Positions 1 to 64,000 of a DNA stretch of 64,000 nt are shown piece by piece. This stretch comes from Epidermidibacterium keratini. GTDB taxonomy: Bacteria > Actinomycetota > Actinomycetes > Mycobacteriales > Antricoccaceae. The notes under the pieces are model-generated. The model did no database searches, had not been told where the DNA came from, and worked only from the letters and a program-made list of their open reading frames with translations. Numbering within the stretch: the stretch's first letter is position 1; each line of letters starts with the position of its first letter. Both the position numbers and the translations under genes were made by a program. The stretch covers positions 2,542,001-2,606,000 of the forward strand of contig NZ_CP047156.1 in assembly GCF_009834025.1 (NCBI RefSeq). The letters run 5' to 3'.

Positions 1-48
1 GCCAGCGACGACGAGTCCTATGCCTGGAGCTGGGCGACGAATGCCTAA
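1..48 (+). CDS. C-terminal end of an upstream gene (partial)
   Basis: Frame 1 is open from the window edge and ends with TAA at 46-48, giving the last residues ASDDESYAWSWATNA. This is too short to identify. Its context, next to a fumarylacetoacetase operon, would suit a tyrosine or homogentisate degradation gene, but that is inference. Its stop overlaps the ATG at 41 of the next gene, so the two are probably translationally coupled. Confidence 0.45.
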   Translation, partial: ASDDESYAWSWATNA

Positions 49-826
49 CCGGCTGACCCGAGGACTCGTTGACGATGCGGGGCTGTTTCCGCCGACCTCG
101 CTGCAGATGCGCGATGCGCTCGCCCGCAACGCTCGCGACCGAGCGGCCGGGCCACCGATGCTGACCAACCGGTTCCTGGTCACGAGCGCCGACCTACCGG
201 CGATGCTCGATGCATTGCCTGCGGGGCAAGAGATCGAGATTGGGCTGATCCACGGGGGTGACGTCGATTCGCTGTCGGCGGCGCTCGAGCAGGCGGGCAG
301 CCTCCTGCGGCATATCGAGCTCAAGGGCCTCGACGCGTGGGACGGCGTACCCGACGACCTGCCGGTATACGTGGAGGCAGTACCGCGTTCCGGACTGCCC
401 GAGGTCATCGAAGCGACGCAATCGGCGAAACGCAGCGCACCCACCGGCGTCAAGGTGCGATGTGGGGGAGTGAGCGCGGATCTCTTTCCGTCAGTCGACG
501 AGCTCGCGACGGCGCTGCGCGCCATCATCAGTGCGGGCGTGCCGATGAAGGCGACCGCCGGACTGCATAGCGCTGTCCGCAATACAAATCCCCAGACCGG
601 TTTTGACCACCACGGGTTCGTCAACCTGCTCGTGGCGATCGACACCGCCTTGCGGGACGGAGATGTCGCGGCTGCCCTGGCCGAACGCGACCCGGAGACC
701 CTCGCCCAACGGGCCCGCGGGATCGATCGCGAGGGCGCGGAGCAGGTGCGAAGCGTGCTCGTCTCGTACGGGTCATGCAGCACGTCCTCACCTGTGCAGC
801 AGGCACGCGAGCTCCGCTTGCTGTAA
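41..826 (+). CDS. Conserved actinobacterial protein linked to fumarylacetoacetase, function unknown
   Basis: A 261-residue soluble protein with no signal peptide or membrane segment. The ATG at 41 is preferred to the in-frame ATG at 20 because it overlaps the stop of the upstream gene by 8 bases. Visible motifs are VDDAGLFPP near residues 10-18, VRCGG in the middle, and KATAGLH followed by HGFVNLL in the last third. The alternating strand/helix pattern with Gly-rich strand ends looks like a TIM-barrel enzyme. It lies 25 bp upstream of fah in the same direction, so a role in tyrosine/homogentisate degradation is likely by association. I do not recognise a characterised relative. Confidence 0.75.
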   Translation: MPNRLTRGLVDDAGLFPPTSLQMRDALARNARDRAAGPPMLTNRFLVTSADLPAMLDALPAGQEIEIGLIHGGDVDSLSAALEQAGSLLRHIELKGLDAWDGVPDDLPVYVEAVPRSGLPEVIEATQSAKRSAPTGVKVRCGGVSADLFPSVDELATALRAIISAGVPMKATAGLHSAVRNTNPQTGFDHHGFVNLLVAIDTALRDGDVAAALAERDPETLAQRARGIDREGAEQVRSVLVSYGSCSTSSPVQQARELRLL

Positions 827-851
827 CCAACGATAAGGAACTTTCACAACT

Positions 852-2021
852 ATGTCTGATGTTTCGGCCACCGACGGTTTTGGCCTGGCGAACCTGCCCT
901 ACGGAGTCTTCAGCACTGAAGGCCAAGCGCCCCGAGTCGGCGTGCGCTACGGCGACCGGGTGCTCGACCTGGCTGCGGCACTCGATGACCCGGTCTTCAG
1001 TGAGCCGACCCTGAACGCGTTCATGTCTCTCGGCCGGGCCGCGTGGGACGACACCCGCGCCCGCGTGACCGAGTTGCTCTCCACGCAGCCGGACCACCCG
1101 GCGCTGATCGAACTCAGCGACGTGACGCTGCACCTGCCGATCCATGTGCCGGACTACGTCGACTTCTACGCATCCGAGCATCACGCCAGCAACGTCGGTC
1201 GTATCTTCCGTCCGGACGCCGAGCCGCTGCTGCCCAACTGGAAACACATGCCGGTCAGCTATCACGGGCGTGCGTCGACGGTCGTGGTGTCCGGCACCGA
1301 CATCGTCCGACCTCAAGGCCAGCACAAGGCCCCGGATGCTGACGCGCCGACCTTCGGCGCGTGCCAGCGTCTTGACGTCGAGGTCGAGCTGGGGTTCGTC
1401 GTCGGGATGGGGGCCGAGCTTGGCGCGCCAGTGAGCGGTGCCGACTTCGCCGAGCACGTCTTTGGCGCCGTACTGCTCAACGACTGGTCGGCGCGCGATA
1501 TCCAAGCTTGGGAGTACGTCCCACTCGGCCCGCACCTGGGCAAGTCGTTTGCCACCTCGATCAGCCCCTGGGTCGTGCCCCTCGCAGCGCTTGAGGCCGC
1601 CCGGACGAGTACGCCGCCGCGCACGCACGATTTGCTGCCATATCTGCAGGACGGCGACGACTGGGCGCTGGAGATCGACCTCGAACTGGACGTCAACGGT
1701 GCCGTACTGTCGCGACCGCCGTACGCCGGGATGTACTACTCCGGCGCGCAGATGCTGGCTCACCTGACCGTCAACGGCGCCCGCCTCAACACCGGCGACC
1801 TCTATGGCTCGGGAACCGTATCCGGCACGCAGCTCGAGCAGCGTGGCTCGCTGCTCGAGCTGTCGTGGGGTGGCAAGGAGCCGATCACCCTGCCGGACGG
1901 GTCGACGCGCACGTTCCTGGAGGACGGCGATATCGCCACGATCCGCGGCTCGTTCGTCGGTGCCGGCGGCGAGCGATGCTCCTTCGGCGAGGTCACGGGC
2001 ACGATCGTCCCCGCTCGGTAG
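852..2021 (+). CDS. fah: Fumarylacetoacetase
   Basis: Hydrolyses 4-fumarylacetoacetate to fumarate and acetoacetate, the last step of tyrosine degradation through homogentisate. The 389 residues fit the eukaryotic-type FAH length: an SH3-like N-terminal part (about 1-100) and a catalytic part. The motif DYVDFYASEHHASNVG starts at residue 101 and holds the catalytic His and a metal-binding Asp. DVEVELGFVVG (metal Glu177 and Glu179) and LLNDWSARDIQAWE (Asp211) follow, as expected for the Mg/Ca site. The gene follows a conserved hypothetical gene in one transcription unit and converges with helR 23 bp downstream. No terminator hairpin is obvious between them. Confidence 0.95.
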   Translation: MSDVSATDGFGLANLPYGVFSTEGQAPRVGVRYGDRVLDLAAALDDPVFSEPTLNAFMSLGRAAWDDTRARVTELLSTQPDHPALIELSDVTLHLPIHVPDYVDFYASEHHASNVGRIFRPDAEPLLPNWKHMPVSYHGRASTVVVSGTDIVRPQGQHKAPDADAPTFGACQRLDVEVELGFVVGMGAELGAPVSGADFAEHVFGAVLLNDWSARDIQAWEYVPLGPHLGKSFATSISPWVVPLAALEAARTSTPPRTHDLLPYLQDGDDWALEIDLELDVNGAVLSRPPYAGMYYSGAQMLAHLTVNGARLNTGDLYGSGTVSGTQLEQRGSLLELSWGGKEPITLPDGSTRTFLEDGDIATIRGSFVGAGGERCSFGEVTGTIVPAR

Positions 2022-2044
2022 GCGGTGCTCGAGCGGCGAGGTTT

Positions 2045-4183
2045 CTAGGTGAGGATGGCGAGCTGGCCCGTGGCTCGGGTCATCGCCACGTAGCGGTCCA
2101 CCGCTCCCTCGATGCCGCCGCCGAACTCATCCGGTCGCACCACGATCACGAGATCAAACTCCAGGCCCTTCGCCAGCTCGGGAGTGAGCGAGCGCACCCG
2201 TGAGCTTCCGACGTACGCCGGATCGCCTATGACGCAGGCGATCCCGTCGGCATGCGAGGAAAGCCAGTCCTGCAGGATCGAGTCGCGCTCCGACACGTCG
2301 CCGTGGATCACCGCAAGACCGCTGCTGCGGATCGACGTCGGTACGTTGGCGTCGGGCAGCGCCGCGCGAATCACCGGTTCGGCTTCGGCCATGATCTCGC
2401 TCGGCGTCCGGTAGTTGATCGACAGCGATGCTTCGCTGATTCGGTCCAGCCCGACACGCTCGAGCCGCTCAGACCACGACTCGGTAAAGCCATGACGTGC
2501 CTGAGCCCGGTCGCCCACGACGGTGAAGCTGCGCGACGGGTTACGCAGGAGCAGCATCTGCCACTGTGCGTCGGTCAGCTCCTGCGCCTCGTCAACGATG
2601 ATGTGAGCGAACGGGCCGGCGAGCGGATCGTGCGCGACCGCCGGGTCAGGGTCGGCAAGCGCGTCGCGCAGGTCCGCGCCGCGCAGCATCGTCACCGCTC
2701 CCTCTCCGTCATCGTCGGCCGCGAGGATGTCGTCGACGACTTCGGACATCCGCTCGCGTTCTGCTTCAGCAACGGCACGTTTGCGTTCCTGCCCTCGTAC
2801 TGCATGTGGATCGCCCAGGCGCTGCCGTGCCGCATCCAGCATCGGCAGGTCTTCGAGCGTCCACGCGCGAGGATCGGTCCGCTGCAGCACCAGCACTTGT
2901 TCGCGGCGCAGCCACGGCGCGCACTTACGCAAGTACGCCGGGACCGAGTAGAGATCAGCGACAAGGTCGGTCGGCCCGATGAGTGGCCACGCCTGATGCA
3001 GCGCGGCGAGCAGCTCCTCATGGTGCTCCAGCGCCGTGAGCACGTGAGCTGGAGCCATCTTTCCGTCGTACTTGTCGAGGAGGATGTCGACGAGCTCCTG
3101 TAGCACGCGTTCGCGGGCCAGGTTGTGCGGCGTACCGGGGTCGGGCGCGGCAAATGCCTCCGCCCAGTCGGTTGCGCTCAGCCACAGCTCGGCGTCGCTC
3201 AGTTCGACCTCCATACCCGTCGTTGGCGGCTCTTCGTAAAAGCGCACCGCGGGCTCGATCGCCTGCACGAGCGTCGCTGTCGACTTCAGCGCGGCGACTT
3301 CGGGATCGCTTTCCTGACTGACATCCGCGCCCTGTGGCACAAGGTCGCGCAGCGTGGACATCTGTACGCCTTCTTCGCCGAGACTCGGCAGCACGTCGGC
3401 GACGTACGCCAGATACGGCTCGTGCGGACCGACAAACAACACGCCGCCTCGTTCATGTCCCAAGCGCGGGTCCGAATACAGCAGGTACGCCGCGCGGTGC
3501 AGCGCGACGACGGTCTTGCCCGTGCCCGGACCGCCGTCGACGACGAGGGTGCCGCGTGAGCTCGCGCGGATAATCGCGTCCTGGTCGGAAGCGATGGTGG
3601 CGAGTACGTCGCGCATCTGCGGCGACCGGCTCGTCGCGAGGCTGGCGATGAAGGCCGACTGGTCATCGAGCGTGGCGCCGTTATCGAGACCGTCGGCGGT
3701 GAAGACCTCGTCCCAGTAGTCGCTGATTCGTCCGACGCTCCATCGGTAGCGTCGGCGGCTTCGCAGGCCCATCGGGTTGGCGTGGGTCGCCGCGAAGAAC
3801 GGTTCGGCCGCGACCGAGCGCCAGTCGACCAGCAGCCGTCGACCCTCACGGTCGCTGAGGCCGACACGTCCGACGTACACCGGATCGCGGTGCCCGTCGA
3901 TCACCATCCGTCCGAGGCACAGGTCAATGCCGTATCGCCGAATGGTGCGCAACCGGGCCGTCAGGCGCTGAACTTCCTGGTCGCGTTCGAGCGCACCGGT
4001 GCCACGCCGGCCGCCGGACTGCCGCGCCGCGTCGAGGCGCTGCGAGATCTCAGCGACGGTGCTGTCAATCGCCTCGGCAATCGCCGAGAACTGGGCTTCG
4101 TCGGTCGAGATGAGGGCGGGGTCGGCCTTGGCGGCCAGGGTGTCGGGAAGGTCGAAAGCGCTGGAGGAGACTGCAGGCGTCAC
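2045..4183 (-). CDS. helR: HelR/HelD-family RNA polymerase recycling ATPase
   Basis: A 712-residue UvrD/Rep-like superfamily 1 ATPase of the HelD class. HelR proteins bind RNA polymerase, dislodge rifamycins and rescue stalled complexes. Residues 25-85 are helical with charged heptads, like the N-terminal coiled coil that enters the polymerase secondary channel. Walker A is GGPGTGKT at 217-224. Walker B is IIVDEAQE at about 515-522. A QARHGF / INYRTP region and a C-terminal MTRA motif complete the motor. The GTG start has GGAG 4 nt upstream. A rifamycin-associated element lies 54 bp upstream (4238-4256), which supports the HelR assignment over a generic DNA helicase. It is monocistronic. Confidence 0.9.
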   Translation of the reverse strand: MTPAVSSSAFDLPDTLAAKADPALISTDEAQFSAIAEAIDSTVAEISQRLDAARQSGGRRGTGALERDQEVQRLTARLRTIRRYGIDLCLGRMVIDGHRDPVYVGRVGLSDREGRRLLVDWRSVAAEPFFAATHANPMGLRSRRRYRWSVGRISDYWDEVFTADGLDNGATLDDQSAFIASLATSRSPQMRDVLATIASDQDAIIRASSRGTLVVDGGPGTGKTVVALHRAAYLLYSDPRLGHERGGVLFVGPHEPYLAYVADVLPSLGEEGVQMSTLRDLVPQGADVSQESDPEVAALKSTATLVQAIEPAVRFYEEPPTTGMEVELSDAELWLSATDWAEAFAAPDPGTPHNLARERVLQELVDILLDKYDGKMAPAHVLTALEHHEELLAALHQAWPLIGPTDLVADLYSVPAYLRKCAPWLRREQVLVLQRTDPRAWTLEDLPMLDAARQRLGDPHAVRGQERKRAVAEAERERMSEVVDDILAADDDGEGAVTMLRGADLRDALADPDPAVAHDPLAGPFAHIIVDEAQELTDAQWQMLLLRNPSRSFTVVGDRAQARHGFTESWSERLERVGLDRISEASLSINYRTPSEIMAEAEPVIRAALPDANVPTSIRSSGLAVIHGDVSERDSILQDWLSSHADGIACVIGDPAYVGSSRVRSLTPELAKGLEFDLVIVVRPDEFGGGIEGAVDRYVAMTRATGQLAILT

Positions 4184-4237
4184 GGGGCTCCGTTCGAGGC
4201 GGGTGAGGAGTGCAGCAGCGATTCTGCGCCTGCACCC

Positions 4238-4256
4238 GGGTCTTGCCGCAAGCCCC
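4238..4256 (-). promoter_or_regulatory. Rifamycin-associated element (RAE) upstream of helR
   Basis: Read on the minus strand the site is GGGGCTTGCGGCAAGACCC. It differs at one position from the 19-bp RAE consensus I recall (GGGGCTTGCGGCAAGGCCC), which sits upstream of rifamycin-inducible resistance genes in actinomycetes. The core is the inverted repeat CTTGC-GGCAAG. It starts 54 bp upstream of the helR GTG. A TATAG-like hexamer lies about 10 bp further upstream and could be the -10 box. Confidence 0.85.
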
Positions 4257-4381
4257 CAGGTCCGCTATATGTTGAAAGTGAGGACGTAGATAGTTGCGTC
4301 TTGAGCGCGCGGGGTGGTTTCGACGGACGGCCTCGTTCCTCGGCCTGCGGGGCCACCGAGGTGTGGAGAGCTGACGCGGCT

Positions 4382-4978
4382 TTAGTCAGCGTCGCGCCAC
4401 ATGGACCATCCGGTGGGTCCGTCGATTCCCAGCCTCATGTCGTCGACGACGCTAAAGCCGAACTTGCGGTAGAAGTCCACGTTGACCGGGTTTGTCGTCT
4501 CGAGCTTGATCGGCTTTCGTGCGTCGTGCGACAGCTGCAGCAACTGCGCCAGTAGCTCGCGTCCGTATCCCGATCCCTGCTCTTGAGGGTCAACGGCCAG
4601 GAACTGCAGATACAGCGCCGGGCGCTGCGGCCCCAGGCTCGCTAAACGGGCCATCGCGGCGGTGACGGTGCGCGAATGCTCGCGACCTACCAGCGCGCGA
4701 AGGATGCCGCTAGGCGAGGGGAAAGTGTCGGGTCGGGAGCGCGGTAAGGCGGTGTCGCGACCGACTCCGACCGCGACTGCCGGGTCGCCGCCGATGACTT
4801 TAATAAGCCCGATCTCGGCGTACCGCTCCACATAAAGTCCAAGCCACGCGGCGATGCAGTCGGTGCGGGTTGCCGGTTCAGGAAATACCCAACGCATCAT
4901 CGGATCGTTGGCGTATGCCCGCGCGAGCAGCGAACGCACCCCGATCATGGAATGAAGATCGACGTCGGTATCCATCAA
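4382..4978 (-). CDS. GNAT-family N-acetyltransferase
   Basis: A 198-residue protein. The acetyl-CoA-binding motif A is visible at about residues 123-147: a hydrophobic strand YLQFLAVDP followed by QEQGSGYGRELL, the Q-x-x-G-x-G loop. The C-terminal NVDFYRKFGF segment is the usual motif B with a conserved Tyr. The substrate cannot be told from sequence. The layout (N-terminal ARAYANDPMMRWVFP) resembles stand-alone actinobacterial GNAT proteins related to drug or small-molecule acetylases. It is 78 bp from the end of the MatC-like carrier gene on the same strand and is probably transcribed separately. Confidence 0.85.
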   Translation of the reverse strand: MMDTDVDLHSMIGVRSLLARAYANDPMMRWVFPEPATRTDCIAAWLGLYVERYAEIGLIKVIGGDPAVAVGVGRDTALPRSRPDTFPSPSGILRALVGREHSRTVTAAMARLASLGPQRPALYLQFLAVDPQEQGSGYGRELLAQLLQLSHDARKPIKLETTNPVNVDFYRKFGFSVVDDMRLGIDGPTGWSMWRDAD

Positions 4979-5056
4979 TTCGACGTTAGTACAGTTCGCG
5001 CACCCGGGATGGATCGTTCACCGCATCGGTATCGGGGTGCTTTAGATTCGCAAGCG

Positions 5057-6424
5057 CTAGAGGCTCGACGGCCACACGAGACCGAAGACCAGCAGCACCG
5101 GGCCGATCACGATCATCGACAGACCCCAGCGGGTCAGCAGGTGGGTGACGCGTTCACGTTGGTCGGCCGGTGTCGTCGCCGTCAGCGTCGCGCCCACGGT
5201 CGAGAACGGCGAGACGTCGACGATGGATGAGCAGACGCCGAGAGCGCTGATGATGGCCCAACCGGGGATGTTCTCGGCCGCGACAAGCGGAATCGCCAAT
5301 GGGACGAGCGCAGCCAGGATTCCCGTCGTGGAGGCGAAGGCCGATACCAGTCCACCGATCAGGCAGATGACAAATGCGGCAACGATTGGCGCACCGACCT
5401 TGGCGGCGTACTCGCCGAGCGTGTCGACGGCGCCCATCGCCTGCAGCACCGAGACATACGTGATGATGCCACCGACCAGCATCGCCGTCGACCAGTCGAT
5501 CTTGCCGATCGCGGCCTTGCCGTCAGCGGGCCGGATGAACGCCAGGACCGCTGCCAAGGCGAAGCAGAGTACGCCGATGTCGGGCTCCTTGCCCATCAGC
5601 GACAGCACGACGACGAGGGCGATGAGCAGGACCATGAACCCGACGGTGAGCCAGTGGATGCCTGACAGCTTGTTGTCGGGAGTCTCGTCGGCGATGGTGC
5701 GTACCGGCTTGCCGTCTTCTTCGGGTTCGTAGCGCTCGCCCTTCGGGCGGCCGGTGCCGCCGGCGTACGACGTGGTGAACGACGGGGTGGTGCGCTCGAT
5801 GTCGTCGGCGAAGTCGCCCTTCTGGCGCAGGAGCTTCGGTCCGCCGAACATGAAGAATGCGACGGCGAAGAGCATCAGGTTGACCACGAGGGCAATCAGG
5901 AACAGCGTGATCGCAGACATCGGGATGTCTGCGTCGCGGGCGGTCCCGTAGGTGACGATTCCGAAGAGACTGGTCGGCGCGAACCCTCCGGCGCTGAGGC
6001 CGCAACCGACCGCGAGCGCCATGAGCATCGGGTCGATCTTGAACCGCTTCGCCAGCGGCATCGCTACCGGCGCGGTGACCAGCCCAGCGAGCGGCGAGCC
6101 CATCGCCGAGATGCCCATGGTGAGGCCGAAGAAGACCAGCGGTATGAGGACGGCTCTGTTGCCGACCTTGCGTAGTGCGGCCTCGACAAGCCGGTCGATC
6201 GTGCCGTTGACCTGGGCGATGCCGAAGAAGTAGGTGACACCGACCAGCAGGATCAGGATCGAGACGGGGAATCCGGCGAAGATCTCATCAAGAGATATCT
6301 TCGCGAGCCAGATACCGACCCCGAATGCGGCGGGGAGCGTGACGACACCGAGGTGTACGTCGCGGATGGCGGCGGCGGCAAATAACACCACGAGGATGGC
6401 GATGGCGATCAGGTCTAGATCCAT
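5057..6424 (-). CDS. MatC-like / ion-transporter-superfamily dicarboxylate carrier
   Basis: A 455-residue, very hydrophobic inner-membrane protein with about 11-12 predicted helices in two halves, joined by a charged loop at about residues 205-255. The N-terminus (MDLDLIAIAILVVLFAAA) resembles the malonate/dicarboxylate carrier MatC N-terminal domain. SAMGSPLAGL in the first half and SPFSTVGATLTATTP in the second are the re-entrant-loop-like motifs of this superfamily. The ATG at 6424 is chosen over longer in-frame starts because GCGGAG lies just upstream and the protein then begins at the membrane segment. The substrate is unknown; a dicarboxylate is the best guess. Confidence 0.8.
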   Translation of the reverse strand: MDLDLIAIAILVVLFAAAAIRDVHLGVVTLPAAFGVGIWLAKISLDEIFAGFPVSILILLVGVTYFFGIAQVNGTIDRLVEAALRKVGNRAVLIPLVFFGLTMGISAMGSPLAGLVTAPVAMPLAKRFKIDPMLMALAVGCGLSAGGFAPTSLFGIVTYGTARDADIPMSAITLFLIALVVNLMLFAVAFFMFGGPKLLRQKGDFADDIERTTPSFTTSYAGGTGRPKGERYEPEEDGKPVRTIADETPDNKLSGIHWLTVGFMVLLIALVVVLSLMGKEPDIGVLCFALAAVLAFIRPADGKAAIGKIDWSTAMLVGGIITYVSVLQAMGAVDTLGEYAAKVGAPIVAAFVICLIGGLVSAFASTTGILAALVPLAIPLVAAENIPGWAIISALGVCSSIVDVSPFSTVGATLTATTPADQRERVTHLLTRWGLSMIVIGPVLLVFGLVWPSSL

Positions 6425-6534
6425 GATGGCTCCGCTCGGGTCGAGGCAGCTCGACGGGACAAGTCCCGTTGAACGTACTGCATCGCAACCGAGATTTAAC
6501 GCAGGTCGGCAGCGGTACGGCACAATGGGCGATC

Positions 6535-7206
6535 GTGGAAGAGACCTGGCGAGACGGGTTCGTCGCGGCCATGCAGCGCAAGCAGGCAAGCAACGAACAG
6601 ATCAACAGCGAGCTGGAGGCCGCGGCCGACAAGGCCGACGCCGAAGGCAAGACCCCTAAAGGTGCGTTAGGCGACCCGGGGGAGTACGCCGCGTCGCTGG
6701 ACTACCCAGACAAACGCTTCAAGTACGGCGAGGCGCTTGCCGGCGCCGCCGTACTCGTCGGCGCGTTCGTACTGAGCGACGGCCTGCTCGCGCTCCGAGA
6801 CGGTCTGCCGTACGAGCTGACCCTCGGCTCGCTGATCTCGTGGCTGCTGGTCTTCGGCGGCGTTCTCGTGTGCCTTTATCTCGCGACGAAGTTCTCCGGC
6901 GCGGCCGTGCTCGCGGTCGCTCTGCCCCTGTTGCTGGTCTGGGCGTTCGTCACTCAAGCGCCGACTGCGGTGCTGTGGCAAGGCGATCCCGTGGTGGCGA
7001 TCGTGGCCGGGGCGATCGTGCTCGTACTCGCCTTTGCCTATGTCGCAAGCTATCTGCAGCGCCAGAACGCCAATCCGGTCCGTGATCCCGACTCGGGAGA
7101 TGACATCCGTTTCGGCGACCAGAAGCCGTCGTTCGTCCAGCTGTGGGGACCGTTGGTCTACATGGCCGTGGCCGTCCTACTCGTCGTCGTTTTGCTGATC
7201 GTGTGA
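6535..7206 (+). CDS. Membrane protein with N-terminal HAAS-like domain
   Basis: A 223-residue protein. Residues 1-55 are charged and helical, with the pattern MQRKQASNEQINSELEAA...GDPGEYAASL, which resembles the HAAS/DUF1700 type of helical domain found before membrane segments in actinobacteria. Four or five transmembrane helices follow, then a polar stretch (PDSGDDIRFGD) and a last C-terminal helix. The GTG at 6535 is preferred because the domain begins there; the upstream in-frame sequence looks non-coding. There is no clear Shine-Dalgarno, so translation may be leaderless. It is divergent from the MatC-like carrier. Function unknown; sensory or anti-sigma-like roles are possible. Confidence 0.65.
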   Translation: MEETWRDGFVAAMQRKQASNEQINSELEAAADKADAEGKTPKGALGDPGEYAASLDYPDKRFKYGEALAGAAVLVGAFVLSDGLLALRDGLPYELTLGSLISWLLVFGGVLVCLYLATKFSGAAVLAVALPLLLVWAFVTQAPTAVLWQGDPVVAIVAGAIVLVLAFAYVASYLQRQNANPVRDPDSGDDIRFGDQKPSFVQLWGPLVYMAVAVLLVVVLLIV

Positions 7207-7240
7207 CGCGGCGCTATCGCGAAGTAGCAAGATAGGACCT

Positions 7241-7768
7241 ATGTCCCCACAGATCGTCATCCGCCGTGCGCGCACCAAGGACGTCGCAGCGATTCGCCGG
7301 ATCGCCGCACCGCTTGTCGAGGCACGCGTGCTTCTGGCGAAGGAGGCGGTCGCCTACTACGAAGGGCTTCAGGACTTCCGCGTCGCCGAGCTGGACGGCC
7401 GCGTCGTGGGGTTCGGCGCTCTGCACGTGATGTGGGAGGACCTCGCTGAGGTGCGCACGCTCGCTGTCTCGGCTGAGGCCAAAGGCACTGGCGTGGGCGG
7501 TCTGCTGCTTGAGCGGCTGCTTGATGACGCCCGGGAGATTGGCGTGAGCCGGGTCTTCTGCCTGACGTTCGAGACTGCCTTCTTTGAGGCGCACGGCTTC
7601 ACCGAGATCGAGGGCACGCCGGTGGAGCCGGAAATCTTCGCCGAGCTGCTTCGCTCCCACGACGATGGTGTCGCTGAGTTCTTGGATCTCGCCCGCGTGA
7701 AACCCAACACGCTCGGCAACAGCCGGATGCTCCGCATCCTGCAGAACCCACCTATGAAAGGAATCTGA
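7241..7768 (+). CDS. argA: Amino-acid N-acetyltransferase (N-acetylglutamate synthase, short GNAT type)
   Basis: Transfers acetyl from acetyl-CoA to glutamate, the first step of arginine synthesis. The 175 residues match the short stand-alone ArgA of mycobacteria (Rv2747 type): VIRRARTKDV at the N-terminus, FGALHVMWEDLAEVRTLAV for the acetyl-CoA strand, GTGVGGLLLERL for the pyrophosphate loop, then FFEAHGFTEIEGTP and a C-terminal EFLDL..VKPNTLGNSRM signature. The stop overlaps the next start as TGATG, so it is coupled to the amidohydrolase. No other arginine gene is nearby. Confidence 0.85.
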   Translation: MSPQIVIRRARTKDVAAIRRIAAPLVEARVLLAKEAVAYYEGLQDFRVAELDGRVVGFGALHVMWEDLAEVRTLAVSAEAKGTGVGGLLLERLLDDAREIGVSRVFCLTFETAFFEAHGFTEIEGTPVEPEIFAELLRSHDDGVAEFLDLARVKPNTLGNSRMLRILQNPPMKGI

Positions 7769-8991
7769 TGCCCATCACCCTCGGCGACAAGACGGACTTC
7801 GCGCTGGTCGGCGGCCGCGTGCTGACCATGGCCGGAGACGAGTACGACGACGGTGTCGTGGTCGTCCGCGACGGCAAGGTCACTGCGGTCGGTCCACGCA
7901 AGAAGGTCCGGATCCCGCGAGCCGTCGAGCAGATCGACGTCTCCGGCAAGTGGGTCGCGCCGGGGTTCGTCGAGGCGCACGCCCACGTCGGCGTACACGA
8001 GGAGGGTGAAGGCTGGGCCGGCGACGACACCAATGAGATGACCGATCCCAACGGGGCGCGGTTGCGGGCGCTCGATGCGATCAACCCCGACGACCAAGGG
8101 TTCCGCGACGCCCTCGCCGGTGGCGTCACCACCGTCGTCGTGAAGCCGGGGTCGGGCAACCCGATCGGTGGACAGACCGTCGCGATGAAGGTGTGGGGCC
8201 GCATCGTCGACGAGATGGTCATCAAGAACCCGTGCTCGGTCAAGAGCGCGCTGGGCGAGAACCCGAAGCGGGTGTACGGCGAGAAGAAGACGCTGCCCTC
8301 GACCCGCCTCGGCGTCACGGCTGTCATCCGAGACGCGCTGGCCTCGGCACGCGAGTACGCCGACGCGCGCTCGAAGAAGGACAGCACGGAGAAGTACGAC
8401 GGCAGCAAGGAGATCCTCGCGAAGGTCCTCTCCGGTGACGTGCCGTGGTGCCAGCACACGCACCGTGTCGATGACATCGCAACGGCGATCCGGCTGGCCG
8501 ACGAGTTCGGGTACCGCCTCGTGATCAACCACGGCACCGAGGCGCACCTCATCGCCTCGCACATTGCTGAGCGCGACATCCCGGTCGTGATCGGGCCGCT
8601 GTTTACCTCACGCTCCAAGGTTGAGGTACGCCGTCGCTCGCTGGAGAACCCCGGCCATCTAGCGCGCGCCGGCGTGAAGGTCGCGATCACCACTGACCAC
8701 CCGGTGGTGCCGATCGACTTCCTGATCTACCAGGTTGCGCTGTCGGTCAAGGAGGGCCTGCCGCGCGACGAGGCGCTGAAGACGATCACCATCAACCCGG
8801 CGGAGATGCTGGATCTCGACGACCGTGTCGGGTCGCTTGCTAAGGGCAAGGACGCCGACATCGCCGTCTGGGACGGTGATCCGCTGGATGTGACCTCGCG
8901 CTGCCTGCAGACCTTCGTCGACGGCCGGCTGGTCTACGAGTACGTCGACGGTGAGCGGCGTACGGCGCAGCCCTTCGAAAACGCGAAGTAA
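7768..8991 (+). CDS. Amidohydrolase-family protein (imidazolonepropionase-like)
   Basis: A 407-residue TIM-barrel metal-dependent hydrolase. VGGRVLTM near the N-terminus and WVAPGFVEAHAHVGVHE carry the first strand HxH metal site. QHTHRVDDI, VINHGTEAHL and ITTDHPVV hold later His/Asp ligands. The C-terminal GSLAKGKDADIAVWDGDPLD is the usual composite domain of the family. The metal-bridging Lys is not obvious, so a one-metal type is likely. Substrate unknown. It is translationally coupled to argA (TGATG) and to the methyltransferase (TAATG), which suggests a shared pathway or stoichiometry. Confidence 0.85.
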   Translation: MPITLGDKTDFALVGGRVLTMAGDEYDDGVVVVRDGKVTAVGPRKKVRIPRAVEQIDVSGKWVAPGFVEAHAHVGVHEEGEGWAGDDTNEMTDPNGARLRALDAINPDDQGFRDALAGGVTTVVVKPGSGNPIGGQTVAMKVWGRIVDEMVIKNPCSVKSALGENPKRVYGEKKTLPSTRLGVTAVIRDALASAREYADARSKKDSTEKYDGSKEILAKVLSGDVPWCQHTHRVDDIATAIRLADEFGYRLVINHGTEAHLIASHIAERDIPVVIGPLFTSRSKVEVRRRSLENPGHLARAGVKVAITTDHPVVPIDFLIYQVALSVKEGLPRDEALKTITINPAEMLDLDDRVGSLAKGKDADIAVWDGDPLDVTSRCLQTFVDGRLVYEYVDGERRTAQPFENAK

Positions 8992-9776
8992 TGGCCGACG
9001 TGGCCGATGACAGTGATCCGGTCGAGCGGGACCAGGATTGGCGGGATCGGTTCCGGATGAGCTTCGGTGCGTCTGCGGCGGAGTACGACAGGGTGCGTCC
9101 GGGGTTTCCGGCCGAGGCACTTGACTGGATCGTCCCGGACCGCGCCCGCGATGCGGTCGACGTCGGTGCGGGCACAGGGAAGTTCACCCGGCTGCTCGTC
9201 GATCACGGACTGCGCGTGAGCGCGGTCGAGCCGGATGCCGGAATGCTCGCCCAGCTGCACGCCGTACTGCCGAAAGTGCCGGTGTCGGAGGGATCTGGCG
9301 AGCGCATCCCGTTGCCGGACGCCTCGGCCGACCTCGTCACGTTTGCCCAGTCGTGGCACTGGGTCGACCCGGTCGCCGGCTCGCTCGAGGTCGGCCGGGT
9401 GCTGCGTCCGGGCGGGCGCATCGCGATGATCTGGAACGTGCACGAGGAGTACGCCACCGACTGGATGATCCAGGCACAGCGGGTCGAGTCGCGTCGGTGG
9501 GTCGAGCTGCGGGAGTCGCCCGGCCAGCTGCCCCCGCTGCACGAGCCTTTCGGTGAAGTGGAGTTCCGCCGTTTCGAGTGGACCGAGACGCTCTCGAAGC
9601 AGGACTTCATCGACCGGATCTTCACCCATAGCGCGTATCTCATCCTCGATGAGGACGCTCAGGTCCGCGAACGGGAGTGGACCACGAACGTCCTGGACAC
9701 CCATCCGGACGTGGCGGATCTCGACGTACTCGAGATCCGCCACGCCACGGACTGCTTCCGCGCGACGCGCGGGTAG
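8991..9776 (+). CDS. Class I SAM-dependent methyltransferase
   Basis: A 261-residue soluble protein. Motif I is AVDVGAGTGKFTRLL at about residues 53-67; motif II VEPDAGML follows, and DLVTFAQSWHWVDP is motif IV/post-I. RVLRPGGRIAMIWN is the motif before the final strands. The FRMSFGASAAEYDRVRP start is typical of actinobacterial UbiE/YcgJ-like methyltransferases of unknown substrate. The ATG overlaps the amidohydrolase stop by one base (TAATG), so it is the third gene of the argA operon. It converges with the SPFH gene with only three bases between stops. Confidence 0.85.
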   Translation: MADVADDSDPVERDQDWRDRFRMSFGASAAEYDRVRPGFPAEALDWIVPDRARDAVDVGAGTGKFTRLLVDHGLRVSAVEPDAGMLAQLHAVLPKVPVSEGSGERIPLPDASADLVTFAQSWHWVDPVAGSLEVGRVLRPGGRIAMIWNVHEEYATDWMIQAQRVESRRWVELRESPGQLPPLHEPFGEVEFRRFEWTETLSKQDFIDRIFTHSAYLILDEDAQVREREWTTNVLDTHPDVADLDVLEIRHATDCFRATRG

Positions 9777-9779
9777 TGC

Positions 9780-10427
9780 TTAGTCGTCGAGCTTGACGAC
9801 GACCGTCGCAGACTGCGGTACCGCCTCGATCATCCGGAGCTTGGCGACAGCCGGGTGATCGTCGAGCAGCTTCGCGGCGTTGGCCAGCGAGCGGAGCGCG
9901 GCCGTCTCGGCCCGCGCCTCCTCGAGCTTGGCCAGCCCGCGCTGCTTGGCAGTGAGCACGTCCATGGCAGCGTCGCGCATCCGGCCGGGCAGGACGACGT
10001 CCTTGATGACGACGCGTGCCTCGACGCCGATTGCCGCTGCTGCAGCGGAAATCGCCTCGCTCAGCTGCCCGGCCGACACGGCGTTACGTCCGGCGATCTG
10101 CTCCACCGACGCATCGGAGAGTGCGTCGCGCATGGCGACCTGCGTCGCGAGGTAGAGCTCGCCGATGGGGTCATCGGCGTACTCGACGAACGCCCGCGCG
10201 TCGACGACGGCGTAGCGGATCGCAGCGGACATCCGCACCACGATGCCGTCGGCGACAGCAATCTCCTGGACGGGCACCGTCACGACGGACTGACGGAGGT
10301 CGACCTGGACACGCTGCGTTCCTGGCCGACGCCAGTATGTTCCGGACTGGCGTACGCCGCGGAACTGGCCGCGCCGGTATTCGACCGTGCACATACGTGC
10401 TGGTACGCGGTACTTCAAGATGCCCAT
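9780..10427 (-). CDS. SPFH / band 7 (slipin-like) protein
   Basis: A 215-residue protein. The SPFH domain covers about residues 15-165: VPARMCTVEYRRGQ, VDLRQSVVTVPVQEIAVADGI and AIRYAVVDARAFVEYADDP are the standard strands, followed by VGVEARVVIKDVVLPGRMRDAAM and an Ala/Glu-rich helix (KQRGLAKLEEARAETAALRS). The N-terminal membrane anchor common in slipins is missing, so membrane association must be weak or indirect. An excellent AAAGGAGG lies 5 nt upstream of the ATG. Probably a membrane-organising scaffold; role unknown. It is monocistronic, with the tRNA-Cys-like sequence upstream on the same strand. Confidence 0.85.
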   Translation of the reverse strand: MGILKYRVPARMCTVEYRRGQFRGVRQSGTYWRRPGTQRVQVDLRQSVVTVPVQEIAVADGIVVRMSAAIRYAVVDARAFVEYADDPIGELYLATQVAMRDALSDASVEQIAGRNAVSAGQLSEAISAAAAAIGVEARVVIKDVVLPGRMRDAAMDVLTAKQRGLAKLEEARAETAALRSLANAAKLLDDHPAVAKLRMIEAVPQSATVVVKLDD

Positions 10428-10575
10428 GACAACCTCCTTTGCTAGCTATGTCAGGGATCTTCTTGCTGGTTGGCAAGCTGTGGTTGTAGTCCGGTGCGCC
10501 GCCTGGCGCGGCAGCCCAATGGGACCGGTCGCAGGTGCGCCGGTCGCAGGATCGAGCTGCCGGTGGATGCCAGGC

Positions 10576-10643
10576 GGCGTCCCGGTGTGAGAGTCGAACT
10601 CACTAGGCTTTGCAGGCCGTTACCAAAAGCGTTCCGAAGACGC
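10576..10643 (-). tRNA. tRNA-Cys(GCA)-like sequence, degenerate or non-canonical
   Basis: On the minus strand the T-arm is perfect (stem GTGAG/CTCAC, loop TTCGACT), the anticodon loop CTGCAAA is that of tRNA-Cys (GCA) closed by GGC/GCC, and TTTTGGTAAC resembles a D-loop. GCGTCTT can pair with GGGACGC as a 7-bp acceptor (two G-U). Against a normal tRNA: three extra bases (ACC) lie between T-stem and acceptor, the D-stem is very weak, the anticodon stem has only three clear pairs, and no CCA is encoded. It is either a pseudo-tRNA or an unusual Cys-tRNA variant. Confidence 0.4.
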
Positions 10644-10791
10644 TCGCTCGTAGGGGCCAACGTGTGGAACTGACGGCCGGTATCCCGCCGCAGCCACGCA
10701 CACCCCGAGAGCGCAACGAGCATCGCACCGCGAATCGCCTGCGGGCAACCGAATTATGCGGCGAGAATGCTCTGCTCCCAGGGCGAGCCGA

Positions 10792-10838
10792 TAGTGCGTA
10801 GCGTTTCAGTCATCAGGTGACTGAAACGCTACGCACTA
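10792..10838. terminator. 21-bp perfect inverted repeat, probable terminator
   Basis: Arms 10792-10812 and 10818-10838 are exact reverse complements with the 5-base loop TCAGG. The element lies just downstream of the DUF305 stop (minus strand). There is no T-tract, as is common for actinobacterial stem-only terminators. The rest of 10440-10790 holds only the tRNA-like sequence and no convincing gene. Confidence 0.7.
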
Positions 10839-10859
10839 AGGCAAAGAAGTCGCGGGGCG

Positions 10860-11387
10860 CTACTTCGAGAGCAACTCGTTCATCGTGTCGATCTCCTGTT
10901 GCTGAGTCTTCTCGATGGTCTTGGCCATCTCGATCGCGTCGACATTCTTACCATCGGAGATCTCGGCCTTGGCCATGTCGATCGCACCCTGATGGTGCTC
11001 GATCATCATCTGCAGCCACAGCTGGTCGAACTGCGCGCCGGTGGCCGCTTTGAGCTCGGCCATCTGCTCCTCGGACATCATGCCGCCCATGTCATGCCCG
11101 CCCATATCGCTGCTGGTCGGCTTGTCCCAGTCCTTGAGCCATCCGGTGAGCTTGTCGATCTCTGGCTGCTGTGCGGCCTTGATGTCGGCCGCCAGCGCCA
11201 ACACTTCTTTGTTGGTGCTTGCGGCCTCGGCCATCGTGGCCATCTCAATGGCTTGCTCGTGATGAGGAATCATCATCTGGGCAAACATCACGTCGGCGTC
11301 GTTGAAATCGGCGGAGTCACCAGCTGAAGACGAGCAGCCGGCAAGGGCAAGCAGGCAGGCAAAAAGTACGGTCGTGAGCTTTCGCAT
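10860..11387 (-). CDS. DUF305 lipoprotein, probable extracytoplasmic copper-binding protein
   Basis: A 175-residue exported protein. Residues 1-18 form a lipoprotein signal with lipobox LAGC (Cys18). It contains two copies of the DUF305 motif: MFAQMMIPHHEQAIEMA at 34-50 and LWLQMMIEHHQGAIDMA at 123-139. Both have adjacent His pairs (42-43, 131-132) and flanking Met. A Met/His-rich insert (DMGGHDMGGMM, 94-104) lies between them. Members of this family, such as cyanobacterial CopM, bind copper. It is the second gene after DUF6153, which has a CsoR-like operator in front, so copper-induced expression is likely. A role in sequestering Cu(I) outside the membrane is inferred. Confidence 0.85.
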   Translation of the reverse strand: MRKLTTVLFACLLALAGCSSSAGDSADFNDADVMFAQMMIPHHEQAIEMATMAEAASTNKEVLALAADIKAAQQPEIDKLTGWLKDWDKPTSSDMGGHDMGGMMSEEQMAELKAATGAQFDQLWLQMMIEHHQGAIDMAKAEISDGKNVDAIEMAKTIEKTQQQEIDTMNELLSK

Positions 11388-11448
11388 TTAAGAGGTCCCT
11401 TTCAAAGGTGAGTGTGGGTGAGGAGGTCGCCGGTTGACGGCGACGGAC

Positions 11449-11877
11449 TCACGTGCGACTCACGCAGAGCAGGGCGAGGCTGGGTGGTTGCGGCGGCAGC
11501 AGACGCCGCTGGATAACGAGGACCCGGCGGGGCGCGTCGATGATGGCGGGGCCGCGGACCAGCACCGCAGCGATTATCAGCAGAGCCAGGATGGCGCTCA
11601 AGATCGCCAGACATAGGTGCAAAAGATGCGCGAGACCGTGATCGCTGCCGCCGGGGCTATCACCCGGAGAATGGGCATTGGATTGGTGCTCTGCGGGCAT
11701 GAGGTCGGCGACTGCCGTGCTGGAGTCGTCCGGTCCCACCGGGCTTTGGACTACGCCATGCGCGGGTGACGAGGCCATGGAGGCTCCATGAGAGCCGACG
11801 AGTACGCCGAACATGGGGACGGCGTGCATCGCGACGACGCCGATGACAAGCGCCAACACCACCGTCCGCAATCGCAT
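11449..11877 (-). CDS. DUF6153-like small membrane protein
   Basis: A 142-residue protein with one N-terminal membrane segment or signal (about 5-27), a His/Met-containing outside loop (AHGVV, MPAEHQSNAHSP, GSDHGLAHLLH) and a second strong membrane helix at about 86-110. The arrangement matches the DUF6153 family often found beside DUF305 genes in actinobacteria. The start codon is 11 bp from a CsoR-type operator, and the TATTGT hexamer between them may be the -10 box, so the mRNA may be leaderless or nearly so. DUF305 follows 61 bp downstream. Function unknown; copper handling is inferred from context. Confidence 0.7.
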   Translation of the reverse strand: MRLRTVVLALVIGVVAMHAVPMFGVLVGSHGASMASSPAHGVVQSPVGPDDSSTAVADLMPAEHQSNAHSPGDSPGGSDHGLAHLLHLCLAILSAILALLIIAAVLVRGPAIIDAPRRVLVIQRRLLPPQPPSLALLCVSRT

Positions 11878-11888
11878 GGCGCAAACAA

Positions 11889-11904
11889 TACCCTATGGGG
11901 GTAC
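11889..11904 (-). promoter_or_regulatory. CsoR-like copper operator
   Basis: TACCCTATGGGGGTAC is a near-palindrome that closely resembles CsoR operators as I recall them (for example TACCCTACGGGGGTAT before copZ of Bacillus subtilis). It lies 11 bp upstream of the DUF6153 start and would cover its promoter. No csoR gene is in the window, so the repressor would act from elsewhere. Confidence 0.7.
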
Positions 11905-11922
11905 CCGCCACGGGCGTGACGG

Positions 11923-12291
11923 TTACCAGCCGGGCGTCTGCGCCGTAACGTTCTTGTGCACGACGTGCTCGGCATAGAACGACACCAGCGGGATCGTCCC
12001 GCAGATGACCACGAGCGCGGTGCGGCCGATCGACCAGTGCCGCTTGAGCGACAGCAGCACGGTGCACACGAAATAGACCATGTAGAGCCAGCCATGCGCG
12101 ATGCCGATGATCGTGGTCGGCTCGGGGATGCCGCCGAAGTACTTCATCGGCATTGCGACGAGGATCAGGGCCGCGAGCGGTACGCCGACGACCCATGCCG
12201 AGATGCGGTAGTTACGCAGCAGGCTCGCGGTGGGGGTGCGGTCGATGAACGACTTGCGCGGGCGGGTGCGGGCGGCGGGCTGCTCGGTCAC
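11923..12291 (-). CDS. DUF3817 family membrane protein
   Basis: A 122-residue protein with three predicted transmembrane helices (about 29-49, 60-80, 88-108). RNYRISAWVVGVPLAALI, then GGIPEPTTIIGIAHGWLYMVYFV and RTALVVICGTIPLVSFYAEHVVH follow the DUF3817 pattern, including the conserved HG..Y and the C-terminal His-containing helix. Function unknown. The next gene on the same strand (12345-12773) is another small membrane protein and lies upstream by 53 bp; the pair is probably one operon, as in many actinobacteria. Confidence 0.8.
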   Translation of the reverse strand: MTEQPAARTRPRKSFIDRTPTASLLRNYRISAWVVGVPLAALILVAMPMKYFGGIPEPTTIIGIAHGWLYMVYFVCTVLLSLKRHWSIGRTALVVICGTIPLVSFYAEHVVHKNVTAQTPGW

Positions 12292-12344
12292 AGAGTTCCT
12301 TGATCGGGTCGGTTCAGTGGACGGCGACGCGTGCGTGCTGAGGG

Positions 12345-12773
12345 TTAACGCTGGGCCTTCTCATTGAGTGCCCGCAGGTGCGCGTTGTAGGCGTCGAGCT
12401 CGGGATCGGAAGCGTCATCGGCGTACTCGTCGTAGTGTGGCGAGGCGGTGATAGCGCGCGGCCGGATGTCGTGGATGACGCGTCCCGGATCGGGGTCATC
12501 GTGCAGCAGCGCGGGCCTGTCGTAGCCCGGCGGGTGGAACTCCAGCCAGATCGAACGACCCCAGCCCCACAGGCCCATCAGCGCGAAAAGCGGCCACTGG
12601 ACCGCGTAGATGTAGTTGTACCACTGACCGCCGGCGGCTTGCGCCTTTCCGGCCTGCCACACGAATCCCCACACGCAACCGGCGAACGCCAGCAGGACAA
12701 ACGTGTGCCAAGCGAGCCACCGGGGGGTGAGGATGCGAGACACGCCTCCTAGGGTACGTTGCGCCACGTTCAC
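12345..12773 (-). CDS. Conserved actinobacterial membrane protein
   Basis: A 142-residue protein with two membrane helices in the first half (LAWHTFVLLAFAGCVWGFVW and YIYAVQWPLFALMGLWGWG) and a cytosolic polar tail containing PHYDEYADD. The start could also be the internal GTG that gives VSRILTPRWLAWH, since related proteins seem to begin near this point. Similar genes sit next to DUF3817 genes in other actinobacteria. No catalytic motif is visible; function unknown. It is divergent from the DedA gene, with 31 bp between starts. Confidence 0.65.
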   Translation of the reverse strand: MNVAQRTLGGVSRILTPRWLAWHTFVLLAFAGCVWGFVWQAGKAQAAGGQWYNYIYAVQWPLFALMGLWGWGRSIWLEFHPPGYDRPALLHDDPDPGRVIHDIRPRAITASPHYDEYADDASDPELDAYNAHLRALNEKAQR

Positions 12774-12804
12774 CCCGATCTGACGTTGGTCACAGGTAGC
12801 CTCA

Positions 12805-13512
12805 ATGTGGCCGACGAGACTCCAAAGGATTGGGAAAAGTTTGTTTCAGGACATCGTCGACTGGTGCGTAAACCTCGTCGGTCAGCTTGGCGCCATCGGC
12901 GTCGGGATCGCGGTCGCACTAGAAAATCTCTTCCCGCCGATTCCCTCTGAGGCCATCTTGCCCCTCGCGGGGTTCAGCGCCTCCGAAGGAAAGTTCAGCC
13001 TCCTGTCGGCGTTCCTGGGCGCGACCGCTGGCTCGCTGGTCGGTGCGCTGGCGCTCTTCTATCTCGGGCGGGTGATCGGCCGCGACCGCCTGGTCCGGAT
13101 CGCGAACTTCTTGCCGCTGGTCGACGCCGAGGACATCGATACCGCTGAGAAGTGGTTTGCCCGGCACGGCACCAAAGCGGTGCTGTTTGGCCGGCTGATC
13201 CCATTGGTGCGCAGCCTCATCTCGATTCCCGCGGGAACGCAGCGGATGCCAGTCGGCAAGTTCCTGGTCTACACCACGATCGGCAGCGGCGTGTGGAACG
13301 CGCTGTTGATCGGGCTCGGCTACGCGCTCGGCAGCAACTGGGAGAAGGTCGGGCCGGTGCTCGACCAGTTCGATCTGGTGATCTATATCGGCTTCGCGGC
13401 GTTGCTGATCTGGTGGGTCTGGCGTCAGGTCGCCAAGCGCCGTCGGCGTAAGGCCGCCGAGGCCGCGGAGACACCTTTCCGGCCCGAGGAGCCGCGCGAC
13501 CCGCAGATCTAG
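12805..13512 (+). CDS. DedA-family membrane protein
   Basis: A 235-residue integral membrane protein. The diagnostic motifs are present: ENLFPPIPSE at 40-49, GSLVGALALFYLGRVIGR at 77-93, and FGRLIPLVRSLISIPAGTQRM at 128-148, holding the conserved Arg residues of the half-helix hairpins. DedA proteins act in lipid-carrier flipping, proton-motive-force homeostasis and drug tolerance; the exact substrate here is unknown. The tail after the last helix is basic (KRRRRK). An in-frame TTG at 12841 is an alternative start. A strong hairpin terminator follows the stop. Confidence 0.9.
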   Translation: MWPTRLQRIGKSLFQDIVDWCVNLVGQLGAIGVGIAVALENLFPPIPSEAILPLAGFSASEGKFSLLSAFLGATAGSLVGALALFYLGRVIGRDRLVRIANFLPLVDAEDIDTAEKWFARHGTKAVLFGRLIPLVRSLISIPAGTQRMPVGKFLVYTTIGSGVWNALLIGLGYALGSNWEKVGPVLDQFDLVIYIGFAALLIWWVWRQVAKRRRRKAAEAAETPFRPEEPRDPQI

Positions 13513-13515
13513 CCA

Positions 13516-13547
13516 GGCGTCGTACTCGCCGCAGCGAGTACGACGCC
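13516..13547. terminator. Bidirectional hairpin terminator between DedA and ppa
   Basis: Arms GGCGTCGTACTCG (13516-13528) and CGAGTACGACGCC (13535-13547) pair perfectly over 13 bp around a 6-base loop. The element lies in the 46-bp gap between two convergent genes, so it can serve both. Confidence 0.8.
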
Positions 13548-13558
13548 CGGACGGCTGG

Positions 13559-14194
13559 CTAGGCCTTCTCGGTCGGCTGGGCGCCGGGGATCTCGCCGTC
13601 CTTCGGCGCTTCGGCCGACGGGTGCGAGGGGTCCGGGTTGGCCGGGTGGCCGCCAGGGAGGTTCTCGTTGTCGGCTGGGTGGTCCAGAGCGTGACCCTCG
13701 CCGGGCTCGCCGCCGGCAGCCTTGAACGCCTCGATGCTGCGCAGCACCATCTGCTCGGCCGCCTCGCGGCCCACCCAGTCGGCCGCCTCCACGTGCTTGT
13801 TGGGTTCAAGATCCTTGTAGTGCTCGAAGAAGTGCTTGATCTCATCGAGCAGGTACCGCGGGACATCCTCAAGATCCTGCAGGTAGTCCCACCGGTGATC
13901 GCCGGCCGGCACGCACAGCAGCTTGTCGTCGCCACCGGCCTCATCGACCATGTTGAACATCGCGACCGGACGGACCTTCAGGTAGCAGCCGGGAAACAGC
14001 GGCTCGGTCAGCATCACCATGGCATCGAGCGGGTCGCCGTCATCGGCAAGCGTGTCGACGAAGTAGCCGTAGTCTGCTGGGTAGGCCATCGACGTGTAGA
14101 GGTAGCGATCTAGCCGCACCCGCCCGGTGAGGTGGTCGACCTCATACTTGTTGCGGCTGCCCTTCGGGATCTCGATCAGTACCTCGAAGTCCAT
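13559..14194 (-). CDS. ppa: Inorganic pyrophosphatase (family I)
   Basis: Hydrolyses pyrophosphate to two phosphates in the cytosol. The ATG at 14194 is chosen because GAGGAG lies 8 nt upstream and the protein then starts [18 protein letters not shown] as in other family I enzymes. YPADYGYF precedes the metal-binding DDGDPLDAM (Asp52, Asp54, Asp57). The active domain ends near residue 165. About 45 extra residues follow ([16 protein letters not shown]...PTEKA), rich in Pro, Gly, Glu and Asp and probably disordered. This tail is longer than the usual 160-175-residue actinobacterial enzyme. Confidence 0.93.
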
Positions 14195-14299
14195 GTGTCC
14201 ATCTCCTCGATGCAACTGGCGGCCGGCGTACGCCGTACTCATCCACTCGGCCACTAGTGTGTTGGGTTGATTCGCTCTGTCTCTACCTGTCTTGGACCG

Positions 14300-15727
14300 A
14301 TGAAGAAGCCTGACCTGTCTGCCTTCGGCCGCCGCTCGCCAGCGGTGCGTGTCCTCATCGGCGCGCTGGTGCTGGTGGTTGCTGCGGCGGTCGGGCTCGG
14401 CGTCGTGGTCGCGACGGCGTCGATCATCGGGCCGACCCATTCTGACAGCGCCGACGGTGATGGCGCCAACCAGGCGTCCCCGACCGTCTCGCTGCCGGCC
14501 AATGGCGCACCGCCGCCTGCCCTACCTGCGCTCAACCCCAACGCTCCGGTCCCCGATCCGGCGGCGCTGCAGACGGCAGCCGCCGCCGCGCTCAGCAACC
14601 CGGCGCTGGGGGCGTTGACCGCCAAGATCGTCGACCCGGAGTCCGGCAGCGTGCTGTTCGACCAGGGCAGTACGACGCCGATGCAGCCCGGATCGACGGT
14701 CAAGCTCTACACCGCGGCCGCGGCAGCTCTGCTCTTTGAGCCGGGCAGCCGCCTGACCACCACGGTCTCGACCGGTGCGAGCCCGACGGAGATCGTCATC
14801 GTGGCAGGCGGCGACATCACGCTCAGCAGCCAGCCCGAGTCGGCGCTCTACCCCGGTGCGGCGACCCTGCAGGCGCTCGCGGACGCGGTCAAAGCGGCCG
14901 GCATCACCCAGGTCACGAAGGTCACCGTCGACGGATCTCTCTTCGAGGGAGCGACGACCGCGCAAGGCTGGGGCAGCGGCGATGCGCCCTCGACATACGC
15001 CGCGCCGGTGTATCCATTCATGGTCGATGGCGGGCGCACCAGTGCGGATTTCAAGGCGATGCGGTACGCCGAACCCGACCTCGCCGCCGCCCAGCAGCTC
15101 GCGGCGCTGCTGGGCAACCCGCAGGCGGAGGTCGCGCGTGGCGCCGTGGACCCCAACGCGTCCGTGCTGGCGAGCGTGCAGTCCGCGCCGATCGAGGACC
15201 TGATCGAGCGGATGATCCTCGACTCGGACAACACCCTCGCCGAGGTGATCGCCCGGCTGGTCGCCGTGCAGGTCGGCCAGCCGCGCACCTTCGAGGGCGC
15301 GGTCGCGGCGGTGAGCCAGGTGATGACCGAGGCCGGCGTCGACATGAGCGGCTACGCGGCGTACGACGCGAGCGGCATCTCGCAGCTCAACGTGACGACG
15401 TCAAGCTCGCTGGCGTCGTTGCTGAGTCTCGCGACGTCGGGTGATGCCCCCAAGCTCGACGTGGTGAGCTCAGCGCTCGCGGTGAGCGGCTACAACGGCA
15501 CGCTCGCAACCCGTTACGAGGCCGGCGACGCGGCGGCCGGAGCTGCGGGCGCCGTACGCGGCAAAACCGGCACGTTGAGTGCGGTCAACTCCCTCGCCGG
15601 GACGATCGTGACCGCCGATGGGCGGCTGCTGGTGTTTGCCTTCATCTCCAACGGGGGAGCTGACCTGGAGGCGACCCGGGCAGCACTCGATGACGTCGCC
15701 GCCGCAGTCGCCTCCTGCGGCTGCTAA
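14300..15727 (+). CDS. dacB: D-alanyl-D-alanine carboxypeptidase / endopeptidase, PBP4 (peptidase S13)
   Basis: A penicillin-binding protein that trims or cleaves peptidoglycan cross-links outside the cell. The 475-residue protein has one N-terminal membrane segment (about 15-40), a low-complexity Ala/Pro linker to about 95, and the S13 catalytic domain. The serine motif is STVK (Ser132, Lys135), the second motif SDN is in [12 protein letters not shown], and the third is KTG in [13 protein letters not shown]. The ATG at 14300 starts the basic segment before the membrane helix. As in mycobacteria it is divergent from ppa. It converges with the MetX-like gene, with 5 bp between stops. Confidence 0.93.
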
Positions 15728-15732
15728 CACAG

Positions 15733-16821
15733 CTAACGTCCGTCGACCTCGGCGGCGAGCAGCTCGCTCAGGTTGGTATCGACCTGCTCCATCCAGGACG
15801 GCTCGAACCCGAAGAGCCCGAAGTGTCCGGCGATGCTGCTCAGCACCCGCAGCTCGCTGCCGGGGGTCAGTTCCTGCTCAGCGGCGCAGTCGCGCGGCGG
15901 AAAGAACATGTCCTGCTCGATGGGCATCACGAACGTCTTTGCCGTGACTCGACCGAGCGCTGCCGCGAGGTCGCCGTCGGTGTTGCGAGCGACGTCGCCG
16001 CGCTGCCACTTCCACCCCATGGACAGCAGCGCGTTCGGGTCCATCGCCGAAAACAGGAACCGGATGAAGCGGTCCTGGAACTCCTCGAAGGTGTCCCAGC
16101 CCTGACCCTCGACGAGCGGGGGTACGCCGCGCCAGAACTCGGTCTTCCAGAAGTCGGTGCTCAGTCCCATCACCGCCCAGATGTCCGCGTGCCGCGAAAG
16201 ACCCGCGGCGACGTCGGCGTTCGATGCGTACTCGCCGCCGTTCCAGCCCGGATCGCTGGTGATCGCCTCCATCAGGGTCTGCGTGAAGAGGAAGTCGTGC
16301 GGGGTGTTTTGCGCCGTACCGGCGATCGGGGCCGCTCGCAGCACCTTGTCCGGGAAGCGCACCGCCCATTCCCAGGTCTGCTGCGCGCCCATCGAACCGC
16401 CGACGACGAGCGCGAGCCGGTCGATGCCGTATGTCTCCCGCAGCAGCTGCTCCTGCGCGCGGACGTCGTCGCCGATTCGTACGCTCGGGAACTTCGACAT
16501 CGCGATCGACGGATCGTCGGTGTTGTGCGGCGACGTCGATAGACCGTTGCCGATCTGGTTGACCACCACGATGAAGTACTTCTGCGGATCCAGCGCGCGT
16601 CCCGGCCCGATATAGACCTGCTCCCACGTGGCGTGCGTCCCGGAGAACCACGTCGGGATCAAGATCGCATTGCTGCGGTCGGCATTCAGCTCGCCATATG
16701 TCGCTACGGCGAGCTGCAGGTCGGGGATGACTCCACCGTCTTCGAGCTCGAAGCGGCCCACCGACTGCAGCGTGTAGGGCCCTTGCATCTGCGGTGAGTA
16801 AAACGGGTTGTCGAGCGCCAT
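15733..16821 (-). CDS. MetX-like alpha/beta hydrolase (homoserine acetyltransferase family, substrate uncertain)
   Basis: A 362-residue alpha/beta-hydrolase-fold protein of the HAT/MetX branch. The nucleophile elbow is VGGSMGAQQ, where Ser of GSMG would be the acyl-enzyme residue; the catalytic Asp is probably in MPIEQDMFFPP and the His in SIAGHFGLFG. LIPTWFSGTHATWEQVYIGPGRALDP and VVNQIGNGLSTSP are typical family blocks. It differs from true MetX in the substrate-side segments (TWFSG in place of the usual ALTGD), so I would not call it homoserine acetyltransferase. It is monocistronic. Confidence 0.8.
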   Translation of the reverse strand: MALDNPFYSPQMQGPYTLQSVGRFELEDGGVIPDLQLAVATYGELNADRSNAILIPTWFSGTHATWEQVYIGPGRALDPQKYFIVVVNQIGNGLSTSPHNTDDPSIAMSKFPSVRIGDDVRAQEQLLRETYGIDRLALVVGGSMGAQQTWEWAVRFPDKVLRAAPIAGTAQNTPHDFLFTQTLMEAITSDPGWNGGEYASNADVAAGLSRHADIWAVMGLSTDFWKTEFWRGVPPLVEGQGWDTFEEFQDRFIRFLFSAMDPNALLSMGWKWQRGDVARNTDGDLAAALGRVTAKTFVMPIEQDMFFPPRDCAAEQELTPGSELRVLSSIAGHFGLFGFEPSWMEQVDTNLSELLAAEVDGR

Positions 16822-16889
16822 CGCCGCCTCCAGCGAGTGGTTGGGTTGGTGCTCCTAACCTAGGCCGCGCGGTGGCGCGTGGGAATGGC

Positions 16890-18293
16890 TTAGCCGCAGT
16901 CCGGGAACATGTAGGCCTTGCCGTCGACGAACGCGAAGTAGACCTCGACCGGTTGGGGCTTCGCGGCAAGGCCGACGCCGGCGTACTGCTGCGCGGTCGC
17001 GGTAAACACCTCGCCCTTCGGCTTCTCGCTCGCGCCCGGCGGGGTCCAGTCCGGCGCCGCTGCCACGGTCGCAAAGTCGATCTGGGTCTTTTCGCGGTAG
17101 CCCTTCTTTGCGCCCTTGGCTTGGTACGCCGAGAGGCATTGTGCTTGGTCGGGCTGGAAGTCTGGATGCGCGTTGTCGGCGGCGTACTTCGCGACCGGGG
17201 CGAAGTCGCCGGAGGCGGCCGCGTCTTCCCACGTCTTGGTGTATCCGTCATACAGCGCGCTGATCTTCAGCTGCGCATCCTGGGTGAGCTTGCCGTCGGG
17301 CCCGAGAGCGCTCGGTCCGCCCGACTCCTCGGCGCCGCCGGACGAGCCGGAGCCCTCGGAGCCGCCACTTTCGCTGGAACCCGAGCCATCGGAGTGTGCG
17401 GAGGTGCTCGAGCCGCCGCCGGCCTCGTTGTCGGCCTCGTTGCCCTGCGCCAGGAAGAACCACACCGCGGCGCCGGCGATCAACGCGGCCACGACCGCTA
17501 ACGCCGTCCACGCCAGCCCCCGCTTGGACTTCGGCGCGGTGGGGCGAGACACGGCGCTGGACCCGCCGGCGGTCGGCACCGCGCCGGGCGCGGCGTAGGT
17601 GATCTCGTACTCCGGCTGCGGCTGCGGCCCGGAAGTTGGGTGCGAGTCTGGCCGCGAGTACGGCGATGACCCTTGCGCGGCATAGGGCGAGCGATCACGC
17701 GGGGCGTACGGCGACGACCCGGGCGGCATCGCGCGCGCCGCTTGAAGCTCTTGCGGCGGGCCGGGATGCGGGCGCATCGCCAGGTGCGTCGACTCGCTGT
17801 CGGATTCGGCCGGTGTCGCTGCCGTGTCGCTCGGCGTCGTGTCGCTCGGCGTCGCGTCGCTCGGTGTCGTTTCGGTCGGCGTCAGGTCGCCGGTATCTGG
17901 CTCGTTCGCAGCCGCGTCGGCGGAGGCGTTGTAAGGGCTGGGCGGCGGCCACGACGGAGGGTAAGGCTCGACTTCGTATTCGACATCGTCGCCGAACCCG
18001 GTCGTCGGCTCAGGTGCGTCGGCGGGTGTCGACTGCTCTGCTCCGACGTACTGCGTGTCTGCGCCGACGTGGCCTTCCGGCGGCGGTGGCGACGAGTCCT
18101 GCGGCGGCCAGGAGTGATCGTCGCTGGTCTCGGGTGCGTCGGCCCACGGGTCGGGCGGGTCCGCGGAGTAGTCAACCGAGTACTCGTACTGCCCATCCGC
18201 TGCCTCTGGGTTCTCCGGCCGATCGGGCCGCGGCTGATCGGGCTGTCCTTGTTGCGGCGGTCCGGGAGGCCCGTGCGGGGGCTGCTGCGACAT
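16890..18293 (-). CDS. Proline-rich, single-pass membrane protein with extracytoplasmic C-terminal domain
   Basis: A 467-residue protein. Residues 1-258 are cytosolic, disordered and rich in Pro, Asp and Gln. They include a TPSD repeat (about 139-156: TPTETTPSDATPSDTTPSD) and SPYA/SPYS repeats at about 194-212. A transmembrane helix spans about 260-281. A Ser/Gly linker (SDGSGSSESGGSEGSGSSGG) leads to a folded C-terminal domain of about 140 residues with three Cys, ending YMFPDCG. The ATG at 18293 has AAGGAC 5 nt upstream. The build resembles actinobacterial cell-envelope proteins of unknown role. It lies between two conserved cell-wall and tRNA gene blocks. Confidence 0.7.
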   Translation of the reverse strand: MSQQPPHGPPGPPQQGQPDQPRPDRPENPEAADGQYEYSVDYSADPPDPWADAPETSDDHSWPPQDSSPPPPEGHVGADTQYVGAEQSTPADAPEPTTGFGDDVEYEVEPYPPSWPPPSPYNASADAAANEPDTGDLTPTETTPSDATPSDTTPSDTAATPAESDSESTHLAMRPHPGPPQELQAARAMPPGSSPYAPRDRSPYAAQGSSPYSRPDSHPTSGPQPQPEYEITYAAPGAVPTAGGSSAVSRPTAPKSKRGLAWTALAVVAALIAGAAVWFFLAQGNEADNEAGGGSSTSAHSDGSGSSESGGSEGSGSSGGAEESGGPSALGPDGKLTQDAQLKISALYDGYTKTWEDAAASGDFAPVAKYAADNAHPDFQPDQAQCLSAYQAKGAKKGYREKTQIDFATVAAAPDWTPPGASEKPKGEVFTATAQQYAGVGLAAKPQPVEVYFAFVDGKAYMFPDCG

Positions 18294-18448
18294 GGGTGGT
18301 CCTTCGTCTTCGGGGGCGTGCTCATTCTGGCGGTTCGACGGGCACCGAGTACAGCAACGCACAGGTGCCCACCAGTAACGACGCTGATCGAGCGGATCGG
18401 TTTCATCACGCGTCGAGGTCACCCGGGCGCGGGTAACGTGTCGGGCAT

Positions 18449-18546
18449 GAGCGATCGACGGGTTTGCGAGCATCGCAGGCACCCCAACCACATCGAGACT
18501 CGGGCATCGCGTGCCGAGGAGCGCAGCGGTTCCGGAGAGAGCAGGT
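18449..18546 (+). repeat. Diverged copy of the 105-bp interspersed repeat
   Basis: It starts GCGATCGACGGGTTTGCGAG and ends GAGGAGCGCAGCGGTTCCGG followed by AGAGAGCAGG, both nearly identical to the repeat at 25223-25446; the middle third differs. It ends 4 bp before the ATG of the DUF2342 gene, and its purine-rich end probably supplies the ribosome binding site. The remaining part of the 18293-18551 gap shows no gene. Confidence 0.75.
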
Positions 18547-18550
18547 TGGC

Positions 18551-19750
18551 ATGAGCTCTGAGGTCTTCGTCGACTGGAAACTCGCCGCCCGCACCGGTCG
18601 CCAACTGACCAAAGCCGGCCCCGACGTCACGCTTGAGGAAGCCAAGGCCGCGGTCGCTGAGCTCCGTGAGGCTGCGCTGCGCGCGGACGACTTCGTCTCA
18701 CAGGTCACCGAGATCGCGCATCCGGCGTACTCGGCGCCGACGCAGGTCATCGACCGCCAGCAATGGATCGACATCAACGCCGCGTCTATCGGCTCGCTGA
18801 TGAGTCCGCTGATCGACAAGCTCGCCAAGCAGTCAGGCACCGGACGACGAGCCCGCGCGGTGGGCAGCAAGGTCACCGGCGCTGAGGCCGGAGCGTTGCT
18901 GGCCTTCCTGTCGAGCCGCGTGCTGGGGCAGTACGACGTCTTCGGCCCGGGCGGCGGCAAGCTGCTGCTCGTCGCGCCCAACGTGATCGACGCCGAGCGG
19001 CGACTTGAGGTCGACCCCAGCGACTTCCGCCTGTGGGTGTGCATCCACGAGGTCACCCACCGGCTGCAGTTCACCGCGGTGCCGTGGCTGGAGGGCTACC
19101 TGCGCGAGCAGATCGAGCAGTTCGTCGACGCCTCCGATTTCGACTCCGAGGCGCTTCGCGAGCGCCTGAAGGAAACCGTTGCGGCGCTGCGGGAGCGCCG
19201 CGGGCAGGACGAGTCCGAGGGGTTGCTCGGATTGGTGCGCAACCCTGATCAGCGCGCCGTACTCGACCGGATGACGGCCGTGATGAGCCTGCTCGAGGGC
19301 CACGCCGAATATGTCATGGACGAGGTCGGCCCGAGCGTGATCCCGACTGTCAAAGAGATCCGGCGCAAGTTTGCCCAGCGCCGCAAGGGGCGCTCGCCGT
19401 TGGATCGCATGCTCCGCAAGCTGCTGGGGCTGGATGCCAAGATGCGGCAGTACGCCGACGGTCGGGCGTTCGTCGACGCTGTCGTCAAAGAGGTCGGGAT
19501 GCGCGGCTTCAACCACGTGTGGACCTCCCCGGAGACGTTGCCGAAGCTCTGCGAGCTGCGCGATGCGTCCGCGTGGATCTCGCGCACCAACCCTCCTGGA
19601 CGGGTCGACCCGCAGGTCGCGGTGCAGTCCGGTGACGGCTCGACCACGCGCACCTTCACCGTCGAGCGGGCCGAGGAGCACACCCCGCTGGACGACGTGG
19701 CCGACGACGAGCGGCAGATCATCATCGAACGCCGCGCCGGCGACAACTAG
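18551..19750 (+). CDS. Zinc-dependent metalloprotease, DUF2342 (F420-biosynthesis-associated family)
   Basis: A 399-residue protein. HEVTH at residues 166-170, in LWVCIHEVTHRLQF, is a HExxH zinc site; LEGHAEYVMDEVG about 90 residues later supplies a likely third ligand Glu. The family is catalogued as a coenzyme-F420-biosynthesis-associated protein because of its distribution, but no biochemical role is established. It is directly upstream of tilS (3 bp between the stop and the GTG), as in mycobacteria, so it probably begins the tilS-hpt operon. The ATG at 18551 lies immediately after the interspersed repeat. Confidence 0.85.
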   Translation: MSSEVFVDWKLAARTGRQLTKAGPDVTLEEAKAAVAELREAALRADDFVSQVTEIAHPAYSAPTQVIDRQQWIDINAASIGSLMSPLIDKLAKQSGTGRRARAVGSKVTGAEAGALLAFLSSRVLGQYDVFGPGGGKLLLVAPNVIDAERRLEVDPSDFRLWVCIHEVTHRLQFTAVPWLEGYLREQIEQFVDASDFDSEALRERLKETVAALRERRGQDESEGLLGLVRNPDQRAVLDRMTAVMSLLEGHAEYVMDEVGPSVIPTVKEIRRKFAQRRKGRSPLDRMLRKLLGLDAKMRQYADGRAFVDAVVKEVGMRGFNHVWTSPETLPKLCELRDASAWISRTNPPGRVDPQVAVQSGDGSTTRTFTVERAEEHTPLDDVADDERQIIIERRAGDN

Positions 19751-19753
19751 CAG

Positions 19754-20746
19754 GTGAGCGGTCCGTCTCCGGCGGTTGCTGAGGTGCGCCGTGCGGCCCG
19801 CGGCTGGCTCACGACTCACGCCTCGTCCGGGCCGGTGACCGTGGCGGTGAGCGGGGGAGCGGACTCGCTCGCGCTCGCGTCGGCGCTGCTTTTCACCGCT
19901 CGGCACACGGGCCACGAGGTGCACGGCGTCACGGTCGACCATCAGCTGCAGCGCGGGTCGGCCGAGCGGGCCGCAGCAGTCGTCGAGTGGCTCACCGCGA
20001 CGGGTTGCGCGAGCGCCGAGGTACGCATCGTCGAGGTCGGCGATGCCGGTGGCCCGGAGGCAGCGGCTCGTGATGCGCGGTACGCCGCACTGCGCGCGGC
20101 GGCTCGCGGCCCGGTGCTGCTTGCACACACCCTCGATGATCAGGCTGAGACCGTGCTGCTTGGCCTCGGACGCGGCGCGGGCCCCCGGTCCCTGCGCGCG
20201 ATGGCCGAGTGGGACCCGCCCTACGGTCGCCCGCTGCTCGGCGTACGGCGCGCCACCACGCGGCGGTGCTGCGCCGACCTCGGCATCGAGTTCTGGGATG
20301 ACCCGCACAACGTCGACCCGAGGTACACCCGCGTGCGGCTGCGCACGGAGGCACTTCCGCTGCTGGAGGAGATCCTCGGCGGAGGGGTGGCGCCGGCCCT
20401 GGCACGCACCGCATCGCTGTTGCGCGAGAGCGACCAGACCGAGATCGCCACGAGCGTGCTCGGTCTGGTCGCCGACGGCGACGCGCTGGACGCCGGCCGC
20501 GTCGCCGGCCTGCCCGGTGACCTGCGGCGCCGCGTGCTGAAGGCCTGGCTTGACGGCCTGCCGATCGCGCCGACGACCGCCGCCCACGTCGACGCGCTCG
20601 ACGTGTTGGTGACGGCCTGGCGTGGTCAAGGTCCGGCGTACCTGCCAGGCGGTGCCAAGGCGCAGCGCGTGCGTGGGAGGATTCACCTTGTCCGTCCGGA
20701 TCAGCACGGGCGTTCCGCACCCATCCACCGACCCGCCGAGGACTAG
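19754..20746 (+). CDS. tilS: tRNA(Ile)-lysidine synthetase
   Basis: Converts C34 of the CAU-anticodon tRNA-Ile to lysidine with ATP, so that AUA is read as Ile; essential. The PP-loop motif is VSGGADSLAL (Ser33-Ser38). VDHQLQRGS and LLAHTLDDQAETVLLGLGRGAG are family blocks. FWDDPHNVDPRYTRVRLR is the motif that contacts the tRNA. At 330 residues it is the short actinobacterial type, lacking much of the C-terminal domain of the Escherichia coli enzyme. It starts with GTG, 3 bp after the DUF2342 stop, and is followed by hpt after 3 bp. Confidence 0.93.
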   Translation: MSGPSPAVAEVRRAARGWLTTHASSGPVTVAVSGGADSLALASALLFTARHTGHEVHGVTVDHQLQRGSAERAAAVVEWLTATGCASAEVRIVEVGDAGGPEAAARDARYAALRAAARGPVLLAHTLDDQAETVLLGLGRGAGPRSLRAMAEWDPPYGRPLLGVRRATTRRCCADLGIEFWDDPHNVDPRYTRVRLRTEALPLLEEILGGGVAPALARTASLLRESDQTEIATSVLGLVADGDALDAGRVAGLPGDLRRRVLKAWLDGLPIAPTTAAHVDALDVLVTAWRGQGPAYLPGGAKAQRVRGRIHLVRPDQHGRSAPIHRPAED

Positions 20747-20749
20747 CTG

Positions 20750-21289
20750 GTGTACGAGGACGAGATCGAGAAAACCCTTATCTCGCAGGAAGAAATCGCC
20801 GAGAAGACGCGCGAGCTCGCAGAGCAGATCGGCGCGGACTACGAAGGCAAGGAAGTGCTGCTGGTCGGCGTACTCAAGGGCGCGGTGATGTTCATGAGCG
20901 ACATCGCCCGCGCGCTGCCGGTCCCAGTGCACCTGGAGTTCATGGCGGTCAGCTCCTACGGCAGCTCGACCAGCTCCAGTGGCGTCGTGCGAATCCTGAA
21001 GGACCTCGACAAGGACATCACCGGACGTCACGTGCTCGTCGTCGAGGACATCATCGACTCCGGGCTGACGTTGTCGTGGCTGCTGAAGAACCTCGGCGCG
21101 CGCAACCCCGCCTCGGTCGAGGTCGTGACGCTGCTGCGCAAGCCGGACGCGATCAAGGTCCCGGTCGATGTGAAGTACGTCGGCTTCGACATTCCCAACG
21201 AGTTCGTCGTGGGCTACGGCCTCGACTACGCCGAGCGCTACCGAGATATGCCGTACGTCGGCACCCTCAAGCCCGAGGTCTACTCCTAG
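20750..21289 (+). CDS. hpt: Hypoxanthine(-guanine) phosphoribosyltransferase
   Basis: Salvages hypoxanthine and guanine with PRPP to IMP and GMP. The 179 residues carry [14 protein letters not shown], a variable loop with [11 protein letters not shown], and the PRPP-binding signature [14 protein letters not shown] at about 94-107. [30 protein letters not shown] forms the purine-side loop and C-terminal hood. TTG/GTG-type start spacing follows tilS by 3 bp (start codon GTG at 20750). The tilS-hpt-ftsH order is conserved across many bacteria. Confidence 0.93.
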
Positions 21290-21473
21290 CGGTCAGCGCG
21301 GCCGGGCAACGGAACAATCACACCGGACCGCTCGTTGAATTGCAGGTACGCCGGTCGGTGTACCGTTTTAACTTCCGGGCAAATGCTGCGGGCGCCCCGT
21401 GCTGCCCTCAGTTGGCCCCGGTCGGACTTGTGTACCCAGATACGGGAGGCTCGGGCTCAGCGCCCGGACGCGG

Positions 21474-23798
21474 ATGAAAAACAAGAAGCTCGTCAAGTCG
21501 CCGTGGTTCTTCATGCTCGTGGCGGCGCTTGTGGCGCTCATCATCTCGTCGTTCCTCGGCGGCGGAGGCGACTACACCGAGGTCAAGACCTCGGTCGCGC
21601 TCGGTCAGCTCGAAGACGGAAACGCCGAGGCGGTCAACGTCAAGGACAAGGAGCAGGTCCTCGAGATCACGCTCAAGGAGCCGATTGACCCGACCGGTGA
21701 CAGCGACGAGACCGTCTCGAAGATCTCCACCAAGTATCCCGCGGGTGCCTCTGGCCAGATCTTCGATGCCGTGCGCAACGCCCAGGGCACGAGTCCGGAC
21801 GCCGAGCCGGGCACCGGCTTCGACACCACCGTCACCCAAGAGAGCGTGCTGTTCAGCATCCTGATCAGCATCCTGCCGTTCATCATCCTGCTCGGTCTGC
21901 TCTTCTTCTTGATGAACTCGATGCAGGGCGGCGGCCGCGGCGTCATGCAGTTCGGCAAGTCCAAGGCCAAGCTGGTCAGCAAGGACATGCCCAAGACGAC
22001 GTTCGCCGACGTCGCCGGCGCCGACGAGGCGATCGAAGAGCTCGGCGAGATCAAGGACTTCCTGAAAAGCCCGGCCCGCTTCCAGGCCATCGGCGCGAAG
22101 ATCCCCAAGGGTGTGCTGCTGTTTGGCCCGCCGGGAACCGGTAAGACGCTGCTGGCGCGCGCGGTCGCCGGCGAGGCGGGCGTGCCGTTCTACTCGATCT
22201 CCGGTTCGGACTTCGTCGAGATGTTCGTCGGTGTCGGCGCCTCGCGCGTGCGTGACCTCTTCGAGCAGGCCAAGGCCAACGCGCCGGCGATCATCTTCGT
22301 CGACGAGATCGACGCCGTCGGCCGCCACCGCGGCGCCGGCATGGGCGGCGGGCACGACGAACGCGAGCAGACCCTCAACCAGATGCTGGTCGAGATGGAC
22401 GGCTTCGACGTCAAGGGCGGGGTCATCCTCATCGCCGCTACCAACCGCCCCGACATCCTCGACCCCGCGCTGCTTCGCCCGGGCCGCTTCGACCGCCAGA
22501 TCGCGGTCGACCGACCCGACCTTGAAGGCCGCAAGGAGATCCTGGCGGTCCACGCTCGGGGCAAGCCGCTGGCGCAGGGCGTCGATCTGGAGACCATCGC
22601 GCGGCGTACGCCGGGCTTCACCGGAGCCGACCTGGAAAACGTGCTCAACGAAGCAGCACTGCTCACCGCGCGCAAGGGCGGTACGTCGATCACCGACGAG
22701 GCTCTTGAGGAAGCCATCGACCGGGTCATCGCCGGTCCGGAGCGCAAGACGCGCGCGATGAGCGACAAGGAAAAGAAGATGACCGCCTACCACGAGTCCG
22801 GTCACGCCCTCGTCGCGCAGGCGCTGCCGCACTCCGCTCCCGTGCACAAGGTGACGATCCTGCCGCGCGGCCGCTCGCTCGGGCACACGCTCGTGCTGCC
22901 GACCGAGGACAAGTACAGCCAGACGCGCTCGGAGATGATCGACTCGCTGGCCTACATGCTTGGAGGCCGCGCCGCCGAGGAGATGATCTACCACGATCCG
23001 ACCACCGGCGCGCAAAACGACATCGAGAAGGCGACGCAGGTCGCTCGCGCCATGGTCACCGAATACGGCATGAGCCAGAAGCTCGGCGCGGTCAAGTACG
23101 GCACCAGCGAGTCCGAGCCGTTCCTCGGCCGCGACATGGGCCACCAGCGCGACTACTCCGACGAGGTCGCCGCGCTCATCGACGAAGAGGTCCGCGACCT
23201 CATCGAGCTGGCCCACGACGAGGCATGGCAGATCCTCACCGAGCACCGCGGCGTACTCGACCAGATGGTGCTTGAGCTGATGGAAAAGGAAACCCTCAGC
23301 GCTGAGGACATGAACCGCATCGCGGCGAGCGTGCCCAAGCGCAGCCCGATGGCGCCGTTCCGGGGATCCGAGCGTCGTCAGAACGGCTCGAGCCTGCCGC
23401 CGGTGATGACGCCGAAGGAGCTCGAAGAGGCCAAGCGCCAGGGTGAGGTTGACCCCGGCCTGCGCCACTCCACCACTGCGCAGTCCCCGTCGAGCGACGC
23501 GGCCCAGCCACCCTCGGGCAGTACGCCGCAGGCGCCGGTCAACCACACGCCCCACGCTCCGGCGCGCGGGCCGCAGACCGACCCCACCGGCAATCTGCCG
23601 CCGGTCCCGCCGGTGCCGCAAGACCCGCAGCCCTCCGGTGGGCGCCACCGGGCCGCTGAGGACGACGAGCCCACCTCGACGTTCCCAGCCGTCCCCGACG
23701 AACCGGCGAACGATTCCGAGCCGCGCGCGTGGAGCCCGCCGAACTACTCCGACGACTGGCTGCGTCCTGGGTCTGGCTCCGGCTCGGGGGAGAAGTAG
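21474..23798 (+). CDS. ftsH: ATP-dependent zinc metalloprotease FtsH
   Basis: A membrane-anchored AAA+ protease that degrades misassembled membrane proteins and regulators. Two membrane helices (about 11-28 and 125-147) flank an extracytoplasmic domain. Walker A is GPPGTGKT at 218-225, Walker [12 protein letters not shown] near 275, and the pore motif [10 protein letters not shown] precedes it. The zinc site is HESGH at 440-444. The last 130 residues are Pro-rich and disordered ([14 protein letters not shown]). The ATG at 21474 starts [13 protein letters not shown]. The 184-bp gap after hpt contains TTGAAT and TACCGT segments that could be a promoter but have poor spacing. Confidence 0.96.
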
Positions 23799-24380
23799 GT
23801 GACGAGGCCGTTCGACCATGACCGGGTTGTCGCCGCGGTGCACGAGCTGCTCATCGGCGTCGGCGAGGACCCTGAGCGCGACGGCCTGCGCGAGACACCC
23901 GAACGCGTCGCGCGATCGCTCGCGGAGATGTTTGCCGGGCTGCAGGTCGATCCGGCCGACGTACTGGCCAAGACGTTCAACGAGGACCACCGCGAGCTGA
24001 TCCTGGTCAACGACATCGAGATCTACTCGACGTGCGAGCACCATCTCGTGCCGTTCCACGGCGTGGCACACATCGGTTATATCCCAGGCAAGGATGGCCG
24101 AATCATCGGACTATCCAAGCTCGCTCGAGTCGCCGATCTCTACGCCAAGCGCCCGCAGGTGCAGGAGCGGCTGACAGCTCAGATCGCCGATGCGCTCGTG
24201 CGCGCGCTGGACCCAACCGGCGCGATCGTGGTCATCGAAGCCGAGCACCTGTGCATGTCGATGCGCGGCATCCGCAAGCCCGACGCGCGCACTGTCACCA
24301 GCGCCGTGCGAGGGATCTTCCAGCGCGACCATCGCACTCGGGCCGAGGCGATGAGCCTGATCGCCCGACGCCATGGCTAA
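23799..24380 (+). CDS. folE: GTP cyclohydrolase I
   Basis: Converts GTP to 7,8-dihydroneopterin triphosphate, the first step of folate synthesis. The 193 residues contain [15 protein letters not shown], the zinc site [12 protein letters not shown] (Cys79, His82) with the third ligand Cys in EHLCMSMRG, and [14 protein letters not shown]. The GTG start directly abuts the ftsH stop, and its own stop overlaps folP by 8 bases, so the genes are coupled. Decamer assembly is expected. Confidence 0.96.
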
Positions 24381-25224
24381 CACGGCGCGCTTGCCGATTC
24401 CCACTGCCTCTGGGCGAACGCTGGTGATGGGGGTCCTCAACGTCACCGCGGACTCGTTTTCCGACGGTGGCCGTTACCTCGACCATGACGCGGCGCTCGC
24501 ACACGGTCGCGCGCTGTATGCCGAAGGCGCCGACCTGATCGACGTCGGCGGCGAGTCGACCCGCCCCGGTGCGCAACGCGTCGATGCTGAAGCCGAACTC
24601 GCTCGCGTCGTACCCGTCATCGCCGCGCTCACCGCCGACGGCATTCCGACCTCGATCGACACGATGCGCGCCTCGGTGGCGCGGGCCGCGTTGGGCGCCG
24701 GGGTGAGCATGATCAACGACGTCTCCGGCGGTCTGGCCGATGCCGACATGACGGCGCTCGCGGCGGAGTACGACGTACCGATCTGCCTGATGCACTGGCG
24801 CGCTCACTCGGGGTCGATGCAACGTTTTGCCGAGTACGACGATGTCGTCGGCGATGTGATCGATGAGCTCACGCAGCGGGTGGCAGAGGCAGAGGCAGCC
24901 GGCGTGCGCCGCGATCGGGTCATCCTCGATCCCGGTCTCGGTTTTGCCAAGAACGCCGGGCATAACTGGTCTTTGTTGCAGGCCACCGACCGGTTCGTGG
25001 CATTGGGCTTTCCGGTGTTGATCGGCGCGTCACGCAAGTCCTTCCTCGGCCGGTTGCTCGCCGACGGCGATGAGCCGCGCCCGGCTGACGGCCGCGAAGA
25101 TGCGACGACGGCGATCAGCGCGCTCGCCGCTGCTGCCGGTGTGTGGGCGGTGCGTACGCACGCGGTGCGCGCCTCCCGCGACGCGGTCGAAGTTGCGGCA
25201 GCCTGGACGCGAGGCACACCGTGA
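24373..25224 (+). CDS. folP: Dihydropteroate synthase
   Basis: Joins p-aminobenzoate to the pterin pyrophosphate; the sulfonamide target. The 283-residue TIM barrel shows [15 protein letters not shown] (pterin/PABA loop 1), [11 protein letters not shown] (loop 2), [22 protein letters not shown], and [13 protein letters not shown] with the substrate Lys/Arg. It is coupled to folE by an 8-base overlap. Unlike the rest of the operon it is not coupled to the next gene: 222 bp made of two copies of a 105-bp repeat separate it from folB. Confidence 0.96.
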
Positions 25225-25446
25225 GAGCGAGGACAACAGCGATCGACGGGTTCGTGAGCATCGCAGGCGATGGGGGCGGTGAGCTTGCGAGCCCGGCGCC
25301 AGAGCCGAGGAGCGGAGCGGTTCCGGAGAGAGCGAGGAAAACAGCGATCGACGGGTTCGTGAGCATCGCAGGCGATGGGGGCGGTGAGCTTGCGAGCCCG
25401 GCGCCAGAGCCGAGGAGCGGAGCGGTTCCGGAGAGAGCGAGGAAAC
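25223..25446 (+). repeat. Two tandem copies of a 105-bp repeat inside the fol operon
   Basis: The unit starting GAGAGCGAGGA begins at 25223, recurs at 25328 with one visible mismatch, and begins again at 25433 before running into the folB ATG at 25447. Period is exactly 105 bp. The unit end (TTCCGGAGAGAGCGAGGAAAC) places a GAGAGCGAGGA purine stretch as the folB ribosome binding site. A diverged third copy is at 18449-18546, also directly before a start codon. Confidence 0.9.
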
Positions 25447-25806
25447 ATGGATGAGATTCGGCTGCGGGGGTTGACCGTGACCGGTCATCACGGAGTCTTC
25501 GAGCAGGAGAAGCGCGAGGGGCAGCCGTTTGTCATCGACGCCACGCTCGGAGTCGACACCCGTGAGGCTGCACGCACCGACCATCTCGGTGACACGGTTG
25601 ACTACGGCGCTTTGGCCGACGAGCTGGCCGAGATCGTCGCGGGCCCGTCGTTCGACTTGATCGAGACGCTCGCCGAGCGCCTTGCCGAGACGGCGCTCGA
25701 GCTCGCTGGGGTGCAGTGGGTCGAGATCGTCGTGCACAAGCCGCAAGCGCCGATCGCCCGCCAGTTCGCCGACGTGGCTGTAAAAATCCGTCGCGAGCGA
25801 TCATGA
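25447..25806 (+). CDS. folB: Dihydroneopterin aldolase
   Basis: Cleaves 7,8-dihydroneopterin to 6-hydroxymethyl-dihydropterin and glycolaldehyde. The 119 residues fit the family: LRGLTVTGHHGVFEQEKREGQPF at the N-terminus holds the GxxGxxxxE pocket, DTVDYGALADEL the conserved Tyr region, and LIETLAERLAE plus VHKPQAPI the Glu and Lys of the active site. The ATG at 25447 follows the repeat-derived purine stretch. Its stop overlaps folK as ATGA. Confidence 0.95.
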   Translation: MDEIRLRGLTVTGHHGVFEQEKREGQPFVIDATLGVDTREAARTDHLGDTVDYGALADELAEIVAGPSFDLIETLAERLAETALELAGVQWVEIVVHKPQAPIARQFADVAVKIRRERS

Positions 25807-26312
25807 GTGTGGCCGTGTTGTCGATTGGTTCGAACGTCGGCGACCGGCTGGCGCACCTGCGTAGCGTCGTCGAGGCGGCCGGCGCGAGGTTGAGCGCGGC
25901 GTCGGGGGTCTACGAGACCGCGCCGTGGGGCGGGATCGAGCAGCAGCCGTTCCTCAACGCCGTACTGCTCGTCACCGATAACGACCGTGGCGCGAATCAG
26001 TGGCTGCGTTTTGCTCATGACCGTGAGCGGCAGGCGCAGCGCACCCGCGACGTGCGGTGGGGACCGCGCACCCTCGACGTCGACATTGTCGCGGCGTACG
26101 ACGCAGCGGGTGAGCCGATCGTCAGCGACGATCCGGACCTGACGCTCCCGCACCCCCGCGCGCACGAACGCGCCTTCGTGCTCGCGCCGTGGCTGGAGGT
26201 TGACCCGCACGCCCGCCTGCCCCACGGCGTGGTGGCCGAGCTGCTCGATGAGCTTGTGGCATCCGGTGATCCGCAGCAGCAGGTCGCTCGCACCGAGCTG
26301 GAGCTGCGATGA
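25803..26312 (+). CDS. folK: 2-amino-4-hydroxy-6-hydroxymethyldihydropteridine diphosphokinase
   Basis: Pyrophosphorylates hydroxymethyl-dihydropterin with ATP. The 169 residues begin VAVLSIGSNVGDRLAHL, contain YETAPWGGIEQQPFLNAV and the signature RWGPRTLDVDIVAAYD with two metal-binding Asp, and end with LPHPRAHERAFVLAPWLEV. It starts at ATGA overlapping the folB stop and is coupled to the DUF3180 gene the same way. The order folE-P-B-K-DUF3180 is the mycobacterial one. Confidence 0.95.
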   Translation: MSVAVLSIGSNVGDRLAHLRSVVEAAGARLSAASGVYETAPWGGIEQQPFLNAVLLVTDNDRGANQWLRFAHDRERQAQRTRDVRWGPRTLDVDIVAAYDAAGEPIVSDDPDLTLPHPRAHERAFVLAPWLEVDPHARLPHGVVAELLDELVASGDPQQQVARTELELR

Positions 26313-26788
26313 CGCCGCAACCCTCTATCCGCCCCACACGCATTCAGACCCTCATCGCGCTGGCCGTGGCACTGTCGCTGCTGAGCTGGGCCGTCGTGAG
26401 CGGGTGGTACGGCGACATCCCGCCGTTTGAGTGGTTCATGCCGGTGGGCATCGGCCTCGTTGCCGCCGGCGAGCTGTTCGGCGGACGCGTCCTGAAGCGC
26501 CGCATCGAGGGGACGGACGGCGCGCCGCCGCCTGATCCGCTCGTCGCGGCGCGGGTCGTCGTACTCGGCAAGGCCAGCGCCTACCTCGGAGCCGGGTTCG
26601 CCGGACTGTGGGCTGGCGCGGCTCTATATCCGGCAAGCCAATGGGGCTATTTGCTCAGTGCCAAGACCGACACGGTCGTCGCCTTGGTCGGAGTAGCGCT
26701 GTCGGTAGCGCTGACCTGCACCGGACTGTGGCTGGAGAGCATTACCCGGATCAAGGCAAGCGACGACGACGATCGAGGGCCAAGGTAA
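26309..26788 (+). CDS. DUF3180 membrane protein
   Basis: A 159-residue protein with four membrane helices (about 10-32, 37-58, 83-107, 118-142). The pattern SWAVVSGWYGDIPPFEWFMPVGIG and then DPLVAARVVVLGKASAYLGAGFAGLWAGAALY is the DUF3180 signature. It is regularly the last gene of actinobacterial fol operons and starts with a 4-base overlap with folK. Function unknown. The 109-bp gap downstream holds no gene; GTTATGAAT and TATGGGTACGG elements there may be promoter parts for the nucleotidase gene. Confidence 0.85.
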   Translation: MTPQPSIRPTRIQTLIALAVALSLLSWAVVSGWYGDIPPFEWFMPVGIGLVAAGELFGGRVLKRRIEGTDGAPPPDPLVAARVVVLGKASAYLGAGFAGLWAGAALYPASQWGYLLSAKTDTVVALVGVALSVALTCTGLWLESITRIKASDDDDRGPR

Positions 26789-26897
26789 ACATCTCGTGGA
26801 TTGTTATGAATCTGCGTCGTTAGGCTTGCGTATGGGTACGGATACGGCCAAGGTTAAAAACCGTCGCCCCTGTCCCACGATGGAGATCTAGTCGACT

Positions 26898-29180
26898 ATG
26901 ACTCGCCGCCTGACCCGTGCCTCGGGTCTGTTAGCTACCGCTGCGCTCAGCCTCACCTCGTTTCTGGCCCTTGGGACCTCGCCGGCCGAAGCCGGTGTCG
27001 CCGTCCCGTGCGAGGCGATCCCAGACAACGACCCCAACCTGATCAACCTACTGGATATCAACGACTTCCACGGGCGCATCGACTCCAACACGGTTGCCTT
27101 TGCGGCCACCATCGAGCAGCTGCGCGCAGCGAGCGGCGAGGCAAACACGGCGTTCGTCGGCTCTGGCGACCTCGTCGGTGCCTCGGTCTTTGCCTCCGCG
27201 GTGCAGGAAGACCAACCCACGATCGACGTACTCAATGCGCTTGAGATGGATGCGGCATCGGTCGGCAACCACGAGTTCGACAAGGGCACGGCCGACCTGA
27301 CCGACCGCATCGACCCGGCGGCCGACTGGACGTATCTCGCGGCCAACGTCTATGACAGTGCAGGCACCCCGATCCTGCCCGAATACGAGATCCTCGACAT
27401 CAACGGCTTCTCCGTCGGCGTCATCGGCGCCGTCACCCAGGAGACGCCCAGCCTGACCGGCGAACTCGGTAACATCACGTTCGGTGATCCGGTCGACGCG
27501 GTCAACCGCGTCGCGGCGCAGCTCTCCGATGGCGACCCGACCAACGGCGAAGCCGACGTCATCGTGGCCAACTACCACGAGGGCGGGGCGCTGACCGGAG
27601 ACGCGACGCTCGACCAGCAGACCTCCGGCAGCCCGGTCTTCAACAAGATCGTCAACCAGACGGCCGCGACGGTCGATGCGATCTTCACCGGCCACACCCA
27701 CCAGAAATACGTCTACGACGGCGCGATCCCGGGTCTGCCCGGCCAGACCCGCCCGATCCTGCAGACCGGCTCGTACGGCGAAAACATCGGTCAGGTCCAG
27801 CTCACCGTCGACCGCACCAGCAACGACGTCCTCACCTACTGCGCGCAGAACGTGGCGCGGCTGAGCACGGTCACCGACGCGCAGCTCGCGATGCCCCGCG
27901 TCGCTGCGGTCAAGCAGATCACCGACGCGGCGATTGCGTATGCCGCCGAGGTCGGCAACGAGCCGATCGGGTCGGTCACCGACGACATCACGACGGCCTT
28001 CACCGGCGGTTCCTACACCGGCGACGGCAGCACCTACGTCGGCGGCACCCGCGACGACCGTGCCAGCGAGTCAACCCTGGGCAACCTCGTTGCCAACTCG
28101 CTCGTCGAGTCGCTGTCCACCCGTGGGGCGACCATCGGCGTCGTGAACCCCGGTGGTCTGCGCTCGGAGCTCTACTACGCCGGCGACACCAGCTCCAACC
28201 CGGCCAACACCGACGGCGTCGTGACCTACGCCGAGGCAAACGCGGTGCTGCCGTTCGTCAACAACCTCTGGACGGTCTCGGTGACTGGCGCGCAGTTCAA
28301 GCAGATCCTCGAGGAGCAGTGGCAGCTCGACGCCAACGGAGCTGTGCCGAGCCGTCCGTTCCTCAAGCTCGGCTTGTCGGACAATGTCACCTATACCTAC
28401 GATCCGGCGGCACCGCAGGGTTCGCACATCACGTCGGTGACCATCGACGGCGCGCCGCTTGACCCCGCGGCGTCGTACACGATCGGCACGTTCTCCTTCC
28501 TCGCGCAGGGCGGCGATAACTTCCACACCTTCGCCGAGTCCACCAATGTGCAGGACTCCGGGTTGATCGACCGTGATGCCTGGATCTCCTACCTGCAGCA
28601 GAACTCCCCGGTCTCGCCCAACTACGCGAAGGGCGCCGTTGCGGTCGACCAGCTGCCGACCACAATCACCGCCGGTGACGCGCTCAACTTCACCGCGTAC
28701 GGCTTCGACCTGACCAGCCTCGGCAGCCCGCTCAACACCGACGGCGTCGTCCTGCTGGACGGTGAGCAGATCGGCACCTTCACGATCGTCGACGGTGCCG
28801 GACCGGGTGGCGTGCGAGGCGCGGTCATCACCAGCACGATCCCGGCGGGTACGCAGGCCGGCCCGGCAACTTTGCAGCTGGTTGCCACGCAGTCCGGGAC
28901 GACCGTGACCATCCCGATCACCGTCGAGGCAGCCCCGGCCCCGCCGAGCACCACGGCGCCACCGACGACGGCCCCGCCGACCACTCCGGGTACGACGGCT
29001 CCCGGTACGACGGCTCCCGGCACGACCGCACCTGCGGGCTCCGCAAGCGGCAATGGCGGCAAGTCCGGTGGCCCGCTGGCCAAGACCGGTGCCGACACGA
29101 AGGGACCGCTCGTCACGGCGGCAGCGCTGTTGATCGCCGGTGCGGGCTGCCTCGTGGCCGGTCGCAGGCGCCGCGACTAG
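26898..29180 (+). CDS. Secreted, sortase-anchored 5'-nucleotidase / UshA-type metallophosphoesterase
   Basis: A 760-residue cell-surface enzyme that probably hydrolyses nucleotides or UDP-sugars. It has a signal peptide at about 1-33 (cut near AEAGVA). The metallophosphatase domain shows LLDINDFHGRID, VGSGDLVGAS, SVGNHEFDKG, VANYHEGG and FTGHTHQKYVYDG. The C-terminal 5'-nucleotidase domain has NPGGLRSELYYAG and the FLAQGGDNFHTF block. A Thr/Pro-rich spacer (TTAPPTTPGTTAPGT) precedes LAKTG near residue 727, then a membrane helix and RRRR, the layout of a cell-wall sorting signal. LAxTG is the class E sortase motif of actinobacteria. Confidence 0.92.
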   Translation: MTRRLTRASGLLATAALSLTSFLALGTSPAEAGVAVPCEAIPDNDPNLINLLDINDFHGRIDSNTVAFAATIEQLRAASGEANTAFVGSGDLVGASVFASAVQEDQPTIDVLNALEMDAASVGNHEFDKGTADLTDRIDPAADWTYLAANVYDSAGTPILPEYEILDINGFSVGVIGAVTQETPSLTGELGNITFGDPVDAVNRVAAQLSDGDPTNGEADVIVANYHEGGALTGDATLDQQTSGSPVFNKIVNQTAATVDAIFTGHTHQKYVYDGAIPGLPGQTRPILQTGSYGENIGQVQLTVDRTSNDVLTYCAQNVARLSTVTDAQLAMPRVAAVKQITDAAIAYAAEVGNEPIGSVTDDITTAFTGGSYTGDGSTYVGGTRDDRASESTLGNLVANSLVESLSTRGATIGVVNPGGLRSELYYAGDTSSNPANTDGVVTYAEANAVLPFVNNLWTVSVTGAQFKQILEEQWQLDANGAVPSRPFLKLGLSDNVTYTYDPAAPQGSHITSVTIDGAPLDPAASYTIGTFSFLAQGGDNFHTFAESTNVQDSGLIDRDAWISYLQQNSPVSPNYAKGAVAVDQLPTTITAGDALNFTAYGFDLTSLGSPLNTDGVVLLDGEQIGTFTIVDGAGPGGVRGAVITSTIPAGTQAGPATLQLVATQSGTTVTIPITVEAAPAPPSTTAPPTTAPPTTPGTTAPGTTAPGTTAPAGSASGNGGKSGGPLAKTGADTKGPLVTAAALLIAGAGCLVAGRRRRD

Positions 29181-29224
29181 CGGCAAGCAGCGGCCCCGCC
29201 TCGATCGCCAACGCAGCCGCGGCA

Positions 29225-29243
29225 TAAGGTAAGCCTCACCTAA
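29225..29243 (+). promoter_or_regulatory. DtxR/IdeR-type iron box
   Basis: TAAGGTAAGCCTCACCTAA matches the 19-bp iron-box consensus TTAGGTTAGCCTAACCTAA at 16 positions. It ends 22 bp before the GTG of the siderophore-binding lipoprotein gene, where bound repressor would block transcription under iron sufficiency. Confidence 0.88.
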
Positions 29244-29265
29244 TTTTCAGAGGTGAGGAGTACCT

Positions 29266-30255
29266 GTGTCTCGTCGCGTTCTCGGTGGTCATGCGGCCGT
29301 CGTACTTGCCGCGGTGATCGCTCTGGGCGGTTGTTCTGCTGATGACCCCGGCGCCAAAGGGGGAGTGACCGTCGAGCACGTCTACGGCACGACCGTGGTG
29401 CCGGACAACCCTGAGCGCATCGTCACGCTCGGGCTGTCGGACCAAGATCCGCTGCTCGCGCTCGGTGTGCAGCCGATCGCGGTCTACCCCTGGTACGGCG
29501 ACTACGAGTACGCGACCTGGCCGTGGGCGCAAGACGAGCTCGGCGACGCGCAGCCGGTGGTGCTCAACGACGGCGTCCGCAACGAAGCCAAGCCACCCAG
29601 GGAGGAGATCGCCTCGCTGAAGCCGGATCTGATCATCTCGCTCTACAACGGCACCACGAAGGAGCAGTACGAGCAGCTGAGCGATATAGCCCCGGTCGTC
29701 GTGCCCGACAAGGAATACGCCAACTTCGCGATCACCTGGCAGGAGGCCACTCGAGTGACCGGAGAAGCGCTGGGGCGCGAGGATGAGGCGGTCGCGCTCG
29801 TGGAGCAGCTCGAGCAGTCGTTCGCCGACGCCGCCGAGCAGAACCCGAGCTTCGCGCAACAGGAGGTCGTCGTCGCCGAGCGCTTCGAGCCGGGCGAGAC
29901 GATCGTGCGGGGCGGCAACGACGTACGGGCGAAGTTCTTCGAGCAGCTGGGCTTCACCGTCCCCAACGAGATCGCCGGGGTGCAGGCCGACGAGTACGGC
30001 GAGCTGCCGGTGCCCGATGAGCAGATGCTGGAGCTGTCGAAGGATCTGCTCGTGTGGAACGTCGGCTTCGCCCCTGAGGCTCGCGCCACGGTGGAGGGGC
30101 TCGGCCTCTACTCGCAGATGCCGGTCGTGCAGGCCGGCAACGTGCTGTGGGTTGAAGACGAGGTGATCTCCGGTGCCTTCACCTGGGGCACGGTGCTGAG
30201 CCTTCAGTACGCGCTCGATGAGCTGCTGCCGCAGATCACCGAAGTAGCGGCGTAA
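29266..30255 (+). CDS. Iron-siderophore ABC transporter substrate-binding lipoprotein
   Basis: A 329-residue class III binding protein (FepB/FhuD type). Residues 1-23 are a lipoprotein signal with lipobox ALGGC (Cys23). TVVPDNPERIVTLGLSDQDPLLALGV and EEIASLKPDLIISLYNGTTKEQYEQLSDIAPVV are the usual lobe 1 blocks. A long helix links the lobes at about 155-185, and GNVLWVEDEVISGAFTWGTVLSLQYALDEL closes lobe 2. GAGGTGAGGAG precedes the GTG start. The iron box upstream implies induction on iron starvation. No permease or ATPase follows; a strong terminator lies directly downstream, so it must work with a transporter encoded elsewhere. Confidence 0.92.
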   Translation: MSRRVLGGHAAVVLAAVIALGGCSADDPGAKGGVTVEHVYGTTVVPDNPERIVTLGLSDQDPLLALGVQPIAVYPWYGDYEYATWPWAQDELGDAQPVVLNDGVRNEAKPPREEIASLKPDLIISLYNGTTKEQYEQLSDIAPVVVPDKEYANFAITWQEATRVTGEALGREDEAVALVEQLEQSFADAAEQNPSFAQQEVVVAERFEPGETIVRGGNDVRAKFFEQLGFTVPNEIAGVQADEYGELPVPDEQMLELSKDLLVWNVGFAPEARATVEGLGLYSQMPVVQAGNVLWVEDEVISGAFTWGTVLSLQYALDELLPQITEVAA

Positions 30256-30266
30256 CCGCGACAACG

Positions 30267-30302
30267 AATCGGGCCGGATCCCCCGTGGGATCCGGCCCGA
30301 TT
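30267..30302. terminator. Bidirectional hairpin terminator
   Basis: Arms AATCGGGCCGGATCCC (30267-30282) and GGGATCCGGCCCGATT (30287-30302) pair perfectly over 16 bp around a 4-base loop CCGT. It lies between the convergent siderophore-binding and YceI genes. Confidence 0.85.
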
Positions 30303-30318
30303 GCGTGGGGCGCGCTGG

Positions 30319-30879
30319 CTACCGAGCCAGGTCCGCCTCGATGTCGAGGGTGATGGTGATCTTGTCGCCGATCACGACGCCGCCGCCCTCAAGCGGCATG
30401 TTGAACTCGACGCCGAAGTCCTTGCGGTCGAGCACCGTGGAGGCTTCGAAACCGGCCTTCTGGCCGCCCTGGCCGTCGGGGCCGACGCCGGAGAACTCGA
30501 CGGTGAGATCGACCGGCTTGGTGACGCCGTTGACGGTCAGATCACCAGCGACGATCCAGTCGCCGCCCTTGGCGCTTACGGACTTCGATACGAACTCGAG
30601 CGTCTCGGTGCTCTCGACGTTGAAGAAGTCGGCGCTCCGCAGGTGGCCATCGCGCTGCTCGTTGCCGGTATCAACCGACGAGGCGACGATCGTGGCGTTC
30701 ACCGACGACTGCTCGATGGTCTCGCCGACGGTGATGGCGCCGGAGAACTGCTTGAAGTTGCCGCGGACCTTGCTGACCATCATGTGACGGACGCTGAAGC
30801 TCACGGTGCTGTGCACCGGGTCGATGTTCCAGGTGCCGGGGGTCAGACCGAGCGAGTTTGCGGTCGTGGTGGAGGACAT
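30319..30879 (-). CDS. YceI-family polyisoprenoid-binding-like protein
   Basis: A 186-residue lipocalin-like beta-barrel protein. LTPGTWNIDPVHSTVSFSVRHMMVSKVRGNF is the family start, followed by NEQRDGHLRSADFFNVE and DLTVNGVTKPVDLTVEFSGVG. There is no signal peptide, so it is cytosolic, unlike E. coli YceI. Proteins of this type bind isoprenoid chains or amphiphiles and are often stress-induced; the ligand here is unknown. It is divergent from a MarR gene, and two AGTTG-N6-CAACT palindromes sit between them, so MarR control is likely. Confidence 0.9.
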   Translation of the reverse strand: MSSTTTANSLGLTPGTWNIDPVHSTVSFSVRHMMVSKVRGNFKQFSGAITVGETIEQSSVNATIVASSVDTGNEQRDGHLRSADFFNVESTETLEFVSKSVSAKGGDWIVAGDLTVNGVTKPVDLTVEFSGVGPDGQGGQKAGFEASTVLDRKDFGVEFNMPLEGGGVVIGDKITITLDIEADLAR

Positions 30880-30980
30880 GCTTTCCTTTCGCGCCCACAG
30901 CCGCGCGCCTCAGGCGCGCCTGCTCACCGGGCTAAGGTGGTTTGACGTCAGATTCAGGTGGTGGCCCGCCAAGACGGACA

Positions 30981-31017
30981 AGTTGAATCTACAACTAGTT
31001 AAGTTGAAACGTCAACT
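30981..31017. promoter_or_regulatory. Twin MarR-type operators
   Basis: Two palindromes of the form AGTTG-N6-CAACT lie at 30981-30996 and 31002-31017, 21 bp apart centre to centre, so both face the same side of the helix. They sit in the 160-bp divergent region between yceI and marR, 23 bp from the marR start. Confidence 0.8.
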
Positions 31018-31039
31018 ATCTTGGCGTAGGATGGGTCAC

Positions 31040-31534
31040 ATGGCGAAGACAGAGTGGCTCTCCGAGGATGAGCAGCGCGCATGGCGGGGGTTCCTGCTCG
31101 CCTCGCGGCTGGTGATGGACCAGCTAGGCCGCGAGCTGCAGCTCGAACATGATCTCTCGCTGACCGACTACGGAATCCTGGTCCGGCTGAGTGAAGAACC
31201 CGGTCACCGGTTGCGGATGACCGACCTCGCGGCATCATCGGGCCTGTCCAAGAGCCGGCTCAGCCACCAGATGAAGCGCCTGGACACGCGTGGGCTGACG
31301 ACGCGCTCGCACTGCAGCGAGGACGCCCGTGGCATGTTTGCCGAGCTCACCGAACACGGGTACGCCGTACTCTCCGCGGCAGCACACACCCACGTGAAGG
31401 GCGTCCGCGAGCACCTGCTGGCCGCGATGGAGCAGAGCCAGGTGCGCGATCTGGCGCAGTGGAGCGAGCGGGTCGTGCGCCACCTCGATGTGGAAGGGCG
31501 CTCCGGGCCGCTGTTGCCGGCGGTTGGCCTCTAG
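31040..31534 (+). CDS. MarR-family transcriptional regulator
   Basis: A 164-residue winged-helix regulator. The first helix has EDEQRAWRGFLLASRLVMDQLGRELQ. SLTDYGILVRLSEEPGHRLRMTDLAASSGLSKSRLSHQMKRLDTRGLTTR is the DNA-binding core, with the recognition helix at SKSRLSHQMKRL, and the wing is SEDARGMFAELTEHG. The ATG at 31040 gives the usual family start and has GGATGGG upstream; ATG 31031 is an alternative. It probably represses itself and yceI through the twin operators. The ligand is unknown. The carbonic anhydrase gene follows after 9 bp and may be co-transcribed. Confidence 0.9.
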   Translation: MAKTEWLSEDEQRAWRGFLLASRLVMDQLGRELQLEHDLSLTDYGILVRLSEEPGHRLRMTDLAASSGLSKSRLSHQMKRLDTRGLTTRSHCSEDARGMFAELTEHGYAVLSAAAHTHVKGVREHLLAAMEQSQVRDLAQWSERVVRHLDVEGRSGPLLPAVGL

Positions 31535-31543
31535 GCTGAGCGG

Positions 31544-32158
31544 GTGACCGAACTCAGCCCAGCCCAGGCCTGGCAGCGGATGCTCGATGGCAACCACCGG
31601 TTCGCCAACGACCTCGCCAGCGAAATCTCCCATGACGCTTCCAAGCGCGCCTCTCTCAGTGAGGGACAGGCACCCTTCGCGCTCGTCTTCGGGTGCTCGG
31701 ACTCGCGCGCGGCCGCCGAGCTGATCTTCGACCAGGGCCTCGGCGAGCTCTTCGTCGTCCGTACGGCGGGGCATGTCGTCGATCCCGGCGTACTCGGCTC
31801 TATCGAGTTCGGCGTCGAGGTACTCGGCGCCGCACTGATCGTCGTACTCGGCCATGACTCGTGTGGTGCCGTCGTCGCGACGATGAACGCCGTCGACAGC
31901 GGCGAGCTGCCCGGTGGCTACCTGCGCGACATCGTCGAGCGCGTGCTGCCGAGCACGCTCGCGGTCGCTGCCGAGGACGGGGAGCTGACCACCGGCTCGG
32001 TCGTCGCCGAGCATGTGCTGCAGACCTCCCGACTGCTGGCCGACCGCTCGCAGGTCCTTGCCCGCGCGATTGACGACGGCAAGCTCGCGATCGTCGGGGC
32101 GACCTACCAGCTTGCCGAAGGACGTGTGCGCGCCGAAGGCGTCATCGGCGAGGTCTGA
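31544..32158 (+). CDS. Beta-class carbonic anhydrase
   Basis: Interconverts CO2 and bicarbonate with a zinc ion. The 204 residues contain the zinc motifs CSDSR (Cys51, Asp53, Arg55) and GHDSCGAV (His104, Cys107), plus VVRTAGHVVDPGVLGSIEFGVEVLGA between them. The GTG start is 9 bp after the marR stop, so the two may share a transcript. The stop is 10 bp from the convergent yaaA stop, with no room for a separate terminator. Confidence 0.93.
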   Translation: MTELSPAQAWQRMLDGNHRFANDLASEISHDASKRASLSEGQAPFALVFGCSDSRAAAELIFDQGLGELFVVRTAGHVVDPGVLGSIEFGVEVLGAALIVVLGHDSCGAVVATMNAVDSGELPGGYLRDIVERVLPSTLAVAAEDGELTTGSVVAEHVLQTSRLLADRSQVLARAIDDGKLAIVGATYQLAEGRVRAEGVIGEV

Positions 32159-32168
32159 TCTCGACCGC

Positions 32169-32945
32169 TCAGTCGGTGATGACGTCGATCGTGTGGTCGG
32201 TGTGCTCGATCGAGATCGCCACAGGTGCGCCGGTCGCGGTGTGCACCGGCGTGCTCGCGAAATAGTCGCTGAGCACCGACGCGAGCTCGGCGACCGTGCG
32301 TGGCTCGTCGGAGCGCTCACTGAGCGCCCGCGCCACCAAACCCCGGCTGTGCTTGGCCATGTGGGTGACCACCTTGCGCGAGCCGCCGACGTCACGAAAG
32401 ACTCGGACGCCAACTGCGTCAGGTGCCCGCCACATGGCGGCGTACGCCGATGACCGGCAGTCGACGATCAGTCCCCGGGCGACGGGATCGAGCACTTCAC
32501 CGAGTCGCTGTGCCCAGTACGCCGACACCGCACCGACATCGGGCAGCGATACCGAGCCGGAGAGCCGGTACGCCGGGATTCGGTCATTGAGCCGTAGCGC
32601 GCCGAAAAGCGCGGAAAACAACACCACGCGTCGTCCGGCCCGTCGTTTAGCCGCGGCGTCGAGGCTGGCATATCCGAACGCGTCGTAGAGCACGCCGGTA
32701 TAGGTCGCCCACGCAGGCGCTGCCGGCACCTCTGGGAGCGCGACGTTGGCGCGAACCTCCTCGAGTACACCGCTCGAGACCTTGAAGATCTCCTGTGCTG
32801 CAGGGCTTCTCGCCGCGTTGATCGTCGCGGTCAGCATCGTCTCGCGAGCCTCGGTGAGGCCCTCGAAACTCAGCGCGTCCAGCCGCAGCGACGCGCCGCG
32901 CCGGGCTGCGGTCTTGCCTTCGGACGGAGGAAGCAGGATAAGCAC
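32169..32945 (-). CDS. yaaA: Peroxide-stress protein YaaA (UPF0246)
   Basis: A 258-residue DNA-binding protein family that limits intracellular free iron and DNA damage during peroxide stress in E. coli. It starts at GTG 32945 to give VLILLPPSEGKT, the invariant family start. TYTGVLYDAFGYASLD, VVLFSALFGALRLNDRIPAYRLSGSVSLP and FRDVGGSRKVVTHMAKHSRGLVARAL are conserved blocks. It is divergent from the next gene by 34 bp, so the promoters overlap. Confidence 0.88.
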   Translation of the reverse strand: MLILLPPSEGKTAARRGASLRLDALSFEGLTEARETMLTATINAARSPAAQEIFKVSSGVLEEVRANVALPEVPAAPAWATYTGVLYDAFGYASLDAAAKRRAGRRVVLFSALFGALRLNDRIPAYRLSGSVSLPDVGAVSAYWAQRLGEVLDPVARGLIVDCRSSAYAAMWRAPDAVGVRVFRDVGGSRKVVTHMAKHSRGLVARALSERSDEPRTVAELASVLSDYFASTPVHTATGAPVAISIEHTDHTIDVITD

Positions 32946-32979
32946 CGGACCAGTCTGCCGGACCTTAGAATGAGTCGCG

Positions 32980-33936
32980 ATGACCGCCCCGCAGCCACCG
33001 GAGCCCAACCCCGGACCCGCGCCAACGGCGCAGCCTGCCCCGCAGCCGGGGGTTCGCCGCCCGTGGTGGCGCCGCACGTGGGTGCTGATCGCGGCCGCCG
33101 GAGTCGTCGTACTCGCGGTCGCTGCTGCCTTGGTGCTGCCGCGGCTACTCGACCGAGGACCGTACGCCGCCGCGGGCCCCGACGACTCGACCGGCCATCG
33201 GCTCGCGACAACGCTGAGCCAGTCGATGACCTGCACCGCAGGCGAAATCGGAAAGCAGCGCTCCGTTCTCGCGTGCTTCGACCAGGACGAGCATCTCGTC
33301 GAGATCGTGTTTGCCCAGACCGACGAGGAGGGCCGGGTCGCGTCGTACACCGCCGAGACCCACGCGCTCGAGGACGATCCGACCGCTCCTTCTGACGGTC
33401 ATGGCCACGCTCAGGGAGACGCCGACGCAACGCTCGCGTTGGCTAACGAGGTCGCCGCGATCGTCACCCCTGACACCAACTTCGATGACTGCACCTTCGA
33501 CCGCACCACGGCGTACTACTGCTTTGCCGAAGTTGCGGAGTGGCGCGCTGACTCGCCGCAGGCCGTCGAGTCCACCGGCAAGGGCCAGGACCTGCCCGAG
33601 GCCAAAGCCATCACCGAAGCGCTGGCCGACGCAGGCTGGCAATGTGATCCGCTCGGCTGCAAGCACGGCGGGGCATCGGTGGCGACTCAGGAGGGTACGA
33701 CGGGGGTGGTGGTGCAGTTCGCCGCACCGGTGCCATCGGAGGCGATCGCGCCGGTCGCGCACGCCACGCTCGCTGGCGTCCCAGGCATCGACGAGCTCAA
33801 GAAGTGGGCGAGCGGACTGGACGGATCCGTCGACATCGTGGTGGCCGACGGCCTCGTCGCGGGATACGTGCCGCAGTCCGGCGGCGGGATTCTGGTGGTT
33901 GAGGAAGTCGCCGGAGTCATCGCCCAATCGACCTGA
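32980..33936 (+). CDS. Single-pass membrane protein, function unknown
   Basis: A 318-residue protein with a Pro-rich cytosolic start (PQPPEPNPGPAPTAQPAPQPG), basic residues, a membrane helix at about 34-56 (VLIAAAGVVVLAVAAALVLP) and a large outside domain. That domain has about six Cys (SMTCTAGE, VLACFDQ, DDCTFDR, YYCFAE, WQCDPLGCKHG), probably disulfide-linked, and ends with hydrophobic beta-like strands. I do not recognise the domain. The layout parallels other actinobacterial envelope proteins with Pro-rich cytosolic tails, such as the one at 16890-18293. Confidence 0.7.
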   Translation: MTAPQPPEPNPGPAPTAQPAPQPGVRRPWWRRTWVLIAAAGVVVLAVAAALVLPRLLDRGPYAAAGPDDSTGHRLATTLSQSMTCTAGEIGKQRSVLACFDQDEHLVEIVFAQTDEEGRVASYTAETHALEDDPTAPSDGHGHAQGDADATLALANEVAAIVTPDTNFDDCTFDRTTAYYCFAEVAEWRADSPQAVESTGKGQDLPEAKAITEALADAGWQCDPLGCKHGGASVATQEGTTGVVVQFAAPVPSEAIAPVAHATLAGVPGIDELKKWASGLDGSVDIVVADGLVAGYVPQSGGGILVVEEVAGVIAQST

Positions 33937-34014
33937 GGGTCGCCATTATCGGGAGAGCAGACCCCCGAATGTGATAGCAAGGACAAAACAGCCTGCTTCG
34001 ACCGAGGGAGACTC

Positions 34015-35115
34015 GTGGCCGCAGAGCAAAGCCTCCTCGCCCAGACCGAGTATGAAGAGAAGGCTCTGGCGTACGAGAAGCGCACCAAGTGGACGTTCGC
34101 GCAGCGACGGGCGGCGTGGAAGGCGGCGCTGCGCCGTGCCCCCGTCGAGTTCGGCCGCGACCAGAGCACCAACCTCGCAGCCTCACTGACCTACTACGCG
34201 ATTCTGGCGATCTTCCCGGCAGCGCTGGCGCTCGTCTCGCTCATCGGCGTGTTTGGCAACCCGCAGACAACGACCGACCAACTGCTCGACATCGTCGACA
34301 GCGTGGGAGCCGGAAACGCACGCGAGACCATCCAGCCGATCCTCGACCAGCTCATCAACTCCGGAGCGGCAGGGTTCGCCCTGGTCTTCGGTATCCTCGG
34401 CGCCGTCTTCTCCGCGTCGGGCTATGTCAGCGGTTTTGCCATCGCGATGAACCGGGTCTACGAGGTGACAGAGGGCCGCAACGCGATCAAGCTCAAGCTG
34501 CAACAGGTGCTCATCACCCTCGCGCTGATCGTGCTCGCCGTCATCGTCGCCTTCAGCCTCGTCGTGAGCGGCGATATCGCCCAGACGCTCGGCGGGCTGG
34601 TCGGTCTCGGTGACCAGGCCGTGACGGTGTGGAACTTCGCCAAGCTGCCGGTGATCTTGCTGATCGTGATGTTCATGGTCGCGATGCTCTACTACCTCAC
34701 GCCCAACATCCAGCGGCCGAAGTTCCGGCTCTTTACGCTCGGATCGGTCATCGGGGTGACGGTCTGGATCTTGCTTTCGATCGGATTTGCCTTCTACGTC
34801 ACGAACTTTGGGCGTTACAACAAGACCTACGGCACCCTGGCCGGCGTCATCGTCTTCCTGCTCTGGATCTGGATCACCAACATCGCGCTGTTGTTTGGTG
34901 CGGAGGTCGACTGCGAGGTCGAGCGGGCCCGCCAGCTCCAGCTGGGCATCAAGGCCGAGCGTCGCCTGCAGCTTCCGCCACGCGACATCTCTGCAGCGAT
35001 CGCGCAGGAGGAGCGATACGACAAGGTCGTGGCCGCGTCTCGACATATCCGTCAGGACGCCGAACGCACCACTCGCCGCCGCCTGCTCGGCCGCTCCACC
35101 GCCGACCGGTCCTAG
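34015..35115 (+). CDS. YihY/UPF0761 family inner-membrane protein
   Basis: A 366-residue protein with six predicted membrane helices between residues 60 and 305. RDQSTNLAASLTYYAILAIFPAALALVSLIGVFG is the family start motif; VFSASGYVSGFAIAMNRVYEV, MLYYLTPNIQRPKFRLFTLGSVIGVTVWIL and FNFGRYNKTYG-like YVTNFGRYNKTYGTLAGVIVFLLWIWITNIALLFGAEVDCE follow. Once annotated as ribonuclease BN, the family has no proven function; a lipid- or envelope-related role is likely. The C-terminal tail is basic and charged. It starts with GTG after GAGGGAGA-type purines. Confidence 0.88.
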   Translation: MAAEQSLLAQTEYEEKALAYEKRTKWTFAQRRAAWKAALRRAPVEFGRDQSTNLAASLTYYAILAIFPAALALVSLIGVFGNPQTTTDQLLDIVDSVGAGNARETIQPILDQLINSGAAGFALVFGILGAVFSASGYVSGFAIAMNRVYEVTEGRNAIKLKLQQVLITLALIVLAVIVAFSLVVSGDIAQTLGGLVGLGDQAVTVWNFAKLPVILLIVMFMVAMLYYLTPNIQRPKFRLFTLGSVIGVTVWILLSIGFAFYVTNFGRYNKTYGTLAGVIVFLLWIWITNIALLFGAEVDCEVERARQLQLGIKAERRLQLPPRDISAAIAQEERYDKVVAASRHIRQDAERTTRRRLLGRSTADRS

Positions 35116-35175
35116 CGTGACGAGCCAGACACTCTCCCGATTCGTCCGGTCTGACCGCAGGTGTGTAACCTGGTC

Positions 35176-35280
35176 TGCAAGGTAACGAGTTCCAGCATCA
35201 AGCCCTAGCTAGCTGGACGGCTTCCCTCCACCACGGTGGGGTGCCCTAGGTGAATACCTGGCTCGATCGCAAAAGCGATG
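35176..35280 (+). ncRNA. SAM-I/IV-clan riboswitch (SAM-IV type likely)
   Basis: The stretch AAGGTAACGAGTTCCAGC, ATCAAGCCC and GCTGGACGGC is followed by CCTCCACCACGGTGGGGTGC, CCTAGGTGAATACCT. This is the conserved core of the S-adenosylmethionine-sensing SAM-I/IV clan: P2 with ATCAAGCCC, P3 hairpin CCACC/GGTGG, the GGTGGGGTGCC segment, and P1 AGGTA/TACCT. A hairpin right after P1 (ATCGC-AAAA-GCGAT) fits the extra helix of SAM-IV. It lies 280 bp upstream of metQ in the same direction, so it should lower methionine uptake when SAM is high. Confidence 0.85.
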
Positions 35281-35335
35281 CGAGTAAGCGTGGTCTCCGG
35301 CTTCGTCCGGTGACTGGTCAAGTGAGGCAATCACC

Positions 35336-35440
35336 ATGTGTGTGTACGTCGAGGCTGGCTCGTCCACTTTCGATGCTCGAGCAGGGCAAGGCATGTCTTC
35401 GTCCGCGCTCACCAGGTGTTGCTGTCCGCTGACGCGCTGA
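35336..35440 (+). CDS. Putative Cys-rich leader peptide between riboswitch and metQ
   Basis: ATG at 35336 opens a 34-codon frame ending in TGA at 35438-35440. The peptide starts MCVYVEAGSSTFDA and ends LTRCCCPLTR, with three consecutive Cys codons (TGT TGC TGT) at 35417-35425. AGTGAGG lies 8 nt upstream as a possible ribosome binding site. Short frames with runs of Cys codons act as cysteine-responsive attenuators in mycobacteria. The following segment has GCGCAGCG (35462-35469) complementary to CGCTGCGC (35526-35533) just before the metQ ribosome binding site. Real translation is unproven. Confidence 0.45.
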   Translation: MCVYVEAGSSTFDARAGQGMSSSALTRCCCPLTR

Positions 35441-35559
35441 TCCACCCGTAAGTACAGACCCGCGCAGCGTCGACCGCACATCTAAAGCCCCCGCGCTCCA
35501 TCTCCGCGTATCTGCGGACGGTTATCGCTGCGCCCATTTCGACCTGTCAAAGGAAAGTA

Positions 35560-36417
35560 ATGACTCACGCATTGCCCATTCGTCGAATTCTCGCCGTGCT
35601 GGCCGGCGTACTCGTCTCGCTCACCGCGTTGACGGCGTGCGGTTCGGCCGGCGCCGACGAGGGTGGCCCGCTTCGCATTCTCGCGTCCTCCACACCGCAC
35701 GCCGAGATCCTGAAACAAGTGCAGGACTCCGGGCTGCTCGGCGACGTCGAGCTGGAGATCTCTGAGATATCCGGAGACATCGATGCCAACCAGCTGCTGG
35801 AAGCCGGCGATATCGACGCCAACTTCTTCCAGCACGACCCCTACCTGCAGGGCTGGCTCGCCGAGCACAACACCGATGACCTGGTCAACGTCGCCACGGT
35901 CCACGTCGAACCTCTCGGGATCTACTCGCAGAAGGTGAGCTCGCTCGACGACGTGCCCTCCGGTGCGACGGTGGCGCTCTCGAACAACCTGCCGAACTTC
36001 GCACGAGGGCTGTTCTTGCTCCAGGACGCCGGGCTCATCAAGCTCGATGTGCAGCCGACCGACGAGGGCTTGGACTTCAGCCAGGTCACCGAGTCCAACA
36101 TCACCGAGAACCCCAAGAACCTGTCGTTTGTGCAGATTGACCCGGCGCAGCTGCCCAACACGCTGCAGGACGGGCAGATCGACGTCAGCGTGATCAACGG
36201 CAACTACGCACTCGAGGCGGGATTGTCGCCGGCCGACGACGCGCTCGCACTCGAGCCGGCCGAAGATAACCCCTATGCCAACACGTTGACGGTCAAGAAG
36301 GATCTGCAGGACGACCCGCGAGTGAAGGCTCTGGCGAAGGCTCTTGAGTCGCCCGAGATCGCGAAGTGGATCAAGGATCAGTACGCCGGCTCGGTCATCC
36401 CGGTTCACGGAGAGTAG
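35560..36417 (+). CDS. metQ: D-methionine ABC transporter substrate-binding lipoprotein
   Basis: A 285-residue NLPA-family binding protein. Lipoprotein signal 1-27 with lipobox LTAC (Cys27). LRILASSTPHAEILKQVQ begins the mature domain; ISGDIDANQLLEAGDIDANFFQHDPYL carries the FFQHxPYL family motif, and VSVINGNYALEAGLSPADDALALEP the second lobe signature. AAAGGAAAG is 5-7 nt upstream of the ATG. It is the first gene of metQNI and follows the SAM riboswitch and the Cys-rich leader frame, which fixes the ligand as methionine with good confidence. Confidence 0.93.
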   Translation: MTHALPIRRILAVLAGVLVSLTALTACGSAGADEGGPLRILASSTPHAEILKQVQDSGLLGDVELEISEISGDIDANQLLEAGDIDANFFQHDPYLQGWLAEHNTDDLVNVATVHVEPLGIYSQKVSSLDDVPSGATVALSNNLPNFARGLFLLQDAGLIKLDVQPTDEGLDFSQVTESNITENPKNLSFVQIDPAQLPNTLQDGQIDVSVINGNYALEAGLSPADDALALEPAEDNPYANTLTVKKDLQDDPRVKALAKALESPEIAKWIKDQYAGSVIPVHGE

Positions 36418-36423
36418 TCACCG

Positions 36424-37410
36424 ATGATCGATATCGAGCGTCTTTCTAAGACATATCAAGGAAAGTCCGGCACCGTTGCAGCGCTCACCGATGTGACGTT
36501 GCATGTCGAGCCAGGCGAGATCTATGGCATCGTCGGGCGCAGTGGTGCTGGCAAGAGCACACTGCTGCGCCACCTCAACCTGCTTGAGCGACCGACGTCG
36601 GGGACGGTCCGTCTTGATGGACGTGACCTCGGCGAGGTGAGCGCTCAGGAGCTTCGCGCCACGCGTCGCAGCATCGGTGTCGTGTTCCAGCACTTCAACC
36701 TGCTGGGCGCGCGTACGGTGGCCGGCAACGTTGAGTTTCCCCTCGAGATCGCCGGTATATCGAAGAAGCAGCGGCGCGAGCGGGTCACTGAGCTGCTCGG
36801 TCTTGTCGGTCTCACCGACAAGGCGGCGGCGTACCCGTCGCAGCTCTCGGGTGGGCAGAAGCAGCGAGTCGGTATCGCCCGGGCGCTTGCGGCTAACCCG
36901 AAGGTGCTGCTGTGCGACGAGGCGACGAGCGCCCTCGACACCGACACGACCGCACAGATCCTCGAGCTGATCGCCAAGATCAACCGCGAGCTGGGCATCA
37001 CCGTCGTACTCATCACCCACGAGCTTGAAGTGGTACGCCGTATCTGCCACAGTGCAGCGCTGTTGGATGACGGGCGGGTCGTCGAGTCGGGCCGACTGTC
37101 GGACCTGCTGTCGGATCCAGACTCGGCGCTTGCCGAGCGGATCCTGCCGACTGGTCTTGGCGGGCGCGTGCTCGCGGAAGACGAAGCGCTGATCACGCTG
37201 CGCGGCGACGTCGCCGATACCGCGATTCTCTCCGAGCTCTCGCGGGATCTGCACCTGGACGTCGTGCTGCGTGGCGGGGGAATCGAGCACGTGGGTGATA
37301 CCGCCGTCAGCCGGCTGCTGCTGCAGCTGCGTCCGGAGGAAGGTCAGCTCAACCCGCTCAAGACCCGCGAGTATCTCGAGGACCGCGGCGCACAGGTGGT
37401 GCTGGGATGA
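36424..37410 (+). CDS. metN: Methionine ABC transporter ATP-binding protein
   Basis: A 328-residue ATPase. Walker A GRSGAGKST at about 39-47, Q-loop VVFQHFNLL, signature LSGGQKQRVGIARAL, Walker B KVLLCDEATSALD, and H-loop ITHELEVV. Residues about 250-328 form the NIL regulatory domain (LLLQLRPEEGQLNPL), which in MetN binds methionine and inhibits transport (trans-inhibition). It follows metQ by 6 bp and overlaps metI by 4. Confidence 0.95.
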   Translation: MIDIERLSKTYQGKSGTVAALTDVTLHVEPGEIYGIVGRSGAGKSTLLRHLNLLERPTSGTVRLDGRDLGEVSAQELRATRRSIGVVFQHFNLLGARTVAGNVEFPLEIAGISKKQRRERVTELLGLVGLTDKAAAYPSQLSGGQKQRVGIARALAANPKVLLCDEATSALDTDTTAQILELIAKINRELGITVVLITHELEVVRRICHSAALLDDGRVVESGRLSDLLSDPDSALAERILPTGLGGRVLAEDEALITLRGDVADTAILSELSRDLHLDVVLRGGGIEHVGDTAVSRLLLQLRPEEGQLNPLKTREYLEDRGAQVVLG

Positions 37411-38075
37411 ACAAGACGACAATCTCTGAAGCTCTGCCTGAGCTGTGGACGGCATTTGGCGAGACTCTGCTGATGGTGTCGGTCGCGTTTGCGCTGACCG
37501 TCGTACTCGGCGGAGCGCTCGGCGTCCTGCTGCTGCTGACCAGTCCCGGTGGGCTCCTGCAAAACCGCCCCGTCAACGCCGTCCTCGGTGCGATCGTCAA
37601 CCTTGGCCGCTCGCTGCCGTTCTTGATCTTGCTGATTGCTCTGATCCCCGTCACTCGCCTGATCGTGGGCACGGCATTTGGCCCGGAGGCGGCGATCGTG
37701 CCGCTGACGATCGGCTCGATCCCGTTCTTCGGGCGGGTCGTCGAGTCGGCGCTGCGTGAGGTGAGCCCCGGCAAGATCGAGGCGGCCGAGGCGATCGGCG
37801 CGACCCGCAAGCAGATCGTCACCAAGGTGCTGCTTCCCGAGTCGAAGCCGGCCCTGATCGCCGGCGCGACGCTGACCCTCGTGATGCTCATCGGCTTCTC
37901 GACAATGGCCGGCACGATCGGCGGCGGGGGAGTCGGCGACTTCGCCATCCGCTACGGCTACCAACGGTTCAACACACCGGTGCTGCTCACCGCGGTCGTC
38001 GTACTCATCGTGCTTGTGCAGCTCATCCAGTCCATTGGCGACCTCGCCGTACGCCGTCTGCAGCACGTGCGATAA
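37407..38075 (+). CDS. metI: Methionine ABC transporter permease
   Basis: A 222-residue permease with five membrane helices. LWTAFGETLLMVSVAFALTVVLGGALGVLL starts it. The EAA loop is EVSPGKIEAAEAIGATRKQIVTKVLLPESKPAL, and GFSTMAGTIGGGGVGDFAIRYGYQRF is the MetI signature near the C-terminus. Coupled to metN by ATGA overlap. The oxygenase gene follows 23 bp downstream in the same direction. Confidence 0.95.
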   Translation: MNKTTISEALPELWTAFGETLLMVSVAFALTVVLGGALGVLLLLTSPGGLLQNRPVNAVLGAIVNLGRSLPFLILLIALIPVTRLIVGTAFGPEAAIVPLTIGSIPFFGRVVESALREVSPGKIEAAEAIGATRKQIVTKVLLPESKPALIAGATLTLVMLIGFSTMAGTIGGGGVGDFAIRYGYQRFNTPVLLTAVVVLIVLVQLIQSIGDLAVRRLQHVR

Positions 38076-38098
38076 CGCCTACCAGTAGGGAGATTCTC

Positions 38099-39124
38099 AT
38101 GTCCACGACATCGACTGCGCTGGCGTTGCCGGTGCTTGATCTGTCAAAGCTAGACGACCCGGCCGGTGCCGAAGAGTTCGTCGGGGAGCTGCGTGCCGCG
38201 ACTGCGGACTACGGCTTCTTCTACCTCGTCGGGCACGGCATCCCGATAGGTCTGCAGCGCGAGATCATCCAGGTCGCGCGTCGCTTCTTCGAGCTTCCGC
38301 AGCAGCACAAGGAGCAGATCGACAAGATCAACAGCCCGCACTACCGCGGCTACAGCAGGCTCGGCGGCGAATACACCCGCGGTGAGGTCGACTGGCGCGA
38401 GCAGATCGACATCGGCGCCGAACGTGCCCCGCTCACCGGCGATGCCGCGGCCGCCGACTGGGCAACGCTGGTCGGGCCCAACCAGTGGCCCGATGCGCTT
38501 CCGGAGTTCCGCACGCTGCTCGAGGAGTGGTCCGGCGCGCTAGAAGGCGTCGCGTGGCGGCTACTGCGCGCCTGGCTGCGTTCGCTCGGACAGCGCGAGG
38601 ACCTGCTCGACTCGGCATTCACGCCGGCGAACCCGCTCATCAAGGTGGTGCGCTACCCGGCGCAGAGCGGCGAACAGTCAGATCAAGGCGTCGGCGCGCA
38701 TAAGGACGGCGGCGTACTCACGTTGCTGTATGTCGAGCCGGGTAAGAGCGGTCTGGAAGTCGAGAAGGACGGTGAATGGGTTGCGGCCCCGCCGATCGAC
38801 GGCGCTCTGATCGTCAACATCGGTGAGATGTTCGAGGTCGCCACCGACGGCTACCTGAAGGCGACGAACCATCGGGTGGTATCGCATCCGGGGGAGGGCG
38901 ATCGCATCAGCGTGCCCTACTTCTTCAACCCGAACTTTGACGCGACCTTCCCGCACTGGGACCTGCCGGCCGAGTACGCCGCTCGCGCGAGCGGGGTGAG
39001 CACTGATCCGCTCAACCCGATCCACGCGACCTACGGCCACAACGTCATCAAGAGTCGGGTCCGCAGCCACCCCGATGTTGCCGAGCGGCACCACCCGGAG
39101 CTCATCGGCAAGTACAACACCTAG
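38099..39124 (+). CDS. Isopenicillin-N-synthase-like 2-oxoglutarate/Fe(II) oxygenase
   Basis: A 341-residue non-heme iron enzyme. The DIOX_N part has LPVLDLSKLDD and YGFFYLVGHGI with RRFFELP. The iron triad is His201 and Asp203 (GAHKDGGVLTLL) plus His258 (NHRVVSHP), and the co-substrate-binding Arg269-x-Ser271 is in DRISVPYFF. The fold resembles plant and fungal oxygenases rather than TauD. It is fourth in the metQNI transcript, 23 bp after metI, with GTAGGGAG as ribosome binding site, so a sulfur compound or amino acid substrate is plausible but unproven. Confidence 0.85.
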   Translation: MSTTSTALALPVLDLSKLDDPAGAEEFVGELRAATADYGFFYLVGHGIPIGLQREIIQVARRFFELPQQHKEQIDKINSPHYRGYSRLGGEYTRGEVDWREQIDIGAERAPLTGDAAAADWATLVGPNQWPDALPEFRTLLEEWSGALEGVAWRLLRAWLRSLGQREDLLDSAFTPANPLIKVVRYPAQSGEQSDQGVGAHKDGGVLTLLYVEPGKSGLEVEKDGEWVAAPPIDGALIVNIGEMFEVATDGYLKATNHRVVSHPGEGDRISVPYFFNPNFDATFPHWDLPAEYAARASGVSTDPLNPIHATYGHNVIKSRVRSHPDVAERHHPELIGKYNT

Positions 39125-39144
39125 CCATACGAGCGGTGCGGTCT

Positions 39145-39508
39145 GGTGGTCTCGACAGCCGGGCCTCGCCTAGCGGCTCGGCCCTGCTCGACCACCGATA
39201 TCGGTGGTCGAGCAGTGAGGGAGCGTTAGCGACTGAGCGGTTGTCGAGACCCCGGAGTACGCACGCCGGGCCTCGATTTCGGTGGTCGAGCAGTGAGGGA
39301 GCGTTAGCGACCGAGCGGTTGTCGAGACCCCGGCGCACGCACGGCCGGGCCTCGATTTCGGTGGTCGAGCAGTGAGGGAGCGTTAGCGACTGAGCGGTTG
39401 TCGAGACCCCGGAGCACGCACGCCGGGCCTCGATTTCGGTGGTCGAGCAGTGAGGGAGCGTTAGCGACCGAGCGGTTGTCGAGACCCCGGAGCACGCACG
39501 CCGGGCCT
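39145..39508. repeat. Four tandem 78/79-bp repeats plus one inverted copy
   Basis: GGTGGTCGAGCAGTGAGGGA begins units at 39203, 39281, 39360 and 39438 (periods 78, 79, 78). Each unit ends TTGTCGAGACCCCGG, so it forms an imperfect hairpin from GGTGGTCGAG to CTCGA-GACC. An inverted, shorter copy (GGTGGTCTCGACA to CTGCTCGACCACC) lies at 39145-39196. The array sits between the convergent oxygenase and HAD genes and may terminate both. Units differ at single sites (GACTGAG/GACCGAG; one extra G in unit 2). Confidence 0.92.
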
Positions 39509-40205
39509 AATGGGCGAGTAGGTGCCGGGCGAGGGCGGCGATATCGGCGAAATGTAAGGGATGTTCCGCTCGCCCGGAGACATCCTTGGGTCGATCTTCG
39601 CCGTACTCGTTCGGACGCTCGATGTACGCCGTCCGCAAGCCGGCGGCCGCCGCGCCGTCCAGGTCGTCATGGTGCGCGGCGACCATCATGACCTCCGAGT
39701 CCGGAACGCCGAAGATCTCGCCGACGCTGCGATACGTCGCCGGGTCGGGTTTGTAGCGGCGGACGATCTCGGCAGAAAGCACTGCGTCCCAGCCGATGCC
39801 GGCGTTCTTTGCCATGTCGGACAGCAGCGAGATGTTGCCGTTGGAGAGCGGTACGACGGTGAATCGCGTCCGCAGCCGCGCGATCGCCTCGACCGAGTCC
39901 GGCCACGGCCGTAGCCGATGCCACACCAGGTTCAGCTCCGCCGCCTCCGCTTCGTCGACCGACAGCTGGAAGTCAGAGAGCACATTGCGAAGGATCTGCA
40001 GGTGGAGGTCATCGAGGCGCACCCACTCGCCGCTCTGCGCAACAGAGGCCATGGCCGGCTGATATCCGGCCCGCCAGGCGCGGGCAAACTCCGCCGCGTC
40101 AACGTCGGGGAAGCGGTCGGCGATCTCCGCTGCGATCGATCCGTGCCAGTCGACCACGGTGCCGAAGACATCGAAGGCAAGCACCTTCGGCGTCGTCTCG
40201 TCCAT
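39507..40205 (-). CDS. HAD hydrolase, haloacid dehalogenase type II-like
   Basis: A 232-residue HAD-superfamily enzyme. Motif 1 is VLAFDVFGTVVDW (nucleophile Asp and second Asp replaced by Val-Phe-Gly spacing typical of 2-haloacid dehalogenases), motif 2 PLSNGN, motif 3 RRYKPDPATY, motif 4 VAAHHDDLDGA. This matches actinobacterial haloacid dehalogenase type II proteins, whose natural substrates are mostly unknown. GGGAGG precedes the ATG at 40205. The last codons touch the repeat array: the stop is at its very end, so the array may have arisen or expanded just after the gene. Confidence 0.88.
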   Translation of the reverse strand: MDETTPKVLAFDVFGTVVDWHGSIAAEIADRFPDVDAAEFARAWRAGYQPAMASVAQSGEWVRLDDLHLQILRNVLSDFQLSVDEAEAAELNLVWHRLRPWPDSVEAIARLRTRFTVVPLSNGNISLLSDMAKNAGIGWDAVLSAEIVRRYKPDPATYRSVGEIFGVPDSEVMMVAAHHDDLDGAAAAGLRTAYIERPNEYGEDRPKDVSGRAEHPLHFADIAALARHLLAH

Positions 40206-40248
40206 TGCGCCTCCCAGTCCCGCGATTGCACCCAGATAGGTTGACCCT

Positions 40249-40890
40249 ATGCCTTCGCCGTACCTGACGGTCGCCGGCTCCGCTGAGGTAGAGACCGAAG
40301 TGAAGCGCTCGCGTTTTATGGCTCGGGCCAGTCGGGTCGAGTCTGAGTACGACGCGCGCGAGGCCATCGAGCGAGACCGGCGCAAGTTCTGGGATGCCCG
40401 TCACCACTGCTCCGCGTTCGTGCTCGGCGCACGCGGCGAGATCACCCGATCCAACGACGACGGCGAGCCCGCCGGCACCGCCGGCGCGCCTATCTTGCAG
40501 GCGATCACCGGACGCGGGCTCAGCGACGTCGTTGTGGTCGTCACCCGCTATTTCGGCGGCACTCTGCTGGGCGCCGGCGGGCTGGTTCGTGCGTACGGCG
40601 ACGCGGCCGCCCAAGCACTCGACAGAGCGGACGTCGTACGCCGCGTCCCGGGTGTGGCTGCCACGATCACGGCACACATCGCGGAAGCCGGAAAACTGGA
40701 GAACGCGCTACATAGTAGGGAAGTAGAGATCACCGAGGTCGAGTACGCCGCCGCGGTGCGGTTGGCGGTGCGCATCCCAGGTGACCGCGAGGAAGAGCTC
40801 CGGGCGATCGTCGCAGAGTTCACGCGCGGTCACGGCGCGGTCGAAATCGGAGCCGACACCTGGTTTGACTCGACGCCGAAGACGACGTAA
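40249..40890 (+). CDS. YigZ/IMPACT-family protein
   Basis: A 213-residue protein. VAGSAEVETEVKRSRFMARASRV is the family start, FWDARHHCSAFVLG the conserved histidine region, and DDGEPAGTAGAPIL followed by VVVVTRYFGGTLLGAGGLVRAYGDAA the family signature. The C-terminal DUF1949-like domain ends near residue 205. E. coli YigZ and yeast Yih1/human IMPACT relatives act around translation or ribosomes, but the bacterial role is not settled. Divergent from the HAD gene by 43 bp. A hairpin terminator overlaps the stop. Confidence 0.88.
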   Translation: MPSPYLTVAGSAEVETEVKRSRFMARASRVESEYDAREAIERDRRKFWDARHHCSAFVLGARGEITRSNDDGEPAGTAGAPILQAITGRGLSDVVVVVTRYFGGTLLGAGGLVRAYGDAAAQALDRADVVRRVPGVAATITAHIAEAGKLENALHSREVEITEVEYAAAVRLAVRIPGDREEELRAIVAEFTRGHGAVEIGADTWFDSTPKTT

Positions 40891-40920
40891 CGCCGGACAC
40901 CGCAGGGGCGTCCGGCGTTA
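40888..40920. terminator. Bidirectional hairpin terminator
   Basis: TAACGCCGGAC (40888-40898, including the YigZ stop codon) pairs perfectly with GTCCGGCGTTA (40910-40920) around an 11-base loop, between the convergent YigZ and SDR genes. Confidence 0.75.
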
Positions 40921-40933
40921 GTCAGGTGAGTTG

Positions 40934-41698
40934 TTAGACCTTGGGCGTGTGCAGTGCGCCGCCGTCGACGACGATGTTTTGCCCGGTGATCCAGCCAGAG
41001 TCGTCGGCGAGCAAGAACGCTGCGGTGGCGCCGATGTCCTCGGGTATGCCGAGCCGCTTCAGCGGGTAGGAGTCGGCGACCTCCTGCTCGTTTTCGGCAT
41101 ACAGTGCCTCCGCGAAGCGCGTCTTGATGACCGCCGGCGAGATGGCGTTGACCCGCACCTTCGGCGCCATGTCGATCGACAGCTGCTTGGTGAGCTGGAT
41201 CAGTCCAGCCTTGGACGTGCCGTAGATGCCGATCGGTCCGGCCGAGCGCAGGCCGGCCACGGACGCGACGATCACGACCGAGCCGCCGTTGTCCTTCATC
41301 CAGGCGTGCCACGCCTGCTGCACGAGCCCGAGGGTCGACACGATGTTGGTGTCGAGGATCTTGCGTGCCGAATCCAGGGGGATATCGAGGGTCGAGCCGT
41401 AGTACGGGTTGATGCCGACGTTGCCGACGACGTGGTCGAGGCGGCCGAACTTCGACAGCACCAGGTCGATCGCCTCCTGCCGGTGGTCATCCTGCGATGC
41501 GTTGCCGGCGAGGGTGAGCAGCCGGTCGCCGGCATCGAGTTCCTTCGCGGCCTCGTCGAGCGAGTCTTGCTTGCGACCGGTAATGAGGACCTGGCCGCCC
41601 TCGTTGAGGATCGCCTGCGCGATACCGAGTCCAATCCCGCGGCTGCCGCCGGTGACGAGCGCAGCCTTCCCTTCGAAACGGTTGAGCTTGTCGGCCAT
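40934..41698 (-). CDS. Short-chain dehydrogenase/reductase (FabG-like)
   Basis: A 254-residue Rossmann enzyme. The cofactor motif is VTGGSRGIGLGIA near residues 16-28; the second motif reads GNVGINPY in place of NNAG; the catalytic triad is Ser (IVASVAG), Tyr and Lys (YGTSKAG). The C-terminal PEDIGATAAFLLADDSGWITGQNIVVDGG is the classical tail. TGRK after the second strand suggests NADP(H). It resembles mycobacterial 3-oxoacyl-ACP reductase-type SDRs; substrate unknown. It is monocistronic and begins with ATG after GGAGG-like purines. Confidence 0.9.
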   Translation of the reverse strand: MADKLNRFEGKAALVTGGSRGIGLGIAQAILNEGGQVLITGRKQDSLDEAAKELDAGDRLLTLAGNASQDDHRQEAIDLVLSKFGRLDHVVGNVGINPYYGSTLDIPLDSARKILDTNIVSTLGLVQQAWHAWMKDNGGSVVIVASVAGLRSAGPIGIYGTSKAGLIQLTKQLSIDMAPKVRVNAISPAVIKTRFAEALYAENEQEVADSYPLKRLGIPEDIGATAAFLLADDSGWITGQNIVVDGGALHTPKV

Positions 41699-41868
41699 GA
41701 GGCCCTCCTGGTGGTTGGGTGGGTGCTGGGCGTCAATCTACCCGAGCGGCCGAATTCGATTCGGTCTACAGCGCCCGATCAACGGGTCGCCGTGCCCGGC
41801 ATTCGGCGTACGGACCGACTAGGCTCCTAGGCGATATCAACGCACGTAGAACGCACCCAGGAGGGGCC

Positions 41869-42315
41869 ATGAAGATCCGTCCATTCACCGAGAGTGACCG
41901 TCCGGCAGCGCTCGCGCTTGCCCCGCGGCTGATGGAGAACGTCAACCCCTGGAGTGACCAGAGCACCGGGCCGGTCGACACCGTGGAGTGGATGCTCGAC
42001 CAGCAGACCAACGACACGCCGATGGCGGTGTTCGTCGCCGAGGACGACGAGGGCTTCGCTGGGATGGTCAAGGTGTTTGAGAAGGGCCACATGGCAGGCG
42101 AACGCGAGGCGTACGTCGATGGGCTCGCGGTCGAAGAGCGCGTCGCGCGCCAGGGCCTGGGCACCGAGCTGATGGAGGTATGCGAGGACTGGGCGCGCAA
42201 GCGCGGTCACAAGTGGGTGCACATCGAGACGCCTGCCAGCAACCAGGTCGCTCGCGACTTCTACGGCGCTATCGGCTACGGCGAAGAGGTCGTCAAGCTC
42301 TCCAAGGAGATCTAG
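41869..42315 (+). CDS. GNAT-family N-acetyltransferase
   Basis: A 148-residue single-domain acetyltransferase. MKIRPFTESDRPAALAL starts it; AYVDGLAVEERVARQGLGTELMEVCEDWAR is motif A with the RQGLGT acetyl-CoA loop; HIETPASNQVARDFYGAIGYGEE is motif B. GGAGGGG precedes the ATG at 41869. Substrate unknown. The cobalamin riboswitch begins about 25 bp downstream of its stop. Confidence 0.88.
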   Translation: MKIRPFTESDRPAALALAPRLMENVNPWSDQSTGPVDTVEWMLDQQTNDTPMAVFVAEDDEGFAGMVKVFEKGHMAGEREAYVDGLAVEERVARQGLGTELMEVCEDWARKRGHKWVHIETPASNQVARDFYGAIGYGEEVVKLSKEI

Positions 42316-42337
42316 CCGGCACCGTCGCGTTAGACTC

Positions 42338-42485
42338 GTCTGCGCGTTCGGTACGGCGCCACCACCGTGGCGCTGTCGCAAGAGGGAATCCGGTGTGAAT
42401 CCGGAGCTGGCCCGCAGCGGTATGAGGAAACGAAACCTGCAGCACGGCACTGGGGAGACCTGGGAAGCCGCGGGGAGTAGATGCA
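42338..42485 (+). ncRNA. Cobalamin riboswitch
   Basis: The core is clear: GTCGCAAGAGGGAATCCGG, TGTGAATCCGGAGCTGGCCC, GCAGCGGTATGAGG and, after a short hairpin, GCACTGGGGAGACCTGGGAAG. These match the conserved segments (AGGGAAxxxGGTG, GCxGCCCxCGCxACTG, B12-box-like CACTGGG...CTGGGAAG) of the cobalamin class. It precedes an ABC binding-protein/permease/ATPase operon, so it should turn that operon down when corrinoid is plentiful. Confidence 0.92.
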
Positions 42486-42603
42486 CGACGTGACTGTCCT
42501 TGAGCCCGAAGACCTGCCGAAGGCAAGTGCGCACCCGCGCACGTCGGCGGCTTCGAGGACCAAGCCGCGCGTCCTGCCGCAGTCGTCGGCGGCCCCGCGC
42601 TTC

Positions 42604-42643
42604 CTCCTCGAGTATGCCGATTCGGCTGGCCTTGCTCGAGGAG
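42604..42643 (+). promoter_or_regulatory. Hairpin sequestering the Shine-Dalgarno of the corrinoid importer operon
   Basis: CTCCTCGAG (42604-42612) pairs perfectly with CTCGAGGAG (42635-42643). The right arm contains the GAGGAG ribosome binding site 6 nt before the ATG at 42650. This suits translational output of the riboswitch 120 bp upstream. An ATG-led frame from 42481 runs through this region but has no coding signature. Confidence 0.65.
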
Positions 42644-42649
42644 TAGCAC

Positions 42650-43624
42650 ATGAGGCATCGTCATCGAATGGCCGGCGCGCTGTGCGCGAGCGCCTTCGCT
42701 CTGAGCGCCTGCGAGTCTACCGCAGACTCCGGCAGACCCGCTGGGTCCTCGGATTCCGCCTTGGCGAACTGCGGCGTTGACGTCGCAGTCGACACGCCGC
42801 CGAAGGCAGCGGTCACCGTCAACCAGGCGGCGACCGAGATCATGCTCAGCCTCGGTCTTGCTGATGACATGGCCGGCACGGCGTACCTCGACGACGAGGT
42901 ATCGCCGGCGCTGAAGGCGGACTATGACACGGTCCCGGTGCTGGCGCCGGAGTACCCCACGCAGGAGACCCTGCTGGAGGCCGAGCCGGATTTCGTCTAC
43001 GCGTCGTACTCCAGCGCCTTCGACGACAGTGCTCTCGGACCCCGCGACGACCTGGCAGACCTGACGATCGACACCTATCTCTCGCCAGTCGCCTGCCCGC
43101 AGAAGTCGCAGCGTTTGGCGCAGGACTTCGATGCCGTCTATCAGGAGATCATTGATATCGGTGCGATCTTCGGGGTGAGCGAGCGGGCGCAGTCGCTGGT
43201 CGACCAGCTCAAGTCGACGGTCGCGCAGTCGATGGCGGCGGACGCCGGAGGCGGGCGTACGGCGCTGCTGTGGGACAGCGGCATTCAGACACCCTCCGTT
43301 GCCTCCGGGTCGGGGATGGGCGGCTATCTGCTCGAGTCGGCTGGGCTGCAGAACGTCTTCGGTGAAGACACCGGTGACACCTACGTGAGCACCAGCTGGG
43401 AGGCGATCGTCGACACCGACCCAGATGTGATCGTGCTCGTCGACGCGGAGTGGGACCCAGCGACAGACAAGATCGCATTCCTGCAGAGCGATCCCGCCAC
43501 AGCGCAGCTCAGCGCGGTGAAGAACAACGCGTTCGTGACGCTACCGTTTGTCGAGACGACGGTAGGCCTACGTGCGGTCGATGGACTCGCCGCGCTCGAG
43601 CAGCAACTCGCCGCAGATGGCTGA
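42650..43624 (+). CDS. ABC transporter substrate-binding lipoprotein, probably for cobalamin (BtuF-like)
   Basis: A 324-residue class III binding protein. Lipoprotein signal 1-21 with lipobox LSAC (Cys21 of ALSACES). VTVNQAATEIMLSLGLADDMAGTAYLDDEVSPAL and LLEAEPDFVYASYSSAFDDSALG form lobe 1; STSWEAIVDTDPDVIVLVDAEWDPATDKIAFLQSDPATAQLSAVKNNAFVTLPFVETTVG forms lobe 2. Actinobacterial relatives have been named putative F420-0-binding proteins; the cobalamin riboswitch upstream argues for a corrinoid instead. Its stop overlaps the permease start by 8 bases. Confidence 0.85.
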   Translation: MRHRHRMAGALCASAFALSACESTADSGRPAGSSDSALANCGVDVAVDTPPKAAVTVNQAATEIMLSLGLADDMAGTAYLDDEVSPALKADYDTVPVLAPEYPTQETLLEAEPDFVYASYSSAFDDSALGPRDDLADLTIDTYLSPVACPQKSQRLAQDFDAVYQEIIDIGAIFGVSERAQSLVDQLKSTVAQSMAADAGGGRTALLWDSGIQTPSVASGSGMGGYLLESAGLQNVFGEDTGDTYVSTSWEAIVDTDPDVIVLVDAEWDPATDKIAFLQSDPATAQLSAVKNNAFVTLPFVETTVGLRAVDGLAALEQQLAADG

Positions 43625-44651
43625 GGTCATGACCCGCCGTCGGAGCGGGTCGGCTCTGTCCATCACCGTGGGTGTCGCCTTGCTGGTCATCACGGCGGTG
43701 GCGGCCGTCTCGGTGGGCACCGCGCAACTTGACTTCGCCTCGGTGTGGTCGGTTCTGCTCTCTCGGCTTGGTATCGGGACCTCCGAGCTCGGCGGCACGC
43801 AGGCGGCGATCGTGTGGGAGCTGCGTCTGCCGCGGGTGATCGGGGCGATGGTCGTCGGTGCTGGCTTGGCGCTCTGCGGCGCCGTCATGCAGACGCTCAT
43901 GCGAAACCCGCTCGCTGACCCGTACCTGCTCGGCCTGTCCAGCGGCGCTGGCGTCGGCGCGGTCGTGGTGATCGTCCTGGGCGTTGGCGGCGGCCCGCTC
44001 GTGCTGTCGCTGGGCGCGTTTGGTGGCGCGCTCGTTGCACTGCTGGTCGTGCTGATGCTGGCCGGCGCTCGCGGCGGGCGGCTCACCCCGACCCGCACGA
44101 TCCTCGCTGGAGTCGCCTTCGCCGCGTTCGCATCGGCAATCAGTGCCCTGCTACTCGTCACCGCAGCTGGTGATGCCGCCAAGCGGGTGATGCTGTGGAC
44201 GTTCGGGTCGCTGGGCGGCCTGCGGTGGGACTCGCTTGGTGTTGCCTGCGTCGTACTCGCCGCCGTCACTGTCCTGGTGCTGTTGCACGGCCGCACCCTG
44301 AACTCGCTCACCTTCGGCGATCGGCTGGCAGGCTCGCTCGGCGTGGAGGTCGCGCGTGCCAGGTGGGTGCTGCTCGTCGCGACAGCGGTGCTGACCGCCG
44401 TACTCGTTGCCATCTGCGGCGCGATCGGCTTCGTCGGCCTCGTCGTCCCGCACGCAGTCGCGTTCGTGACGCCCTACGACCACCGGCTGCGGATACCGAT
44501 CACGATGATCGCCGGTGCGCTCTTCCTCACGTGGGTTGATGTGATCGCCCGAGTCGCGTTTGCTCCGCGCGAGATGCCGATCGGAGTCATGACTGCGATT
44601 ATCGGCGTGCCGCTCTTTATCTGGCTGTTGCACCGCAACCGGAGGATCTAG
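43617..44651 (+). CDS. FecCD/BtuC-family ABC permease
   Basis: A 344-residue permease with about ten membrane helices. LRLPRVIGAMVVGAGLALCGAVMQTLMRNPLADPYLLGLSSGAGVGA is the family signature. ICGAIGFVGLVVPHAVAFVTPYDHRLRIP contains the coupling GFVGLxxPHxxR-type helix. LPIGVMTAIIGVPLFIWLLHRN-like REMPIGVMTAIIGVPLFIWLLHRNRRI ends the protein. The ATG at 43617 overlaps the binding-protein gene; ATG 43629 is possible. It should pair with the flanking binding protein and ATPase as one importer. Confidence 0.92.
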   Translation: MAEVMTRRRSGSALSITVGVALLVITAVAAVSVGTAQLDFASVWSVLLSRLGIGTSELGGTQAAIVWELRLPRVIGAMVVGAGLALCGAVMQTLMRNPLADPYLLGLSSGAGVGAVVVIVLGVGGGPLVLSLGAFGGALVALLVVLMLAGARGGRLTPTRTILAGVAFAAFASAISALLLVTAAGDAAKRVMLWTFGSLGGLRWDSLGVACVVLAAVTVLVLLHGRTLNSLTFGDRLAGSLGVEVARARWVLLVATAVLTAVLVAICGAIGFVGLVVPHAVAFVTPYDHRLRIPITMIAGALFLTWVDVIARVAFAPREMPIGVMTAIIGVPLFIWLLHRNRRI

Positions 44652-44653
44652 CG

Positions 44654-45439
44654 ATGCGTTTGCGGATCGTAGATATGTCCGTGAAGTACGGCGCCGTCGA
44701 GGTGTTGCGCGATGTGTCGCTTGAGGTGCCGAGCGGGTCCTTTACCGCGCTGATCGGGCCCAACGGGTCGGGTAAGTCGACGTTGCTGCACCAGATCGCC
44801 GAGCCGTCGCGCCGGGCCACGTCGAGGATTCAGCTCGCCGACTTGGACCTATCTCGGCTGACTGCGCGTGAGCGGGCGCGCCGTGTGGCGTTCGTTGAGC
44901 AGGAGTCGGTGAGCGGGCATGACGTCACGGTGCGTGACGTCATCGAGCTCGGACGCACACCGTGGCGGCGAGGCCTTCACTTCGAGCCGGTTGCGGACCC
45001 GGTTGTCGACGATGCGGCGCGCACCGCGGGGGTCGACGACCTGCTCGACCGCCCGTGGCAGGACCTTTCCGGCGGCGAGCGGCAGCGCGCCCATCTCGCG
45101 CGGGCGCTTGCTCAGGAGCCCACGCTGCTCGTGCTCGACGAGCCAACGAACCACCTCGACGTGCGGCACCAGATCGACTTCCTGGACCGGGTACGCCGCC
45201 TGCCGATGACGGTGTTCGCCGCGATGCACGACCTCGCGCTCGTCGGCGCGTTTTGCGATCACGTCGTCGTACTGCACGAGGGCCAGGTCGCCGCGGCGGG
45301 ACGGACCGCCGATGTCCTGACATCGCAGCTGATTCACGAGGTCTTTGGCGTGGCGGCGACCGTGCGCTCGGTAGGTGACGCTGTGCGCATTGAGGTTGAC
45401 TTCCGGGCGATGAATGCGGTCGAGTCGCCAGTTCGTTAG
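44654..45439 (+). CDS. ABC transporter ATP-binding protein (BtuD/FecE-like)
   Basis: A 261-residue ATPase. Walker A is GPNGSGKST near residues 36-44, Q-loop AFVEQESVSGHDVTVRDVIELGR, signature LSGGERQRAHLARALAQ, Walker B LLVLDEPTNHLD, H-loop AMHDLALV. DVIELGRTPWRRG is typical of ATPases for iron-siderophore and B12 importers. It starts 2 bp after the permease stop. Its stop overlaps that of the convergent GAP-family gene by 4 bp. Confidence 0.94.
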   Translation: MRLRIVDMSVKYGAVEVLRDVSLEVPSGSFTALIGPNGSGKSTLLHQIAEPSRRATSRIQLADLDLSRLTARERARRVAFVEQESVSGHDVTVRDVIELGRTPWRRGLHFEPVADPVVDDAARTAGVDDLLDRPWQDLSGGERQRAHLARALAQEPTLLVLDEPTNHLDVRHQIDFLDRVRRLPMTVFAAMHDLALVGAFCDHVVVLHEGQVAAAGRTADVLTSQLIHEVFGVAATVRSVGDAVRIEVDFRAMNAVESPVR

Positions 45440-46173
45440 ACCGCGCCGAGCTGTTGCAGCTGCTGCCAGGCGTTGAGCGCAAGCAGTACGCCGACGATCC
45501 CCAGCGTCCAGCCGAGCATCTCTGCCTGGTTGCGCTCGATCCAGCGGTTGACGCGATCGAGGATCGGCGCGATTGCCCGATGAGCGAGCAGTCGCAGGCC
45601 CAGCAACAGCAGTGCGGGGAGCGCCATCACCACGACGTATCCGGCGAGTACGCCGACCTTGCCGACGGCTGCGAGGTCGCTCTGGGTGAGCAGCCCGATC
45701 GCGCCGAGATAGGGGATCATGCTGACCGCCTCGATCAGTCCAGCGACGACGGCGACGCTGGCAACGGTGCGCAGGCTGGGGTGCGCGCCGAGGAGCTGGT
45801 CCTTGAGTCGGTTGGCTCTGCTCTCTCGTGGCGCAAGGCCGCGCGCGGCGCGCCGCTGCCGACGCCATTCGGTGCCACGCCTGTCGACCAGGAAGCTGAC
45901 TGCGACGAGTAGGACGCCGAGGCCCAGCTGGATCCACGCGAAGGTCGCGCTGGTGCCGATCCGCGCCAGTGCTGTGGCGAGGCCTTCCGCGCCGGCCAGC
46001 AGCACCAGGCCGAGCGCGAAGTAGAAGCCAGAGAGCACCAGCAGATAGACCACCAACGCGCGCGCCCGGACCCTGCGCTGCACGAGCATGAGGACGGGGA
46101 TGCCGAGGGTGCCAAAACTGGTGCTGTCGATGAGGGCAAGCAACAGCAGGGTCCCGGTAATCGCAAGAGTCAT
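45436..46173 (-). CDS. GAP/Sap-family membrane protein (LysE-like fold)
   Basis: A 245-residue protein with six predicted membrane helices. LALIDSTSFGTLGIPVLMLVQRR is the start motif of the GAP (Sap, sulfolipid-1-addressing) family; a basic loop with RRGTEWRRQRRAARG separates the halves, and LIEAVSMIPYLGAIGLLTQSD is the second signature. In mycobacteria members act in exporting or placing glycolipids; here the cargo is unknown. Divergent from a TetR gene with palindromes between them, so TetR repression is likely. Confidence 0.85.
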   Translation of the reverse strand: MTLAITGTLLLLALIDSTSFGTLGIPVLMLVQRRVRARALVVYLLVLSGFYFALGLVLLAGAEGLATALARIGTSATFAWIQLGLGVLLVAVSFLVDRRGTEWRRQRRAARGLAPRESRANRLKDQLLGAHPSLRTVASVAVVAGLIEAVSMIPYLGAIGLLTQSDLAAVGKVGVLAGYVVVMALPALLLLGLRLLAHRAIAPILDRVNRWIERNQAEMLGWTLGIVGVLLALNAWQQLQQLGAV

Positions 46174-46210
46174 CGCGGGGCAGAAATCCTTCGGTGTCGA
46201 GCGGCGGGCC

Positions 46211-46275
46211 TATTTCGCACAGCATGACGAAATACCCGAACAGTAGAACATATTTAGCGCGACTGTGCGAAAATA
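46211..46275. promoter_or_regulatory. Probable TetR operator region
   Basis: TATTTCG-N10-CGAAATA (46211-46234) is a perfect 7-bp inverted repeat. A related imperfect site TATTT-N15-AAATA (46251-46275) follows. TTTCGCACAG near the first and CTGTGCGAAA near the second also form a longer-range inverted pair. The region lies between the divergent GAP-family and TetR genes, ending 6 bp before the TetR start. Confidence 0.65.
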
Positions 46276-46280
46276 GCCTC

Positions 46281-46898
46281 ATGCCGAAGATCGTCGACCA
46301 TGCCCAGCGACGCGTTGAGATCGCCGACGCCCTCTACCGGGTGATTGCCCGGGTCGGTCTGGAAGGGGCGTCGGTGCGGGCCGTCGCCTCGGAAGCCGGC
46401 TGGTCGATGGGCGCTGTGCGGCACTACTTCGCCACCCAGGACGAGCTCCTGCAGTTCTCGATCGGGCTGCAGCTGGAACGGGTTCCCGCACGGATTCGAG
46501 AGATCGTCGCCACCGCGCGGCCCGGCCGCGCCCGCGCCCAGCGGATCCTCGAGATGTTTCTCGCTCTCGACGCTGAGCGCCTGGTCGAGTCCCGAGTCTG
46601 GCTCGGCGTACTCGCCCGCGCCGGAACAGACCCGTCGTTAGATGCCATCCGGCGACGCGCGCTGGCGGGGGAGCGATACGTCTGCCGCGGCATCGTGTGT
46701 GAGCTCAGCGGTGAGCCTTGGCCGGACGATCCCGATGTCGTGCTGCCTCCGGGCCCCGAGCGCGAGGCCATCCGGCTGCAGGTCTTCATCGATGGCCTCA
46801 CCGTGCTGTGCGCGGTCGACAGCGAGCATTTCGGAGCCGACGAGGTGAGCACCCTCATCGGCTACGAACTGCGCACGCTGGTCAAGCGCCTGGGGTAG
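46281..46898 (+). CDS. TetR-family transcriptional regulator
   Basis: A 205-residue regulator. The DNA-binding domain is ADALYRVIARVGLEGASVRAVASEAGWSMGAVRHYFATQDELL at about 13-55, with recognition helix WSMGAVRHYF. The C-terminal ligand domain (TetR_C-like, IREIVATARPGRARAQRILEMFLAL) is all-helical. The ATG at 46281 is close to the operator and gives the usual start MPKIVDHAQRR. It probably represses the divergent GAP-family transporter and itself; the ligand may be that transporter's substrate. Confidence 0.9.
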   Translation: MPKIVDHAQRRVEIADALYRVIARVGLEGASVRAVASEAGWSMGAVRHYFATQDELLQFSIGLQLERVPARIREIVATARPGRARAQRILEMFLALDAERLVESRVWLGVLARAGTDPSLDAIRRRALAGERYVCRGIVCELSGEPWPDDPDVVLPPGPEREAIRLQVFIDGLTVLCAVDSEHFGADEVSTLIGYELRTLVKRLG

Positions 46899-46927
46899 CA
46901 CGGGCGCGCGTGACGTAGGATTTCTCG

Positions 46928-48436
46928 GTGACATCGCAGAGCCCCGAGCCTCCCGCCACCGAGTCCGACGACCTTCCTGAGCAGCTGCGCATCCGCCGTG
47001 AGAAGCGTGAGCGGCTGATCGATGACGGCATCGAGCCGTACGTCGTCGCAGTCGCGCGCACTCGATCGCTCGCCGAGGTGCGTGCGGCGTACCCCGAGCT
47101 CGAGGCGGGGCAGGAGACCGGCGACAAGGTCGGCGTCACCGGCCGGCTGATCTTCATGCGCAACACCGGCAAGCTGTGCTTTGGCACGCTGCGCGAGGGC
47201 GGCATCGAGCTGCAGGTGATGATCTCGCTGGCGAAGGTCGGCGAAGAGTCCCTGGCGCGCTGGAAGTCCGACGTCGACCTCGGTGACCACATCTTCGTCG
47301 AGGGCGAGGTGATCGCCTCGCGCCGCGGCGAGCTTTCGGTCATGGCCGACAGCTGGGCGATCACCGCCAAGGCCATCCGCCCATTGCCTGTCGCGCACAA
47401 GGCGATGAACGAGGAGACGCGGATCCGGCAGCGGTACGCCGACCTGATCGTGCGTCCCGAGGCCCGCCAGATGGTGCAGACGCGAGGCCAGGCCATCACC
47501 TCGATCCGGGGCACCCTTGGTGAGCACGGGTTCATCGAGGTCGAGACTCCGATGCTGCAAGCGGTGCAGGGCGGGGCGACCGCGCGGCCGTTCATCACCG
47601 AGTACAACGCCTACGACGTCGACGTTTTTCTGCGCATCGCACCCGAGCTCTACCTCAAGCGATGCGTCGTCGGAGGCATCGACCGGGTCTTCGAGATCGG
47701 ACGCAACTTCCGCAACGAGGGCGCCGACTCCACGCACTCCCCGGAGTTCGTGATGCTGGAGTTCTACCAGGCGTACGCCGACTACGACGACGTCGCCGAC
47801 CTATCGCGCGAGATCTACCAGAACGCCGCCGAAGCCGCGGTGGGCGCGCAAAAGTTCACCCGGCTCGACGGCACCGAGATCGACCTGTCCGGAGAGTGGC
47901 CGAAGGTCTCGCTGTATGAGATGGCCTCGGAGGCGGCCGGCGTACGCCTCACTCCAGAGACGTCGCTGGACGAGCTGCGCTCGGTCGCCGAGAAGCACGG
48001 CATCAAGGTCAACCCGGCGTGGATCGCCGGCAAGGTGCTTGAGGAGATCTTCGAGGAGCTGTGCAAGGACCAGCTTCGTGGACCGATCTTCGTGCGCGAC
48101 TTCCCGGTCGACACCTCGCCGCTGGTGCGCGCGCACCGCTCGATCCCCGGTGTGGTGGAGAAGTGGGACCTCTATATCGAAGGCATGGAGTGCGGCACCG
48201 GCTACTCCGAGCTTGTCGACCCGGTGATCCAGCGCGAGCGGTTTGTCGAGCAGGCCGCGCAGCGCGCCGGAGGTGACGTCGAGGCCATGCAGATCGACGA
48301 GGACTTCTTGCGGGCGCTCGAATACGGCATGCCGCCGACCGGTGGTGTCGGCCTGGGCATCGACCGGATGCTGCAGACCTTTACTGGCCGCGGGATCCGC
48401 GAGACGATCCTCTTCCCGTTCGTCAAGCCGGAGTAG
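46928..48436 (+). CDS. lysS: Lysyl-tRNA synthetase, class II
   Basis: Charges tRNA-Lys. The 502 residues carry the N-terminal OB-fold anticodon-binding domain (VGVTGRLIFMRNTGKLCFGTLREG, about 70-150) and the class II catalytic core: motif 1 GFIEVETPMLQ, motif 2 FEIGRNFRNEGADSTHSPEF, motif 3 GVGLGIDRMLQTF. The motif ELYLKRCVVGGIDRVFEIGRNFRNEG is diagnostic for LysRS. It starts with GTG. The first 20 residues are acidic and disordered. It is a normal-length single-domain enzyme with no MprF fusion. Confidence 0.96.
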   Translation: MTSQSPEPPATESDDLPEQLRIRREKRERLIDDGIEPYVVAVARTRSLAEVRAAYPELEAGQETGDKVGVTGRLIFMRNTGKLCFGTLREGGIELQVMISLAKVGEESLARWKSDVDLGDHIFVEGEVIASRRGELSVMADSWAITAKAIRPLPVAHKAMNEETRIRQRYADLIVRPEARQMVQTRGQAITSIRGTLGEHGFIEVETPMLQAVQGGATARPFITEYNAYDVDVFLRIAPELYLKRCVVGGIDRVFEIGRNFRNEGADSTHSPEFVMLEFYQAYADYDDVADLSREIYQNAAEAAVGAQKFTRLDGTEIDLSGEWPKVSLYEMASEAAGVRLTPETSLDELRSVAEKHGIKVNPAWIAGKVLEEIFEELCKDQLRGPIFVRDFPVDTSPLVRAHRSIPGVVEKWDLYIEGMECGTGYSELVDPVIQRERFVEQAAQRAGGDVEAMQIDEDFLRALEYGMPPTGGVGLGIDRMLQTFTGRGIRETILFPFVKPE

Positions 48437-48457
48437 CGACCAGGAAGCGAGTCAGTC

Positions 48458-49522
48458 GTGCGGGTTTACACCGAACTGAACCTCGGGAAGACCGACCCCG
48501 GTCTACGTGAGCCGGAGGTGCCGTTCGATATCGCCACGACTCGCGAGAAGGCTGCTCTCGTCGAAGAGCTCGGCTATGACGGGATGGTCGCGACCGAGAC
48601 GAAGGACGACTCGCTGCTGCTCACCGCGCTCGCGGCCAGCGCGACGACCCGCCTCAACATCGCGACTTCGGTCGCGATCGCGTTCGCGCGTACGCCGTAT
48701 GTCACCGCGATGGCCGCGCGCCGCATCCAGGAGCTATCGGCCGGCCGGTTTACCCTCGGGCTCGGCACCCAGGTCCGTGGACACCTGATCCGCCGGTTCG
48801 GGCTGGAGTATTCCGCCCCTGGGCCGTGGATGCGTGACTACGTGGGCGCCGTTCGCGCCCTGTGGGCGACATGGCAGGACGGTACGCCGCTGGACTACGA
48901 CTCGAAGCGCTACAAGCTCAACCTGATGGTGCCGCTGTTTGACGCGGGGCCGTCGAGCTACCCCAACCCGCCCATCCACCTCGCCGCTTTGAACCCCTAC
49001 ATGTGCCGCGTGGCAGGAGAAGTTGCCGACGGTTTGCGTCCGCACCCAGTGTGTACGCCGCGCTATATCGACGAGGTCATGCGCCCGGCGTACGAAGAGG
49101 GACTGCGCATCGCGGGCCGCGGTGACGTCGCTCCCTACATCGCCATGAAACCGCTCGTCGCCTCCGGCCGCGACGAGGAGGCGCTGGAGAAGAAGATCCG
49201 CGATGTGCGCGCCCGGGTGGCGTTCTACGCATCGACGCCGGCGTACCGTCCGGCCTTCGAGATCTGGGGGCTCGGCGATCTCGCCGACAAGCTCAGCGTG
49301 CTCTCGCGCGAGCAGCGGTGGGAGGAGATGCCGGCGTACGTCGACGACGAGATGCTGAATACCTATGCCGTCGTCGGCACCTATGACCAGATCGCCGACA
49401 AGATTGTCGATCGCTTTGGCGGCGTACTGTCCGATGTCGGCTTCTCGATTGCGGTCGAGAACGACGAGGACGCCGCCACGACCCGCGAGATTCTCGACAG
49501 GGTACGGTCGGCCTCGAGCTAA
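48458..49522 (+). CDS. LLM-class F420-dependent oxidoreductase (TIGR03617-like)
   Basis: A 354-residue bacterial-luciferase-fold TIM barrel. REKAALVEELGYDGMVATETKDDSLL begins it; VAIAFARTPYVTAMAARRIQELSAGRFTLGLGTQVRGHLIRRFG is the LLM signature (LGLGTG-like with Gln). AGEVADGLRPHPV and VVGTYDQIADKIVDRFGG are later blocks. The close fit to the F420-dependent subgroup suggests the organism makes F420; the substrate is unknown. It starts with GTG 21 bp after lysS and is followed by a DUF1330 gene. Confidence 0.85.
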   Translation: MRVYTELNLGKTDPGLREPEVPFDIATTREKAALVEELGYDGMVATETKDDSLLLTALAASATTRLNIATSVAIAFARTPYVTAMAARRIQELSAGRFTLGLGTQVRGHLIRRFGLEYSAPGPWMRDYVGAVRALWATWQDGTPLDYDSKRYKLNLMVPLFDAGPSSYPNPPIHLAALNPYMCRVAGEVADGLRPHPVCTPRYIDEVMRPAYEEGLRIAGRGDVAPYIAMKPLVASGRDEEALEKKIRDVRARVAFYASTPAYRPAFEIWGLGDLADKLSVLSREQRWEEMPAYVDDEMLNTYAVVGTYDQIADKIVDRFGGVLSDVGFSIAVENDEDAATTREILDRVRSASS

Positions 49523-49544
49523 CCGATGCTTTGGAGGTAGGACA

Positions 49545-49835
49545 GTGGCGAAGGCGTACTGGATCGCGCGGGTCGAGGTCTCCGACGAGGATGCCTACGG
49601 CAAATACCGTGACGCTAACGCCGAGGCGTTCGAGAAGTACGACGCCCGGTTCGTCGTACGCGGCGGCCCGTTCGAGGTGATGGAGGGCGAAGGTCGCGGT
49701 CGCAACGTCGTCGTCGAGTTCGACTCCTATCAGCAGGCGGTCGACTGCTACAACTCGCCGGAATACCAGCGTGCCAAGGCATTTCGCGATGGTGCCGCGG
49801 ATGTCGACTTGATCATCATCGAGGGCCCCAAGTAG
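49545..49835 (+). CDS. DUF1330 family protein
   Basis: A 96-residue small dimeric ferredoxin-like-fold protein. AYWIARVEVSDEDAYGKYRDANAEAFEKYDARFVVRGGPFEVMEG and VVVEFDSYQQAVDCYNSPEYQRAKAFRDGAADVDLIIIEG make up the whole domain. The GTG at 49545 is favoured by GGAGGTAGG just upstream; longer in-frame starts would run inside the LLM gene. Function of the family is unknown. It is 22 bp behind the LLM oxidoreductase and likely in its transcript. Confidence 0.88.
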   Translation: MAKAYWIARVEVSDEDAYGKYRDANAEAFEKYDARFVVRGGPFEVMEGEGRGRNVVVEFDSYQQAVDCYNSPEYQRAKAFRDGAADVDLIIIEGPK

Positions 49836-49903
49836 GACATCTTTGCGTGGCACGATCTCAGCTCGCTACGCGTCGCAGGTCGGGCCGACACGAAGGGTGA
49901 GTA

Positions 49904-51904
49904 ATGACCTCGGATCTCGCGAACATCAAGGCGTGGTGGAAGAAGCTCGGCGACGACGGGTTCGTCGTACTCCCGCCACCGACTCGCGATAGGTACACGC
50001 AGGGCGAGGGGCACGAGGACGCGACTGAGCTCCTTGCAGAGCGTGGCCTGCCGACGGATACCTCTTATGCCTTCTGGCAATGGCAGTCGCAGGAGGCCGC
50101 GCTCGGCTCCGGCAAAGATCTGATCGCCCCGCTGCTGTTGCACTGGGGCGGCGATCACGCGGTCGTCAAGGCTGGCCTGGGCTCAGGCCCTGAGGGCTAT
50201 GAGATCACCGACGGCGGACCGCAAAGCGCGTTTGCTCTCGACCGCGTCACCGTGCGCGGTGCTGACGGTCTGCCCGACCCGAGTGATGAGGCCGGGGTGC
50301 GGCAGTTCCTCGACGAGCTCGACGAACCGCTGGACCGGCGTACTCTTCCGTTCCGATACCGGCCGCTCACGGACGCCGAGGACGACTGGCTGCATGCGCG
50401 ACTGGCGCAGACGAGCGATCTTGAGCGGCGTGGGGAGTTCTTCAACGCCCTCGCCCTGCGCAACGCCGATCGCGCCGAGGATGCCGACGGGCTGCAGGCC
50501 GCATGGCGCGAGCAGTACGCCGGTGACCTCACCGAGTACGCCGAGTGGAGCCAGCTGCTGGTCTCGCTGCTGCGCCACGAGCACCGCGACGTGTGGGAGA
50601 TCGTGCGCGAGATCGGGCCGGCAGCGGGCATGGCACTGGCCGCCGCGCCCTCCGAGAGGTCGGTTGCCGAGCTCGCCCGACTCACGCTCGACGGACCAGC
50701 TGGACCCGCCGGCGACTGGCTGAGCGCGTACGCCGAGCTGCACGAGGTCGACCTGATGACGGCTGCGGCGGCGGTGGGCAGTGAGCTTGCAGAGGGCGGT
50801 GCCGAGAGCGAGACGTGGTCGCGTCTGCATCACCGGCTGAGCTGGTCGCTGGTCGACGCGTGGGAGGCGGAGGCGCTCGACCGGCAGCAGGCCGCGGCGA
50901 TAGCCAACGTCCGGATCGCCGCGAATGACAACCTGCCGCGCGAGCTGCGATCGGTAGCGGCACGCGAGGTTGCCGGCGCGTTGCCGTCGTTGCGTGACCA
51001 GGCGGCAGAGGGTGACTCGGCGCAGCAGATCGCTCCGGACTACACGGCTGCGCAGCTCGGTGCTGATCTTGAGCGGATCGACGACGCCGATCTGCTCGCG
51101 GGCACCGGGCCGGTCCTCACGCAGTACGAAGGCGGCCTCAACGACACCTGGAATGACTACCGCGAGCTGTCCGATGCCGACATCACGTGGCTGCACGCTC
51201 AAGTGGCTGATCCGCAGACCGAGATGCAAGGGCTCGGCTACTGCCTCGAGTTGCTCTACTCCCACGGCGTGGCCACCGTTGAGGACGTCGAGGCGCTACG
51301 TCGGCGGTGGAAGTCCGACCTCGCCAAGAAGTACGAGACGACGTACGTCGAGTGGCGGCACCCGCTTGTCACGCTGACCTGCCTCGCGCTCGACCTCGGC
51401 GATCCGCTCGGCGCCGAGCTCGAGAAGTGGTGGGCGAAGCCGACTCCCAAGTGGAAAGTTAACCTGCGGCTACTGACATTCCTGGGCGCGCCGACGGACG
51501 GCAAGGCCGCGGAGCTGTGGTCGTTCGTCGAGTCTGGAGAGTACGACGAGGGCCAGCTGTTGACCTGGGTGCTCGCCCGCGCCCGGCTCGATGATCGTCG
51601 TCCGGTGGATGTCGCCGACGAGCTGTTTGCGAGCGACGTCCGCGCCCACGATGTCGAGAAGACACTGATCGCCGTTGTGGATCCCCGCCAACCGCTGTGG
51701 AGCAACGGGATCGGCAACAGCGTGGGGTGGTGGCATCGGATTGTCGAGGTCGCCGACGACCCGGCGCTGTCTGCGACCGCACGTGAAGCAGCGCTGCGGA
51801 TCGCGGGGCAGCACTGGATGATCGCGCATCCCGACAGCGCGCGCGGCGTACTCCCGACGGACATCGACGCAGCCAGTCAGTGGTACGCCGACCGAACCAC
51901 CTGA
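49904..51904 (+). CDS. Large protein with internal duplication, function unknown
   Basis: A 666-residue soluble, acidic, mostly helical protein that I cannot assign. Residues 151-227 and 418-497 are related to each other: PLTDAEDDWLHARLA against ELSDADITWLHAQVA, and GLQAAWREQYAGDLTEYAEW against ALRRRWKSDLAKKYETTYVEW. There is no Cys cluster, signal or membrane helix. The start (WWKKLGDDGFVVLPPPTRDRYTQGEGHEDA) suggests a small N-terminal domain about 130 residues long. GAAGGGTGAG lies just upstream of the ATG. It is convergent with the UvrD gene with 4 bp between stops. Confidence 0.75.
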   Translation: MTSDLANIKAWWKKLGDDGFVVLPPPTRDRYTQGEGHEDATELLAERGLPTDTSYAFWQWQSQEAALGSGKDLIAPLLLHWGGDHAVVKAGLGSGPEGYEITDGGPQSAFALDRVTVRGADGLPDPSDEAGVRQFLDELDEPLDRRTLPFRYRPLTDAEDDWLHARLAQTSDLERRGEFFNALALRNADRAEDADGLQAAWREQYAGDLTEYAEWSQLLVSLLRHEHRDVWEIVREIGPAAGMALAAAPSERSVAELARLTLDGPAGPAGDWLSAYAELHEVDLMTAAAAVGSELAEGGAESETWSRLHHRLSWSLVDAWEAEALDRQQAAAIANVRIAANDNLPRELRSVAAREVAGALPSLRDQAAEGDSAQQIAPDYTAAQLGADLERIDDADLLAGTGPVLTQYEGGLNDTWNDYRELSDADITWLHAQVADPQTEMQGLGYCLELLYSHGVATVEDVEALRRRWKSDLAKKYETTYVEWRHPLVTLTCLALDLGDPLGAELEKWWAKPTPKWKVNLRLLTFLGAPTDGKAAELWSFVESGEYDEGQLLTWVLARARLDDRRPVDVADELFASDVRAHDVEKTLIAVVDPRQPLWSNGIGNSVGWWHRIVEVADDPALSATAREAALRIAGQHWMIAHPDSARGVLPTDIDAASQWYADRTT

Positions 51905-51908
51905 ACCG

Positions 51909-53927
51909 CTAGGCGAAGAGGTCGTCCATCGTGTCGACCGCGACGCGCCGCGCGGCTCCGGGCGACGGCCTCGACTCCGGCCGGTGCCGCGGTGTGCGCT
52001 GGCTTGCCGGGTCGTCGACGTCCAGGTGAGCGCGTGCTGCATCGGTGAGGAAGCGACTCGGCTTGGTCGCGACGTGACGCGCGTTGAAACTCGTCGGATG
52101 CGTTGGCAAGCGGGCCGGCGAGTAGAGATACAGCTCGTCGCGGGCCCGGGTCAGCGCAACGTAAAACAGCCGGTGCTCCTCCTGCAGACCTGCCTCGTCG
52201 CTCAACGCCATGTCCGACGGGATCGCGCCATCACAGGCGCGAAGCACGTGGACCTGGGTCCACTCGAGCCCCTTCGCTGAGTGGATTGTCGACAGGATCA
52301 GGTAGTCCTCGTCCAGGTGCGGCGTCTTGGCCCAGTCGCCGGCGACGTTGACCGGATCGATGGCCTGCTCGGCCACGAACGCACGCAGGTCGGTGCAACG
52401 CGCCGCCGCTCCGGCAAGCTGGGTGACGTCCTCGGCTCGGCGCTGCCAGTCGGCGTAATGCACCTGCAGCAGCGGAAGAAGCGCCTGCTGAGCGCTCTCC
52501 ACGATCGCGGGCGTAGACATCGCCGATGCGGCGTCCGCTAGGTGGTCGAGCGTGGCACGCAGCGCCGTACTCGCCTTCGGTGGAGCGGCGGCGACGACCT
52601 CATCGATCTGCTCGAAACCGGACTCGGCGAGCTGCGCGGCGAGGGTGCGCGCGTGGGCCTTGCCGATCGCGCGGTGACGAGTCAGGATGCGGTACCACGA
52701 CACCTCGTCATAGGGACTGAGCGTCACCCGCAGCGCGGCGAGCAGGTCGCGCATGTGAGCGGTCTGCAGGTAGCCGATCCCGCCGAACTTCACGAACGGG
52801 ATCTTGCGCACGCTCAGCTCGACCTCCAGCAGGTCGCTGTGGCTGCCGGTGCGCATGAGCACCGCCTGTTCGCGCAGCGGGACGCCTTCGATGTGTGCCG
52901 CGAGCACTCGGTCGGCCACCGAGCGTGCTTCTTCGTCGGCGTTGGCGCAGCTCACCAGGCTGGGTCGGCCTGCCGTTTCGGTGCGGTGTGCGACCAGCCG
53001 CAGCGGCATGGTGCCTGGGCGGATCTCGTTGGCGAGGTCCAAGATTGGTTGCACAGAACGAAAGTTTCGCTCGAGGGGTACGACGGTGCAGTCGTCGAAG
53101 CGGTCGACGACAGCGCTGAGGTGACCGGGGTCGGCGCCGCGAAAGCCGTAGATCGCCTGCGCGTCATCTCCGACCACCGTCAGGCCCCGACCGCTGGGGC
53201 ACAGCCCGTCGACGATGTCGGCCTGGATCTGGTTGACGTCCTGGTATTCGTCGACGAGGACCCAGTCCCACCGCGCCCGCAGCCGCGAGCCGACGTCCTC
53301 ATCGCGCAACAGTGCCCGCCAGTAGATCAGCAGGTCATCGAGATCGAGCAGGCCGCGGTCGCGTTTGCGCGCGGCGTACGCCCGCAGTAGGGCGGTGATC
53401 TCGTCGGCATGCTCGCGCGCCCAGGGGAACTGCTGGGCCATGACCGCGCGTGCACTGGTGCCGGTGTTGACTGCGCGCGAGTAGATGTCGGCGATCGTGC
53501 GGCTCGTGGGCAGGCGCCTGTCGGTGCCGTCGAGTCCGTGCTCGGCGCGCAGCAGGTCGATCAGGTCGACAACGTCGGCGGGGTCGATCACGTTGACGTC
53601 GAGCAGGCCAAGGTGGTGCGCTTGCTCGGCCACGACACGATGCGCGATCGCGTGAAACGTGCCTCCAGCGATGCGGCCGGCGATGCCCGGATCGGCGACG
53701 AGAGCGGCGGCTCGACTGGTCATCGATGCGGCCGCGCGGCGGGTGAAGGTGAGCAGCAGGATGCGTTCGGGCACGACGCCGGCGTTGAGCAGCCGCGCGA
53801 CGCGTTCGGTGAGCACGCGGGTCTTGCCCGAGCCGGCCCCGGCGGCGACCACAAGCGGGGCATCGCCGTGCTCGACTGCGCGGCGCTGATGCTCGGTCAA
53901 CTCTGACTCGCCCTGGCGCTCGATCAT
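51909..53927 (-). CDS. UvrD/PcrA-type ATP-dependent 3'-5' DNA helicase
   Basis: A 672-residue superfamily 1A helicase. Q-motif LTEHQRRAVEHGD, Walker A AGAGSGKT at 29-36, motif II VLVDEYQDVNQIQ, motif III VVGDDAQAIYGFRGAD, motif IV VVPLERNFRS, motif V TIHSAKGLEWTQVHVLRACDG, motif VI YVALTRARDELYLYS. The ATG at 53927 is used because it abuts the Q-motif and avoids overlap with the divergent gene; an upstream start near 54071 would add basic residues. The C-terminal tail is short, without a UvrD tudor or HRDC domain. Role in repair or replication restart is assumed. Confidence 0.9.
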   Translation of the reverse strand: MIERQGESELTEHQRRAVEHGDAPLVVAAGAGSGKTRVLTERVARLLNAGVVPERILLLTFTRRAAASMTSRAAALVADPGIAGRIAGGTFHAIAHRVVAEQAHHLGLLDVNVIDPADVVDLIDLLRAEHGLDGTDRRLPTSRTIADIYSRAVNTGTSARAVMAQQFPWAREHADEITALLRAYAARKRDRGLLDLDDLLIYWRALLRDEDVGSRLRARWDWVLVDEYQDVNQIQADIVDGLCPSGRGLTVVGDDAQAIYGFRGADPGHLSAVVDRFDDCTVVPLERNFRSVQPILDLANEIRPGTMPLRLVAHRTETAGRPSLVSCANADEEARSVADRVLAAHIEGVPLREQAVLMRTGSHSDLLEVELSVRKIPFVKFGGIGYLQTAHMRDLLAALRVTLSPYDEVSWYRILTRHRAIGKAHARTLAAQLAESGFEQIDEVVAAAPPKASTALRATLDHLADAASAMSTPAIVESAQQALLPLLQVHYADWQRRAEDVTQLAGAAARCTDLRAFVAEQAIDPVNVAGDWAKTPHLDEDYLILSTIHSAKGLEWTQVHVLRACDGAIPSDMALSDEAGLQEEHRLFYVALTRARDELYLYSPARLPTHPTSFNARHVATKPSRFLTDAARAHLDVDDPASQRTPRHRPESRPSPGAARRVAVDTMDDLFA

Positions 53928-54031
53928 CTGTTCGATATTACGGGGTCGCTCTCTGCGATCGGCGGTGCCGCTCCGAGGGCTTCGGGTCTGCCGGGCTTCC
54001 GCGCTCAAGGCCTCACCTGCAAACTCATGCC

Positions 54032-54559
54032 ATGGATATGTATCTCGACGGTGATGACGGCGAATCAACACCGCAGACGAGCCACCCCACGTTCGTGGCG
54101 GTTGCGCCCGACAGCTTCTACGACGAAGCCGACGATCTTCAACCGTTCGGGAATGACGAGGGCTGGGACACCTTGCGTCTGCTCGAGGACTACTACCGTG
54201 GCGGAGGCTCGGATGAGCAAGCCCACGAGGTGATCAGCGAGATGCTGGCGCACTGGGATTTTCGGGTGGACGAGGGGTGGTCGCTCGATGAGCGAGAGCT
54301 CGCAGCGTGGGTGGATAAGAACTCGTCCCGCGCCATGTTTCTGATGGACGAAGCCAACGCGTGCATCGCCGCCGCGCTTGGGCAGTTCAAGATTCGGGGA
54401 CTGATCACCCAGCCCATGGCGCAGCGCGGCGAGGTCGCGGTGGGTATCCGCCGCCGTCTCGGGGCTCGTCAAGCCGACCAGGAGCCGGACTGGCCCGTCG
54501 AGGAAGACCGCGCAGTTCTCGATGAGATCGCGCGGGTCATCGCGGCGGCACCTCGCTGA
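54032..54559 (+). CDS. Small acidic protein, function unknown
   Basis: A 175-residue soluble protein, strongly acidic at the N-terminus (MDMYLDGDDGESTP), mostly helical from residue 50, with no signal or recognised motif. DEQAHEVISEMLAHWDFRVDEGWSLDERELAAWVDKNSSRAMFLMDEANACIAAALG looks like a compact helical domain. It is divergent from the helicase gene and followed by a long hairpin terminator. Codon use matches the surrounding genes, so it is probably real. Confidence 0.6.
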   Translation: MDMYLDGDDGESTPQTSHPTFVAVAPDSFYDEADDLQPFGNDEGWDTLRLLEDYYRGGGSDEQAHEVISEMLAHWDFRVDEGWSLDERELAAWVDKNSSRAMFLMDEANACIAAALGQFKIRGLITQPMAQRGEVAVGIRRRLGARQADQEPDWPVEEDRAVLDEIARVIAAAPR

Positions 54560-54573
54560 GCGGCCTGGCGCGG

Positions 54574-54622
54574 CTTAGATGTGGCCTAGCTGTCACCTGG
54601 TGACAGCTACACCACATCTAAG
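54574..54622. terminator. Long two-part hairpin, probable bidirectional terminator
   Basis: CTTAGATGTGG pairs with CCACATCTAAG as an 11-bp outer stem; after a 2x2 mismatch (CC/CA) TAGCTGTCAC pairs with GTGACAGCTA as a 10-bp inner stem with a 3-base loop. It lies in the gap between a plus-strand and a minus-strand gene. Confidence 0.75.
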
Positions 54623-54645
54623 AGCAGTACGCCGAGCGATGCCGG

Positions 54646-55413
54646 CTAGATGTCGGTGAAGGAGCCGCCGCGGCCGGCACCGCCGGCGAAGCGGGCTGCG
54701 CCGTCAATGCCGTCCGACTTCAGTGAGGTCATCCCGATCTCAAACTCGCGCTGCATCGCGGTCTGTTCGTCGTCGCCCCACTGCGCTCGCGCCGACCGAC
54801 GGTCGCCACGCATGCACACCTGAGGCATACGTGCGATCTCCGCCGCCAACGCTTCGGCAGCGGCGCGCGCCTGACCAGGCTCGACGAGCCGGTTGGCCAG
54901 CCCCATCTCCAGTGCCTCCCGTGCTGGGGCCGGCCGGCCGGTGAGGATCAGATCCATCGCCCGGCTGTGCCCGATGAGTCGCGGCAGGCGGACGGTCCCG
55001 CCGTCGATGAGCGGCACGCCCCACCGACGGCAGAAGACGCCAAACGTGGCGTCCTCGGCCGCGACCCGAAGGTCGCACCAGGCAGCCAGCTCTAGCCCAC
55101 CAGCGACGGCGTACCCCTCGACCGCCGCGATGACAGGTTTGTCCAAGTCCAGTCGCGTCGGGCCCATCGGGCCGTCCCCGTCGACGGACAGCGAGTTGGC
55201 TGACTCGGTGCCGACCGCCTTGAGATTGGCCCCCGCGCAGAAGGACTGTCCCGCGCCGAAGAGCACGGCGACCTTGGCATCTGAGGCCTCAAAATCGCGA
55301 AATGCTGCGGCGAGCTCGGCAGCCATCGGCCGGTCGACCGCGTTGTGTCGCTCGGGACGGTTCATGATGATCGTGGTGACCGTGCCGTCGCTCTCGACGA
55401 GTACGTCGCTCAT
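54646..55413 (-). CDS. Enoyl-CoA hydratase/isomerase family (crotonase)
   Basis: A 255-residue crotonase-fold enzyme. ERHNAVDRPMAAELAAAF is the N-terminal signature, AGQSFCAGANLKAVG the first oxyanion-hole region, and EGYAVAGGLELAAWCDLRVA the second. The later RWGVPLIDGGTVRLPRLIG replaces the usual catalytic-Glu segment with Asp-Gly-Gly, so hydratase activity is not certain; isomerase or thioesterase is possible. Related to the EchA paralogues of mycobacteria. Divergent from ugd by 200 bp, in which I see no other gene. Confidence 0.87.
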   Translation of the reverse strand: MSDVLVESDGTVTTIIMNRPERHNAVDRPMAAELAAAFRDFEASDAKVAVLFGAGQSFCAGANLKAVGTESANSLSVDGDGPMGPTRLDLDKPVIAAVEGYAVAGGLELAAWCDLRVAAEDATFGVFCRRWGVPLIDGGTVRLPRLIGHSRAMDLILTGRPAPAREALEMGLANRLVEPGQARAAAEALAAEIARMPQVCMRGDRRSARAQWGDDEQTAMQREFEIGMTSLKSDGIDGAARFAGGAGRGGSFTDI

Positions 55414-55613
55414 GGGGCTCCTTTGCCGTGTTCGCTCAGACTGTGGATCACACTAGGCGAGTGCGCGCGGTGATAGCGCGGTGTGAAGTTTTGCTTGCCG
55501 TTGCCTAACTCTCGTGTCGAGTTCGCCATTGGGTCTCCTGGCGTCTGTGTCATGGTCACCGGCGCCCGCAGGGTTCGCCAGCACCATCACGCTCGAGAGT
55601 CTCGGGAGCGCAC

Positions 55614-56984
55614 ATGGCACGGCAGGTCTCGGTGGTAGGTGTCGGCTATCTGGGTTTGGTGCACGCCGTGTGCCTGGCCCATCATGGCCATCCGGTGGTA
55701 GCGCTCGATACCGACGAGCAACGTATCGCCGGGCTGCGAGACGGCGTACTGCCGTTCTTTGAGCCCGGCCTCGAAGAGATCTTCGAGCAAGCCCAGGCCC
55801 GAGGGCTGCTGCACTTCACTACCGATCCGGCCGATCTTGCCGATGCAGAGGTGCACTTCCTGTGCGTGGGTACGCCGCAGAGCGCTGACGGGCGGCACAC
55901 CGACACGAGCTACGTCGAGGCGGCCGCGAGCCGCCTCGCGCCCTACCTCTCGCGCGATGCGCTGGTCGTCGGGAAGTCGACAGTCCCAGTCGGCACCGCG
56001 AACGCACTTGCGGCGCGGCTGCGCAACCTCACCGGGCGCGAGGTGCGCCTGGCGTGGTCGCCGGAGTTCGTACGACAGGGCCGATGCGTGCACGACACGC
56101 TTGAGCCGGACCGCATCGTCTACGGCGTCGGCGGTTCTCGAGCCAATGACGACATCGCCGTACTCGATGAGATCTTCGCCCCGCAGTACGCCGCTGGAGC
56201 GGATCGCGTCGTCGTCGACTATGCGACGGCCGAGCTCGTCAAAGCCGCCGCGAATGCCTACCTGGCAACGAAAATCTCCTTCATCAACGCGGTCGCCGAG
56301 CTATGCGAGGCATCCGGCGCCGACGCGCTCGCGCTGGCCGACGCGATCGGGCTGGACCGCCGAATCGGTCGCGACTTCCTTAGCCCCGGTCTTGGTTTCG
56401 GCGGCGGGTGTCTGCCGAAGGACCTCAACGGTCTCGGTGCGCGAGCCGAGGAGTACGACGCAGCCCGTCCCGCCGCCTTGCTGCGCGAGGTCGACGCGAT
56501 CAACGACAAGGCCCGCACCAACGTGGTCGAGCTTGCCTTGGACCTCTGCGACGGCGATCTCTACGGCAAGCGGGTCGCCATCCTCGGTGCGGCGTTCAAG
56601 CCACACACCGATGACGTACGCGACTCGCCCGCACTCGATGTGGCCTCGATCTGTCGCGCTCTCGGGGCGCAGGTCGTCGTGCACGACCCGATCGCGCTGG
56701 ATAACGCTCGACGGGCGCACCCTGAGCTGAGCTACCGCGACAACGTACTCGATGCCTGCAATAAGGCCGATGTTGTGCTGCACCTGACCGAATGGCCGCA
56801 GTACGCCGAGCTCGACCCCGCGCAGCTGGCGACGGTCGTCGGGCGAGCCTGCATCGTCGATGGCCGGCACGGCCTCGACCCCGACCGCTGGAGCGATGCC
56901 GGGTGGCGATATCGCGCGTTTGGCAGACCGCTAGCCGCGACCGCGATCGACTCCGGGCAGATCCTCGGGCAGGAGGCGCTGTGA
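55614..56984 (+). CDS. ugd: UDP-glucose 6-dehydrogenase
   Basis: Oxidises UDP-glucose twice with NAD to UDP-glucuronate. The 456 residues show VVGVGYLGLVHAVCLAHHGHPVVALD (NAD fold), STVPVGT, AWSPEFVRQGRCVHD (the substrate-binding loop), the Lys of ELVKAAANAYLATKISFINA, and the catalytic Cys266 in GFGGGCLPKD. FKPHTDDVRDSPALDVA is the C-terminal signature. Its stop overlaps the next start as GTGA, so sugar-nucleotide supply is coupled to the glycosyltransferases that follow. Confidence 0.94.
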   Translation: MARQVSVVGVGYLGLVHAVCLAHHGHPVVALDTDEQRIAGLRDGVLPFFEPGLEEIFEQAQARGLLHFTTDPADLADAEVHFLCVGTPQSADGRHTDTSYVEAAASRLAPYLSRDALVVGKSTVPVGTANALAARLRNLTGREVRLAWSPEFVRQGRCVHDTLEPDRIVYGVGGSRANDDIAVLDEIFAPQYAAGADRVVVDYATAELVKAAANAYLATKISFINAVAELCEASGADALALADAIGLDRRIGRDFLSPGLGFGGGCLPKDLNGLGARAEEYDAARPAALLREVDAINDKARTNVVELALDLCDGDLYGKRVAILGAAFKPHTDDVRDSPALDVASICRALGAQVVVHDPIALDNARRAHPELSYRDNVLDACNKADVVLHLTEWPQYAELDPAQLATVVGRACIVDGRHGLDPDRWSDAGWRYRAFGRPLAATAIDSGQILGQEAL

Positions 56985-58078
56985 AGATCTTGGTGATCAC
57001 CGAGTCCTGGCCGCCCGCTGTTAACGGCGTCGCCACCTCGAGCGTGCGCGTGGTGCGCGAGCTGACGGACGCCGGACACGACACTCGGGTGATCGCGCCA
57101 GTGCCCGAAAGTGCTGATTCGCAGGTATTTGAGGCGAAGTGGATGCGTGTGGGGCCGACGCAGGAATACACCGTCGGCCGGCTCGGCGCCTCCGCAATCG
57201 ACATGATGCGCGACTGGAGACCCGATCTTGTGCACATCGCATCCCCGCTATCGGTGGGATTCAGTGGACTGCGGGCCGCGCAGCGGCTGGCGATCCCGAC
57301 TGTCGCCGCCTACATGACCGACTTCCGGGCGTTCTCAGCCCAGACGCTGCGGCGCGTGCCCGGCCACGTGCGGGTCGCCAACCTCTTTGCGCGCACCCAG
57401 CGCATGCTGCACTCGATGGCCACGATCAACGTCGCATGCTCGCGGTACGCGCTGGATACCCTGCGGGAGTGGCAATCCCCAGCGCCGCGGGAGTGGGTGC
57501 GCGCCATCGACACGCAGCGGTTTGCGCCCTGGCGACGGACCGAGCGGGTCGACAGTGCGCCCTCCGACCGCACGATCCGCATCGGCTACGCCGGGCGTCT
57601 CGCCCCGGAGAAGGAGCTGCCGATGTTGGCGGCCCTGCGTGACCTGCCGAGCACTTCGCTGACCATCATCGGCGACGGGCCAAGCCGCCCGAAGCTCGAA
57701 AGCCTGCTGCCCGAGGCGACGTTTACCGGCAAGCTGCACGGCGACGAATACGCCGAAGCCGTCAGCTCGCTCGACATCTTCGTTCATCCCGGCCGCGGTG
57801 AGACCCTCAGCCAGGTCGTGCTCGAAGCGCTGTCGTCCGGCGTACCCTGCGTCGTGCCCGATGCTGGGTCGGGCTCGACCGAGCTCGTCCAGCCCGGCAT
57901 CTCCGGTGGTCACTTCGTCGGTGGATCGCAGCAGTCACTGCGATCCGCGGTCGAACGCCTCATAGCCGAGCCTGGCAAGAGACCGGCCGACATCTCCGCG
58001 ACGGTCGCGCATCGCACCTGGCAGACCAGCATGGACTCGCTTCTCAGCTCGTACGACGAGGCGCTTCGCGGTGCCTAG
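56981..58078 (+). CDS. GT4 glycosyltransferase, MgtA-like (GlcA-diacylglycerol alpha-mannosyltransferase)
   Basis: A 365-residue GT-B enzyme. Its blocks follow mycobacterial MgtA (Rv0557): ILVITESWPPAVNGVATSSVRVV, DLVHIASPLSVGFSGLRAAQRL, YAGRLAPEKELPMLAAL, LLPEATFTGKLHGDEY, and SLDIFVHPGRGETLSQVVLEALSSGVP with the E-x7-E pair. MgtA adds mannose from GDP-mannose to glucuronosyl-diacylglycerol. The neighbouring ugd, which makes the UDP-GlcA needed for that lipid, fits this strongly. No signal peptide; it should act at the inner face of the membrane. GTG start overlaps the ugd stop. Confidence 0.82.
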   Translation: MKILVITESWPPAVNGVATSSVRVVRELTDAGHDTRVIAPVPESADSQVFEAKWMRVGPTQEYTVGRLGASAIDMMRDWRPDLVHIASPLSVGFSGLRAAQRLAIPTVAAYMTDFRAFSAQTLRRVPGHVRVANLFARTQRMLHSMATINVACSRYALDTLREWQSPAPREWVRAIDTQRFAPWRRTERVDSAPSDRTIRIGYAGRLAPEKELPMLAALRDLPSTSLTIIGDGPSRPKLESLLPEATFTGKLHGDEYAEAVSSLDIFVHPGRGETLSQVVLEALSSGVPCVVPDAGSGSTELVQPGISGGHFVGGSQQSLRSAVERLIAEPGKRPADISATVAHRTWQTSMDSLLSSYDEALRGA

Positions 58079-59141
58079 GCTGCGCGTCATGCGCGTCGCG
58101 AACTTTGTCGCGCCCACCAGCGGCGGGATCCGCAGCGTCATCCGCCGGCTCTCGGCCGCAGCGGCCGAGCGAGGCATTGAGTCACACGTCGTCGTCCCCG
58201 GTCCTGATCCCGGAATCGCACCTATGCCTGGGATGCACGTGCACGCGCTACAGGGTGTCCGGCTGCACCCCAGGCAGCCCTATCGGCTGATCTTGCAGCG
58301 ATCGGCCGTACGCCGCCTGCTTGACGAGGTGAGACCGGACGTCATCGAGATCCACGACCAGCTCTCGCTCGCGTGGCTGGGCGCCGAGGCAGCGCAGCGC
58401 GGCATCCCGTCAGTGCTGATCGCTCACGAGCGGTTGGATGAGCTCGCCCGCTTTTGGTCGGGGCTCCACCCGGCTGGGTGCGCTGCTGAGCGCTGGATCA
58501 CCCGCATCGCAGGCAATGTCACCCAGGTCGTCGCGCCGAGCGAGTTCGCGGCGAAGCCCTACCGGCGCTCCGGCGTACCCGTCGCGGTGGTGCCGTGGGG
58601 CGTCGACCACACCACGTTCCGCCCGGCAGAGCTGACCCGGGATCGACACCGGTTGCAGATCGTGCACTGCGGGCGGCTGTCGGCCGAGAAGGACCCGCTG
58701 CTGAGTGCTAAGGCCGCAAGTTTGCTTGCCCGCCAGGGAATTGACGCATCGATCACGGTGATCGGCAGCGGACCGGTCGAGTCACGGTTTGCCGAGTTCG
58801 ACCCGAGCGTGGTGTCGATGGCCGGCTTCGTGGGCGGCCCCGACGTGCTTGCGGAGAAGCTGCGAAGCGCCGATGTCTTCTTTGCCCCAGGCCCTTTCGA
58901 GACGTTCGGAGTGAGCGCCCTGGAGGCGATGGCCTGCGGGCTGCCGGTCGTGTGCCGCGAGTCCGGGTCGATCTCCGAGATCCCAGCCACCACACCGGCG
59001 GCGGGCACGCCGGAGGCGTTCGCCGACGCGGCGCTGCGGCTGTGGGCAGATCCGCAGGCCCGCAGTCGATCGAGCGTGAGCGCACGCGGCTACACGTGGC
59101 CAAGAGCCGCAGCCGCGATCGAGGAGGTGTACGCCGCATGA
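58071..59141 (+). CDS. GT4 glycosyltransferase, possible lipid glycosyltransferase
   Basis: A 356-residue GT-B enzyme. RVANFVAPTSGGIRSVIRRLSAAAAERGIESHVVVPG starts the N-domain, DVIEIHDQLSLAWLGAEAAQRG and LIAHERLDELARF follow, then IVHCGRLSAEKDPLLSAKAA, FVGGPDVLAEKLRSADVFFAPGPFETFGVSALEAMACGLPVV carries the E-x7-E site. Donor and acceptor are not certain. In context it could transfer glucuronate to diacylglycerol or add a second sugar to the MgtA product. GTG at 58071 overlaps the previous stop by 8; ATG at 58089 is an alternative. Confidence 0.85.
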   Translation: MPRLRVMRVANFVAPTSGGIRSVIRRLSAAAAERGIESHVVVPGPDPGIAPMPGMHVHALQGVRLHPRQPYRLILQRSAVRRLLDEVRPDVIEIHDQLSLAWLGAEAAQRGIPSVLIAHERLDELARFWSGLHPAGCAAERWITRIAGNVTQVVAPSEFAAKPYRRSGVPVAVVPWGVDHTTFRPAELTRDRHRLQIVHCGRLSAEKDPLLSAKAASLLARQGIDASITVIGSGPVESRFAEFDPSVVSMAGFVGGPDVLAEKLRSADVFFAPGPFETFGVSALEAMACGLPVVCRESGSISEIPATTPAAGTPEAFADAALRLWADPQARSRSSVSARGYTWPRAAAAIEEVYAA

Positions 59142-59911
59142 GCACGCAGGTCATCACCAAGCAACTTCGCATCCACGTTGTGGGCGACTCGCTGAACGCC
59201 GGGATTGCCGATGTGGCAACGAATCGCAAGCTTCGCGCGTGGCCCGCTCAGCTCGCGGCACAGCTAAGCCAAGGCGCACAACAGGCGCGGGTGGTTGCCG
59301 ACTACGCCGTGAGCGGGGCGCCGAGCCCTGAGGTGCTGGCGCTGCAGTTCGGGCGACTGGAGCTGATGCCGGGTGATCTGGTCTGCCTGTGGGCCGGCGC
59401 TAACGACGTACTACGTCCTGGATGCACCTTCGCGCAGACCGTCGATGCGATGCAGACGATGTTCGGCGCGATCGAGCAAGCCGGGTCAACACCACTGACG
59501 ATGCAGCTGCCTCGTATCTCCACGATGCTGCCCGGCCCCGCCCGGCTCATGCGGCGCTGGGACGACTACGGCTTCGCCGTCAATGATCTCGTCGCGCGGC
59601 TGAGCGCGCGCTGCGGCGGCGTACACCTTCCGTGGAGCCCGCTGCCGGGGCTCTCCGGACCGGACGGCACGCACCTGTCGGCGTACGGCCACGACGTGTA
59701 CGCCGCCCGCTATGCCGCCGCCCTCGCACCGCGGCTCGGAACGATCGCCCCGCCGCTGCCGCCGGCCCCACAGATCGTGACCACCGCGGCCCAGCGGCGC
59801 TGGTGGTATGCCCGCCACGGCATCGCCTGGGTGGTACGGCGCCAGTTCGACCCGCCGCGCCCGATCCCAGCCCGACCTGCGGTGGAACCTGTAACGCTAT
59901 CGGCCAAATAG
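59138..59911 (+). CDS. SGNH/GDSL-family hydrolase
   Basis: A 257-residue protein with no signal peptide. Block I is VVGDSLN (GDSL, Ser18), block II Gly in YAVSGAPSPEV, block III WAGANDVL (Asn), and block V GPDGTHLSAYGHDVY (Asp and His of the triad). Cytosolic SGNH enzymes deacylate or acylate sugars and lipids. It starts at ATGA overlapping the previous glycosyltransferase, so it is the fourth coupled gene of the ugd cluster and may modify an acyl group on the glycolipid. The C-terminus is basic and Pro-rich and runs into the terminator. Confidence 0.88.
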   Translation: MSTQVITKQLRIHVVGDSLNAGIADVATNRKLRAWPAQLAAQLSQGAQQARVVADYAVSGAPSPEVLALQFGRLELMPGDLVCLWAGANDVLRPGCTFAQTVDAMQTMFGAIEQAGSTPLTMQLPRISTMLPGPARLMRRWDDYGFAVNDLVARLSARCGGVHLPWSPLPGLSGPDGTHLSAYGHDVYAARYAAALAPRLGTIAPPLPPAPQIVTTAAQRRWWYARHGIAWVVRRQFDPPRPIPARPAVEPVTLSAK

Positions 59912-59931
59912 CGTTACAGGTTCCACCGCAG
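59877..59931. terminator. 24-bp perfect hairpin at the end of the ugd cluster
   Basis: Arms 59877-59900 and 59908-59931 are exact complements over 24 bp around loop CGGCCAA. The right arm contains the TAG stop of the SGNH gene. It faces the convergent glycerate kinase gene 28 bp away. Confidence 0.8.
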
Positions 59932-59959
59932 ATCGCGTTGCGGCGGTGGCAGGTCGCGG

Positions 59960-61162
59960 TCAGGCGGTCGCGGCGAAGGTGCAGCCGAGCGTGACCAGCC
60001 GCAGCGTTCGTTCGGTCGCGTTGGCGACCAGCGGCGCGGCTTCAGAGACCGCCTGCGCGAGGTCCATCGGGATCGGGATGATGCCCATGACCGCGTCGAT
60101 GCCGATGTCGTGTACGTCGGCCGCGCCCTCACCGATGCTGCCGGCGAGCGCGACGACTGGTTTGCCGTGCCGCTTGGCGCGCATCGCGACCTCGGCCGGC
60201 ACCTTGCCCCGCGGCGTCTGGTAATCGACCGCGCCCTCGGCGGTCAGCACGAGGTCGGCGCGGCGGATGTGCGCGTCGAGATCGACCCCGCACACGTCGC
60301 CGTCAGTGAGCACCTCGAAGCGCGTCTGCAGCCGGGCCCCGCACACCGCGGCGAGAGCGGCCCCGAGCCCGCCGGAGGCACCCGTGCCGGGACCCGTGCG
60401 CACATCGAAGGAGTCAAGCGTGTCGGCGCACTCGCGATCCAGCAGGTCGGCCCAGTGCTCCAGCGCGTCGCTGAGGGCCTCGACCTGTTCGGGGGTGGCG
60501 CCCTTCTGCGGGCCGAAGACGCGGGCGACGCCGCGCGGACCGCACAGCACGTTGTGGATGTTGCATGCGGCGACGATTTCGGTCTCGGCCAGCCGCGGGT
60601 CGAGCCCGGACAGGTCAAGCTCGGCAGCATCGAGCAGTGCGGCGCCGCCGTCACCGATCGGATCGCCTGCGGCATCGAGGATCCGCCCGCCCAAGGCCGT
60701 GACCAGACCGGCACCGCCGTCGGAGACGCCGGAGTCGCCGCACCCGACGATGATCCGTCGTACGCGGGCATCCAGCGCCCCGCGGATCAGCTCGCCGACG
60801 CCGTACGACGTCGTACGGGTGGGGTCGCGCAGGTCGGCGGGCACGAGCCGCAGCCCTGCGGCAGCAGCCATCTCGACCACCGCGACACCCGAGGCGGAAC
60901 CGCCGAGCAGCGCGAAGTGTGAGGGGACCTGCGTGCCCACTGGACCGGTGACGACCATCGGGACGAGCGAGCCCTCGGTGGCGTCGGCGAGCGCACGCGC
61001 GGTGCCCTCGCCGCCGTCGACCATCGGAACGGTCTCGATGACGGCACCGGGCAGCACTCGGCGTACGCCGCGGGTCATGGCTTCGGCGACTTGAGAGGCA
61101 TCGAGGCTCTCCTTGAAACCGCTTGGCGCGACGAGGATGCGGTGCGGGATGGTGATGGGCAT
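59960..61162 (-). CDS. glxK: Glycerate kinase (GlxK/GarK family)
   Basis: Phosphorylates glycerate, probably to 2-phosphoglycerate. The 400 residues begin HRILVAPSGFKESLDASQVAEAM, the family start with its conserved Lys and Ser. VDGGEGTARALADATEG, EMAAAAGLRLVPADLRDPTRTTSYGVGELI, GCGDSGVSDGGAGLVTALG and TGPGTGASGGLGAALAAVCGARL are the conserved blocks. It follows the SLC13 carrier gene by 22 bp on the same strand, so it is the last gene of the sensor-regulator-carrier-kinase operon and suggests that glycerate or a precursor is what the carrier imports. Confidence 0.93.
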   Translation of the reverse strand: MPITIPHRILVAPSGFKESLDASQVAEAMTRGVRRVLPGAVIETVPMVDGGEGTARALADATEGSLVPMVVTGPVGTQVPSHFALLGGSASGVAVVEMAAAAGLRLVPADLRDPTRTTSYGVGELIRGALDARVRRIIVGCGDSGVSDGGAGLVTALGGRILDAAGDPIGDGGAALLDAAELDLSGLDPRLAETEIVAACNIHNVLCGPRGVARVFGPQKGATPEQVEALSDALEHWADLLDRECADTLDSFDVRTGPGTGASGGLGAALAAVCGARLQTRFEVLTDGDVCGVDLDAHIRRADLVLTAEGAVDYQTPRGKVPAEVAMRAKRHGKPVVALAGSIGEGAADVHDIGIDAVMGIIPIPMDLAQAVSEAAPLVANATERTLRLVTLGCTFAATA

Positions 61163-61184
61163 GGCGAATCCAATCTGAGTGGGT

Positions 61185-62726
61185 CTACAGCGAGAGGCCG
61201 AGCAGCGGCCAGACGAAGAACGAGAAGAGCAGCACGAGCGCGATCATCAGTGGCGCCAGGAAGATCGACAGCCGCCGCAGATCGGCCGGGCGGTACGTCG
61301 GGGTGTCATCGACATCGCTGAACATCGCGACTGGCTTGGCCGACGACGGCAGCGTGTGACAGAAGCCGGCGGCCGCGGTCGAGGCGAACGCGGCGGCGGC
61401 CGGGTTGACACCCATGGTCGGCGCGAGGGCGACGACGATCGGGATGAGCACCGCAGAGCGCGCCGACCGCGACTGGATGACCAGGTGCGCAACCGTCGAC
61501 AGCACGACTACTGCGACCATGAACGAGACCGGGCTGGCGAGCCCGAGGCCGGACAGCATCCGCCCGGCGATCCACTCGGCGGCGCCGGAGGTGATCAACG
61601 CATCGCCGAGCGCGAGGGTCGCGGCCATGAACAGCAGCAGCGACCACGGCACCGAGGCCAGCGTCTTTTTCAGCGTGGTCGAGCCGTAGCGCGGCGAGGT
61701 CGTCACCAACGCGCCGAGCAGCGCCACGATCGCCGGATGCAGCCCGTGCAGCGGCTCGGTGCACCACAGCACGATGACCGAGACGAGGATCAGCGCGGCG
61801 CGCGACTCGCGCACCGTCAGCGGGCCGCTGATCGGAGTGGCGGAGGCGGTCTGCAGGTCCGCGAGCGAGATCTCCACCGGCTGGCGGCGGTCGTCGCGGC
61901 GGGCAAACAACCACAGCACGAGCTCGGCGGCCAGGTGGCTGGAGACGACCGCGAGCGGCAGCCCGAGCACCATCCAGTCGACGAAGTCGAACCCCTCACC
62001 GGTGGCCGTCTGCAGCACCTGCGAGGTGACCAGGTGCGCACCGGCACCGAGCAGCGACGCGACGGCCGACAGCAGGATGACGGTGGGGAAGACGAGCGCC
62101 AGCACCAGGATCACGCGGCGGTAGCGGTCGCCATGGCGCGCGTGCCCGAGTGCCGCCGCGATGGCGATGAAGACCGGCAGGGTGAGCGCCGCCCGCCCGG
62201 AGGTGGAGGGTACGGCGAACGCGGTCACGACGAGCGCGGTCGTCACGAAGTGGACCAGCCCGCGCACCGATCGCGCCGAGCTGACCAGCCACGCGGCCGC
62301 TCGCACGGCGAGGCCCGACGAGGTGACGCCCGCGGCGATCACGAACGCCGAGACCAGCAGCCAGATCGTGTCGCTGCCGAGGGTGGCAAAGAGCGTGTCG
62401 CTGTCGACGACGTTGAGCAGCACCAGCGACACGCCGGCCGCCAGTGCCACGAAGGTGTCGTCGAGCTTGGTGAAGACCCACGCCCACACCGCGACCGCGA
62501 AGACCACGAGCGTCGTACGCCCATCGGCGCTCAGGTCCGGATCGTCGCCCGGCAGGCGGGTGAGCAGTACGCCGAGCGCGAGCAGGGCGATCGCGCTGAT
62601 GACGAGTCGGCGCTCGGGGCGCCAGCGCTGCCGCGGCTGGGACTGCGGCTCGCCGGGCAGCGGCGTGGTGCGGTGGAAGGTCCGCTGAGACTGCTCATGC
62701 ACGGACTGGTCGTGAAGCAGCGTCAT
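61185..62726 (-). CDS. SLC13/DASS-type anion carrier
   Basis: A 513-residue membrane protein with about 12 helices after a 38-residue cytosolic N-terminus. VVFAVAVWAWVFTKLDDTFVALAAG and DTIWLLVSAFVIAAGVTSSGLAVRAAAWL begin it. VPSTSGRAALTLPVFIAIA is the first substrate-loop SNT-like motif (STSGRA), and FASTAAAGFCHTLPSSAKPVAMF the second. Such carriers move dicarboxylates, sulfate or related anions, usually with Na+. Context suggests glycerate, tartronate or another C3/C4 acid. Its start overlaps the response regulator stop as ATGA. Confidence 0.85.
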   Translation of the reverse strand: MTLLHDQSVHEQSQRTFHRTTPLPGEPQSQPRQRWRPERRLVISAIALLALGVLLTRLPGDDPDLSADGRTTLVVFAVAVWAWVFTKLDDTFVALAAGVSLVLLNVVDSDTLFATLGSDTIWLLVSAFVIAAGVTSSGLAVRAAAWLVSSARSVRGLVHFVTTALVVTAFAVPSTSGRAALTLPVFIAIAAALGHARHGDRYRRVILVLALVFPTVILLSAVASLLGAGAHLVTSQVLQTATGEGFDFVDWMVLGLPLAVVSSHLAAELVLWLFARRDDRRQPVEISLADLQTASATPISGPLTVRESRAALILVSVIVLWCTEPLHGLHPAIVALLGALVTTSPRYGSTTLKKTLASVPWSLLLFMAATLALGDALITSGAAEWIAGRMLSGLGLASPVSFMVAVVVLSTVAHLVIQSRSARSAVLIPIVVALAPTMGVNPAAAAFASTAAAGFCHTLPSSAKPVAMFSDVDDTPTYRPADLRRLSIFLAPLMIALVLLFSFFVWPLLGLSL

Positions 62727-63403
62727 GATGTCTCCCGCTGATCGCGCAGCCGGTAGCCGAGCCCACGCACGGTCTCGATCCGGTGCTCACCGATCTTGCG
62801 GCGCAGGGCGCGGATGAAGACCTCGACCACGTTCGAGGACGGGTCGTGGTCGAAACCCCATACGCGATCGAGGATCTGGTCGCGCGAGAGCAGCTGGCCG
62901 GGGTTGCGCATCAGCAGCTCCAGGACGGCGTACTCGCGGGACGTCAGGTCGGCCAGCACGCCGTCACCGCTGACTCGGCGGCTGCGGACGTCCAGGTGCA
63001 GGCCGGCCGCCTCCAGCCCTTCGGACTCACTACCGGTCGTCTCGACGTCGCGGATGCGCAGCTTGATCCGCGCCAGCAGCTCGGCGAACTCGAACGGCTT
63101 GGTCATGTAGTCATTGGCGCCGCCCTCGAGCCCGGCGACGGTGTCGCCGACAGTGTCGCGGGCGGTGAGCACGATGACCGGGACCTCGTGCCCCTCGTCG
63201 CGCAGCCGCTGCAGCACCTCGAATCCGGACAGCCGCGGCAGGCCGATGTCGAGTACGACGAGGTCAAACGCGCCGGTGCGCGCGAGCAGCAGCGCCGTCT
63301 CGCCGTTGTCGGCGACGGTCGTCAGGTAGCCGGCCGACCGCAGGCCCTTCTCGATGAACGAGCTGATGCGTTCGGCGTCCTCGGCGATCAGGATGTGGCT
63401 CAC
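62723..63403 (-). CDS. OmpR/PhoB-type response regulator
   Basis: A 226-residue regulator. The receiver has AEDA (acidic pair Glu8, Asp9), phosphoacceptor Asp52 in VVLDIGLPRLSG, Thr in VLTARD and Lys in MTKPFEF. The DNA-binding winged helix at about 130-222 has LTSREYAVLELLMRNPGQLLSRDQILDRVWGFDHDPSSNVVEVFIRALRRKI. GTG start overlaps the histidine kinase stop. Its position ahead of the carrier and kinase genes suggests that it controls them. Confidence 0.94.
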   Translation of the reverse strand: MSHILIAEDAERISSFIEKGLRSAGYLTTVADNGETALLLARTGAFDLVVLDIGLPRLSGFEVLQRLRDEGHEVPVIVLTARDTVGDTVAGLEGGANDYMTKPFEFAELLARIKLRIRDVETTGSESEGLEAAGLHLDVRSRRVSGDGVLADLTSREYAVLELLMRNPGQLLSRDQILDRVWGFDHDPSSNVVEVFIRALRRKIGEHRIETVRGLGYRLRDQRETS

Positions 63404-64000
63404 CGGCGTCCCTCCTCGGCGCTCTGGGCGTTGAGCAGCTGCTCGATCTCGACGGTGTCCTCGACGCTGTCGTCGGTGTCGTCGACATCGGAACTGGGCT
63501 GGGCAGCGACGCCGCGCGGCAGGATGAGCCCGAACGTCGCGCCCTCGCCCTCGGCCGACTCGACGAACGCCGAGCCCTGGTGGCCGTCGGCGATCGCCCG
63601 CACGATCGCGAGGCCCAGGCCGGCGCCCGAGCGCTCCCCGGCGGTGCGCCGCGCCGTACCGCGGGCAAACCGCTCGAAGATCGTGGCGGCCTCGTCGGCC
63701 GGTACGCCGGGACCGGAGTCGGCCACCGCGAACACCACGACGTCGGCCCCGCTCTCGTCGGTGGAGAAGTACGACGACAACCGAATCTCGTCGCCGTCGC
63801 GGGTGTGCTGGGCGGCGTTCTGGGCCAGCTGCAGCATGGCCTGCGTGACCCGCTGGGCGTCGATGCGCGCCGGGCCGTCGGCGACGTGGGTCAGCACCCA
63901 GCTGCGGTCGGCGAGCTGCTGCACCTTCGCGTCGATGTCGAGGGTCAGCTCGGCGACGTCGACCGGCTCGCCGACCTGGATGAAGTCCGGGCGCTCAGCT
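63400..64000 (-). CDS. Sensor histidine kinase, C-terminal part (cut by window edge)
   Basis: About 199 residues are inside the window; the 5' end lies beyond base 64000. Visible are an input-to-catalytic segment (AERPDFIQVGEPVDVAELT), the N box LQLAQNAAQHTRDGDEIRL, G1 VADSGPGVP, F box IFERFARG, and G2 GAGLGLAIVRAIADGHQG of the ATP-binding domain. After the domain the tail is acidic (SSDVDDTDDSVEDTVEIEQ). The sensor and dimerisation domains are not visible, so the stimulus is unknown. It is directly upstream of the response regulator. Confidence 0.93.
   Translation of the reverse strand, partial: AERPDFIQVGEPVDVAELTLDIDAKVQQLADRSWVLTHVADGPARIDAQRVTQAMLQLAQNAAQHTRDGDEIRLSSYFSTDESGADVVVFAVADSGPGVPADEAATIFERFARGTARRTAGERSGAGLGLAIVRAIADGHQGSAFVESAEGEGATFGLILPRGVAAQPSSDVDDTDDSVEDTVEIEQLLNAQSAEEGRR

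Follow-up and report, generated by a model that had tools for sequence, protein, structure and literature searches.

In poly-Cys attenuator leaders, a stalled ribosome exposes the ribosome binding site of the gene that follows. The title of Canestrari et al. 2020 names the mycobacterial poly-Cys leader ORFs leaderless. The metQ leader analysed here would share their working principle, a parallel already drawn in the first-pass annotation of this DNA, and differs in how translation would start: its upstream ORF (uORF) follows a riboswitch aptamer and has its own Shine–Dalgarno motif 5′ of the ATG. The leaders of mycobacterial cys operons (Seliverstov 2005, PMC1262725) likewise contain a short ORF in which several successive Cys codons lie close to the stop, located 5′ of sulfur genes, and, like the metQ leader, have no conserved terminator hairpin in the available part of that text. 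The same part raises Rho-dependent termination, as in tna, for these leaders (Seliverstov et al., PMC1262725), and mentions no riboswitch, whereas the metQ uORF has one upstream.

The window, that is, the whole stretch of 64,000 nucleotides that was analysed, belongs to a source genome of 4.02 Mb in one contig. A SAM-IV-type aptamer, the uORF and the genes metQ, metN and metI follow one another on the same strand (Table 1), which agrees with the first-pass placement of the frame between a SAM riboswitch and metQ. In the NCBIfam search, metQ scored 149.3 bits against PRK11063.1, under the curated cut-off of 374. A scan of the whole window at gathering scores returned one Rfam element in the metQ leader, and thus no second ligand-binding RNA domain of a tandem riboswitch. 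An ordinary cobalamin riboswitch (42332–42535, 103.3 bits) is located elsewhere in the window, ahead of genes for an apparent ABC importer, which were assigned by reading translations, with no family search (binding protein at 42650, permease at 43572 and ATPase at 44654).

Table 1. Features of the metQ leader and operon, in window positions
Feature	Positions	Strand	Basis
SAM-IV-type aptamer (RF00634), variant pocket	35181..35296	+	cmscan 92.6 bits, gathering score 38
PK1 strand CCUAG	35204..35208	+	pairs with 35246–35250 in both metQ aptamers
UU for near-invariant AA of GGCAACC, P3 internal loop	35222..35223	+	aptamer comparison
PK2 strand ACCACG	35230..35235	+	pairs with 35289–35294
PK1 partner strand CUAGG	35246..35250	+	pair test
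PK2 partner strand CGUGGU	35289..35294	+	pair test
Candidate expression platform	35293..35335	+	by eye in window; same place in L043
Shine–Dalgarno-like GAGG of uORF	35324..35327	+	sequence; scored as 4-nt match
uORF / leader peptide, 34 aa	35336..35440	+	open reading frame; start +40 after aptamer
Alternative in-frame start ATG, 15-aa MSSSALTRCCCPLTR	35393..35395	+	sequence
Cys-Cys-Cys codons UGU UGC UGU	35417..35425	+	sequence
C-rich, G-poor stretch after uORF stop, candidate Rho loading region	35441..35518	+	C/G 1.94
metQ Shine–Dalgarno region AAAGGAAAG	35549..35557	+	sequence, folding
metQ, methionine-binding lipoprotein	35560..36417	+	NCBIfam PRK11063.1 E 1.3e-43, Pfam Lipoprotein_9 E 1.2e-71
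metN, ATPase with NIL domain	36424..37410	+	NCBIfam ABC_MetN top match, under cut-off; Pfam ABC_tran + NIL
metI, permease	37407..38075	+	NCBIfam MetI PRK10782.1 top match, 205.7 bits vs cut-off 212; Pfam BPD_transp_1

The uORF encodes the peptide MCVYVEAGSSTFDARAGQGMSSSALTRCCCPLTR; its extent and its end, TRCCCPLTR, are exactly those given in the first-pass annotation, and the ribosome binding site considered plausible there is the GAGG, 8 nt 5′ of the ATG. Two more overlapping frames use the same Shine–Dalgarno motif, and these or the shorter in-frame start are possible alternative translated frames. The peptide matched no NCBIfam family (one search with E up to 10, another with E up to 0.01) and no Pfam family. 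Three successive Cys residues are present in 4 of the 389 ORFs of 20–60 residues in the window, and the Cys run of the metQ uORF, taken alone, is not beyond chance. By context and conservation it does exceed chance, because it is conserved in the closest relative of the locus and recurs after SAM-IV aptamers.

MetQ matches were detected in 142 of the 397 genomes of the order, and a close one in just one other genome (G002, 73% identical; next best, 49%), which belongs to the same family as the source genome and to another genus. Its locus, L043, with a MetQ 71–73% identical to that of the window, has the same order of parts: a SAM-IV aptamer, a frame starting at +37, MEISFRGCNVPTSCASRMCCCR, with the end RMCCCR directly before the stop, and metQ. 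The aptamers are identical at 86 of 116 positions and, by eye, the approximately 25 nt directly 3′ of them look alike; outside the aptamer, the two leaders share 44% identity, which is the level of shuffled sequences (39–50%, ten mononucleotide shuffles). Conservation of the Cys run, the check proposed in the first-pass annotation, is thus seen in one close MetQ relative with a leader otherwise at shuffled-level identity. The Cys codons of L043 are UGC UGU UGU, and the two frames end in UGU UGC UGU C-CGC UGA (window) and UGC UGU UGU CGC UGA (L043), such that the CCCPLTR of the window may have arisen from an older CCCR terminus by insertion of a single C; a global leader alignment does not place the two Cys ends opposite each other. 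The Shine–Dalgarno match of the L043 uORF is just 3 nt in our own scoring, under the threshold of 4, and this uORF is therefore not among the 32 Shine–Dalgarno-led uORFs described below. Two metQ loci with SAM-IV and a Cys uORF were found in total, the comparison of leaders by way of MetQ being confined to the close match; a profile search of the genome contigs with the MetQ alignment returned nothing.

The pairing of aptamer and uORF was followed in a census of SAM-IV loci, comprising 94 places in 34 of 61 genomes, source genome included, all of which were examined. Leaders were classed as long where over 95 nt separated the aptamer from the downstream gene start or this start was not assigned (42 census loci), gene starts being set by a heuristic that extends some genes too far upstream (for example, L031–L033, L134 and L138). 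Long leaders were taken to at least 160 nt, and a uORF was defined by a Shine–Dalgarno match of at least 4 nt and a start at +10 to +60. A Shine–Dalgarno-led uORF is present in 32 of the 42 long leaders, and 30 have a Cys within the last 12 uORF residues, in loci that come from related genomes and are thus not independent. The corresponding numbers are 3.6 (mean; maximum, 10) and 1.2 (maximum, 4) of 42 in 400 dinucleotide shuffles, and 6 and 2 on the antisense strand. At the uORF ends, Cys is enriched more strongly than any other residue (12.3% versus 3.4%, z 2.6), and the motif TGYTGYTGY occurs in five of the 42 long leaders in sense and in none in antisense (200 shuffles: mean 0.37, maximum 3).

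Judged from these sequences, the succession of a riboswitch and a cysteine-codon leader recurs across the genomes analysed, and because related bacteria repeat the pairing, the metQ leader looks like a real two-signal sulfur switch. The earlier idea of one transcript sensing both SAM and charged tRNA-Cys gains from this recurrence and from the Cys run kept in L043; translation of the frame and its response to cysteine are predictions, and SAM sensing by an aptamer with UU in the pocket is not established. Extra loci (L056–L077 and L152–L167), which were best-scoring or hand-picked, are outside the census counts; they supply 38 extra aptamers for the pocket comparison, and six of them are among the 38 uORFs used for the codon listing and the C/G test. 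The uORFs for these two analyses, for the start distances and for the NF042934 scan were picked by hand. L032, which hardly differs from L031, does not enter the codon listing, start distances or C/G test; its peptide was kept in the NF042934 set.

Leader peptides after SAM-IV are of two kinds. Kind A peptides read RRHVDLxRVxSALC or similar, which is the type of the putative leader peptide family NF042934: 29 of 37 picked uORFs were long enough for a scan with this family (poly-Cys uORFs of fewer than 20 residues are too short), and 21 of the 29 matched at E up to 0.01. The genes behind kind A leaders that were checked encode ABC permeases (L003 and L153), luciferase-like monooxygenases (L042 and L127), an aminotransferase (L118) and a cysteine dioxygenase (L128). 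The metQ uORF did not match NF042934, nor any other family at E up to 10. It is, with L043, of kind B, in which a short frame holds successive Cys residues, frequently as (R)MCCCR. This kind is also located ahead of an MFS gene (L039, MSRCCC) and, in other families, ahead of metY-like genes (L060, MCCCRR; L064, MSRRMCCCRS; L131, MCCCCLSLAHR; L158, MRTMMCCCS), for which Pfam Cys_Met_Meta_PP was checked in L060 and L064 only. Cys pairs are found in the uORFs of L024, L077, L109 and L112. A pattern scan gave four places, at one of which Rfam detects SAM-IV: L168, in the metagenome-assembled genome (MAG) Actinomycetales bacterium REEB460, where the aptamer (99.6 bits) is followed by MRCCCRMKRG and a metY-like start. 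The other three, at which Rfam detects no SAM-IV, were dropped as chance.

Several single loci show how this arrangement varies. The source genome has a second SAM-IV and Cys-leader transcript, L003, with the aptamer at 979895–980006 followed by the leader peptide CRRHVDLLRVSSALC (29.3 bits with NF042934, above the curated cut-off of 27) and an ABC permease gene. In L128, the uORF after SAM-IV ends in SSLCCC and precedes the cysteine dioxygenase gene, and a catabolic gene behind an apparent Cys leader would be expected to follow reversed logic. L006 of the source genome, an apparent orthologue of L039 with MFS transporter genes, has a SAM-IV aptamer with the gene start at +36 and no leader. 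The two are apparently a natural pair of uORF gain or loss, which suggests that the uORF can come and go. In L037, SAM-IV lies ahead of a metY-like gene with a leader longer than that of L002 and containing the six-codon MSTLCR with a 4-nt Shine–Dalgarno match, possibly a young Cys leader.

The window aptamer exceeds the SAM-IV gathering score by a wide margin (Table 1), and all 40 tested pairs in P1, P2, P3, P5 and the two pseudoknots are standard (29/29 nested, 5/5 PK1 and 6/6 PK2). In the window register, 36 of the 40 pairs are standard in L043, and the four misfits are all in upper P5, which by eye appears to pair in a shifted register. Between the two aptamers, one PK2 pair, from G–C to U–A, and two lower-P5 pairs are changed on both sides; compared by eye with the majority of SAM-IV copies, the metQ aptamers differ in both partners of two PK1 pairs and of the last pair of P1.

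Both metQ aptamers read GGCUUCC and lack the AA of the SAM-IV motif GGCAACC. Among the census aptamers, AA is present in 91 of 94, UU in two (the window copy, L005, and L043) and AU in one (L035); AA is present in all 38 extra aptamers, and hence in 129 of the 132 examined. An exact 40-nt core pattern with UU occurs in two of the 397 genomes searched in the order, neither of them new to this analysis, and a stricter one in one of 394 genomes of the class, exact patterns being such that UU aptamers with other spacing would be missed. We take the AA site to be equivalent to A45/A46 of SAM-I. Residues 44–47 of SAM-I are within 5 Å of SAM, and the SAM-IV equivalents given in the accessible portion of the cryo-EM paper are 2–4, 7–8, 63–65 and 77, with none named for SAM-I 44–47 (PMC6890682), so the equation of the AA/UU site with 44–47 is our own. 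By this analogy, the UU site is probably at the SAM pocket, and since it replaces a near-invariant AA there, SAM sensing by the metQ aptamer is not to be assumed. The aptamer could be a variant sensor, could still sense SAM in spite of UU, or could have been retained as a scaffold.

The uORFs start at a median of +34 after the aptamer (n = 32, hand-picked), and the genes of loci without a uORF, with starts chosen by best Shine–Dalgarno match, at a median of +40 (n = 50); therefore, the uORF sits about where the expression platform normally acts. By eye, the candidate platform of the window contains a hairpin, GUC-U-CCGG/CCGG-U-GAC (35293–35300 with 35307–35314), and a competing candidate pairing of GGUGA (35309–35313) with UCACC (35331–35335), beside the uORF AUG. 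L043 keeps similar elements by eye, and the first hairpin is part of the lowest-energy fold of L043 and not of that of the window. Masking of the PK2 tail, as a crude stand-in for the ligand-bound state, produced no consistent change in the openness of the first start codon (greater in the free state at 7 and in the bound state at 8 of 32 uORF loci; 11 and 8, respectively, of 50 gene loci), so the case for gating of the uORF by the aptamer is one of position only. The folding stability of the entire metQ leader is unremarkable (z −1.18).

Downstream of the uORF, static folding of the window gave an openness of 0.46 for the metQ Shine–Dalgarno region both with no ribosome and in all three stalled states, which were modelled by a ribosome footprint covering the Cys codons; in L043, it was 0.23 without a ribosome and 0.24 to 0.33 with one, a gain of at most 0.10. 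An intrinsic terminator was rejected as the output, a simple scan having found none in the metQ leader. Pairing of the Cys codons with downstream RNA was also rejected: a 9-bp candidate is visible by eye (35421–35429 with 35514–35522) and has no counterpart, by eye, in L043. The 78 nt after the uORF stops are C-rich, with a median C/G of 1.69 (38 loci, six from outside the census) compared with 1.08 for the RNA ahead of the stops and 1.14 for gene bodies. A C/G of at least 1.5 is reached by 27 of 38 post-stop stretches, versus 15% of 1850 gene-body and 4 of 38 pre-stop stretches. Against these controls, the C-rich RNA hints at Rho, and its position behind Cys codons near the stop hints at a tna-like scheme, with a stalled ribosome shielding the Rho site.

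We lean towards a two-input sulfur switch in series, in which an aptamer is followed by a cysteine-reading uORF. The SAM-IV-type aptamer would control translation initiation of the uORF, as its position and the candidate pairings suggest. A ribosome on the uORF would then test charged tRNA-Cys at the three Cys codons near the end, a step proposed from codon conservation and the known poly-Cys leaders. A stall at these codons would keep the following RNA open or shield the C-rich Rho-loading region, allowing metQNI to be made; completion of the uORF by the ribosome, or its closure by the riboswitch, would keep metQNI low. The predicted logic is methionine import only when the aptamer ligand (SAM or, given the altered pocket, a relative) and cysteine are both scarce.

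The same parts are open to another reading, in which the Cys attenuator acts and the metQ aptamer no longer senses SAM, its UU pocket binding another small molecule or nothing and the RNA being kept as a scaffold that positions the uORF. This is a serious contender, if one that we stop short of calling probable. It gains from the confinement of UU to the two metQ aptamers among the 132 examined, from the rarity of the UU core patterns, from a fold kept despite UU and from SAM-I variants with changes in J1/2 and the P3 internal loop that, in the part consulted of PMC10853860, reject SAM and sense spermidine. It is weakened by a sulfur gene context that is the same as at other SAM-IV loci, and by its basis in two sequences of one family; we also found no mutational data for these two SAM-IV positions, and the portion of PMC6890682 cited above equates no SAM-IV residues with SAM-I 44–47. 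The fully combined form, a SAM-IV variant with a rebuilt pocket and a non-SAM ligand in series with a ribosome-read cysteine sensor as a two-signal gate for methionine import, we regard as rather unlikely.

Translation of the uORF could also serve just to keep Rho off or to couple translation, with Cys codons that sense nothing special. The C-rich RNA after the uORF stops would fit this, as would the riboswitch-linked uORFs of Mycobacterium tuberculosis, which according to the sections available of PMC11260477 and PMC12810186 act through translation coupling or Rho; the prominence of Cys at uORF ends and the survival of precisely the Cys run in the metQ pair argue against it and make it improbable. 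We consider it more improbable still that the frame is not a gene and the riboswitch acts alone, as might be said of a peptide with no family match, a Cys run of ordinary frequency in the window and a Shine–Dalgarno motif shared with two other frames; the position of the uORF, its conservation in L043 and its recurrence after SAM-IV oppose this explanation.

If the two-input reading is true, one transcript reads two sulfur pools in sequence, using sensors that differ in kind, one an aptamer and the other a translating ribosome. Most of the long SAM-IV leaders examined have the arrangement by the uORF test (30 of 42), and it may represent a widespread mode of control in this order that uORFs of such small size make easy to miss. 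With two shared base changes in a known pocket, the metQ pair is a defined case for how SAM-type riboswitches change specificity.

The first-pass annotation knew of no description of such a tandem design. Our searches agree as far as they reach: no SAM-IV aptamer followed by a Cys leader peptide was found in the literature searched, including the accessible parts of PMC8079986 and PMC3890552, a coverage that mostly omits subscription journals and cannot prove that none has been described. Each component or a counterpart has precedent, as poly-Cys leaders, riboswitch-linked uORFs or SAM/T-box tandems, and the joining of SAM-IV with a Cys leader peptide is the new part in so far as our searches found none. 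The remaining known systems each share some features with the metQ leader. In the part of PMC8079986 available, the metL leader of Streptomyces lividans metNIQ has Cys and Met codons (peptide end ...ARCMCRRMCAF) ahead of the same kind of transporter operon; it differs in being described as methionine-dependent and leaderless, and SAM-IV is listed there before another gene only. The uORFC-8-2 motif before cysS in Rhodobacterales has two tandem Cys codons and is likewise read as a ribosome-mediated attenuator, but with an intrinsic terminator, in another phylum and, in the portion seen of PMC8632094, with no riboswitch mentioned. The M. tuberculosis uORFs at the B12 (PMC11260477) and Mbox (PMC12810186) riboswitches also share their leader with a translated uORF; the sections available describe no codons that sense an amino acid, and the words 'cysteine' and 'SAM-IV' do not occur in the main texts. 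The spermidine riboswitch (PMC10853860) resembles the metQ aptamer in keeping a SAM-type fold with changed pocket bases; according to the part consulted, it is SAM-I rather than SAM-IV, precedes other genes and has a demonstrated ligand, whereas the metQ ligand is a candidate only. Tandem SAM-I/T-box(Met) leaders, of which the consulted portion of PMC9481103 gives nine examples, read SAM and tRNA charging, as proposed for the metQ leader. There an RNA element does the reading of the tRNA (the strings 'leader peptide', 'uORF' and 'attenuat' do not occur in that text), whereas in the metQ leader this would be done by a ribosome on a leader peptide.
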